A stretch of 37,606 nucleotides of DNA. Origin: Nitrospirota bacterium. GTDB lineage: Bacteria > Nitrospirota > Thermodesulfovibrionia > UBA6902. Position 1 is the stretch's first letter; the number at the start of each line of letters is the position of its first letter. The notes below the pieces were generated by a model. The model ran no database searches. It had not been told where the DNA came from and worked only from the letters and a program-made list of their open reading frames with translations. Made by a program: the position numbers and the translations under genes. Location: the NCBI GenBank assembly GCA_016213945.1, contig JACQZF010000074.1, forward strand, positions 1 through 37,606. Direction: 5' to 3'. Below, piece by piece: positions 1-37,606 of this stretch.

Positions 1-3000
1 AGGACTCTTGTGTTTTATGATGTTGACGCGCCGGAAAGTTCGGTTCTTTACCGTATCCATTCAATACGCATGATCGGGGCGATTGTTGCTGATGAGCCGC
101 CAAATGTGATTGATACAATATTCCAGATGGCTTCGGGATTTGTGCCGCTTAATTTCGCAACACCGGGAGGCACTACGGTAATGGGTGGAGACACTCTGAA
201 GATGCTGCTGGATCCTGCTGCGAAAATATTTCAGGGAATAAAGATACAGAAGAGTGAATTCTCTGATGTCCAGCCGATATTTGTAAGCCTTAGGGAACGT
301 CCGCCTTCGCCTCCGGCGAACCTTGCGGTAGACCCGCACAAAGGCATTACATACATGAGTATTCCCGCGCTTAGCAGGATTTTCAAAGTCAATGACGGAG
401 ACATATCTGATTTCGCAAATGCAGGTTTCAAGGCGCCGTACCAGATCGGCCTCGGCATTGACGGCGTGGGAAATCTTTATACGGACAATGCGGCATCCGA
501 CATGCAGTTCGGCGGCCGTGTGTTCAAGTTCGACGGCAATACCACTGCAAGATCCTTCATCGGCACAACTAATTATTACAGCTTTATGCTTCAGTACGCG
601 AAGGCTGCCATGGTACAGGCAGTCACTATAGGGCCGAGTATATACGGAGAGGCGCTTTACGTAGCTGACGGGTTGAGTAATCGCATCAATCAACTCCGCC
701 TGCCGGCGTCACTGCCTCAAGGCATGGACCTCTCACGCAACGTATCACAGCCGTATGCTGAATCATCACTGTTCAACTTTGGCCCCAATACAGCTATGGC
801 TTTCCGTGGAGACGGAACAATGCTTGTCACAAACGGGAATAATCTTCTACTCATTCCCGCTGGAGGGGGAAGGGTCGATCCATTATTTAACGATACGAAC
901 GCTCAAAGCCCGTATCAGCAGTTAAGCGGTGTGACTGTAGACAGGATGGGTAATGTGTATGTATCCGACTCACAGCTCGGCACTGTCACAATGCTTCCGA
1001 TTAATGCCCAGCTTCCAAACATCGGGCTTATGGGTTATGACGATGCAGGGAAAAAGAAACTCACCTTTGTGCGCGGCCTCAACAGGCCCAGTCAGATACA
1101 GCTTGCACCTGATGCAAGAGGCCTTGTATTTTTTGACGCAAACGGACTGCATAAGATCGGCTTCGGCATGTCAGGACAGATAACAGGCGCAGACGGCAGC
1201 CCCCTTGCAGGCGCGAAGGTCATGACGAACGACCGGGAGACCACGCTGATATCAGTTACCGACGGCGATGGTGTGTACGTCATGCCCGGCCTTATTGAAA
1301 AGGCGAACAACGTGGTTGAAATAAGCATCCGTTACAACAACGAGACGCAGACCCAGCGGGTTGTACTCGATCCGATCCAGCATAATATGGTCGATTTCGT
1401 TTTTAATCCTCCACCACCACCAGATGGAAATGAGGATATAGAATTATCACCTGCGCCAGTTCCTGCGCCGCCGGTGGAGATCGATGTTAAGTCCGGCGAC
1501 ACGGTTATCCTGGACACGCAGGTCAGCCTGTCAAAGGTAATGCCGAATCAAAACCCGCCGCCTGCAGAAGATATAATTACACGGGCGCACATACTCAGTC
1601 CCGGCAATGACATGCCGGTGACGGACAGCACGGTCAGCATTCGCGGTTTCGTCAATGACCTCTCCATTACAGAAGGGACGTTGATAGTCAACGGAGTGGA
1701 GCAGGAGATCAGTATTACCAACGGCGAATTCAATGCGCCTGCCCAGCTTCAGGAAGGCGGAAACGATATTGTTGTAAGGGTACCCGAAGGCGGGGTAAAG
1801 GGAGAATTCGTAAAAGGAACAGACCGTAATTTGGTAATTGTAACAAATGAGATTAACGAAATTGGTGTCACCTTTGGCGATGCCCTTGCTGCCCCGGCGT
1901 TTTTTACAGGCGGTGCGATCGATCCGCTCATTGATAAATTAGCGGAAAAAGCCGCGCCTCAGGCAGGGGAGATCCGAACCGGATATCAGTCTGTGCGGGA
2001 CCAGGCATCATCGGTTTTGACTCCGCTATTAGAAGGCAGACTGCCGGAACAAGGAGCTGTTGATTTACTAAGAAGCAGTACAGATGCCCTTGCAGCCAAA
2101 GCAAACACTATTTCAGGGGGAGGGGGTACAGGAAACTTCATTAAAGGATTTATAAACTCCAAGCAGTTGAATGCGCTTGGAATAGATACAATGTTACAGA
2201 CGATTGGCGGGAAAATCGGAGCTGCCGCAGACGGTATTGGGATAAGGGAAGGCGAGCTTATTCAACAACTCCAGAGTCTCATGCAGGCTGCTCCCGCAAG
2301 CCCCGCGCGTGATCAGGTCGAGCAGGCTGCAAATTCATACATGGGCTCATTACAGCCTGGGAAATTGGCGCTTGGCGCAATGGGGCTCCCTTCAAACAGC
2401 CAAATGCTTCAAAATATGGTGTCACAGGAGACGCTGAACGATGCAATAGGACAGCTTATGGGTTCGTTAAATGATTCGGAAAAAGGGTTACTGCAAAATT
2501 TCAAGGCTGCCAGCGAAGCAACCACAGCATTTCTCAGAGAGTCAACTGATGAGGCGGCAGCGGATGTTGGAGGGGCAGCAGCAATAGTCAGTTCATTGGC
2601 CGGTAAGCCAATGGATTCTTTATATTCAGATCTTGCTGCAAAGGCGCAGGTAACTCTTCCGGCAGAATTTACCGCTCAGGTGGGAGATACGAGGTCGCAG
2701 GCTGCTACGGTGTCTTCATTTTATTTTGGAGGTCAATTGCCGTCAAAAGATCTTCTTGATGGCCTTGGGCTAAGCACTCAGGCGGTAGAGACAGGTGCAA
2801 GGACTTTGCTTGGACAGGTTGAGCAGATCAGTTCAATGACAAGAAATATGATGATCGGCGCTGCGGCAAAGCAAAATGAGATCGGCTCACAGGCGCCATT
2901 GTCTTTATCCGTTGCCGCCGCAAGGTTAGGCTTGGGCATGGATACAATACAGGAGGCATTAAATACGGCAGGCGATATGCTTGGTAAAGTACAAAACCTT

Positions 3001-3810
3001 CCGAAAGGCAGAGTGCCCGCGCCGTTCGGGCCGTTATCGACTCAACTCACAGCGGGATTGCAGGGTATGGCGGACAAGCTGGGTCTGCAGCAGTTACCAC
3101 TTGAAGGTACAGAAGAAATGTCGGATCTAAGCAGGAACATTAAGAATCTGTTCAAAGTGAACAGCGCAACACTGACAGTTCCAAGGGCCGCTACTCAGGA
3201 GGCGGCAACTGAGCATATGGAAAATACCGGGATTGATCTCACTATCGCAGGGCGGGTAAAAGACCGCGATACGAACCTTCCTGTAGCAGGTTTCAAAATG
3301 AAAGTGCCGGGGACTGACTTCGAGACATCAACGGACGCAGACGGGGTTTATCAAATGCAGGTCAAGCTGAGCAAGCTTCAGGATTGTATGAATATACTTA
3401 ACAATATAATGAAACAGCAGCATGATATGATGAAGTCGGTGATCAACAATCTGCGCGCTGCAAATGACATCTTTGACCTCTCAAGGATGTACGCCCAGTT
3501 AGGCGGAGGCGGAGGTGTAGTTTTTGACGATCAGGGGATGTCGTCTTTCATATTGTCATCTATCAATCTGCAGGAGATGCTGCCAAACTGCTCTTCAAAC
3601 GGAGACGGTATAAAAGATCTAAGCAGGAGACTCGAAGAATTATCTACCGCTGCTTACTCAAGAGTCGAAGCAGGAGACGAGATGACCGCAGAAGAGAAAC
3701 TGGAAATGCAGAGCAAGCTTGACGAGATGCAGCAGTTGTTTCAGACTTTAAGCTCGATAATGAAATCAGAGCATGATACTTCTATGAATATAATTATGAA
3801 TTTGAAATAG
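1..3810 (+). CDS. Large surface-type protein with NHL-like propeller and helical C-terminus (5' partial)
   Basis: The reading frame is open to the left edge, so the first usable GTG at 10 is probably internal and the N-terminus is missing. The first ~380 residues hold NHL-like repeats of the type 'GVTVDRMGNVYVSDS', suggesting a beta-propeller. A carboxypeptidase-regulatory-like fold follows (about 385-450, 'ITGADGSPLAGAKV'), then a Pro-rich linker and an Ig-like segment (about 510-600). From about 620 to 1050 the protein is Ala/Gln/Leu-rich and probably helical. A second regulatory-like fold starts near 1073 ('IAGRVKDRDTNLPVAGFKM') and is followed by a Met-rich coiled-coil-like tail. No C-terminal anchor is visible. 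It precedes the giant surface protein on the same strand. Function is unknown; a cell-surface or secreted role is inferred from the domain types. Confidence 0.75.
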   Translation, partial: RTLVFYDVDAPESSVLYRIHSIRMIGAIVADEPPNVIDTIFQMASGFVPLNFATPGGTTVMGGDTLKMLLDPAAKIFQGIKIQKSEFSDVQPIFVSLRERPPSPPANLAVDPHKGITYMSIPALSRIFKVNDGDISDFANAGFKAPYQIGLGIDGVGNLYTDNAASDMQFGGRVFKFDGNTTARSFIGTTNYYSFMLQYAKAAMVQAVTIGPSIYGEALYVADGLSNRINQLRLPASLPQGMDLSRNVSQPYAESSLFNFGPNTAMAFRGDGTMLVTNGNNLLLIPAGGGRVDPLFNDTNAQSPYQQLSGVTVDRMGNVYVSDSQLGTVTMLPINAQLPNIGLMGYDDAGKKKLTFVRGLNRPSQIQLAPDARGLVFFDANGLHKIGFGMSGQITGADGSPLAGAKVMTNDRETTLISVTDGDGVYVMPGLIEKANNVVEISIRYNNETQTQRVVLDPIQHNMVDFVFNPPPPPDGNEDIELSPAPVPAPPVEIDVKSGDTVILDTQVSLSKVMPNQNPPPAEDIITRAHILSPGNDMPVTDSTVSIRGFVNDLSITEGTLIVNGVEQEISITNGEFNAPAQLQEGGNDIVVRVPEGGVKGEFVKGTDRNLVIVTNEINEIGVTFGDALAAPAFFTGGAIDPLIDKLAEKAAPQAGEIRTGYQSVRDQASSVLTPLLEGRLPEQGAVDLLRSSTDALAAKANTISGGGGTGNFIKGFINSKQLNALGIDTMLQTIGGKIGAAADGIGIREGELIQQLQSLMQAAPASPARDQVEQAANSYMGSLQPGKLALGAMGLPSNSQMLQNMVSQETLNDAIGQLMGSLNDSEKGLLQNFKAASEATTAFLRESTDEAAADVGGAAAIVSSLAGKPMDSLYSDLAAKAQVTLPAEFTAQVGDTRSQAATVSSFYFGGQLPSKDLLDGLGLSTQAVETGARTLLGQVEQISSMTRNMMIGAAAKQNEIGSQAPLSLSVAAARLGLGMDTIQEALNTAGDMLGKVQNLPKGRVPAPFGPLSTQLTAGLQGMADKLGLQQLPLEGTEEMSDLSRNIKNLFKVNSATLTVPRAATQEAATEHMENTGIDLTIAGRVKDRDTNLPVAGFKMKVPGTDFETSTDADGVYQMQVKLSKLQDCMNILNNIMKQQHDMMKSVINNLRAANDIFDLSRMYAQLGGGGGVVFDDQGMSSFILSSINLQEMLPNCSSNGDGIKDLSRRLEELSTAAYSRVEAGDEMTAEEKLEMQSKLDEMQQLFQTLSSIMKSEHDTSMNIIMNLK

Positions 3811-3824
3811 AGGAGAAATAAGTT

Positions 3825-3892
3825 GTCATTACCGCAAGCAAAGCGCGTCGGTAATCCTTCTTGCGGTAAGATTCCGGACAAGCCGGAATGAC
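3825..3892. repeat. Dispersed palindromic repeat (GTCATT...AATGAC family)
   Basis: This is a composite of two hairpins between the two large surface-protein genes. One pairs CCGCAAG with CTTGCGG; the other pairs ATTCCGG with CCGGAAT. The ends GTCATT and AATGAC are shared with copies at 13934, 16131, 17981, 18477, 20826 and 31968. It could act as a transcription attenuator between the genes, but no T-tract follows. Confidence 0.7.
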
Positions 3893-3933
3893 GCACTAAC
3901 GGAGTATGTAAGAAAGAGTAAGTAAGTTTATTT

Positions 3934-6900
3934 ATGAATAGATATATAAAACATATTGAAAAACGAAATGGACGAAACAGCTTTGTCCTGCTGAGCTTAC
4001 TACTGTTGTCATTCGTGTTGTTATGTAATGGCATTGCCTCTGCCGCCACCACCGTCACTGTCACGGGACCTAACGGCAAGGCGAGCCAGACGCTACCTGA
4101 TGCAGGCGGTTCTTTTGATCTGAATATCCCTCTGAGCAAGAACGCGGTCAACAAGCTGACTGTAACTGCTGAAGACCAGCACGGACAGAAGGCATCAAGG
4201 GAACTTGTGATCACTCAGGTCTCGCTTGATTCGATTGTTGTTTCAAGAGTCACCTCTGAGCGGCTTTCAACAGAGCAGGTGAAACAGCTTGTCGCTGAAG
4301 GTGTTATCAATCTCGATAACCCGGAAAATTTCAATGTCTCGCAATTCGACATAGTGCTGACCATCGCGGGCAATCCTGTTCCGATCAGCGTGCCGATAGC
4401 CATGCCTGTCGGTGAGGAACAGGTCGGGTGGGAAGTCTACAAAATGCCGAAAGGCGATGATTCTGGCGGAGCGCCCCATGCGCCGCCTGATGTGCCGGAA
4501 ATTATTGTCTTTGAAAAGTCGATACCCGGACCGCCGGGAGAGCCGCCCATTTCCATACCGGGAGTGATAATTATTGAGGGCCGGATAAAGAGCCTCAAGG
4601 AGTTTTACAATGTGCGGCTCCTGCTCATGAACACGTCGGGGATTTTCACATTGCAGAATGTAATTTCCAGTATTGAATTTCCTGACGGCGGGCTGTCAAA
4701 GATACTGCCTGCTGACGGCATTGTATCTTTTAACGACATACTCCCCGGCGACGGCGGACTGCCGGGGCAGGTAGAGAAAGAATTCATCATCCGGGGAGAC
4801 GAGATCGGCAATCGCAGGGTGAAGGTGAATTTCGGGGGAAATGTAGCAGGCCCCGGCATTCCAGAAGACGCGCCGATCCCATTTAACGGCAGCGCATATA
4901 CAGAGGTGGAGGTCAAAGGGCCGCCGACCTTTAAGGTGCAGGTCATTCACCCGGATGAGGTAATCAAGGATGTGCCTTACGAGTTGAAGGTCGATATCCA
5001 GAACACAGGAGATATTGCCGCCCTGTACGCGAGCCTTGAGCTTGATGTTGGCGGTGCGGGAAGGCTTGTAAAATGCAGCAGTGACGCGACAGGCAATCCG
5101 GTATGTGAAGAGATCGAGGGCTCTGACATAAGGAGCTTCGGCGACATACTGCCCGGACAGACCGTGAGCGAGGTGTTTACTATCAAACCTCTGATGAGCG
5201 GCAACATCTCATCCTGCATGGCAGTGGCAGACCAGAATATTTCGCTTCAGGTGCTTGTGGGCAGCATCGGGTGCCTCGTGGGACAGTTCCCCCCGCTGAG
5301 GGGAGTGCCTGATGGCATTCCGACTGTTACGGTGCTTCCTCTGCCGAACATGACCGGTCTGAGCATTGACACGCCTGTGACAGCGTTCTTCAGCGAGGAG
5401 ATGGAAACTTCCACTATCAATGCTGGTTCTTTCAAGGTCTTTGACAAGGGAAATAATTTAATCCCTTCGCAGATCTGGTTTGAAAAAATCAACAACAAGA
5501 CAGTTGCGATATGGCAGGTCAACAACGGCGGAACGAACCGGCTGTCACCAAGTACTGAATACACCATTTTTCTTTCTAAAGATATTAAAGACAAGGACGG
5601 CAACAGCATCTTCAATGAATGGACCAGCCGCTTTACAACAACGGGAACGGGCGTTGATGATACTACTCCGCCTGTGATTACACTTTCTGTGGAGTTCCCT
5701 GTGAATCCCAACTTTGTATTGCCCGGACAGATCATCAAGGTCAATGCATATACTGCTGACCAGGGCAGCGGGGTGTCACGCATAGAAGCACGGCTAAAGG
5801 ACCTTGATATACCTGGTTCACTTTATACATTGATAGACCAGAAATCGCTTTTCCAGGGCGACAAGCCGCCGTATATTTTCTCCATAAATTCTGCAAACCT
5901 TATTCCGGGACATACCTATCAGTTTCAGGGGACCGCATATGATGGCATGGGCAATGCGCAGGATGCGACCATCTCGCTTGTCATCGGAGCCGCGGCCGAC
6001 CCTCCGACCATTACTCTGCCGGATGATCCTGCGCTGCCGGTACTGCAGGGAATTTCTGTTTCATTGACCCCGCAGGTAACCGGCGGAATAAGTGAAGTGC
6101 GTTATTATCTTGATGGAAGCGTGACTCCGTATAAGACCGTGAATCTCTCGCCGTTTCAGGCCTCGGTGTCAACTCTTAAACTCGCTCTTGGAGCGCATTC
6201 TGTCCGCGCGGTCGCGCAGGACGGGCTCGGTCAGACAGGCGAGGATACGTATGGTTTTATCCTTGCTGAAAACATAAACATGCCCGTCATTAATTTCGGC
6301 GGCCTCGCTGACGGCACTCAGATCATAACAGGCGATTCCCTGCTGGTCAAAGGAGGCGCAGAGGACCCGACCGGTATTCAGTCCATGAATTATTATGTCG
6401 ACTCAACCGGCGGAGCTCCAGTCTATTCGGGGACAGCGCCTATTATGCTAAACACAACAGGCATAAGCATCGGCGCGCATAAGATATACATTCTCGCGAC
6501 TAACAATCTCGGCGTCTCAAATGATATTAACAATCCGGATTCATATCTCGAATTTTCCATAGTGGAGCCGCCGCCTGGTCTGCCTCCTGACGCGCCTGCA
6601 ATTACATCGGTATCTTACCCGGAAAACGGGACGGTGACCTTACAAGGTATGACAGTTGCCAGCGCTAAGGTCAATATCACTAATAAAAACAACGGGCTCC
6701 TCATCAGCATCAATGCAGACGGCTCCGGTAATTTCTCCGGAAAGATCGACGCCTCTGTTGGAGATGTGCTCAGCGTTGTCGCTTATGATCTCAGCACCTC
6801 TAAGGACCCGAGCGCAGCTACTGAAGTAACTGTAATGGCTCCGCCAGTGCTTCTGTCCATTGATGCATCCCCGGCAGTCATGAATTTCAACGCGGCAAAT

Positions 6901-9900
6901 CAGTATCAGGATATAACCGTGACCGGCCACTATGATAACGGCTCGACAGCGAACCTGACTTCCAAGGCTATGTTCTCATCAAACAAGCCATACTCTGCTT
7001 CAGTAAGTTCATCAGGCAGAGTCGTGGCACAGGCCCATGATGACAATCCTGTAATAGTCACCGCTGATGTAAGCGGACATACTGCGCAGGTATCTGTTAC
7101 CGTAACTATTATTACTCTGACGAGTATTTCAGTTGATCCGGCAAATATAGATCTCACCTTCATTGGACAGACGCAGCAGCTTTCCGTGACAGGCCATTAC
7201 AGCAACGGAACAGCACAGCCGTTAAACAGCGGCATCACATATGTCACCGGTGATCCGAATGTAGTAACCGTGAATTCATCCGGATTGGTTACCGCAAAAG
7301 GCGACGGCTCGGCGCAGATAAGCGTATATCTTTCAGGCATCGCTTCATTCGCAGTCAATGTGAATGTGAATACTGCAAATGATACCTCGCCAACAGCAGT
7401 AATATTGAGCCCGGCAAACGGGACAGTCACCGAACGCGGTAATGCTGTTTCGGTAACGGTCAGGGCACAGGATGTGATCGGCGGAGTGACAAAGGTACAT
7501 CTGAATGTCACAGGCGAGACGACTTATTCGGAGATAAAGCAGATATCCCCTGCTTTACTTGATACAACTCAGGCCGTTACATTTACCATATCAGATCAGG
7601 CTGCCATTGGAGGCACTATCTTAATAAATGCATGGGCAGAGGACACAGGCGGGAATACTTCCGTAATTTCATCGGTCACTTTAATTATTGCAGACAGTAC
7701 AGCTCCTTCGGTAACTATCACTGCGCCAGCGAATCAGGCGTTGTTCAATTACGGTGATACGGTCAATATTTCGGTTTCAGCAACTGATGCCGTTGGAGTG
7801 ACGCAGATAAGATATGAGACAACCGGCGCGTTGACCTTATCAGGTTCGCAGGCTATTTCGCCTTCATCGCAATCAGCAGGCGCGGATTTCAGTTTTGTAA
7901 TCCCGTTCGGGGTTGTTAATCCCGATCTGACGATCAGGGCATACGCAATGGATGCGGCCGGAAATGAGCGGGCGGCATTCCCTGTTGATATTATCATCAC
8001 AAGTGCAGACATCACTCCGCCTGAGACAGTTGTGACTGCAGTTGCCGATCCGGGGGCAAGTGCATCAACAACAGTGACCTATCAGGTTACATCAGGACTT
8101 GCTGACCTCGACCATGTGGAACTCTATTTCCGCAGGAACGGCCTCGGCACATTTAACAGATATACCAATGCGGACGCCGGAAATCCTGAAGGCAAATACT
8201 TCCCGCAGAACGGTGACACAGGAACGTTAGTTTTCGATTCAACAAAGATGGGCGGCGACAGCAGTCTCGAATTTTACTCGATCGGAGTTGATAAGGCCGG
8301 CAATCGTGAAGTGGTTCCGGCTGTCGCAGATAAGACAGCAGTCTTCAACGCCGGGACAGTCTGGACAATAATAAACGCTCCGACAGTTCTCGGCGATGGC
8401 GATGCAACATTGGACAACAAGAATCTGCGGATCACCGGCGCAACTATTACAGTTAACGGAACTCACAGCTTTAAAAATATTGAATTGCTGAGCGGCTCAG
8501 TGCTTACGCATTCAGATACAACCACGTCACTGGAATTCAATCTTAATCTGTCTGCATGGACATTGACCATTGACAGTACAAGCGCGGTCAATGTTGACGG
8601 TAGAGGCTATACAGGAGGAAGCGGCTGGCATGAATATGGGCGTACTGTCGGGAATGTTTATGGTTCGCAGGATGGAGCTGGCGGAAGTTACGGTGGGTTA
8701 GGCGGAGGATACAACGGGCATGTTCCAAATAATGTTTACGGCTTCCTGACCGATCCTCAGGAACTCGGCAGCGGCGGCGGCAACTGGAGCGGGAATATCG
8801 GCGGCGACGGAGGAGGCCTGATAAAGCTGAACACAATAAATATAGTCTCTGACGGACTGATCCAGAGCAACGGCGGAGAGAGCCAGGGGTCCGCGGCAGG
8901 CGATGGCTCAGGCGGTGGTATCAATATCAATACTCAGACAATTTCAGGCAGCGGAGGGATAAATGCTAACGGCGGCGGCAATGGAAATGGTGTCGGAGGA
9001 GGCGGTGGTAGAATAGCGATCAGTAATCTTGATATGTCAACCATGAATCAGTCTAATGTAAAAGCGCTTGGAGGCTTTGGCTATTATGGAAACGGTGCGA
9101 ACGGAACGGTTGTTTTCATTCAATCAAATAAGGCTGAACTCGTACTTACCGGGCAGGGCCCGTCATCACCGTGGATTGATCTCACTATACCTCCGGGATA
9201 TGTATTTGACTCGGTCACCTTCCGCGACAACGCGCGGGTCATAGCGCATGACCCGTTCACAGTAACGGGGAAGGTATTGGTCACCGGCAATTCAATACTT
9301 ACACAGAACACCGGAAATGAGAACGGCCTTGTGATAAATGCAAAGGTTGTTCAGGTCGATGCCGGCAGTTCAATTGACGTTACAGGTAAAGGATACGCCG
9401 GCGGAACAGGCTGGCATGAATCGGGAAGGACACTGGGGAATGTTTACGGTGCACTTGACGGGGCCGGCGGCAGTTACGGAGGCATTGGCTCAGGCTATCA
9501 GGGACACGCAAGCGGCCCGATATATGGCGATCCAAAGAACCCCGTATATCTCGGCAGCGGCGGCGGCAACTGGAGCGGTAATGCTGGAGGCAATGGCGGA
9601 GGAAGAATTACCATCAATGCTTCACAGGCTTTGATCGTAAATGGTACCGTCAGTTCAAACGGCGGTGAGAGTCAGGGTTCTGCAGCAGGCGACGGCTCAG
9701 GCGGTTCTGTGCTGATTCATACGTCAAAACTTTCAGGGACCGGTTTGATAACAGCAAACGGCGGCGGTAACGGAAACGGTGTCGGCGGCGGAGGTGGAAG
9801 GGTAGCTGTTTACTGCGATTACTTTGATGCAGTCAGTAACCTGAACAATCTTTACAATATAACTGCATTCGGCATGGCCGGATATTATGATACGAGACAG

Positions 9901-12855
9901 ACAACGCCCGGGACTGTTTATATCAAATACAGCAATCAGGACAATGGCAATCTCTATATTGACGCGGGATTAACGGACGCAAACGGAAACGCAAACAGGA
10001 CCTCCGCTGATTCAATAGTCTTTTCCCCGATCAACTTCGGGACTACTGTGTCTGTTACTTTTGACACCCTTACAACGGATGGACTGACGGCAATGCTTCC
10101 CGGAAGTCTGCCGGAACTGAGGCTCAATCCTGACATTGACCAGCCGGAGACGTTTGTCATTCAGTCAAATACAGGCAATACAATAACAGTCGTGACCCCT
10201 AACGAACATGGGGTTAACTTCACCGAAATAGCAGGAACAGGCAAAAAGTATTCAGGCTATCACAAGTTCGATAACGTATTATTCAGGCGCGGCGGCAATC
10301 TGATGATCGGCGACTTATTTGAGGTCACGGATACAATGAATATTTCCGAGTATGGCATGCTGACCCACTATGACGCCACATCGAGCTTCATCTCCCGGCT
10401 GCACCTGACAGTGAAGAATCTTGTCATAGACTCGACAGGGCGCATTGACGTGACAGGCAGGGGATACATCGGAGGCAGAGGTTGGCATGAACAGGGATTC
10501 ACAGTTGGCAATGTTCATGGAGGTAGCGATGGAACAGGCGGCAGTTACGGAGGGCTTGCAACTGGTTATCAGGGCAGGGCTTCAAATCCATTGTACGGCA
10601 GCCTGACCAACCCTGTGGACCTTGGCAGCGGCGGCGGCAATTGGAGCGGTTCTGTTGGCGGTGACGGCGGCGGACTTATATTTATCAGTGCTAACAATAT
10701 AACGCTTGATGGCGCGATCATCTCTAACGGAGGCGAGAGCGACGGCTCTGCTGCAGGAGACGGCTCAGGCGGAACCGTGAATATTGTTACGGTAAATCTC
10801 TCCGGAAATGGAGACATTAAGGCAAACGGCGGCGGCAACGGAAACGGTTCAGGCGGCGGCGGTGGAAGGGTAGCAATCACATTTACAGGAGCGTTCACTC
10901 TGCCGGAACAGAATATCAGCGCTGTCGGCGGAACAGGATATTATGGCTCACCGGGCGGCAACGGAACTGTCTATCTGAACAGACATGGACAGGCAAACGG
11001 CGATCTCATAATTGACGGTTTCGGATATTCAACGCCGTCGGATACTTCGAGAATACCGGGCGGATATACATTTGACAATATTACTCTCAGGAACTCAGCG
11101 AGAGTAGTGGCTGATGAAGGAATTAATGTAACTAACAAACTGCTGCTTACCGGTAATTCTATCCTTACACACGCAAGCGGCCTTGAGAGCGGGCTTGTGA
11201 TCAACACAGCAATCATGCAGATTGATGCAGGAAGCTCAATAGATGTCATAGGCAGAGGATATTCAGGCGGTGTGGGATGGCATGAACAGGGACACACCTT
11301 AGGCAACATATATGCTGGAAGCGACGGCTCAGGCGGAAGCTATGGAGGCCTTGGAGCCGGTTATCAGGGAAGAGCTGCCGGTCTGGTGTACGGAGACGCT
11401 AAATGGCCTGACGAACTCGGCAGCGGCGGCGGTAACTGGGGCGGCAATGTTGGAGGTAATGGCGGAGGAAGAATTACGCTCAATGCTTCACAGCATGTTA
11501 CAGTGAACGGAATGATCAGTTCCAACGGCGGTGAGAGCCAAGGTTCTGCCGCAGGGGACGGCTCAGGCGGTTCGATATTGATCCAGACGCCAGAATTGTC
11601 AGGCAATGGGGCTATAACTGCAAACGGAGGCGGCAATGGCAGCGGCGTCGGCGGTGGCGGCGGAAGAGTAGCTGTTTATGCTGATCAGATCGATCCGGTC
11701 AGTAATTTTAACGGCCTTTACAACATAACCGCTTTTGGCGGCCGCGGTTATTCAGGATATGATGACAGGAAATCCAGCGCCGGGACAGTCTATATAAAAT
11801 ACTCCGGCGGAGAAGATATCATCTATATTGACAACAATGTTGTTGATGGCAATGGAAATCCTAACGGCACTTCCGCGGAATCCACTCCGTTGACGCCAGT
11901 TGGTTTTGGAATAACTGCGGTTGCAGGCGCAGACTCGCTCACCACAGACGGCCTGGTTGCTTCATTGAACGGCGGACTTACGGGCCTGAGGATAAATCCT
12001 GATGTCACACAGACAGAGTCGTTCAGGATACTCTCCAATTCAGGCAACTCAATAATAGTTGAGACGCCTAATGAAAACGGAGCGCACTTCAGTGACATTG
12101 CGGATGTCGGTAAAACGTACGCAGGCGCTTTCAGATTCGACAACGTGACATTCAGGCGCGGCGGAAATCTGATAATGGGAGATATACTTGAAGTGACGAA
12201 TACTATGGACATCGCAGAATACGGTATGCTGACGCATTATGATGCTACAACAAGTTTTACATCCCGACTTGACCTGACAGCAGGCAATCTGATCATTGAT
12301 GTAACGGGCCGGATAGATGTGACAGGCAGAGGCTACATCGGCGGACTCGGGTCGTATGAGCAGGGGCGCACATTGGGGAATGTCTATGGTTCATCTGGCG
12401 GCGCCGGCGGCGGATATGGAGGCACTGGAGGAGCTTATAGCGGCAGCTCAAATCCTGTTTACGGCAGCTTGACGAATCCTGTAGATCTCGGCAGCGGCGG
12501 CGGTGACTGGGGCGGTTATGACGGCGGAGACGGCGGCGGATTGATATTTATCAGGGCTAATAACATCAATGTTGATGGCGCAATTATCTCAAACGGCGGC
12601 GAAAGCGCAGGCTCTGCTGCCGGAGATGGCTCAGGCGGTACGGTGAACATCATTACTGGAAATCTTGCAGGTATTGGATCAATCAGTACAAGCGGCGGCG
12701 GCAATGGCAACGGTGTAGGCGGAGGCGGTGGAAGGATCGCCGTCATCTACAGTGATACCATGACGCTGCCTTCAATTAACATAACTTCTCTTGGCGGTGG
12801 CGGAACTTACGGGACCAGCGGCCAGAACGGGACTGTGTATCTGCAGCAGCAGTAA
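3934..12855 (+). CDS. Giant exported Ig-like / glycine-rich repeat protein (2973 aa)
   Basis: The N-terminus has a basic stretch, a hydrophobic core and an 'ASA'-type cleavage site near residue 38, indicating Sec export. Residues ~40-460 are beta-rich with no family I recognise. About 470-572 looks like an SbsA-type Ig domain ('DTPVTAFFSEEM'), followed by several Ig-like domains with 'DTTPP' linkers. Two BID_2-like bacterial Ig domains lie at about 972-1146. From residue ~1556 to the end there are five glycine-rich units with shared motifs such as 'LGSGGGNWSG' and 'SAAGDGSGG'. The protein stops right after the fifth unit with no LPxTG, PEP-CTERM, type IX or autotransporter signal visible. It is probably a secreted or surface adhesin/matrix protein; this is inference. 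No clear Shine-Dalgarno sequence precedes the chosen ATG. Confidence 0.85.
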   Translation: MNRYIKHIEKRNGRNSFVLLSLLLLSFVLLCNGIASAATTVTVTGPNGKASQTLPDAGGSFDLNIPLSKNAVNKLTVTAEDQHGQKASRELVITQVSLDSIVVSRVTSERLSTEQVKQLVAEGVINLDNPENFNVSQFDIVLTIAGNPVPISVPIAMPVGEEQVGWEVYKMPKGDDSGGAPHAPPDVPEIIVFEKSIPGPPGEPPISIPGVIIIEGRIKSLKEFYNVRLLLMNTSGIFTLQNVISSIEFPDGGLSKILPADGIVSFNDILPGDGGLPGQVEKEFIIRGDEIGNRRVKVNFGGNVAGPGIPEDAPIPFNGSAYTEVEVKGPPTFKVQVIHPDEVIKDVPYELKVDIQNTGDIAALYASLELDVGGAGRLVKCSSDATGNPVCEEIEGSDIRSFGDILPGQTVSEVFTIKPLMSGNISSCMAVADQNISLQVLVGSIGCLVGQFPPLRGVPDGIPTVTVLPLPNMTGLSIDTPVTAFFSEEMETSTINAGSFKVFDKGNNLIPSQIWFEKINNKTVAIWQVNNGGTNRLSPSTEYTIFLSKDIKDKDGNSIFNEWTSRFTTTGTGVDDTTPPVITLSVEFPVNPNFVLPGQIIKVNAYTADQGSGVSRIEARLKDLDIPGSLYTLIDQKSLFQGDKPPYIFSINSANLIPGHTYQFQGTAYDGMGNAQDATISLVIGAAADPPTITLPDDPALPVLQGISVSLTPQVTGGISEVRYYLDGSVTPYKTVNLSPFQASVSTLKLALGAHSVRAVAQDGLGQTGEDTYGFILAENINMPVINFGGLADGTQIITGDSLLVKGGAEDPTGIQSMNYYVDSTGGAPVYSGTAPIMLNTTGISIGAHKIYILATNNLGVSNDINNPDSYLEFSIVEPPPGLPPDAPAITSVSYPENGTVTLQGMTVASAKVNITNKNNGLLISINADGSGNFSGKIDASVGDVLSVVAYDLSTSKDPSAATEVTVMAPPVLLSIDASPAVMNFNAANQYQDITVTGHYDNGSTANLTSKAMFSSNKPYSASVSSSGRVVAQAHDDNPVIVTADVSGHTAQVSVTVTIITLTSISVDPANIDLTFIGQTQQLSVTGHYSNGTAQPLNSGITYVTGDPNVVTVNSSGLVTAKGDGSAQISVYLSGIASFAVNVNVNTANDTSPTAVILSPANGTVTERGNAVSVTVRAQDVIGGVTKVHLNVTGETTYSEIKQISPALLDTTQAVTFTISDQAAIGGTILINAWAEDTGGNTSVISSVTLIIADSTAPSVTITAPANQALFNYGDTVNISVSATDAVGVTQIRYETTGALTLSGSQAISPSSQSAGADFSFVIPFGVVNPDLTIRAYAMDAAGNERAAFPVDIIITSADITPPETVVTAVADPGASASTTVTYQVTSGLADLDHVELYFRRNGLGTFNRYTNADAGNPEGKYFPQNGDTGTLVFDSTKMGGDSSLEFYSIGVDKAGNREVVPAVADKTAVFNAGTVWTIINAPTVLGDGDATLDNKNLRITGATITVNGTHSFKNIELLSGSVLTHSDTTTSLEFNLNLSAWTLTIDSTSAVNVDGRGYTGGSGWHEYGRTVGNVYGSQDGAGGSYGGLGGGYNGHVPNNVYGFLTDPQELGSGGGNWSGNIGGDGGGLIKLNTINIVSDGLIQSNGGESQGSAAGDGSGGGININTQTISGSGGINANGGGNGNGVGGGGGRIAISNLDMSTMNQSNVKALGGFGYYGNGANGTVVFIQSNKAELVLTGQGPSSPWIDLTIPPGYVFDSVTFRDNARVIAHDPFTVTGKVLVTGNSILTQNTGNENGLVINAKVVQVDAGSSIDVTGKGYAGGTGWHESGRTLGNVYGALDGAGGSYGGIGSGYQGHASGPIYGDPKNPVYLGSGGGNWSGNAGGNGGGRITINASQALIVNGTVSSNGGESQGSAAGDGSGGSVLIHTSKLSGTGLITANGGGNGNGVGGGGGRVAVYCDYFDAVSNLNNLYNITAFGMAGYYDTRQTTPGTVYIKYSNQDNGNLYIDAGLTDANGNANRTSADSIVFSPINFGTTVSVTFDTLTTDGLTAMLPGSLPELRLNPDIDQPETFVIQSNTGNTITVVTPNEHGVNFTEIAGTGKKYSGYHKFDNVLFRRGGNLMIGDLFEVTDTMNISEYGMLTHYDATSSFISRLHLTVKNLVIDSTGRIDVTGRGYIGGRGWHEQGFTVGNVHGGSDGTGGSYGGLATGYQGRASNPLYGSLTNPVDLGSGGGNWSGSVGGDGGGLIFISANNITLDGAIISNGGESDGSAAGDGSGGTVNIVTVNLSGNGDIKANGGGNGNGSGGGGGRVAITFTGAFTLPEQNISAVGGTGYYGSPGGNGTVYLNRHGQANGDLIIDGFGYSTPSDTSRIPGGYTFDNITLRNSARVVADEGINVTNKLLLTGNSILTHASGLESGLVINTAIMQIDAGSSIDVIGRGYSGGVGWHEQGHTLGNIYAGSDGSGGSYGGLGAGYQGRAAGLVYGDAKWPDELGSGGGNWGGNVGGNGGGRITLNASQHVTVNGMISSNGGESQGSAAGDGSGGSILIQTPELSGNGAITANGGGNGSGVGGGGGRVAVYADQIDPVSNFNGLYNITAFGGRGYSGYDDRKSSAGTVYIKYSGGEDIIYIDNNVVDGNGNPNGTSAESTPLTPVGFGITAVAGADSLTTDGLVASLNGGLTGLRINPDVTQTESFRILSNSGNSIIVETPNENGAHFSDIADVGKTYAGAFRFDNVTFRRGGNLIMGDILEVTNTMDIAEYGMLTHYDATTSFTSRLDLTAGNLIIDVTGRIDVTGRGYIGGLGSYEQGRTLGNVYGSSGGAGGGYGGTGGAYSGSSNPVYGSLTNPVDLGSGGGDWGGYDGGDGGGLIFIRANNINVDGAIISNGGESAGSAAGDGSGGTVNIITGNLAGIGSISTSGGGNGNGVGGGGGRIAVIYSDTMTLPSINITSLGGGGTYGTSGQNGTVYLQQQ
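8599..12852 (+). repeat. Five glycine-rich units in alternating A-B-A-B-A order
   Basis: Units start at the G[RK]GY motif, at bases 8599, 9385, 10456, 11251 and 12325. Spacings alternate 786, 1071, 795 and 1074 bp, so the real repeat period is a pair of about 1860 bp. Odd units read 'GGDGGGLI' and even units 'GGNGGGRI' at the same position. After each even unit there is an extra ~95-residue segment with 'TTDGL', 'LRLNPD' and 'VxTPNE(H/N)G' motifs. This points to duplication of an A-B pair, with the last pair cut short. Confidence 0.85.
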
Positions 12856-12872
12856 GTATTCCGGTTAATAAA

Positions 12873-12901
12873 TTGACATCCTGAAGCCCTTCTGCTATTT
12901 T
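12873..12901 (+). promoter_or_regulatory. Sigma70-like promoter for the DUF3187 gene, apparently leaderless
   Basis: A TTGACA box (12873-12878) is separated by 17 bases from TATTTT (12896-12901). The ATG at 12909 begins 7 bases after the -10 box, so transcription would start at or next to the start codon. No Shine-Dalgarno sequence is present, which fits a leaderless mRNA. The spacing is seen directly; promoter activity is inferred. Confidence 0.55.
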
Positions 12902-12908
12902 AAACTCC

Positions 12909-13877
12909 ATGAAAAATACTGTGAGAATATTCTTCATGGTTATTGCATTTTTTCTTCTTTTTCAATCGATTACTTTTTCTTTTGAGGGCCCCTTCCAGGT
13001 AAAAAATCAGTATCCGATATTTCTTCACGCGGACCAGCCTTATCTTGAAAAGGCCGCAGTGGAAAATTCCATGTCATACAGCCTTTCACACTCAAGCACC
13101 TACACCGTGCAAAGTTCGGGACACTGGGACATTAACCTCGACCTGGAGATCACGGAATTGAATTTAAGATACAAGAGGATTGTAAAAGACTTTGCTGAAT
13201 TCGATCTGGATATCCCGGTCATGATTATCGGCGGCGGTTTCATGGACGGGTTTCTCGAAAATTACCACAGCGCATTCGGTTTTCCTGATTACGGAAGAAG
13301 CAACCGTCCGCACAATGAATTCCTTTATGAAGTTAAAAGAGACGGTCGCCTGATCGTTCAGGGCAAAAGCAGGACAAGGTTTGGCGACATCAGGCTTGCG
13401 GTCAAAAAACCGCTTGTCTCCCAAAACGGCTTTGACTTGAGCGTAAAAGGCGATGTCGAGCTGCCGGTTGGAAACGCCAAAACCGGTTTCGGCAACGGCA
13501 GCGTGGATACCGGGGTGTCCGTTCTCCTTGATAATAAAATCACAGACAGCATTATGACATACTTAAACCTCGGCGCGGTGTTCCCCGGTGACTTGAAAGG
13601 TCATGAGAAAATAGACCTGAAAAATTTTATTTACGGCGGCGCGGCAATTGAAGCTGATTTGGGAGACGGTTACGGTTTGCTGGCACAGGTGCTGGGGCAA
13701 GCTCCCATTTATCCTGAAACGGACCTGCTGGCCGTTGACAGGGAAGCCTGGCTCCTCGTCCTTGGCGGCAGGTACAAAACCGGGAAAAGGAGTTTCGATC
13801 TCTCCCTGACAGAGGACATAAATACGTCCGGCGCGCCGGATTTTATTTTGAACCTGACTTACAAGATGAATTTGTAG
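12909..13877 (+). CDS. DUF3187 family outer-membrane protein
   Basis: The 322-residue protein begins with a basic N-terminus and a long hydrophobic core ('MVIAFFLLFQSITFSF'), a typical Sec signal peptide. The mature part opens with 'GPFQVKNQYPIFLHADQPYLEKA', which resembles the DUF3187 family. The rest alternates amphipathic strands and ends in 'LNLTYKMNL', as expected for an outer-membrane beta barrel of about 12-14 strands. Mid-protein acidic and glycine turns ('GGGFMDGFLENYH', 'GDVELPVGNAKTGFG') resemble family loops. The molecular role of DUF3187 proteins is not known to me. It follows the giant surface protein but has its own promoter, so any partnership between them is only a positional guess. 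Confidence 0.8.
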   Translation: MKNTVRIFFMVIAFFLLFQSITFSFEGPFQVKNQYPIFLHADQPYLEKAAVENSMSYSLSHSSTYTVQSSGHWDINLDLEITELNLRYKRIVKDFAEFDLDIPVMIIGGGFMDGFLENYHSAFGFPDYGRSNRPHNEFLYEVKRDGRLIVQGKSRTRFGDIRLAVKKPLVSQNGFDLSVKGDVELPVGNAKTGFGNGSVDTGVSVLLDNKITDSIMTYLNLGAVFPGDLKGHEKIDLKNFIYGGAAIEADLGDGYGLLAQVLGQAPIYPETDLLAVDREAWLLVLGGRYKTGKRSFDLSLTEDINTSGAPDFILNLTYKMNL

Positions 13878-13933
13878 TGAAGAACCTGCAACAGAGACGC
13901 AGGACGTCCATTATTTGAAAGTTTATTTTTGGT

Positions 13934-13958
13934 GTCATTCCGGCTTGCCCGGAATGAC
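13934..13958. repeat. Minimal dispersed palindrome
   Basis: Arms GTCATTCCGG and CCGGAATGAC flank a 5-base loop. It lies 57 bases after the DUF3187 stop and may form a hairpin in the transcript. It is the shortest copy of the GTCATT...AATGAC family in the window. Confidence 0.75.
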
Positions 13959-13996
13959 AGAAATTTAAAACTGAGAGGGGTATTCAAGTCTTTATT

Positions 13997-14019
13997 TCTC
14001 CGTGTCCTCTGTGGTTAAA
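13997..14019. repeat. Dispersed 'ctccgtgtcctctgtggtt' repeat
   Basis: This segment matches the right arm of the element at 29825-29978 and ends about 9 bases before the start codon at 14028. The leader of the downstream gene is therefore made partly of repeat sequence. Confidence 0.5.
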
Positions 14020-14027
14020 TAGCTATC

Positions 14028-14390
14028 ATGAAAAATGAAAAACTGATCCATGACTGGATGGTTTCGTATCTGAAAGAAAAACTCTCGCGGGACTATAACG
14101 ATATCAAGATCAATCTTGAGGGTGAAAACAAAAGCGATTTCAAAGGCCATCATCCCGACGTGATTCTTGGAAACCACGGGCATATCCTCGCCCTTATGGA
14201 AGTTGAGACCGAAGGAAGTATCACCCCTGAAAAGGCGGATGAATGGAAGACCCTTTCCGCCCTCGGTGCTAAATTGATTGTAATGGTGCCAAGGCCTTCA
14301 AAGGCAAAAGTGATTGACCTCCTCTGGAAAAAAGGCATGGCTGATAAAGTATCAGTAGGAAGCTACGAGCTGACCGTAAATATGCCCTGA
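14028..14390 (+). CDS. Small hypothetical protein, possible PD-(D/E)XK nuclease-like fold
   Basis: I do not recognise this 120-residue protein as a named family. It begins with a helix, then shows 'HPDVILGNHGHILALMEVETEG' at about residues 41-62. The pattern PD, a short gap, then E-x-E on a hydrophobic strand resembles the core of PD-(D/E)XK nucleases, although the usual lysine is replaced by threonine. The next part ('WKTLSALGAKLIVMVP') fits the alternating strand-helix order of that fold. Its start lies just after a dispersed repeat and no strong ribosome site is visible. It could be an inactive fold member or something unrelated. Confidence 0.6.
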   Translation: MKNEKLIHDWMVSYLKEKLSRDYNDIKINLEGENKSDFKGHHPDVILGNHGHILALMEVETEGSITPEKADEWKTLSALGAKLIVMVPRPSKAKVIDLLWKKGMADKVSVGSYELTVNMP

Positions 14391-14433
14391 GTTATTCAGG
14401 ACTCCTGTGGTTTCTGCGTTCATTCGCGTCCAA

Positions 14434-14580
14434 CTAATATTTCAGAAACAGCGGCTTGTGCGGCTTCTTTTTTTTCTTTCGTTTCTTGCAGGGATGCCTG
14501 CACACCCTGCACCTCTCATCGCTGCACCACTGGCAGAAGTTACAATCAGGACAGGGGTTCTTTTTGGTTTTTTTCTTCAA
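14434..14580 (-). CDS. 48-residue Cys-rich, Lys-rich small protein (probable metal-binding)
   Basis: This gene is too short for ordinary ORF calling. It starts at a TTG whose bases overlap the TGA stop of the upstream hydrolase (TTGA), with GAAGGA a few bases before as a ribosome site. This suggests translational coupling. The protein reads KKKTKKNPCPDCNFCQWC at the start. Seven cysteines lie at positions 10, 13, 16, 19, 24, 27 and 31, spaced CxxCxxCxxC-x4-CxxCxxxC. A Lys-rich stretch (KKRKKKKK) follows. Regular Cys spacing over ~22 residues argues against chance. It may bind zinc or an Fe-S cluster and nucleic acid; the function is not known. Confidence 0.65.
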   Translation of the reverse strand: MKKKTKKNPCPDCNFCQWCSDERCRVCRHPCKKRKKKKKPHKPLFLKY

Positions 14581-15572
14581 ATTCCTTCAAGCGCCTCAAT
14601 AGTATTGCTGATAACTTTTTTGTGCCATAGAATCGCAACATGATTTGCCGGCACATTATAATGATTCGCTGCCCACGGGAGCACGGAGCTTTTTGCGGAA
14701 ACCAGGACATCGCCTTTCCCCGAGGTTATTTCTTCAGGAAGCACGGAAGGAGGAAAAACCTGCAGCAATGAGTCCGGCACTGACATGAACGGCCTCGGAT
14801 ACGATTTCCCGTCCCGCGTTTCCCATTTGTAAACTATAAACAACCGCGTCTTTGTCCCTCCAAAGGACAAATATTTAACGCTGTCAACAGGAACGTCATT
14901 GAGGGTCTTAAAAAAGTCTGAATCAGGCAAAAGCTCTCTCGTGGCCTGGCCCTCAATAAGTTCATTGAATCTCCTGATAACTTCGGAGACGGTGCCGTGC
15001 GTGTCCTTTGGCAGGGCAACCTTGAGAACTGCTGATATAGGTTTCAGATATTTTCCCAGAAGCGCAAGCGAGCTGCCCTGATGGGGCGAAGAGATCGTGA
15101 TCAGTGCCTTTATTCCCGGCACCTTCCCTTCCATAAACTTTCTGGCAATCAGCCCGCCCCGGCTGTGGCCTATGAGCGCAATATGTCTTCGGGGAAAAAC
15201 CTCTTTCGCGAGTTTCACAACCTTCTTTAATTCTTCAGCGGCAACGCTTATTGGAGCAACAGGCCTTCTCTGGCTCCAGCATATTAGGTTGAAGCCCTTC
15301 ATTTTGAGGGCGTCCCATAAGTTGTCAACTTTTCCCGGAATGTCTCCTACCGTGAGTCTGCTGTTTAAGTACCCCCCCTTTTTTAAAGGGGGGCGTGGGG
15401 GGATTAATGGTTTAGGCCGTGTTGCGGCAAATATCTTCAGAGGGAAATTATTTGCAAACATCTTCGTCTCAAGAGGATTAAGCCAGATATTTTTATTCAT
15501 GCTGAGGCCGTGTATAAAGATCACAGCAGGACTGTCCGGTCTGCCTTTATGAAGGGTTGCGTCTAATTCCAT
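14577..15572 (-). CDS. Lipase-like alpha/beta hydrolase
   Basis: The N-terminus 'PAVIFIHGLSMNKNIW' carries the oxyanion HG motif of alpha/beta hydrolases. 'ALIGHSRGGLIARKF' is the GxSxG nucleophile elbow, with Ser as nucleophile. 'ITISSPHQGSSLALLGKYL' resembles PGAP1-like and triacylglycerol lipases. A C-terminal 'NHVAILWHKKV' may supply the catalytic His. I chose the ATG at 15572; a TTG five codons upstream (15587) is also possible. Residues just after 'IFAATRPK' contain 'PPRPPLKKGG', which is a translated dispersed DNA repeat inserted in frame. The 3' end overlaps the small Cys-rich gene. No signal peptide is visible, so a cytoplasmic esterase or lipase is most likely; the substrate is unknown. 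Confidence 0.8.
   Translation of the reverse strand: MELDATLHKGRPDSPAVIFIHGLSMNKNIWLNPLETKMFANNFPLKIFAATRPKPLIPPRPPLKKGGYLNSRLTVGDIPGKVDNLWDALKMKGFNLICWSQRRPVAPISVAAEELKKVVKLAKEVFPRRHIALIGHSRGGLIARKFMEGKVPGIKALITISSPHQGSSLALLGKYLKPISAVLKVALPKDTHGTVSEVIRRFNELIEGQATRELLPDSDFFKTLNDVPVDSVKYLSFGGTKTRLFIVYKWETRDGKSYPRPFMSVPDSLLQVFPPSVLPEEITSGKGDVLVSAKSSVLPWAANHYNVPANHVAILWHKKVISNTIEALEGI
15371..15402. repeat. In-frame dispersed C-run/G-run repeat within the hydrolase gene
   Basis: A run of seven C, a T/A centre and two G-runs form an imperfect hairpin. On the minus strand it codes for 'PPRPPLKKGG'. A related, weaker sequence lies at about 23199-23230 between genes. Confidence 0.6.
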
Positions 15573-15595
15573 TTTAACTGTCCGCAAATTTCGCA

Positions 15596-15648
15596 GATGG
15601 CACAGATTAGAAAAAGATCTCGTATCTCTGTGTTATCTGTGGATGATC
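15596..15648. repeat. Dispersed imperfect palindrome between hydrolase and dCMP deaminase
   Basis: 'cgcagatggcacagat' pairs imperfectly with 'atctctgtgttatctgtgg'. The element supplies the final codons and stop of the dCMP deaminase gene (15633) and abuts the hydrolase start region. Confidence 0.5.
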
Positions 15649-16070
15649 AACTTGGCAATCGCTCCGTCATTGTTTAAATACACAACCTCTGAGATCTGCG
15701 CGTTTCTGATCATCCGGTCACACAGCTTACACGGGCTGCCGTTGGCAAAACTCTCGTCATCTTCAAAACCCGCGATGTAAATCACCGCGCCTTTCATTCT
15801 GTCGGGTGGGCCGTTGATGATCGCGTTCTGCTCGGCATGCACCGCTTCGCACAATTCGTATCTCTCCCCTGACGGGATGTTGAGTTCTTTTCTTTTGCAC
15901 TTTCCAAGGTCTACGCAATTCGCAATTCCCCTTGGCGAACCGTTATAACCTGTGCTGACGATTACCCTGTCTTTTACGATGACCGCGCCGTATTTCCTGC
16001 GCAGGCATGTAGACCTCGAGGAAACAACCTTTGCAATCTCTATGAAATAATTGTCCCAGTCAGGGCGCAT
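15633..16070 (-). CDS. dCMP deaminase
   Basis: This is a zinc-dependent deaminase that converts dCMP to dUMP for thymidylate synthesis. The N-terminal 'MRPDWDNYFIEIAKVVSSRSTC' and 'GYNGSPRG' motifs are typical of the ComEB/dCMP deaminase family. 'HAEQNAI' supplies the zinc ligand His and catalytic Glu, and 'PCKLC' supplies the two Cys ligands. The length of 145 residues is normal. An upstream GAGG lies about 10 bases before the ATG. The last few codons, including the TAA, run into a dispersed repeat, so the C-terminus may have been altered by repeat insertion without loss of the catalytic core. Confidence 0.92.
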   Translation of the reverse strand: MRPDWDNYFIEIAKVVSSRSTCLRRKYGAVIVKDRVIVSTGYNGSPRGIANCVDLGKCKRKELNIPSGERYELCEAVHAEQNAIINGPPDRMKGAVIYIAGFEDDESFANGSPCKLCDRMIRNAQISEVVYLNNDGAIAKLIIHR

Positions 16071-16097
16071 ATCGATACCTCACGTTTTTATTTTAAC

Positions 16098-16269
16098 TTA
16101 TTGTTTGTCCATAAACTCAAACATTGAACTGTCATTCCCGTGCCTAAAGCACCTACTGTTAGTAGTTTGTTGAGCGGGAATCCAGTCTCTTTACTAAGTC
16201 CTGGATGCCCGATTACTGACTTCGGGCATGACGAACATAATACAAAGCCAGTTTATGGACAGACTCTAA
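16098..16269. mobile_element. MITE-like element with terminal inverted repeats enclosing a dispersed palindrome
   Basis: The left end contains GTTTGTCCATAAACT (16103-16117). The right end contains the complement of GTCTGTCCATAAACT (16250-16264), a 14/15 match. The similarity extends outward to a TTA/TAA at each end. The right end closely resembles the sequence at 37469, where a PP2C gene is interrupted. Inside lies a copy of the GTCATT...ATGAC palindrome family (16131-16232). No ORF is present, so it would need a transposase supplied in trans. Confidence 0.5.
16131..16232. repeat. Dispersed palindrome, long form
   Basis: It starts GTCATTCCCG and ends CGGGCATGAC, with inner 'gcgggaatccagt' and 'ctggatgcccgatt' blocks shared with the copies at 18477 and 20826. 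These inner blocks form a second, nested hairpin. Confidence 0.7.
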
Positions 16270-16323
16270 CTAATCTTCATCTTATGCTTCGCGGCAATCA
16301 TAAATTATAACAAAGAGGACAAA

Positions 16324-17256
16324 CTACTTTCTCTTGGCAGCCTTTGCAACGGCCTTTTTTGCCGGGGGCCTGGTTGTTTTCTTTGCAGGTTTTATGGGGG
16401 TCTTTTTAACAAGCTTCTTTGCTACTTTTTTAGGCCCAGCCTTCTTTACGCTTTTTTTCTTCTCTTTTTTCTTCTCTACGGCTTTTGCCTTTTTCTTCTC
16501 TGCCGGCTGGGTCAACGACTTCGGGAGGATCTCTTTAAGAATTCCGTTGAGCTCCGCAGCGTTCTTCGGAGCATACGCGAATGCGTCATTGTTCAGATAA
16601 TAATATACGTCTTTGCCCTGTTTTAAATATTCCTTTATCCTCTTTGCGTCCTTTTTCAACTGGTCGGTTGTGTAGTTTGTAGCGTAACTCCCGCCCTCGC
16701 CGTGCCTGCGAATATACACAAAATTGGCGGTCAGCGGCAGGTCATCAATAAAATCCGGCCAGTCAGACATGCAGACGGCAATATTGGAGGCAGCGAGAAG
16801 ATTGAGGACTTTCTTTGTGAGCCAGCTCTTATGCCTGAACTCAAATGCGTGACGCACAGGGTACTGCTTGAGGTTCTCAATAAAGTCTTCAAGATTTTTT
16901 AAATTAAGCTTTAAATTCGGGGGGAGCTGCCAGAGGATGACATGCAGCTTTTCAAGCAATGGTGCCGTGGCATTGAAATAGGTGGAAAGCGGCAGTTCGA
17001 CATCCTTGAGTTTTTTTACGTGAGTAATGAATCGGCTTCCTTTCAGGCAGAATACGAAATTAGGAGGGGTTTCCTTGTACCACCTCTCAAAGGCCTCTTT
17101 TTTCAAAAGCCTGTAAAAGGTGACATTCAGCTCGACGGAATTAAGTCTTCCTGTGTAAAATGACAGCCATCTTCTATGCGGGAGGGCCTCGGGATAAAAG
17201 GCGCCCTTCCAAGAATCATATAAAAATCCGCTGGTTCCTATCCAGTACCTTGGCAT
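16324..17256 (-). CDS. DUF72 (YecE-like) protein with a Lys/Ala-rich histone-like tail
   Basis: Residues 1 to about 240 match the DUF72 family. The start 'YWIGTSGFLYDSWKGAFYPE', then 'FYTGRLNSVELNVTFYR', 'HAFEFRHKSW' and 'YYYLNNDAFAYAPKNAAEL' are its usual landmarks. DUF72 proteins form a TIM-barrel-like fold and have no firmly assigned reaction. The last ~65 residues are made of Lys, Ala, Pro and Val ('KKTPIKPAKKTTRPPAKKA'), like histone H1 or AlgP-type tails. A tail of this kind could bind nucleic acid or polyphosphate. I am sure of DUF72; the tail function is inference. A TATACT box ends 11 bases before the ATG, so the leader is very short. Confidence 0.88.
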   Translation of the reverse strand: MPRYWIGTSGFLYDSWKGAFYPEALPHRRWLSFYTGRLNSVELNVTFYRLLKKEAFERWYKETPPNFVFCLKGSRFITHVKKLKDVELPLSTYFNATAPLLEKLHVILWQLPPNLKLNLKNLEDFIENLKQYPVRHAFEFRHKSWLTKKVLNLLAASNIAVCMSDWPDFIDDLPLTANFVYIRRHGEGGSYATNYTTDQLKKDAKRIKEYLKQGKDVYYYLNNDAFAYAPKNAAELNGILKEILPKSLTQPAEKKKAKAVEKKKEKKKSVKKAGPKKVAKKLVKKTPIKPAKKTTRPPAKKAVAKAAKRK

Positions 17257-17304
17257 TTCAGTTTATAAGTATACTATGAAACCATAAAAAATAAAACAGA
17301 AATC

Positions 17305-18423
17305 TTATTCTATCAGTCCTCCTCCGATTACAACGTCTTTTTCATAAAAAACCGCGCTTTGTCCGGGGGCAGGAGCCCACTGCGGTTCGTCAAACCCAAC
17401 AACAACACTGTTTTCTCCCGCCGGATTAATTGCAGCCGGCATTTCTTTCATGGTCGAACGTATCTTTACATGTGCGCTGAGCGGGCCAGTCAGAGAGTCT
17501 ATGGCAATCCAGTTTAATTCCCGGACACTGAAGCTCTTTTTCATCGCGTCTTCCTTTGCGCCGACGACTATTATATTATTCTTCCTGTCAATGCTGACTA
17601 CATAATGAGGGTTTAAAGATGAGATCCCAAGCCTTTTCCTCTGCCCGATGGTGTAAAAGGCGATCCCCTTGTGTTCGCCAACCGTCTTGCCGGACATGTC
17701 AACAATGGGCCCCGGCTGCAAGGCCTCAGGCGAAAAGCCTTTTATAAAGTCCGCGTACTTCTCATCTCCTACAAAGCATATCTCCTGGCTCTCCGGCCGT
17801 AACGCGGTTGCAAGATCAAGCTCCCTTGCGATGGCGCGGGTCATGTCTTTTGTAAATTCCCCGATAGGAAAAATCGTCTTTGCAAGCTGGGCCTGTGTCA
17901 GCACGTATAAAACATACGACTGGTCCTTTTTGGGGTCAATGCCTTTTTTGAGAAGATATCTGTCACTCCTCTCCTTATCTGTCATTCCGGCTTGCCCGGA
18001 ATCTGTGTTCTGTATTCTGTGTTCTGACTTCTGACTTTCTTTTCTCGCATAGTGCCCGGTAGCAACGAGATCAGCGCCGAGTTCCTCTGCCTTTTCCAGA
18101 AGGAAGTCAAATTTTATGTGCTTGTTGCACAGGATGCACGGGTTCGGCGTAATCCCTTTTATATATGAATCGCAGAAGCTTTCAATAACGTACCTGTAGA
18201 AGGCGTCCCGCACGTCAACCGTGTAATGCTCTATCCCGATCTTGTGCGCGACAGACTTTGCAAGCTCAATGGTTTCAACTGAGCAGCAGACATTGGAGCT
18301 CTTCAGATCCCTCCTGTCCCACAGCTCAAAGCTTAGTCCAATGACTTCATGCCCTTCTTTTTTAAGCAGATACGCGGCAACGGACGAATCAACGCCTCCG
18401 CTCATGGCAACAATAACTTTCAT
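17305..18423 (-). CDS. mnmA: tRNA-specific 2-thiouridylase MnmA
   Basis: MnmA adds sulfur at C2 of the wobble uridine in tRNAs for Lys, Glu and Gln, using ATP and a persulfide. The PP-loop 'SGGVDSS' lies at residues 8-14. The catalytic cysteines are C96 in 'NPCILCNKHIKF' and C216 in 'SQEICFVGD'. 'GHYAR' and 'KKDQSYVLY' are further family motifs. Length is 372 residues. Residues ~128-152, just after 'GHYAR', are not family sequence: 17981-18036 is a dispersed palindrome plus a 'ttctgtgttctg' repeat that reads through in frame. The insertion sits in a loop between the two domains, so the enzyme is probably still active. The gene stands alone with a short leader. Confidence 0.95.
   Translation of the reverse strand: MKVIVAMSGGVDSSVAAYLLKKEGHEVIGLSFELWDRRDLKSSNVCCSVETIELAKSVAHKIGIEHYTVDVRDAFYRYVIESFCDSYIKGITPNPCILCNKHIKFDFLLEKAEELGADLVATGHYARKESQKSEHRIQNTDSGQAGMTDKERSDRYLLKKGIDPKKDQSYVLYVLTQAQLAKTIFPIGEFTKDMTRAIARELDLATALRPESQEICFVGDEKYADFIKGFSPEALQPGPIVDMSGKTVGEHKGIAFYTIGQRKRLGISSLNPHYVVSIDRKNNIIVVGAKEDAMKKSFSVRELNWIAIDSLTGPLSAHVKIRSTMKEMPAAINPAGENSVVVGFDEPQWAPAPGQSAVFYEKDVVIGGGLIE
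17981..18036. repeat. Dispersed palindrome and 'ttctgtgttctg' repeat inserted in frame in mnmA
   Basis: The left part is GTCATTCCGG-cttgc-CCGGAAT, as in the intergenic copy at 13934. It is followed directly by a quasi-tandem 'ctgtgttctgtattctgtg' and 'ttctgacttctgac' stretch. It codes for roughly 'SEHRIQNTDSGQAGMTD' within MnmA without shifting the frame. Confidence 0.75.
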
Positions 18424-18476
18424 AGGTTTTTATTCTATCACAGGAAAGGAATCCACTGATTAAATCGTCCCTCGGT

Positions 18477-18569
18477 GTCATTCCCGCGAAGCCTGTCCTC
18501 GAAGGTAGTAATCGGGGAGCGGGAATCCAGTTGCTTTCTCTGGATTGCCCGATCAAGTCGGGCAATGAC
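18477..18569. repeat. Dispersed palindrome between mnmA and the YkgJ-like gene
   Basis: A long-form copy with GTCATTCCCG and CGGGCAATGAC ends and inner 'gcgggaatccagt' and 'ctggattgcccgat' blocks. It lies between divergently oriented genes, upstream of the likely promoter at about 18590-18620. Confidence 0.7.
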
Positions 18570-18591
18570 GACTTATGTAGAAGCAATTTAC

Positions 18592-18620
18592 GGAACGACG
18601 TGTCGTATTCTATAATTACC
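18592..18620 (+). promoter_or_regulatory. Possible promoter for the YkgJ-like gene
   Basis: TTACGG is followed after 17 bases by TATAAT, giving a leader of roughly 40 bases before the ATG at 18659. The -10 box is perfect and the -35 box is weak. Confidence 0.45.
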
Positions 18621-18658
18621 TCGAGTTTAAAGTAAAAAAACAGTGCCTGTCAAAATAT

Positions 18659-19306
18659 ATGTCGAAAGCAAGATCGGATAAAACAACTTCTGTAAAACAG
18701 GCCTCATTCCCTGACGACGAAAGGACGCGCCCATGGCTGAAACTGCTCCTTGACGCTTATTTCATTGTAGACAGGGGTGTTGTTAAAGCAATCGCTGAAG
18801 AGCAGAAGAAAGGCAGAAAGCTCGCTTGCGGCAAGGGCTGTTCAAGCTGCTGCAGCACGCATAAAGACATCCCTGCATATCCGCTGGAATTGATGGGCAT
18901 CTCATGGTACGTAACGGAGAAGGCAGCCGGTGCCGTCCGTGAGGCCTTGATGAGACAGCTTGAAAGTCACAAGAAAGATGGCCCCTGCCCTTTTCTTGTT
19001 GAAGGAATTTGTTCAGTGCATCCGGTGAGGCCGATGGCATGCAGGCAGTTCAATGTCTTCAATAAGCCCTGCGAGGAAAGTGAAGACCCCTTTTACACAA
19101 GACGCGAAGATGTGCTGGACCCGGTCAAAAAATATGTGGACCAGGCATTTTTCATCATGCTCCCTTTCTACGGAGTGGAAAAAGAATCCGAGCGCATTAA
19201 GGTCATTGAGACCGGGGCTTTTCATAAAATGGTGAAAGAACTTCACGCCTGTAACTGGAAGAGCCTCGCTGAAAAGATGCAGCATTTTGACCCATCAAAA
19301 ACCTGA
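18659..19306 (+). CDS. YkgJ-type cysteine-cluster protein
   Basis: The protein carries 'CGKGCSSCCSTHKDIPAYPLEL' at about residues 58-79, the CxxxCxxCC cluster of the YkgJ (zinc/iron-chelating) family. 'CPFLVEGICSVHPVRPMACRQFNVF' at about residues 112-136 supplies the other expected cysteines. The 215-residue length fits a YkgJ domain plus a helical C-terminus. The family probably binds iron or zinc, but its reaction is unknown. It is 41 bases upstream of the FabL-like gene on the same strand, so it may be co-transcribed with the acyl-chain genes; a separate TATAAAAT box before the next ATG makes that uncertain. Confidence 0.82.
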   Translation: MSKARSDKTTSVKQASFPDDERTRPWLKLLLDAYFIVDRGVVKAIAEEQKKGRKLACGKGCSSCCSTHKDIPAYPLELMGISWYVTEKAAGAVREALMRQLESHKKDGPCPFLVEGICSVHPVRPMACRQFNVFNKPCEESEDPFYTRREDVLDPVKKYVDQAFFIMLPFYGVEKESERIKVIETGAFHKMVKELHACNWKSLAEKMQHFDPSKT

Positions 19307-19347
19307 TGATTTACTAAAAGACATCTTTTTTATAAAATAGTCGGGTT

Positions 19348-20121
19348 ATGCTCCCATTAAAAGACAAAGTCGCTTTGATAACAGGCAGCTCAAGAGGCAT
19401 TGGAAACGCGATCGCGCGCAAGCTCGCCCTTGCCGGAGCGGACATCGTGGTAAATTTCAGGAAGGCCGGAGGCTCTTCTGAGCAACAGGCGGAACAACTG
19501 TGCAGGGAAGTGGAAGGAGTGGGACGCAGGAGCTTGATGGTCCAGGCTGATATAGCGGTAAAAGATTCGGTGAAAAAATTATTCGCCGAAGTGAATGAAA
19601 AATTCGGACGGCTCGACCTTCTTATTCTCAACGCTGCCAAGGCGCCTTTTAAACCTATCGAAAAACTCTTTGAGCGGGAGCTGCGGCAGCTGGTTGAAAC
19701 AAATTACCTCGGCAATATATTCTGCATTCAGGAGGCATTGCCCCTGCTTGAAAAATCAGGCGGGAAGATCGTATTTATCTCAAGCCTCGGCAGCCGGTTT
19801 TATAATCCTGCTTACCCGCTTGGCAGCATGAAGGCCGCGATGGAATCAGTGGTCAGGGACTGCGCTGAAGGACTGAGGCAAAAGAACGTATCGGTCAACG
19901 CGGTCTGCGGCGGCATTGTCAAGACCGATTCTTTTAAAGTGCTGAGACAGTTCTGGGAGAATATCGACATGCTGCCGGAGAGTCTTTTTGTAGAGCCGGA
20001 TGAATTGGCGGACGTCGTGGTCTTTTTATGCGGCAGTGAAAGCAGGGGGATCACAGGCCAGACGATCGTTGTCGACAAAGGGCTTAGCAACGCGATCTGC
20101 AGACTGCCGGAGAGTAAATGA
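19348..20121 (+). CDS. FabL-like short-chain reductase (enoyl-ACP reductase III type)
   Basis: 'ALITGSSRGIGNAIARKLALAGADIVVNF' is the Rossmann NAD(P)-binding start with TGxxxGIG. 'ISSLGSRFYNPAYPLGSMKAAMES' matches the FabL active-site region better than FabG, and 'VNAVCGGIVKTDSFK' resembles the FabL 'VNAVSGG' loop. The spacing between the catalytic Tyr and Lys is five residues (Y-PLGSM-K), against three in ordinary SDRs and six in Bacillus FabL as I recall it. It would reduce enoyl-ACP or 3-oxoacyl-ACP with NADPH. The next genes encode an acyl carrier protein and a ketosynthase, which supports an acyl-chain role. Length 257 is normal. The exact substrate is uncertain. Confidence 0.8.
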   Translation: MLPLKDKVALITGSSRGIGNAIARKLALAGADIVVNFRKAGGSSEQQAEQLCREVEGVGRRSLMVQADIAVKDSVKKLFAEVNEKFGRLDLLILNAAKAPFKPIEKLFERELRQLVETNYLGNIFCIQEALPLLEKSGGKIVFISSLGSRFYNPAYPLGSMKAAMESVVRDCAEGLRQKNVSVNAVCGGIVKTDSFKVLRQFWENIDMLPESLFVEPDELADVVVFLCGSESRGITGQTIVVDKGLSNAICRLPESK

Positions 20122-20132
20122 CATGAGAAACA

Positions 20133-20196
20133 GAAGTTGAGAATCTGGGAAGTTGAGAAGCTGGGACAAAGAATAAACCCTGTCTTTCTCAACTTC
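20133..20196 (+). repeat. Hairpin with two competing left arms before the ACP gene
   Basis: GAAGTTGAGAA occurs at 20133-20143 and again at 20149-20159. One perfect complement, TTCTCAACTTC, lies at 20186-20196. Either left arm can pair with it. The structure ends about 14 bases before the GGAGG ribosome site of the ACP gene. A related sequence lies at 29882-29944. Confidence 0.6.
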
Positions 20197-20219
20197 TTTC
20201 TAAATATTAAGGAGGCATT

Positions 20220-20783
20220 ATGGGTCAGAACCTTGTTACAGAGGAAAAAGTTTTTGGAGAATTGAAAAAGGCCGTTGTTGAAACGCTGAGGGCGGATGAA
20301 AATAAAATAAAACCTGAAACGTCTTTGATAAAAGACCTGGGGGCCGAGTCGCTCGATTTCCTTGATATCAACTACAGGCTGGAGCAGGCGTTGGGCATCA
20401 AGATGGCCCGCCATTTTGTACTTGAACATATAGAGGAAATATACGGCGAGGGCACTGCCCTTGATGAGAACGGCCAGTTGACGGACAAGGCTGTCGCGGT
20501 GCTGAAGATCAGGTTCGGCGAAAATGTCGCCGAGTTAAGACCCGGAATGGACATGGACGAGATACCCGCTCTGGTCACCGCACAGTCGATGGTGAGCGGC
20601 GTGATGGACATCCTCGACAGCCTGCCTGAGAAATGCACAAAGTGCGGCGCATCTTCATGGAAATCAGAGGACGGCGTCCGCGTCAAGTGCGGTTCCTGCG
20701 GCGAGGCAGCGGAATACGCAAACGGCGACGACTTGATCAAGGCATGGCTTACAAAAGTACAGGAAGAGAAGAAGCTTTTTTAA
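20220..20783 (+). CDS. Acyl carrier protein fused to a C-terminal zinc ribbon
   Basis: Residues ~10-80 form an acyl carrier protein domain. 'LIKDLGAESLDFLDINYRLEQALGIKM' contains Ser44, the expected 4'-phosphopantetheine site; the usual Asp before it is Glu here. After a linker, 'CTKCGASSWKSEDGVRVKCGSC' places Cys139, Cys142, Cys157 and Cys160 as a zinc ribbon. The total of 187 residues is about twice a normal ACP. A strong AAGGAGG site lies 7 bases before the ATG. It sits between the FabL-like reductase and the ketosynthase, so it probably carries the growing acyl chain for those enzymes. The ribbon may dock a partner protein; that part is inference. Confidence 0.85.
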   Translation: MGQNLVTEEKVFGELKKAVVETLRADENKIKPETSLIKDLGAESLDFLDINYRLEQALGIKMARHFVLEHIEEIYGEGTALDENGQLTDKAVAVLKIRFGENVAELRPGMDMDEIPALVTAQSMVSGVMDILDSLPEKCTKCGASSWKSEDGVRVKCGSCGEAAEYANGDDLIKAWLTKVQEEKKLF

Positions 20784-20825
20784 CTCATATTAAGGTTCTT
20801 ATAATAGTCTGTACATTTCTGAGGT

Positions 20826-20902
20826 GTCATTCCCGCATGTCTTTAGCGGGAATCCAGTAGTTTTAAGTCTCTGGATGCCCGATTAAAAACCTCGGGCATG
20901 AC
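20826..20902. repeat. Dispersed palindrome between ACP and ketosynthase genes
   Basis: A long-form copy with GTCATTCCCG and CGGGCATGAC ends and the inner 'gcgggaatccagt' and 'ctggatgcccgatt' blocks. It splits two genes that otherwise look like one operon and could cause partial attenuation. Confidence 0.7.
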
Positions 20903-20944
20903 GGACAAAGATCGACAGTTTGTATAACTCTTAACTTCGATAAA

Positions 20945-22240
20945 ATGACTATGCAATCTTTAAAACGCAGGGTGGTAATAACCGGATACGGGATGGTTAC
21001 GCCTTCGGGAAAAAATACCGTGGAGACCTTTGAGAACTGTACAAAAGGCGTCTCCGGCGTTGACTACATCAAATCTTTTGACACCACTGGCTTTCCCTGC
21101 CGGATCGCAGGTGAAGTCGACGATCAGTGGATCGAGGATTTTGAGAACAGGACCGATCAGAAGCTGAGAAAATTCTCCTCCCGCGGCCTCAGATTAATGA
21201 GGATCGCCGCAGCAGAGGCGGCAGAGATGGCAAGCCTTGATAAAGTTGACGACCGCGGCGGCATCGGCGTTTCCCTCGGCTCCCACGGCGACAACCCCTC
21301 TGTCAATGAAATGCTGTTCGTCAATAAGTTCTATGACGGCGAAGGCCATTGGGACATGAAAAAACTTACACAGAGCGGCGGGTATCCCTACATGCTTTTT
21401 TTCCGCAGAAAGCCCGATACCGCAACGTCCCTGCTTGCTACCCTTTTTAATTGCAAGGGGCCGACACTCTCAATAGTCTCAGCCTGCGCCGCGGGCTCTC
21501 AGGCCATCGGCGAGGCGTTCAGGATAATCCAGGATGGAAAAAGCGATGTCATGATCGCCGGAGGCTGTGAGGCGACAATTGATTTCGCGGGCATGACCGG
21601 GTTCATTTTATTGAAAGCGCTTTGTGAGAAATATACAACACCCCAGACAGCGTCCCGGCCTTTTGACAGGAAGAGGAACGGTTTCGTAATGTCCGAAGGC
21701 GCGGCAGCGGTGATACTTGAAGATCTTGAACACGCGCGCGCAAGAGGGGCGCAGATATTGGGCGAGCTGAAAGGCTACGGCTCATCCGCCGACGCCTACC
21801 GCATAACCGACACGCACCCCAAGGGACTCGGCGCGATAATAGCGATCAAGGCCGCGATAGATGACGCAGACATTTCGCTTGATCAGGTTGAATACATTAA
21901 CGCGCACGGCACATCTACACAGCAGAATGATCTGACCGAGACGCGGGCGATAAAAGAAGTGTTCGGCGAAAGGGCGAAAGATATTCCGGTGAGTTCAAAT
22001 AAATCCATGTTAGGCCACACCATTGCCGCGGCAGGGGCCATTGAATGCATCCTGACTCTCGTGGGAATAACCCGTTCCATCATCCTGCCGACGATCAACC
22101 ACGAATCCCGCGACCCCAAATGCGACCTCGACTATGTTCCCAACGAGGCAAGGCGCAAAGAGCACCGCGTCGCCATCTCCAACTCCTTCGGCTTCGGCGG
22201 CCAGAACGCGTGTCTCTGCATCGGGGCGTTTGAAGGCTGA
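20945..22240 (+). CDS. Beta-ketoacyl-ACP synthase II-like (FabF family)
   Basis: This is a condensing enzyme that joins malonyl-ACP to an acyl chain. 'RRVVITGYGMVTPSGKNTVETF' is the usual start. The catalytic Cys181 lies in 'SIVSACAAGSQAIGEAF'. His321 in 'NAHGTSTQQND' and His358 in 'NKSMLGHTIAAAGAIE' complete the Cys-His-His triad, and 'NSFGFGGQNACL' closes the fold. The length of 431 residues is slightly above FabF (~412). It follows the FabL-like and ACP genes, so the three probably make or modify one acyl product. It lacks an obvious malonyltransferase partner here, so it may draw on the general pool. Whether it serves housekeeping or special lipids is not known. Confidence 0.9.
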   Translation: MTMQSLKRRVVITGYGMVTPSGKNTVETFENCTKGVSGVDYIKSFDTTGFPCRIAGEVDDQWIEDFENRTDQKLRKFSSRGLRLMRIAAAEAAEMASLDKVDDRGGIGVSLGSHGDNPSVNEMLFVNKFYDGEGHWDMKKLTQSGGYPYMLFFRRKPDTATSLLATLFNCKGPTLSIVSACAAGSQAIGEAFRIIQDGKSDVMIAGGCEATIDFAGMTGFILLKALCEKYTTPQTASRPFDRKRNGFVMSEGAAAVILEDLEHARARGAQILGELKGYGSSADAYRITDTHPKGLGAIIAIKAAIDDADISLDQVEYINAHGTSTQQNDLTETRAIKEVFGERAKDIPVSSNKSMLGHTIAAAGAIECILTLVGITRSIILPTINHESRDPKCDLDYVPNEARRKEHRVAISNSFGFGGQNACLCIGAFEG

Positions 22241-22422
22241 TTTAAAAACGGCGATCTTCGTTACCCGGCAAGTCATAATCTCTGCCGTCCTTGTACTCCA
22301 ATAGGATACGGCCTCTTTCACGCCTGCGAGCTTCCAAGCTACCCCTCTGCATGTTATAATGAACCGGTCATTCGGGGACTTGCGCTGTAGATACCAATAA
22401 TTTTTTAATCAAGGGGGGGCAT

Positions 22423-22674
22423 ATGTCAAACGATAAATCTTTAGTTCCAATTGAACGGATTGAAAAAACAATACTTTTTATCAGAGAACAGAAGGTCATG
22501 CTCGATGCTGACCTTGCAGACCTGTACGGAGCCTCTACAAAAGTTCTCAATCAGGCGGTTAAGCGCAACAAAGAACGCTTTCCGAACGAGTTCATGTTCC
22601 AACTGATAAAACATGAAAAAGAAGAGGTGGTCACAAATTGTGACCACCTTAAAAAGCTGAAGAATATTTTTTAA
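22423..22674 (+). pseudogene. Truncated ORF6N-domain protein
   Basis: The 83-residue product has the ORF6N signature: 'PIERIEKTILFIREQKVMLDADLADLYGASTKVLNQAVKRNKERFP'. ORF6N is a DNA-binding domain of phage and mobile-element proteins. The family normally continues after 'VVTNCDHLKKLK' with a segment ending in '(F)TEHG', but here a stop follows 'LKKLKNIF'. The break lies 23 bases after a perfect 25 bp palindrome. A second, broken ORF6N gene starts 15 bases downstream. The short product may still fold as a DNA-binding domain, but most of the usual protein is missing. Confidence 0.75.
22625..22649. repeat. Perfect 25 bp palindrome within ORF6N coding sequence
   Basis: AGGTGGTCACAA, one central A, and TTGTGACCACCT. 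It encodes the conserved 'EVVTNCDHL' motif of ORF6N proteins. It could be an operator bound by the protein itself, or a recombination site. Confidence 0.75.
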
Positions 22675-22689
22675 GTAAAGGGGACAGGC

Positions 22690-23113
22690 ATGAACGAAAT
22701 AATTCCAATTGAAGTAATTCAGCAAAAAATATTTCTGGTCCGGGGGCAGAAAGTGATGCTCGATAAGGACCTGGCAGAACTTTATGGCGTTAAACCGATC
22801 AGGTTAAGAGAGCCCTTCGAGGAAGCACCTCGGCGGCCATAGACCTTATGTTTTTTCCGAACAAGGCGTTGCGATGCTGGCCACTGTCCTTAATAGCGAA
22901 ACAGCCATACTTGCAAACATCGCAATTATGAGAGCATTTGTAAAACTCAGACAAATCCTTTCGACACATAAGGAACTTGCTCATAAGTTAATTGGACTTG
23001 AAAGAAAAATAGAAAATCACGATGAAGAAATACACACGATATTTGAGGCCATCCGGCAATTGATGGCCCCGCCGGAGCCGGGCAAGAAGAAGATCGGGTT
23101 TATGAGGGAATGA
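22690..23113 (+). pseudogene. ORF6N-domain gene broken by internal deletion and frameshift
   Basis: The first frame starts 'MNEIIPIEVIQQKIFLVRGQ' and runs to 'DLAELYGVKPIRLRE', then reaches a TAG at 22842. Another frame then reads 'SRKHLGGHRPYVFSEQGVAML', the usual later part of the same family, and continues to 'PEPGKKKIGFMRE' with a stop at 23113. The middle of the domain (the 'QAVKRN...RFP' helix and following loop) is missing. A deletion near 22810-22820 that also shifted the frame explains both facts. The full gene would be about 170-180 residues. The C-terminal part includes a coiled coil ('LAHKLIGLERKIENHDEEI'). It is non-functional as written. Confidence 0.8.
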
Positions 23114-23309
23114 AAAAGCGGGATAGCTCGTAAGTGTGGGGAGAGACGGCACAGGGTCGCGTCTTGTTTCTTGTATTTTGCATTTTCCCATCAACTTAAG
23201 TCCCCCTTTCAAATTCCCACTGTCCCCCATTATCCACATTCTTCTCAGTATAAAACAGTGCACAAATGCAAAAGTCCGTAAGCGCAGAAGCATCCATGAT
23301 CCATTAGAA

Positions 23310-24152
23310 TCAATCATCTCCTTTGTCAGTCTTTCCCCGCCCTGCAAGCCGCTTGAGTGCATAAGTGCCAATTAGAGATTTCAGTTGGTTTATCGCGATA
23401 TCATTTAATTGCCTCAACCTTTCCGGCTGTGCAAGGCCCTGATGGATCAGCACGGCATTGATGCTTTCCAGATTCGAGAGAACCACCAGTTGTTCCAGGG
23501 CAGCGTAATCCCGCAGATTGCCTGCCTTGCCGGGATTTCCCTGCCGCCATTCTCCCGCCGTCATGCCGAACAGCGCCACATTCAGCAGATCTGCTTCATT
23601 GGCGTAGATAAAGTTTGACTGCATCTTGGAAATACGCGGCGGAATTAGTTTATCCTTAATTGCGTCTGTGTGGATTTTGTAGTTGACCTTTGCGAGGGTG
23701 CGCTGAAGATTCCACTCCAGGGATTGTGTCCGGTACTCCTCTTCCTTTAACCTCTGGAATTCCTTGATCAGGTAGATCTTGAATTCCGGACTGATCCACA
23801 TGCCGAATTCAAAAGCGATGTCCTTATGCGCATAGGTGCCCCCGTATCTTCCTGCGGTTGCTTTCAGGCCTATGGCATGAGTCTTATTGACCCACTCCTT
23901 GACGCTTATCTTGTAGCTGTTGAGTCCTGCCTGATTTCTAATTATGGCGAATTCGCCATAATTAAAGTCGGGGTTGTAGATGCTCTCCCATATGCCAAGA
24001 AACTCGACGGTGTTGCGGTTTCTCAGCCAGTCCGATATAAAAAAATCTCCGTCTTTCGCCTTCAGCATATCCGTCAGGGAAATATAGTCTTCCTGATTGT
24101 GTGAAAAGATGGAGATTTCGGAACCCATGACCTTGATGATCCGTTTTTTCAT
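23310..24152 (-). CDS. KilA-N domain protein
   Basis: Landmarks 'EDYISLTDMLKAKDGDFFISDWLRNRNTVEFLGIWE', 'NYGEFAIIRNQAGLNSYKIS' and 'GRYGGTYAHKDIAFEFGMWISPEFK' identify a KilA-N DNA-binding domain of the type found in phage and mobile-element antirepressors. The rest of the 280-residue protein is helical ('QSLEWNLQRTLAKVNYKIHTDAI') and ends in a Lys/Asp-rich tail. Its ATG overlaps the stop of a DUF262 gene fragment (ATGA), with GGAGTGAG upstream. A perfect 26 bp palindrome lies inside at the 'NYGEFAII' codons. The frame is complete. Role is probably regulation or defence of a mobile element; no target is known. Confidence 0.85.
   Translation of the reverse strand: MKKRIIKVMGSEISIFSHNQEDYISLTDMLKAKDGDFFISDWLRNRNTVEFLGIWESIYNPDFNYGEFAIIRNQAGLNSYKISVKEWVNKTHAIGLKATAGRYGGTYAHKDIAFEFGMWISPEFKIYLIKEFQRLKEEEYRTQSLEWNLQRTLAKVNYKIHTDAIKDKLIPPRISKMQSNFIYANEADLLNVALFGMTAGEWRQGNPGKAGNLRDYAALEQLVVLSNLESINAVLIHQGLAQPERLRQLNDIAINQLKSLIGTYALKRLAGRGKTDKGDD
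23939..23964. repeat. Perfect 26 bp palindrome within the KilA-N gene
   Basis: TAATTATGGCGAA followed directly by TTCGCCATAATTA. It encodes 'NYGEFAII', a conserved stretch of the KilA-N family. With no loop it is a good candidate operator or strand-exchange site rather than a terminator. Confidence 0.8.
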
Positions 24153-24253
24153 TGCGATGCTCTCACTCCGGCCCCGGTACGCTGATAGACAGGAATAACA
24201 AACTGCTTCGGCCCCTTCAGAAAATTCATCAGATTAACGGCTTGCGCTATCAC
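24149..24253 (-). pseudogene. 5' fragment of a DUF262 (GmrSD-type) gene, copy 1
   Basis: From a GTG with GGAGGGGGG upstream, the frame reads 'IAQAVNLMNFLKGPKQFVIPVYQR' and then leaves the family after 'QRT'. 'F(I/V)IPxYQR' is the N-terminal signature of DUF262, the nucleotide-sensing nuclease part of GmrSD-type defence enzymes. The remainder (over 500 residues in the family) is absent. Its TGA overlaps the KilA-N start codon. An upstream ATG at 24286 is also in frame. Confidence 0.7.
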
Positions 24254-24325
24254 TATTTTTCTGGCCCCCCCTCCAAAAGGTTTCATAATGATAATACGAC
24301 AAGTCTATTAAAGACAAGAACTATT
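24180..24325. repeat. Direct repeat copy 1, upstream of the KilA-N gene
   Basis: About 146 bp, closely matching 25812-25956. It covers the DUF262 5' coding stretch, its ribosome site and presumed promoter region. It ends in 'aaagacaagaactatt', found a third time at 24384-24399. Confidence 0.85.
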
Positions 24326-24333
24326 TATTCTTG

Positions 24334-24370
24334 TCAGCCGTCAGCGATCAGCGGTCAGCTTTCAGCTTAA
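24334..24370. repeat. Dispersed 'cagcgatcagcggtcagc' repeat
   Basis: A short run of degenerate 'tcagc' units between the repeat copy and the 3' end of the AlbA_2 gene. Such sequences are common dispersed fillers; no function is visible. Confidence 0.45.
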
Positions 24371-24423
24371 GAAAGGAGTTCATAAAGACAAGAACTATTT
24401 CCTGCCATACATTGCCATGCCTT

Positions 24424-25749
24424 TCATTTCTTCACCACTTCCCAGTATCCGCCCTTGTCCGGGCCGATGCGTTTAAGGATACCCTTTTTTCTAAGTTTGG
24501 TTATATGGTATTTTACTCCGTCTTCAGTTATCCCTATAGCTGCTGCCAGATCTTTTTGTGTGATATCTGATTTTCTGGTAATAGCTTCTATGATTTTCTG
24601 GGTAGTTTTCTGGGTAGTTTTCTGGGTAGTTTCTACGACCTTTTTGCTCTCATAATAGCTTTTCCGCTTAAATGTCGCGATAAACTTCGTCCCTACTTCA
24701 CTGAACCTGGCATCTGGCTCTTTTGATATGATAAGTTTGATTCCCCGTCCCCACTTCTCGATAAAATGAACGCGGTGAAACATATCGGCGAGCAACTCGT
24801 TTCTTCTCTCTGAAACCATCTTTGTCCTGATGGTCTCAATCGTCAGGCCGCCATAAAGAAGTCCCGGACTCCTTATCTCCACCCGGTCTTTGAAAACAGC
24901 AATGTTTACAGAATCAAACTCTCGGTAATCCCTATGGCAGAAGGCATTGATTATTGCTTCTCTGAAAGCAGCCTTGTCAATCTCGGGCACATCCACTCTT
25001 CTCAGGCCCTCCAGCCGCATACCGATATGAATGTTCTTAAGGATATATTCTTCAGCCTTTGCTATCAGATGGAAAATGTCCCCTTCAAAGTCCTGCATGT
25101 CGATGGTAAATGTCGTATCCGTTGTGCCGAAAACGGCACACCGCAAGCGGGCATTAGGAAAAAACTTTTGCGGCTTCCTGGCAAACAGGAACACCGCCGC
25201 ATTGAGCATTTTCCCATCAACAAGGAGCTTTAGTTTTTCAAAGGCGTTTCGAATGGTGTCATATTTCAGGCCTGAATTTTTCAAATAAAGTTTAACCTTC
25301 TGGGCGCTTATGTCCGTAAGTTTTGCCTCCTTACAGATTTCGATATCCCATCTCAGCTTGTCTTTATTCTTTCTGACGAACATGCCTTCAAGCGTCTTTG
25401 CGCTTAATTGCCGGTCTTCGTCCGCAACCCTTATATATGCCCTTCCATATGCAAAATACGGAATATCATTTCCCTTAAATCGAATTTTGATACAGGACTT
25501 GCCGTCTATTTCGATATGGTTTATGTGAGGATAGATTTTAGGTTCAATGTGATCGGCAATGGCTTTTGATATATCACGGATTGTTTTTTCCGTTATGTTC
25601 TGACCGGAAACAGCGCCATTGCTTTTAATTCCAAAAAACAATTCCCCGTGCTGATGTTTATTGAGGATCGCAGCTATAGATATAATCGCCTCTTTAATCT
25701 CAGAGGTGCTTTTTTTCAACTCCAGCGTTTCGGATTCAATAAGTTTCAT
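24424..25749 (-). CDS. AlbA_2 / RecG-like ATP-binding protein with C-terminal winged helix
   Basis: Residues ~1-110 form an AlbA_2 (Schlafen-type) domain: 'ESETLELKKSTSEIKEAIISIAAILN' and 'GELFFGIKSNGAVSGQNI'. Residues ~265-350 match the HATPase_c_4 / RecG-like region ('AFREAIINAFCHRDYREFDSVNIAVF', 'SPGLLYGGLT', 'RRNELLADMF'). The C-terminal ~60 residues form a winged helix ('DITQKDLAAAIGITEDGVKYHITKLRKKGILKR'). A TTQK tandem repeat links the two parts. The length of 441 is normal and the frame is intact. These proteins are often annotated as transcriptional regulators or helicases and occur in defence islands. Here it sits between two DUF262 fragments. Confidence 0.85.
   Translation of the reverse strand: MKLIESETLELKKSTSEIKEAIISIAAILNKHQHGELFFGIKSNGAVSGQNITEKTIRDISKAIADHIEPKIYPHINHIEIDGKSCIKIRFKGNDIPYFAYGRAYIRVADEDRQLSAKTLEGMFVRKNKDKLRWDIEICKEAKLTDISAQKVKLYLKNSGLKYDTIRNAFEKLKLLVDGKMLNAAVFLFARKPQKFFPNARLRCAVFGTTDTTFTIDMQDFEGDIFHLIAKAEEYILKNIHIGMRLEGLRRVDVPEIDKAAFREAIINAFCHRDYREFDSVNIAVFKDRVEIRSPGLLYGGLTIETIRTKMVSERRNELLADMFHRVHFIEKWGRGIKLIISKEPDARFSEVGTKFIATFKRKSYYESKKVVETTQKTTQKTTQKIIEAITRKSDITQKDLAAAIGITEDGVKYHITKLRKKGILKRIGPDKGGYWEVVKK
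24599..24638 (-). repeat. 12 bp tandem repeat coding TTQK
   Basis: Three copies of a 12-base unit ('ttttctgggtag' on the + strand) encode TTQK-TTQK-TTQK between the ATP-binding part and the winged helix. Copy number could change by slippage without shifting the frame. Confidence 0.75.
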
Positions 25750-25756
25750 CTTCCAG

Positions 25757-25885
25757 TTACGTCGTTACTATCATGAATTCGGGGTAATTAAAACAGGAAT
25801 TACTACAGGTGCGCTGATAGATAGGGATAATAAACTGCTTCGGCCCCTTCAGAAAATTCATCGTATTAACAGCTTGCGCTATCAC
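25757..25885 (-). pseudogene. 5' fragment of a DUF262 (GmrSD-type) gene, copy 2
   Basis: From a GTG with a G-rich ribosome site, the frame reads 'IAQAVNTMNFLKGPKQFIIPIYQR' and leaves the family after 'QRT', the same codon as in copy 1. The following residues (CSNSCFNYPEF) are unrelated to those after copy 1. The stop lies 7 bases before the AlbA_2 ATG. Confidence 0.7.
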
Positions 25886-25956
25886 TGTTTTTCTGGTCCC
25901 CCCCTAAAAGGTTTAATAATGATAATACGACATGCCTGTTAAAGACAAGAACTATT
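25812..25956. repeat. Direct repeat copy 2, upstream of the AlbA_2 gene
   Basis: About 145 bp, differing from copy 1 at scattered positions. Several differences change DUF262 codons conservatively (V to I), as expected for paralogues rather than a fresh duplication. Confidence 0.85.
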
Positions 25957-26006
25957 AGAAACGAAACGGAATCGGGGAAATACCTGCGGCCGCCGCGTCC
26001 TGAAAT

Positions 26007-26035
26007 CTTTGACATTCCAATTTGGAATCTCAAAG
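26007..26035. terminator. Hairpin downstream of znuB-like gene
   Basis: Arms CTTTGACATTCCAA and TTGGAATCTCAAAG (one mismatch) flank a 1-base centre, 29 bases beyond the permease stop. On the + side a 'TCTCTTTTTT' run follows, but on the minus side there is no T-tract. It is a plausible end signal for the importer operon, or an operator. Confidence 0.4.
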
Positions 26036-26063
26036 AGTCCTCTCTTTTTTATACCAAACTCTT

Positions 26064-26876
26064 TTAATTCCACCTCTCCCGTTTGAGCATGGTTAAAAAG
26101 AATATCCCGACGCTCACGAGAACGATGGTCGGGCCTGACGGGGTATTGAGGTAAACGGAAAGCATGAGGCCGGTAATCCCGGACACAAGGCCGAATATGC
26201 ATGAAAGGGCGAAGAGGCGTCTCATGCTTAACGCGAGGTTCTTTGCGGCTGCTGCGGGGACCACGAGAAGAGACGTCACGAGGATTATGCCGATGATCTT
26301 GAGGCTCACGGTTACGACGATAGCGATGATGAAGAACAGGAGGTATTCAAAGAGCCTTACATTGATCCCCTCCACCTGCGCGAGGTCCCTGTTGAATGTG
26401 ATCTGGAGAAAGGGTTTTGAAAAGAACAGGAGCGCGGAAATGCACAGGACCCCGATAACAAAAAGCAGAAGCAGATCGGTATTGGTTATCGCGAGTATGT
26501 CTCCGAACAAGTAGGTGAAGATGTCGGCCCTGTAACCTTTCAGCATCCCCATTACGAGCATGCCGGAGGCAATGGAGCCTGAGAACGCAATTCCGATAAC
26601 AGTGTCGTGCGAGAGGGACGTCTTTTCGGAAAGCACGGCGATCAGCATCGAGATAAGTATCGCGACAACTACCGACGACACGGAAAGGTCAATGCCGAGA
26701 AGCGCGCCGACGGCGATACCGGCAAACGCCGAATGCGATATCGCGTCCGAGAAAAAAGACATCCGCCTCAGCACCACAAAGTTGCCTACAAATGGGCAGA
26801 GTACGCCGACGATCAATGAGGCGACAAACGCCCTCTGTATAAAAGGATACGCTAAGAATTCGCTAATCGTGTTCAT
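26064..26876 (-). CDS. znuB: Metal (zinc/manganese) ABC transporter permease, ZnuB-like
   Basis: An integral membrane protein of 270 residues with about eight hydrophobic segments. 'MSFFSDAISHSAFAGIAVGALLGI' is the conserved cytoplasmic coupling region of ABC-3 family permeases. It would move Zn2+ or Mn2+ across the inner membrane with the ATPase encoded just upstream. The start overlaps the znuC-like gene by 14 bases, so translation is coupled. The metal cannot be fixed from sequence. Confidence 0.92.
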   Translation of the reverse strand: MNTISEFLAYPFIQRAFVASLIVGVLCPFVGNFVVLRRMSFFSDAISHSAFAGIAVGALLGIDLSVSSVVVAILISMLIAVLSEKTSLSHDTVIGIAFSGSIASGMLVMGMLKGYRADIFTYLFGDILAITNTDLLLLFVIGVLCISALLFFSKPFLQITFNRDLAQVEGINVRLFEYLLFFIIAIVVTVSLKIIGIILVTSLLVVPAAAAKNLALSMRRLFALSCIFGLVSGITGLMLSVYLNTPSGPTIVLVSVGIFFLTMLKRERWN

Positions 26877-27609
26877 GGCAACTGTGTATATACGCCCCCA
26901 TCATTTCGCCGTAGACGTTTTTGATAACATCGTCAGTCAGTGTATTGGCCGGGCTGCCGCTGCATATCAGCCTGCGGTTTATGCACAGGACATTGTCCGC
27001 AAAACGGTAGACGATATTCAGATCATGAGAGATCAATATTACGGTCAGCCCTTTTTCTTTATTCAGCCTTTTCACCAGATCATAAAATCTTTCCTGCCCC
27101 TCTATGTCCACGCCTGAGGCCGGTTCGTCAAGAAAAAGTATCTTTGGCTCGTTAACAATGGCCTTGGCGATCATGACGCGCTGAAGCTCTCCGCCTGACA
27201 ATCCCCCGATGCTCCGGTCCATCAAGTCCTGTGCCCCGACAATTTCAAGCAGTTCGTTAATATGCTTCTTGTCCCTTTTAAAAAATGAGAACGAATATAC
27301 CGGAGGCACTGTAAACCCTATCAATTCGGAAACGGTCAGCGGGAACGTCCTGTCAAACTCAAGACGCTGCGGGACATAACCAACCTTGAAATGTGAATTC
27401 ACATTCCTGAATGGCTGTCCGAAAAATGATACCGTCCCCGGTGAATACGGGATCAGACCGAGGACCGCCTTGATCAAAGTGGTCTTGCCTGCGCCGTTGG
27501 GACCTATGAGGGCAACTATCCTGCCTTCCTCAACGTTAAACGTGATGTTCTCTATCAGGTGGCGGTTGTTGATCTTTACGCAGAGATTTTCAACGCTCAG
27601 TGCATTCAT
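26863..27609 (-). CDS. znuC: Metal ABC transporter ATP-binding protein, ZnuC-like
   Basis: Walker A is 'GPNGAGKTT', the signature is 'LSGGELQRV', Walker B and Glu are 'ILFLDEPASGVD' and the switch His is in 'ILISHDL'. The length of 248 residues fits the metal-importer ATPases. It overlaps the lipoprotein gene by 4 bases (ATGA) and the permease gene by 14 bases, showing a tight three-gene operon in the order binding protein, ATPase, permease. Confidence 0.93.
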   Translation of the reverse strand: MNALSVENLCVKINNRHLIENITFNVEEGRIVALIGPNGAGKTTLIKAVLGLIPYSPGTVSFFGQPFRNVNSHFKVGYVPQRLEFDRTFPLTVSELIGFTVPPVYSFSFFKRDKKHINELLEIVGAQDLMDRSIGGLSGGELQRVMIAKAIVNEPKILFLDEPASGVDIEGQERFYDLVKRLNKEKGLTVILISHDLNIVYRFADNVLCINRRLICSGSPANTLTDDVIKNVYGEMMGAYIHSCHEHD

Positions 27610-28547
27610 TGGTTCAATACCATTTTTAAAACTTCAAGGTTCGCCCTCATCCTCACTTCGTACCATTCAGGATAAAGCGCGCCCGTCTCAAGCGTATCCA
27701 GGCTGTAGACCTGCAATTTCAAATCCCTCGCGATCGTCTCAACAACCTTATGAGTAACACGCGGCTCGGAAAAGATGACCTTGATGTTTTTCGCCTTTAT
27801 GATGTTTATCACATCAGCCATATGTTTGGGTGCAGGCTCTCTCTCCGGGAAATTCTGGATTGCCGCGACCTGGTCCAGCCCGTAGTCCCTCGCGAGATAC
27901 AAAAAAGCTGAATGAAAGGAAACAAATTCTTTTCTCTTGAACGTCCTGACGCTTTCGCTTATCTCCCTGTCCAGTCCCTCAAGGCGTTTTATGTATGCTG
28001 CGGCATTTTTTGAATAGACTTCCCCGTTGCGGGGGTCGGCCTTCATTAGTGCGTCCCTGATATTTGTAACCTGAATGATGGCATTCCGGGGTGAAAGCCA
28101 GATATGCGGGTCATTGTCAATGACAGTTACGCCCGCGCTTGAATCAGCAACAAGAGGTTTTCCCCCGTGAGAATACGAGGTATCTGAAAGCTGCTGCGAA
28201 AATATCTTATCAAGCCACGTCTCGAGGCCGACTCCGTTTTTGATCAGGACCTGCGCCTGAGAGATCTTTATTACATCCTCCGGGCTCATCGAATATTCAT
28301 GCGGGCCTGTCCCGGAAGGCAGGAGGTTCTCAACGTCCGCGGCGTCTCCCGTTATGTTTTTTGTAAAGCTGTAAAGCGGGGCGATGGTTGTAAGGACTTT
28401 CAGTTTTTTGCTGTCAGAGGAAGTTCCTTTTCCCTTTGTCTCAAGCGATTCATATTTTTCAAACCTGGAGTCGGGCTGCCTGCATGACAGTAAAATGGAG
28501 AATAAAATAAGCAGTAAAATAACTGTTAATTTACTGTATGTTTTCAC
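27606..28547 (-). CDS. znuA: Metal-binding lipoprotein of ABC importer, ZnuA-like
   Basis: The GTG at 28547 gives 'KTYSKLTVILLLILFSILLSC', a short lipoprotein signal ending in a lipobox Cys. An ATG nine codons upstream (28574) is possible but lies inside the operator. Likely metal ligands are His in 'GPHEYSMSP', His in 'DPHIWLSP', His in 'FVSFHSAF' and Asp in 'YSLDTLE', the cluster A-I pattern. The long His-rich loop of many zinc-specific ZnuA proteins is absent, so manganese or mixed specificity remains open. The product (about 313 residues) would sit on the outer face of the inner membrane and deliver metal to the permease. A Zur-like palindrome overlaps its promoter. Confidence 0.92.
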   Translation of the reverse strand: MKTYSKLTVILLLILFSILLSCRQPDSRFEKYESLETKGKGTSSDSKKLKVLTTIAPLYSFTKNITGDAADVENLLPSGTGPHEYSMSPEDVIKISQAQVLIKNGVGLETWLDKIFSQQLSDTSYSHGGKPLVADSSAGVTVIDNDPHIWLSPRNAIIQVTNIRDALMKADPRNGEVYSKNAAAYIKRLEGLDREISESVRTFKRKEFVSFHSAFLYLARDYGLDQVAAIQNFPEREPAPKHMADVINIIKAKNIKVIFSEPRVTHKVVETIARDLKLQVYSLDTLETGALYPEWYEVRMRANLEVLKMVLNQ

Positions 28548-28554
28548 GGATAAG

Positions 28555-28582
28555 ATTATAACATATGTTATCATTATTCCAA
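28555..28582 (-). promoter_or_regulatory. znuA promoter with 20 bp palindromic operator
   Basis: On the minus strand TTGGAA (28582-28577), a 16-base spacer and TATAAT (28560-28555) lead to the GTG at 28547 only 7 bases later. The palindrome 28555-28574 has core ATAACATATGTTAT and only one mismatched pair in 10. It covers the -10 box and most of the spacer, and also lies just before the divergent MFS start. This is the layout expected for repression by a Fur/Zur-type regulator. Confidence 0.6.
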
Positions 28583-29805
28583 TGAAATCATCTCCGCTCT
28601 CAGCTCTTACATACAGGAACTTCAGGCTCTTCTGGATCGGGCAGATCATATCCCTTACCGGGACCTGGATGCATTCCGCGGCGCAGGGCTGGCTTGTCTT
28701 CAAACTCACCAACTCGCCGTTCTACCTCGGGCTTGTGGGCTCGGCCATGTCAATGCCTATTCTTCTTTTCACAATGGCCGGGGGGGTTGTTGCCGACAGA
28801 TTTTTTAAATGGAAGATTATTCTTACCGCGCAGATCATCCTCATGTTTGTCGTGCTGCTGTTAGCCGTCATGGTGTCATCAGGAGTTATAACTGTCTGGC
28901 ATGTACTCATTATTTCTTTTCTCATCGGCACGACAAATTCATTTGAGATCCCGGCAAGGCAGTCGTTTTTTATAGAGCTGGTGGGCAAGGAAAACCTGGT
29001 AAACGCCATTGCGCTGAACTCCGCGGCCTTTCACGGCGCAAGGATGATCGGCCCGACCATCGCCGGAATAATTATGGGCTCCATAGGACTGTCCGCCTGT
29101 TTTTATATCAACTCGATCAGTTTCCTCGCGGTAATTATCGGGCTTTTAAGAATGCGCTTTAAACCGGAGGAGATAAAGACCTCTCACGGAACAGGGATCA
29201 GGAAAGAATTTAATGAAGGCATGAAATACATCTTCGCTGACTCGAAGGTTTACACACTCATCATGTCCTCGGGGATAATCAGTTTTTTCGGATTCCCCTA
29301 TGTCACATTCCTGCCCGTGTATGCGCGGGACATTTTAAAGACAGGCGCTACAGGCCTTGGGATACTCATGGGCGCTGCCGGAGCAGGCGCTCTAACAGGC
29401 GCATTAAGCCTTGCTGTAAGAGGAGACTCCTCAAAGCAGGGAATACTTCTTGCGGTATCAGGGCTCGCCTTCTCCGCGGCGCTTCTTGTATTTTCTTTTT
29501 CAACCACTGCCTGGCTTTCTTACCTCATGCTTTTTATCGTCGGCTTCGGCGCGATAACACAGGTGGCGACCGCCAACAGCCTGCTTCAGCTTGCGGTGCC
29601 TGACAAACTGAGGGGAAGGGTGATGAGTTCTTTCACAACAGTGTTTCTTGGAATGACCACGATCGGGAATTTAGTGCTCGGCAGCCTCGCGCATTATATC
29701 GGCACCCAGTATGCCCTCTTGACCAGCTCCGGGCTTTGCCTGTCAGTATCATTTTTGCTCATTCTGCTGAAACCGGAGATCCTGAAAATAAGATCACATC
29801 AATAA
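28582..29805 (+). CDS. MFS transporter (drug/metabolite exporter type)
   Basis: The chosen ATG gives 'KSSPLSALTYRNFRLFWIGQ', the usual start of the MFS_3/enterobactin-exporter-like family; the longer open frame upstream is antisense to znuA. The product has about twelve hydrophobic segments over 407 residues. 'GGVVADRFFKWKI' matches the loop 2-3 motif. Such proteins export small molecules, including siderophores and metallophores, by proton antiport. Only 34 bases separate it from znuA, with the shared palindrome between, so both may answer to the same metal signal. The substrate is not determinable here. Confidence 0.88.
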   Translation: MKSSPLSALTYRNFRLFWIGQIISLTGTWMHSAAQGWLVFKLTNSPFYLGLVGSAMSMPILLFTMAGGVVADRFFKWKIILTAQIILMFVVLLLAVMVSSGVITVWHVLIISFLIGTTNSFEIPARQSFFIELVGKENLVNAIALNSAAFHGARMIGPTIAGIIMGSIGLSACFYINSISFLAVIIGLLRMRFKPEEIKTSHGTGIRKEFNEGMKYIFADSKVYTLIMSSGIISFFGFPYVTFLPVYARDILKTGATGLGILMGAAGAGALTGALSLAVRGDSSKQGILLAVSGLAFSAALLVFSFSTTAWLSYLMLFIVGFGAITQVATANSLLQLAVPDKLRGRVMSSFTTVFLGMTTIGNLVLGSLAHYIGTQYALLTSSGLCLSVSFLLILLKPEILKIRSHQ

Positions 29806-29824
29806 TCCTAAAACTGCAGTTGAT

Positions 29825-29978
29825 TTACCACGGAGGCACAGAGGCACGGAGATTAAAAAAGTTGAGAGGATAAAAAGATATGAAGCTGAGAAAAAGCAAA
29901 ACCATTCTTCCTCATTTTCTTAAGTTCCAAGCTTCTCATCTTCTATTCTTCTCTGTGTCTCCGTGTCTCCGTGGTTAA
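29825..29978. repeat. Dispersed element with inverted ends 'TTACCACGG...CCGTGGTTAA'
   Basis: The left arm (29825-29854) and right arm (29949-29978) are imperfect complements of the 'cacggagacacagag' type. A second pair (GAAGCTGAGAA at 29882 and TTCTCATCTTC at 29934) lies inside. The right arm recurs at 13997. It occupies most of the 288 bases between the MFS and chrB-like genes. Confidence 0.65.
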
Positions 29979-30022
29979 CTGCTTTTTATAGGATAAAAAG
30001 TCCCGCCCTCTGATGAAACCGC

Positions 30023-30066
30023 TTGACATCTAATGTAACATGTGTTACGTTTTAATCAGGTGTTAC
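30023..30066 (+). promoter_or_regulatory. ChrB-gene promoter with palindromic operator
   Basis: TTGACA (30023-30028) and TACGTT (30046-30051) are 17 bases apart. GTAACA-TG-TGTTAC (30035-30048) lies in the spacer and overlaps the -10 box. Its core TAACATGTGTTA differs by one base from TAACATATGTTA at the znuA/MFS operator. A further GTGTTAC half-site lies at 30060-30066. ChrB itself or a metal-sensing repressor could bind here. Confidence 0.55.
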
Positions 30067-30093
30067 TTTATTAAAGGAGCGCGATCAGGCATT

Positions 30094-31083
30094 ATGAAAG
30101 GTCAGGCAGAAACAAAGAAGCCAAAATGGCTGTTGTTCTTTTACAGCGTCCCGTCAAAGCCCGTGAACGCAAGGATGAAGATATGGAGGAGACTTGCAGC
30201 TGCGGGTGCGGTACAGTTTAAAGGCGCGGTCTACATCCTCCCGTACAGCGAAGAAAACTACGAGTTGTGCCAGTGGCTTGTCACTGAGGTTTCGTCGCTG
30301 AGAGGTGATGGGGCCTTTGTCAGCGTTAAGAGGATAGAGATAACAAAGGATGATGAGGTAATAGGGCTCTTCAATCATCAGAGGGACAGGCATTACAATG
30401 CTATCGCAAAGAAAGTGGACGAGCTTGAAAGAAAAGTTGGGAGCGCTGCAAAGGGAACGGGGACCCAGAACAATAAAAAACTCCCGGAGTTGTTCAATAA
30501 GCACATGAAAGAATTTGAAGCCGCACGGAAGGTAGACTTTTTCGGATCAAAGGCCGGGACCGCCTTGAAAAAGAAGTTTGATGCCCTGCTGAAAGAGATG
30601 AAAGGCCTGACAGTTCCCAATATCAGGCAAGTCCCGGAAGTGTCACCCCGTCGCATTGAGGACTATCAAAAAAAGACATGGGCCACAAGGAAGAGACCCT
30701 TTGTGGACAGGATGGCCTCGGCATGGCTGATCAAAAGATTCATTGACAAAAAGGCCGCCTTTAAATTTATAGATGAAAAAGACCTGGACGCTCTGGATAA
30801 AGCTGCGGTTGCCTTTGATGTTAGAGGCGGGGAGTTCACTCACGCCGGGGACATGTGCACCTTTGAGGCGCTTGTCAGTACCTTCGGCATAAAAGACAGA
30901 GCGGTAAAAAAGATTGCCGGGCTGGTCCATGAGCTTGATATAAAGGATGAAAAATACAAAAATCCGGAGGCGGCCGGAGTCGAAGATATTCTGGCAGGAA
31001 TACGAAAGACTGCAAAGGACGACGCGGAGACCCTTGAGAAGGGGATGGCCGTATTTGAGATGCTTTATGTTTCGAAAAGTTAA
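30094..31083 (+). CDS. chrB: ChrB-type chromate resistance protein
   Basis: The N-terminal half ('WLLFFYSVPSKPVNARMKIWRRLAAAGAVQFKGAVYILP') matches the ChrB N-terminal domain, a PaaX-like regulatory fold. The C-terminal half ('RPFVDRMASAWLIKRFID', 'VAFDVRGGEFTHAGDMCTFEALV') matches the ChrB C-terminal domain. ChrB is known as a chromate-sensing regulator or helper of the ChrA exporter. No chrA is present in the window; an MFS gene follows three genes later. I chose the ATG at 30094, giving 329 residues, because upstream residues overlap the operator. The USP gene begins 21 bases after the stop. Confidence 0.88.
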   Translation: MKGQAETKKPKWLLFFYSVPSKPVNARMKIWRRLAAAGAVQFKGAVYILPYSEENYELCQWLVTEVSSLRGDGAFVSVKRIEITKDDEVIGLFNHQRDRHYNAIAKKVDELERKVGSAAKGTGTQNNKKLPELFNKHMKEFEAARKVDFFGSKAGTALKKKFDALLKEMKGLTVPNIRQVPEVSPRRIEDYQKKTWATRKRPFVDRMASAWLIKRFIDKKAAFKFIDEKDLDALDKAAVAFDVRGGEFTHAGDMCTFEALVSTFGIKDRAVKKIAGLVHELDIKDEKYKNPEAAGVEDILAGIRKTAKDDAETLEKGMAVFEMLYVSKS

Positions 31084-31104
31084 TTAAACAAAAGGAGGAC
31101 AAAC

Positions 31105-31944
31105 ATGGATTATTCACAATCATGCCCGGTATCAATTCAAAAATTACTTTTAGCAACTGACGGTTCGATATATAGCGAGGGCGCTGTAAGAGAAGCGATA
31201 AATTTTGCAAAAAAGTGTTCAAGTAAACTTTATGCAATGACGGTCCTTGAGACAAACCCTGAGTATGAGACCATCGGCGGCAATGTTTTTGAAAAAGAAG
31301 AGATTGAGATGCGGAAGTACCTCGACTCCGTAAAAGCGCGGGCACTGCAGGAGGGCGTGGACTGCGAGACTATTTTCCATCACGGCGCAGAGCCGCATCA
31401 GGAAATAGTGGATGAGGCTGCTGAAAGAAAAATAGACATGATAATCATCGGCAGGCGCGGCCGCACAGGCCTGAAAAAATTCCTGATGGGAGAAGTGGCT
31501 TCAAAGGTCATCAGCCATGCATCATGCAAAATCCTTATTGTCCCGAAAGCAGCGAGGATTGAGTACAGGAATGTCCTTGTTGCTGCAGACGGTTCAACAC
31601 ACAGTAATGCCGCAGTTGCAGAGGCAATTGGGATAGCGAAAAGATGCGGGAGCGGCATTATCGCAGTCTCCGCAATGCGCGATGAAACCGAATCAGAAGA
31701 GGCAAAGGCAAATGTAGAGAAGGTTGTTGAAATGGCCCAAAAGGAGGGCGTTACGGTTGAAGCATTAACGCCAATCGGCAGGTCTTACGAGGTCATAGTC
31801 GAAACAGCAGGCGGCAGGGGCGTTGACCTGATAGTTATAGGGACATACGGCAAAACAGGACTTAAAAAAATCCTCATGGGAAGTTCAACTGAAAAGGTCA
31901 TCGGAAATGCGGGGTGTGCGGTGCTTGTAGTAAAGGCGACGTAA
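31105..31944 (+). CDS. Tandem universal stress protein (two UspA domains)
   Basis: Two UspA domains fill residues ~9-148 and ~150-279. Each starts with a beta strand and 'ATDGS' or 'AADGS'. The ATP-binding motif G-x2-G-x9-G-(S/T) is intact in the second domain ('GTYGKTGLKKILMGSS'), while the first has Glu at the last position ('GRRGRTGLKKFLMGEV'). The two halves may differ in nucleotide binding. A strong AGGAGG lies before the ATG. It sits in the ChrB operon and probably helps survival under oxyanion or redox stress; this role is inference. Confidence 0.92.
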   Translation: MDYSQSCPVSIQKLLLATDGSIYSEGAVREAINFAKKCSSKLYAMTVLETNPEYETIGGNVFEKEEIEMRKYLDSVKARALQEGVDCETIFHHGAEPHQEIVDEAAERKIDMIIIGRRGRTGLKKFLMGEVASKVISHASCKILIVPKAARIEYRNVLVAADGSTHSNAAVAEAIGIAKRCGSGIIAVSAMRDETESEEAKANVEKVVEMAQKEGVTVEALTPIGRSYEVIVETAGGRGVDLIVIGTYGKTGLKKILMGSSTEKVIGNAGCAVLVVKAT

Positions 31945-31967
31945 GTTTCTGAACATCACAGGAACCT

Positions 31968-32026
31968 GTCATTCCGGCTTGTTCGGAATCGTTCCTTAAG
32001 AAGGGTTCCCGGCAAGCGGAAATGAC
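31968..32026. repeat. Dispersed palindrome in the ChrB operon
   Basis: GTCATTCCGG at the left and GGAAATGAC at the right, with an inner 'cggcttgttcggaatc' hairpin. It separates the USP and DUF2148 genes within an otherwise tight operon. Confidence 0.65.
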
Positions 32027-32095
32027 GTTGAATATAATTATTAAAACTCGAAGCAATGCTTCAAAAAATATTTTTTAATTTAAAGGGAGGTTCAA

Positions 32096-32650
32096 ATGAA
32101 AGAAGTTACTGAGATGGTTGTAAAATTAATGGCTGCGTCAGCAAGGACTGCGCCGAAGGCTGGAGGCAAGGATTTTCTTGAGATAATTGTAATCACTAAA
32201 GAAGAGGATTTGAAAAAAATTGCTGATGCAATGAAAGGGTACGCTCCAAAAAGCACGAACGAGGCCTACTGGTTGAGGGATGCGTCCAACATTGAAAACT
32301 CGCAGGCCCTGCTTCTTGTGGGTTTAAGCAAGCCGGTTACAGCAGGCTATGACTGCGGAGCCTGCGGTTATCCGACATGCGGTGAGTTTGCAAAGAACAG
32401 GCAGATGAAAGATAAAGAGATGGGATACACAGGGCCTCATTGTGTGATGAGAATGATAGACATAGGAGTTGCCCTGGCGTCCGCAGCAAAGACCGCAAGT
32501 ATTCACAACGTTGACAACAGGGTCCAGCAGCGCGTCGGCGCCGCCGCAAGGGCGATTGGCCTTATCAAAGGTGAAGTAATCCTTGGGATACCGGTAAGCA
32601 TAACAGGAAAGAGTATTTACTATGACCGGCAGACCCCGGTGAAGCATTAA
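32096..32650 (+). CDS. DUF2148 ferredoxin-like protein
   Basis: 'CGACGYPTCGEFAKNRQMKDKEMGYTGPHC' carries four to five cysteines typical of the DUF2148 family, which resembles ferredoxin-type Fe-S domains. The family is often found in anaerobes; its redox partner is not known. The helical C-terminus ('ASAAKTASIHNVDNRVQQRVGAAARAIGL') is also family-like. The length of 184 residues is normal. GGGAGG precedes the ATG. The MFS gene starts 7 bases after the stop, so they are surely co-transcribed. Here it may feed electrons to oxyanion handling; inference only. Confidence 0.88.
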   Translation: MKEVTEMVVKLMAASARTAPKAGGKDFLEIIVITKEEDLKKIADAMKGYAPKSTNEAYWLRDASNIENSQALLLVGLSKPVTAGYDCGACGYPTCGEFAKNRQMKDKEMGYTGPHCVMRMIDIGVALASAAKTASIHNVDNRVQQRVGAAARAIGLIKGEVILGIPVSITGKSIYYDRQTPVKH

Positions 32651-32657
32651 TTAAATC

Positions 32658-33872
32658 ATGGCAAAAGTACTCTCACCCTTCGCGTCACTCTGCACGGTAG
32701 GCTTCTTTGCAAGGCTTTCCTATGCGCTTGCAAGAAGCCCGGTGCTCCCGCTTTTTGCGCTTTATCTTGGAGCAGGGCCTGAAGCGATCGGGTTTGCGGT
32801 AGGAATTTCAACTGTGACAGGGATATTCTTCAAGCTTCCTTCGGGAGCGCTGTCAGATGTGATAGGAAGAAAAAGGACTATGCTGATAGGTCTGGTCGTA
32901 TTTGCGGTTATGCCTTTCACCTATCTCTTTGTAAAAGATTATCAATTGCTCGTCGTGATACGGTTTATCCACGGACTCGCTACGGCTGTCTACGGCCCCG
33001 TTTCAATGGCGGTTGTTGCCGACGTGGCTGGTGCAAAAAAAGGCGAGATGCTCTCATGGTTCTCATCAGTCACCATTATAGGGAACCTCGTTGGCGCGCC
33101 AGTGGGAGGATTCATTCTGCATAGTATGGCATCAGACAGTCCGTCCCTCGCAGAGTTTCAAACCGTCTATATCGTAAGCGGCATTGCAGGAATGACATCG
33201 CTCCTGATAGCGCTAAAACTTTTGGCACACAGGGAAAGAGTCGAAAAGGGAAAGAGCCTCAGGGAGTCGTACAGCAGATTTCTTTCCGGGATAAAAGAAG
33301 TAGTAAGCGACAGGCGAGTGGTAATCACGTCAAATATGGAAGGCTTGCAGAACCTGACAGTAGGAGCATTGGAGGCCTTTCTTCCAATCTATGCAGTAAC
33401 GGTTGCCGGACTAAATGAATTTCAGGCAGGACTTTTGTGGGGAATACAGGTGCTTGCAACGATCCTGTCCAAACCCATTATGGGAAAGGCATCCGACAAA
33501 TATGGAAGAAAGCCTCTTATTACAGCAGGAATGATCTTATGCGCATTGTCCTTTGGAGCGATTCCGATGCTGCATAACTTTTATCTGCTCATGATTACTG
33601 CAATCGTTTTCGGTTTCGGAGAGGCCTTTGTTACCTCATCCTCTGCAGCGCTCGTTGCTGATATATGCAAGGAAAAGCATTTTGGGACAGCGATGGGAAC
33701 ATTCGGGACAATCTTCGATATAGGCCATGCAGCAGGACCTATACTCGCTGGGATATTGATAGCAAAGTTTGATTATCGTTATTCCTTCTGGATAATGTCC
33801 CTGCTGCTTTTGGTCTCTGTGCCGGTTTTTATTGCCGGTGTAAACATAAAACAGAAAACCGAAGAGGCATAA
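32658..33872 (+). CDS. MFS transporter
   Basis: About twelve hydrophobic segments in 404 residues. 'PSGALSDVIGRKRTMLIGL' is the classic MFS loop 2-3 motif (GxLsDxxGRKR), repeated in the second half as 'KASDKYGRKPLITAGM'. It shares an operon with ChrB, USP and DUF2148 genes. ChrB-MFS pairs without ChrA are a plausible alternative route for oxyanion or drug efflux. The substrate is unknown. Confidence 0.9.
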   Translation: MAKVLSPFASLCTVGFFARLSYALARSPVLPLFALYLGAGPEAIGFAVGISTVTGIFFKLPSGALSDVIGRKRTMLIGLVVFAVMPFTYLFVKDYQLLVVIRFIHGLATAVYGPVSMAVVADVAGAKKGEMLSWFSSVTIIGNLVGAPVGGFILHSMASDSPSLAEFQTVYIVSGIAGMTSLLIALKLLAHRERVEKGKSLRESYSRFLSGIKEVVSDRRVVITSNMEGLQNLTVGALEAFLPIYAVTVAGLNEFQAGLLWGIQVLATILSKPIMGKASDKYGRKPLITAGMILCALSFGAIPMLHNFYLLMITAIVFGFGEAFVTSSSAALVADICKEKHFGTAMGTFGTIFDIGHAAGPILAGILIAKFDYRYSFWIMSLLLLVSVPVFIAGVNIKQKTEEA

Positions 33873-33980
33873 ACCGGTTTCTTTTAAAGAGGCTTTCAAA
33901 TATTGGTTGAAGCCCGGATTTATAGCATGTGTAGATAGTTCTATACGCAGCAGGTGACGAACATTGATAAGGCTGGTGCA

Positions 33981-36900
33981 ATGAGCGCTTTATTTAAAGG
34001 AAGTATTAAAAAAAATGTATGCCTTCCGTTGACGAATATCAAAGGAAGCCACGTCCGGAAATACCGTTATTTCAGATACCTTCTTGGTCACAACCAGGCA
34101 GCGCTGAATGCCATGTCCTCGATAGAACAGTTGTACTACGGAGGCAACCCCTACAGTCTTGAACAGGTCCGTTTCCATTATGAGACACTGCTTGAAGCAG
34201 TCAGCGGCATCATCTATTCACTTGAGAAGATTTCAGGAAAGACCTTCGCTGCTCTGGCAAACACCACTGACAGGCTGGACAAACTCATTTCCGAACATTT
34301 ATCACCTGACGTCACGCCTATTAAAGGCGGCTATGTAATTTCCTTTGACCAACTAAAGACAGATATGAGCAAGGCTATCGGCGCAAAAGCGGCGAATCTT
34401 GCGCTTATCAGAAATGTCATCGGACTGCCTGTCCCGGATGGCTTTGCAGTCTCCGCGCATGCATTCGACAGCTTCATTACCGGGAATAAACTCACAGGGC
34501 CCATACGGAGGGAACTCTCTCGCATATCCCCGGAGACTGCTGATACACTTGAAGAGGCAGGCAAACAGATACAGGCAATGATTATGGACGCTGAAGTCCC
34601 CGAAAAAATATCCCGTGAAATTGTTAAGGCATATGACTTAATCGCACACAAGGCGGGAAGTAATGTCCGGATAGCAATGCGGAGCAGCGCAATAGGTGAG
34701 GACACTGAGGCAACCTTTGCCGGTCAGTACAGGACAGAGCTTAACGTCGGCAGGCATGATCTGGACACGGCTTACAAGACCATTGTTGCGAGCAAGTATT
34801 CAGGCAGGGCCATTGCCTACAGACTGCGTTACGGTCTTTCCGACAGGGAGACGCCCATGTGTGTAGCGGGGATCGTTATGCTGAATTCGCATGCAAGCGG
34901 CGTTATGTATACCGGCGATTCATCCGCCATGTCCGACACGATTACCATAGCCTCACTCTGGGGGCTTGGCGAACGGCTTGTAGACGGGAGCGCTCCATCC
35001 GATGTTTTCACTGTAGCAAGAACTGATGGGACGATAATCAGGAAAGAGATCAGCAGAAAGAACGAACGTCTCGTCATTTCCGAAACAGGCAGCCTGCAGA
35101 CGGAGGAAGTGCCTGATGACAAAAAGGAAATGCCTTCAATTAATGACAGAACTATCTTTCTTCTACATGAACACGGTCTGGCGCTCGAAAAATATTTCGG
35201 CGGCCCTCAGGACGTTGAGTGGGCTTTAGACGGAAACGGCAACCTCTTCATCCTTCAGTCAAGGCCTTTGAGCATGCAGCAGCCTGCTGCCTGGAGCGGG
35301 AAGCAAATCGATTCCGGAAAATATCCGGTCATATTTTCAAAAGGCAAGACGGCCTCTTCAGGTACGGCCGTGGGAAAGGCATTTATAATGGGGCATGACA
35401 AAGACCTGTCCTCAACAGGCGATGGCCTTATACTCGTTGCCGGCACTGCCTCACCTGAATATGCAAAGCTCATCGGGAAAGTAAAAGGGATCATCACGGA
35501 CATAGGAAGTCCGGCAAGCCATCTCTCATCCGTTGCCCGTGAGTTCGGGATTCCCATGATAGTTGATGCGCGGGATGCCATGTCCCTGCTGACCGATGGC
35601 GAAATGATCACTATGTCGGCGGATACGGCAACAGTTTACAGAGGTATCGTTGATGAACTTATAGAGGAAATGAGGCCGGCCAGGAAACATATCTTCGAGA
35701 GCCCCGTCCATAACAAGACCCGGCGCATCCTTGACAGCATCTCGCCGCTGACGCTCACTGACCCGTCTGCGCCGTCATTTATACCTGAGGCCTGCAGGAC
35801 CATTCATGACATTATCCGCTATGCGCACGAGGGGGCTATGAAAGCCATGTTCGGCATTACAGACGAAGCTGAGGAAGTCCGTTCAATAAAATTAACGGCA
35901 AAGGTCCCATTGGACCTTCGTCTTATAGACCTTGGAGGCGGGCTTAGGGCGGGACTGACCACCTGCCATGAAGTTACTCCTGAGCAGATCGAATCATTCC
36001 CCATGAATGCAATATGGAAGGGATTTACCCACCCCGGGATCAAATGGGAGGGAACAATAAACCTTACGACAAATAATCTCATGACACTTTTTGCCTCGAG
36101 TGCAATCTCGGAAATTGGAGAGATGCCCGGGGGGATAAGCTATGCGATTATTTCAAGGGATTACATGAACCTCAGCGCGAAGTTCGGTTATCATTTTACC
36201 ACCATCGACGCTATGTGCAGTGAAAACAGCAATCAGAACTACGTATCGATCCAGTTCGCAGGCGGCGCCGGGAACTATTATGGAAAGGCTTTGAGGATAT
36301 CTCTCCTCAGAAATGTTCTCAGCAGGCTTGGATTTCAGGTCTCGATGAAGGGCGACCTGCTCGACGCATTAATTTCAGGCTATGACAGGCCCGCGCTTGA
36401 GGACAAGCTCGACCAGCTTGGGAGGCTCTTTGCTGCATCGCGGCTTTTGGATATGACTCTATCAGGCCGGAACGACGTAGATATCCTGACTGAGGCCTTT
36501 TTTAACGGCACATATGATTTTCTTTCGATAAAGCGGGCTGATGAACTAAAAGAATTTTATACACACGGCGGTTACTGGAAGCGTACGGTGGAAGACGGAC
36601 ATGCATATTGTGTCCAGGACAGCTCTAAGGAATACGTAATTGCGTCCGGCACCGCAGGCATTGCCGGAAAAATTATCGGCTCGAAGGTTCAGGAACTCCT
36701 CGACAATATCGAGGCTTATTACTACTTCCCTCTGGCCATAGTGAGAAACGGCAAAATATCGGATGGAACAGTTAGCGTCATGGTTAAACCGATGAAAGGG
36801 CATATTGACAGGGCAGGAGGCATCGCCTTCGGCATACGGAACAGCAGTAATTATTACGTCATACGAATAAACGCCCTTGAAGACAACGTTATTCTGTTTG

Positions 36901-37154
36901 AGTACGTCAATGGCAAACGGCGCCAGCGTATGGCGGTCAATGAAAAGATTCATTCCAATATATGGTATAACCTGTCGGTCCAAATTCGGGGAAGCAGCAT
37001 CAGAGGATTTATAGACAACAGGCCGGTAATTACATATACAACCGACAATTGCATTAAAGGATTTATCGGGCTCTGGACAAAGGCAGACTCGGTCACATGG
37101 TTCGACAATCTGACAATTGAAACCGAAGGCCGCCGGCAGATAATAGAATTCTGA
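33981..37154 (+). CDS. PEP-synthase-like phosphotransferase with concanavalin-like C-terminal domain
   Basis: Residues ~112-423 form the ATP-binding (PPDK N-terminal) domain, including 'GAKAANLALIRNVIGLPVPDGFAVS', 'RSSAIGEDTEATFAGQ' and 'DVEWALDGNGNLFILQSRPL'. Residues ~450-556 are the swivelling phosphohistidine domain; His514 in 'GSPASHLSSVAREFGIP' is the likely phosphocarrier. The PEP/pyruvate TIM barrel of PpsA is absent. Residues ~560-900 form a domain I cannot name ('GYHFTTIDAMCSENSNQNYVSIQFAGGAGNYYG'). Residues ~913-1050 resemble a LamG/DUF1080 concanavalin-like fold. No signal peptide is visible. A GTG nine codons upstream (33954) is an alternative start. A PP2C gene follows 4 bases later. 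The acceptor of the phosphate is unknown. Confidence 0.8.
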   Translation: MSALFKGSIKKNVCLPLTNIKGSHVRKYRYFRYLLGHNQAALNAMSSIEQLYYGGNPYSLEQVRFHYETLLEAVSGIIYSLEKISGKTFAALANTTDRLDKLISEHLSPDVTPIKGGYVISFDQLKTDMSKAIGAKAANLALIRNVIGLPVPDGFAVSAHAFDSFITGNKLTGPIRRELSRISPETADTLEEAGKQIQAMIMDAEVPEKISREIVKAYDLIAHKAGSNVRIAMRSSAIGEDTEATFAGQYRTELNVGRHDLDTAYKTIVASKYSGRAIAYRLRYGLSDRETPMCVAGIVMLNSHASGVMYTGDSSAMSDTITIASLWGLGERLVDGSAPSDVFTVARTDGTIIRKEISRKNERLVISETGSLQTEEVPDDKKEMPSINDRTIFLLHEHGLALEKYFGGPQDVEWALDGNGNLFILQSRPLSMQQPAAWSGKQIDSGKYPVIFSKGKTASSGTAVGKAFIMGHDKDLSSTGDGLILVAGTASPEYAKLIGKVKGIITDIGSPASHLSSVAREFGIPMIVDARDAMSLLTDGEMITMSADTATVYRGIVDELIEEMRPARKHIFESPVHNKTRRILDSISPLTLTDPSAPSFIPEACRTIHDIIRYAHEGAMKAMFGITDEAEEVRSIKLTAKVPLDLRLIDLGGGLRAGLTTCHEVTPEQIESFPMNAIWKGFTHPGIKWEGTINLTTNNLMTLFASSAISEIGEMPGGISYAIISRDYMNLSAKFGYHFTTIDAMCSENSNQNYVSIQFAGGAGNYYGKALRISLLRNVLSRLGFQVSMKGDLLDALISGYDRPALEDKLDQLGRLFAASRLLDMTLSGRNDVDILTEAFFNGTYDFLSIKRADELKEFYTHGGYWKRTVEDGHAYCVQDSSKEYVIASGTAGIAGKIIGSKVQELLDNIEAYYYFPLAIVRNGKISDGTVSVMVKPMKGHIDRAGGIAFGIRNSSNYYVIRINALEDNVILFEYVNGKRRQRMAVNEKIHSNIWYNLSVQIRGSSIRGFIDNRPVITYTTDNCIKGFIGLWTKADSVTWFDNLTIETEGRRQIIEF

Positions 37155-37158
37155 ATTT

Positions 37159-37485
37159 ATGAAAGCAACCAGCAGGAGCGACAGGGGGACAAAAAGACGG
37201 AAAAACAGAGATGCTGTCCTGATAGACTGCGAGAGAGAAATGTTTTTTCTTGCCGACGGACTTGGCGGCGGTCATCCTGCCGGGGAAATAGCAAGCGATA
37301 CCTCAGTTAGAACTGCTTATGACTATCTGAAAGACAGGCTGCATGATGAAACGGACATCAAACATCTCCTTGCCGAAGCAGTGAAACATGCGCACCACTG
37401 CCTGCAAAAATTATCGGGAAAAGACAGGACGCTGAAAGGGATGGGCACAACAATTGTTCTTATGATAATTAGAGTCTGTTTATAA
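37159..37485 (+). pseudogene. PP2C-type protein phosphatase, interrupted by a mobile-element end
   Basis: 'FLADGLGGGHPAGEIASDTSV' is the PP2C motif II with metal-binding Asp, preceded by 'KNRDAVLID' at the motif I position. The family continues through 'GMGTTIVLMII' into a segment ending in 'GDSR', but here the frame meets 'TTAGAGTCTGTTTATAAAC' at 37469 and stops at 37485. About half of the ~240-residue domain is missing. It starts 4 bases after the PEP-synthase-like gene and was probably translated with it. As it stands, the phosphatase should be inactive. A second part may lie beyond the insertion, outside the window. Confidence 0.7.
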
Positions 37486-37606
37486 ACCGTCGTTTTTTCG
37501 ACGGGGACGCAGTTTTCTATCATCTTTCCCAGTTCTTTGCCGTTGCATCGAGACACGGGATCACTTTCGCAGCCCGCTGCATCAATATTTCCGTTTTTTT
37601 GGCGCA
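37469..37606. mobile_element. Probable insertion-sequence end (partial, runs off the window)
   Basis: TTAGAGTCTGTTTATAAAC (37469-37487) resembles the terminal repeat of the MITE-like element at 16098-16269 (TTAGAGTCTGTCCATAAAC). Next comes a perfect hairpin CCGTCG-TTTTTT-CGACGG at 37488-37505, a typical stop signal near an IS end. On the minus strand an open frame from the window edge reads 'AKKTEILMQRAAKVIPCLDA' and ends before the hairpin; it could be a transposase C-terminus. I cannot name the family. Confidence 0.5.

Follow-up and report, generated by a model that had tools for sequence, protein, structure and literature searches.

In integrons, exchangeable gene cassettes, which frequently carry defence genes, are arrayed in tandem in a single direction. 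The mobility of promoters has been proposed before. At the core defence hotspot cDHS1 of Pseudomonas aeruginosa, varied defence systems lie at one locus between constant flanks, and recombination in the flanks has been proposed (PMC10250203). In horizontal regulatory transfer, also described as the switching of intergenic regions, recombination parts promoters from genes and rejoins them anew (PMC5890482). The system described here likewise has different defence genes at one locus and would likewise re-pair promoters and genes by recombination. The constant part of cDHS1 is a core-gene pair, whereas here it is the short promoter-leader of each unit, at many loci; horizontal regulatory transfer keeps the gene and replaces the promoter, whereas here it is the gene that is exchanged, behind a promoter that stays. 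Integron arrays resemble the units described below in their single direction, tandem order and exchangeable, often defence-related, genes, but each unit here has its own 5' promoter, and no tyrosine integrase lies near it in the five genomes searched. With respect to complete GmrSD (DUF262-DUF1524) genes, the coding part of the module studied here is the start of such a gene, but the module carries remnants only. In the open-access literature, outside which subscription papers lie, we found neither a description of this promoter nor a case in which defence genes are exchanged behind a promoter-leader that stays constant.

The window, that is, the whole 37,606-nt stretch analyzed, is contig C53 of a 98% complete, 3.5-Mb Nitrospirota assembly (labeled G000). 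The other carriers are Nitrospirae and Thermodesulfovibrionia MAGs, many of them derived from groundwater, and nearly all genomes compared were MAGs. The assembly also holds a second, distant rpoC (G000:C90:7656-8366; 61-66% identity), perhaps the result of MAG contamination.

Two copies of the module, 90% identical to each other (E 3e-52), lie on the minus strand of the window. Copy 2 (25956-25808, 149 nt) stands 58 nt 5' of an AlbA_2 gene (24424..25749, minus strand) with Schlafen AlbA_2, HATPase_c_4 and HTH domains in Pfam, and copy 1 (24325-24176, 150 nt) stands 23 nt 5' of a KilA-N gene (23310..24152, minus strand; named by Pfam, and PDC-S22 in PADLOC). Each copy comprises a promoter-like region and codons 1-26 of a DUF262 gene, with a promoter-like core ending CGTATTATCATTA, then a stretch rich in G, then an open frame that starts at GTG and translates in both to VIAQAVNxMNFLKGPKQFxIPxYQRT. 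These 5' remnants of DUF262, from the GTG start to QRT, occupy 25808..25885 in copy 2 and 24176..24253 in copy 1 (both minus strand), and a 33-nt conserved core occupies 25917..25949, where it includes a -10-like TATTAT, and 24286..24318 (both minus strand). A 17-nt trace of the module's left end, AATAGTTCTTGTCTTTA, is found at 24399-24383 on the same strand; its 17-mer core occurs three times in the window against 0.01 expected. A sequence-only reading had claimed two copies of a promoter and DUF262 start, one before AlbA_2 and one before KilA-N on the same strand, with a short third trace, and in all of this it was right. It had also described both copies as ending at QRT and then joining unrelated DNA. 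The common end stands, but the DNA beyond is a KilA-N flank in one case and about 30 nt resembling KilA-N in the other. The flank fused to copy 1 is GGGGCCGGAGTGAGAGCATCGC (24154..24175, minus strand), which also follows a longer DUF262 piece in L058. The short piece between copy 2 and AlbA_2 (25775..25807, minus strand) was read by eye against L051 and L069 as NNPVFNSPEFE, which is like the interior of KilA-N; a BLAST comparison with the window's own KilA-N did not return it. Separately, a short dispersed repeat, AGCTGAAAGCTGACCGCTGATYGCTGACGGCTGA, at 24330-24370 (minus strand) also occurs upstream of the promoter in L056 and L060, with the same end-to-promoter distance in these three independent copies.

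The coding part had been read as the N-terminus of a DUF262 protein, and alignment of the longer L058 piece to full-length and annotated DUF262 proteins bears this out: it matches annotated DUF262/DUF1524 proteins at 60-66% and a full-length 694-aa DUF262 gene from another family at 86%. The window copies, of 26 codons each, are not complete GmrSD N- and C-terminal domains. Among the 47 genomes of the order there is no full-length DUF262 gene close to this N-terminus, the best full-length match being 43-47%; the window's own genome has only two other full-length DUF262 genes, both unrelated, and G129 has a complete DUF262 relative that lacks the promoter. The other end of the gene was found downstream of KilA-N, where a DUF262 3' end and 3' flank (23153..23278, minus strand), including the right-end motif ACAAGAAACAAGACGCGACCC (23154..23174, minus strand), are common to L051, L052, L053, L056, L057 and L059. 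The view that this piece is the 3' flank of KilA-N was dropped because in L057 a similar piece overlaps and continues a stretch matching residues 632-693 of full-length DUF262 (E 7e-27). Leaders that share the piece are thus DUF262 genes without their center, and in the window the KilA-N gene is flanked by the two ends, 5' and 3', of a DUF262 gene. On the opposite strand, the remains of ORF6N genes, including an 83-aa ORF6N fragment, are found at 22423-23113, with a second ORF6N-like start at 22700-22787 that is 72% identical to 22442-22529. The defence stretch is adjoined by genes for an SDR reductase, an acyl-carrier-like protein and a ketosynthase II (19348-22240, plus strand); the ketosynthase is placed elsewhere in the sister species.

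The 150-nt module, used as a query, was found in 13 of the 37 genomes of the family and 16 of the 47 genomes of the order. The 33-nt core, counted as a pattern with a control, gave 35 sites in 17 of those 47 genomes and none when reversed, and it is retained at sites with a decayed DUF262 piece or none at all. In a one-genome-per-species collection the exact core pattern was confined to Nitrospirota records. The phylum search returned related leaders in other families of the class, and in G288 and G255 the promoter and DUF262 start stand before ORF6N. Tandem units, which occur in the window, L051, L054, L060 and L147, share one direction. Copies at so many loci and in so many genomes rule out a simple tandem duplication inside the window, and phage carriage was rejected after a scan of viral contigs in which neither pattern occurred. 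In two genomes (L055, L069) a tRNA-Leu gene immediately precedes the promoter-gene unit, a common position for islands.

The 5' part of the module is probably a promoter and putatively active. Both copies contain a sigma-70-like TTGTCT-18-TATCAT with 9 of 12 consensus matches, a motif whose count in a consensus scan is not above that in shuffles, and transcription would start just past TATTATCATTA. In copy 1 a palindrome, GACAAGAA-N7-TTCTTGTC, crosses the upstream edge of the 33-nt core; it is present in a minority of copies. An Rfam scan of this stretch of the window gave no match. Strong selection on a leader peptide was rejected: over the 26 codons, variable columns number 11, 6 and 12 at codon positions 1, 2 and 3, which indicates no clear protein constraint. 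Translational coupling through a 4-nt overlap was also set aside, as the overlap occurs in window copy 1 and L052 but most copies lack it.

The core sites stand mostly before defence families. By Pfam and PADLOC, the genes behind the promoter include restriction-modification components (XhoI endonuclease, HsdM, N6 and N4 methylases, a type IIG-like enzyme); YhcG/DUF1016, DUF4268, GmrSD, SoFic, DUF5131, TIR-TPR, SIR2-kinase and SIR2-STAND proteins; and GajA-like and other OLD-like ATPases, HATPases, a nucleotidyltransferase, ORF6N and KilA-N. At a PADLOC threshold of 1e-10, 23 of 30 cargo proteins, which were not randomly drawn, matched a defence model, against 5 of 20 nearest upstream neighbors (Fisher p 5e-4), two of those five being generic sigma-54 activators. 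Counting eight untested ordinary cargo genes as misses gives 23 of 38 against 5 of 20 (p 0.013). The enrichment in defence genes that characterizes a defence island or hotspot is therefore present, and the cargo probably works in defence. Some core sites do stand before ordinary genes (DUF541, an ORF before glyQ, a small conserved ORF, a cupin). Two proteins behind the promoter, one of 1080 aa (L056:434-3676, minus strand) and one of 566 aa (L081:2220-3920, minus strand), have no Pfam or PADLOC match and are candidate unknown defence genes.

The gene behind the promoter differs between relatives at orthologous loci. G000 and G026 are sister species (rpoC 95% identical at the nucleotide level). 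In G000:C69 and G026:C37 the upstream gene, the intergenic DNA and the promoter are 92-95% identical; identity ends just past the -10 region and is regained where the following gene has its stop codon, and between these points one genome has a ClpP-like protease and the other GmrSD. Beside dnaX, a 4-kb stretch that ends 41 nt into the module is 90% identical in L147 and L151, which carry different genes beyond it; L147 and L148 are one promoter-gene unit apart, with the promoter at the joint. At the window locus the sister species are similar as far as the znuB stop codon. Beyond it the window has the module with AlbA_2 and the module with KilA-N, whereas G026 has the promoter with DUF1016 and then the module with a HATPase gene; only the modules and the DUF262 3' end are common to both. 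These cases amount to two replacements, one gain or loss and one hotspot, and different defence genes at the same locus in relatives, as expected of a hotspot, were found at three orthologous loci. The site beside dnaX is a second hotspot, with the same promoter in L147, L148, L151 and L203, toxin-like, nucleotidyltransferase or trypsin-like genes, and a leader made of ORF6N remnants.

The leaders are also more alike than the genomes that carry them. Over 90 between-genome pairs their mean identity was 84.7%, compared with 79.3% for rpoC and 53% for rpoC third positions, and the leader exceeded rpoC in 80 of the 90 pairs. Between G029 and G036, which belong to different genera, the leader is 92% and rpoC 76% identical. 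Within the leader, identity is 92.5% over codons 1-18 of the dead DUF262 piece against 85% for the promoter part. A fragment of a dead gene, if inherited vertically, would not show this pattern, and on these comparisons the leader appears to travel between genomes.

We consider it fairly probable that a conserved promoter-leader stays in place, and doubles as a homology arm, while the defence genes behind it turn over. The module would be a promoter of the class Thermodesulfovibrionia (Nitrospirota) joined to the remains of a GmrSD-like DUF262 gene that it once drove. Incoming defence genes would carry their own copy of the same promoter-leader, and homologous recombination, the presumed mechanism, would take place in the promoter or leader, so that the resident gene is replaced or a promoter-gene unit is added or removed in tandem; crossover tracts are not provable in promoters so short and near-identical. 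Later deletions, in part between direct repeats of short length like TCAGCGCACC, would erode the first gene to its 5' and 3' ends, with selection retaining the promoter. In the window, copy 1 and 23278-23153 would then be the two ends of one DUF262 gene, on either side of KilA-N, and copy 2 would stand before AlbA_2. Against this explanation are the small number of swaps, the fact that the genomes are almost all MAGs, the core sites before ordinary genes, and the greater conservation of the dead DUF262 piece relative to the promoter part.

Alignable module ends fall at positions 37-64, 85, 91, 115, 120, 125, 129 and 144-150, and in L054, L058 and L062 the alignment extends past the module end, the break in L054 coming after codon 37. 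These many other positions rule out a constant breakpoint at QRT in all copies. At the QRT ends there are at least three different right-hand partners, and the shared breakpoint is partly ordinary and has several origins. In L058 the promoter is followed by about 75 DUF262 codons, frame-shifted near their end, and then by GGGGCCGGAGGGAGAGCATCGCAATG of KilA-N. Window copy 1 equals this arrangement minus 154 nt, with QRT joined to the same GGGGCC sequence and the junction partner being the KilA-N 5' flank as present in L058; as judged from these alignments, copy 1 arose by deletion from the longer DUF262-KilA-N leader. In L053, L055, L056 and L059 the DUF262 piece passes into KilA-N at TCAGCGCACC, which is present in both genes and in the window lies at 25817-25808, at 24185-24176 (one mismatch) and within KilA-N at 23706-23697 (minus strand), the last having the same 10 nt as the DUF262 breakpoint. 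Such fusions are explained as deletions between direct repeats, with recombination at the 10 nt that DUF262 and KilA-N share. NNPVFNSPEFE is the point of entry into KilA-N in L051 and, as read by eye, in window copy 2.

The sequence-only reading had offered two deletions with a shared breakpoint, or a module that moves and acquires new cargo, and had proposed a search in which many copies would always break at the same codon before varied genes. Copy 1 is a deletion form of the L058 leader, but the QRT ends have several origins; the leader seems to travel with new genes behind it, but without a fixed QRT end. The search yielded many copies and varied genes across genus borders, but not one breaking codon. 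Since deletions shaped the junctions and the leader travels with new genes, each of the two options is partly right.

An old operon of promoter, DUF262 and partner gene, in which each lineage independently lost the DUF262 center while the downstream genes needed the promoter, would account for some of these junctions with no exchange. It fits the 154-nt relation of copy 1 to L058, the retention of both DUF262 ends in several leaders and the differences in junction from copy to copy. It does not fit leaders at unrelated loci in different genera that are up to 92% identical where rpoC is 76% identical, the one TCAGCGCACC fusion junction common to leaders (L053, L055, L056, L059) whose downstream genes are now different, or the fact that the downstream gene itself differs at orthologous loci. 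We regard this explanation as unlikely.

A further alternative is a MITE-like mobile unit with the promoter as left end, CAAGAAACAAGACCTGACCC as right end, and DUF262, KilA-N, ORF6N or nothing between them, mobilized in trans by a transposase or recombinase. The left end has the same first base in most copies. The DUF262 3' piece ends in a motif near CAAGAAACAAGACCTGACCC, which is present after the first gene, or straight after the promoter, in 13 of 48 copies against 0 in the control, and the loci are scattered, two of them after the tRNA-Leu genes. However, terminal inverted repeats are unconvincing: the best 16-nt match between the left end and the reversed right end was 9-12, a value reached by 4-142 of 200 shuffles. 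No tyrosine integrase was found near any module copy in G000, G023, G026, G029 and G036, the sole one on a module contig being 120 kb away, and the compared genomes yielded no clean empty site with a target duplication. A MITE-like origin is therefore doubtful. Dedicated exchange of defence cassettes, with promoter-to-CAAGAAACAAGACCTGACCC units moved between loci and species by a putative recombinase, also seems improbable to us; if it were true, a gene placed in such a unit would be expressed and regulated at once. A static regulon, in which the core is the operator and promoter of one regulator and selection preserves its likeness, would suit the conserved spacer and -10, the palindrome of some copies and the persistence of the core without a DUF262 piece, but is very unlikely given that the common sequence extends well into a dead gene, in a piece more alike than the promoter part, and that most copies lack the palindrome; regulation is in any case compatible with gene turnover behind the promoter-leader, not exclusive of it.

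Turnover of defence genes behind a conserved promoter-leader would bear on a general problem. Defence genes turn over fast, yet a newcomer needs a safe expression level at once, and a portable promoter-leader that serves as both control region and homology arm would solve this. The promoter would also provide a sequence handle for unknown defence genes, in that anything behind it is a candidate, and the leaders keep remnants of earlier occupants in order, so that part of the history of gene replacement is readable. The pattern suggests that bacteria may change their defences without losing control of expression.
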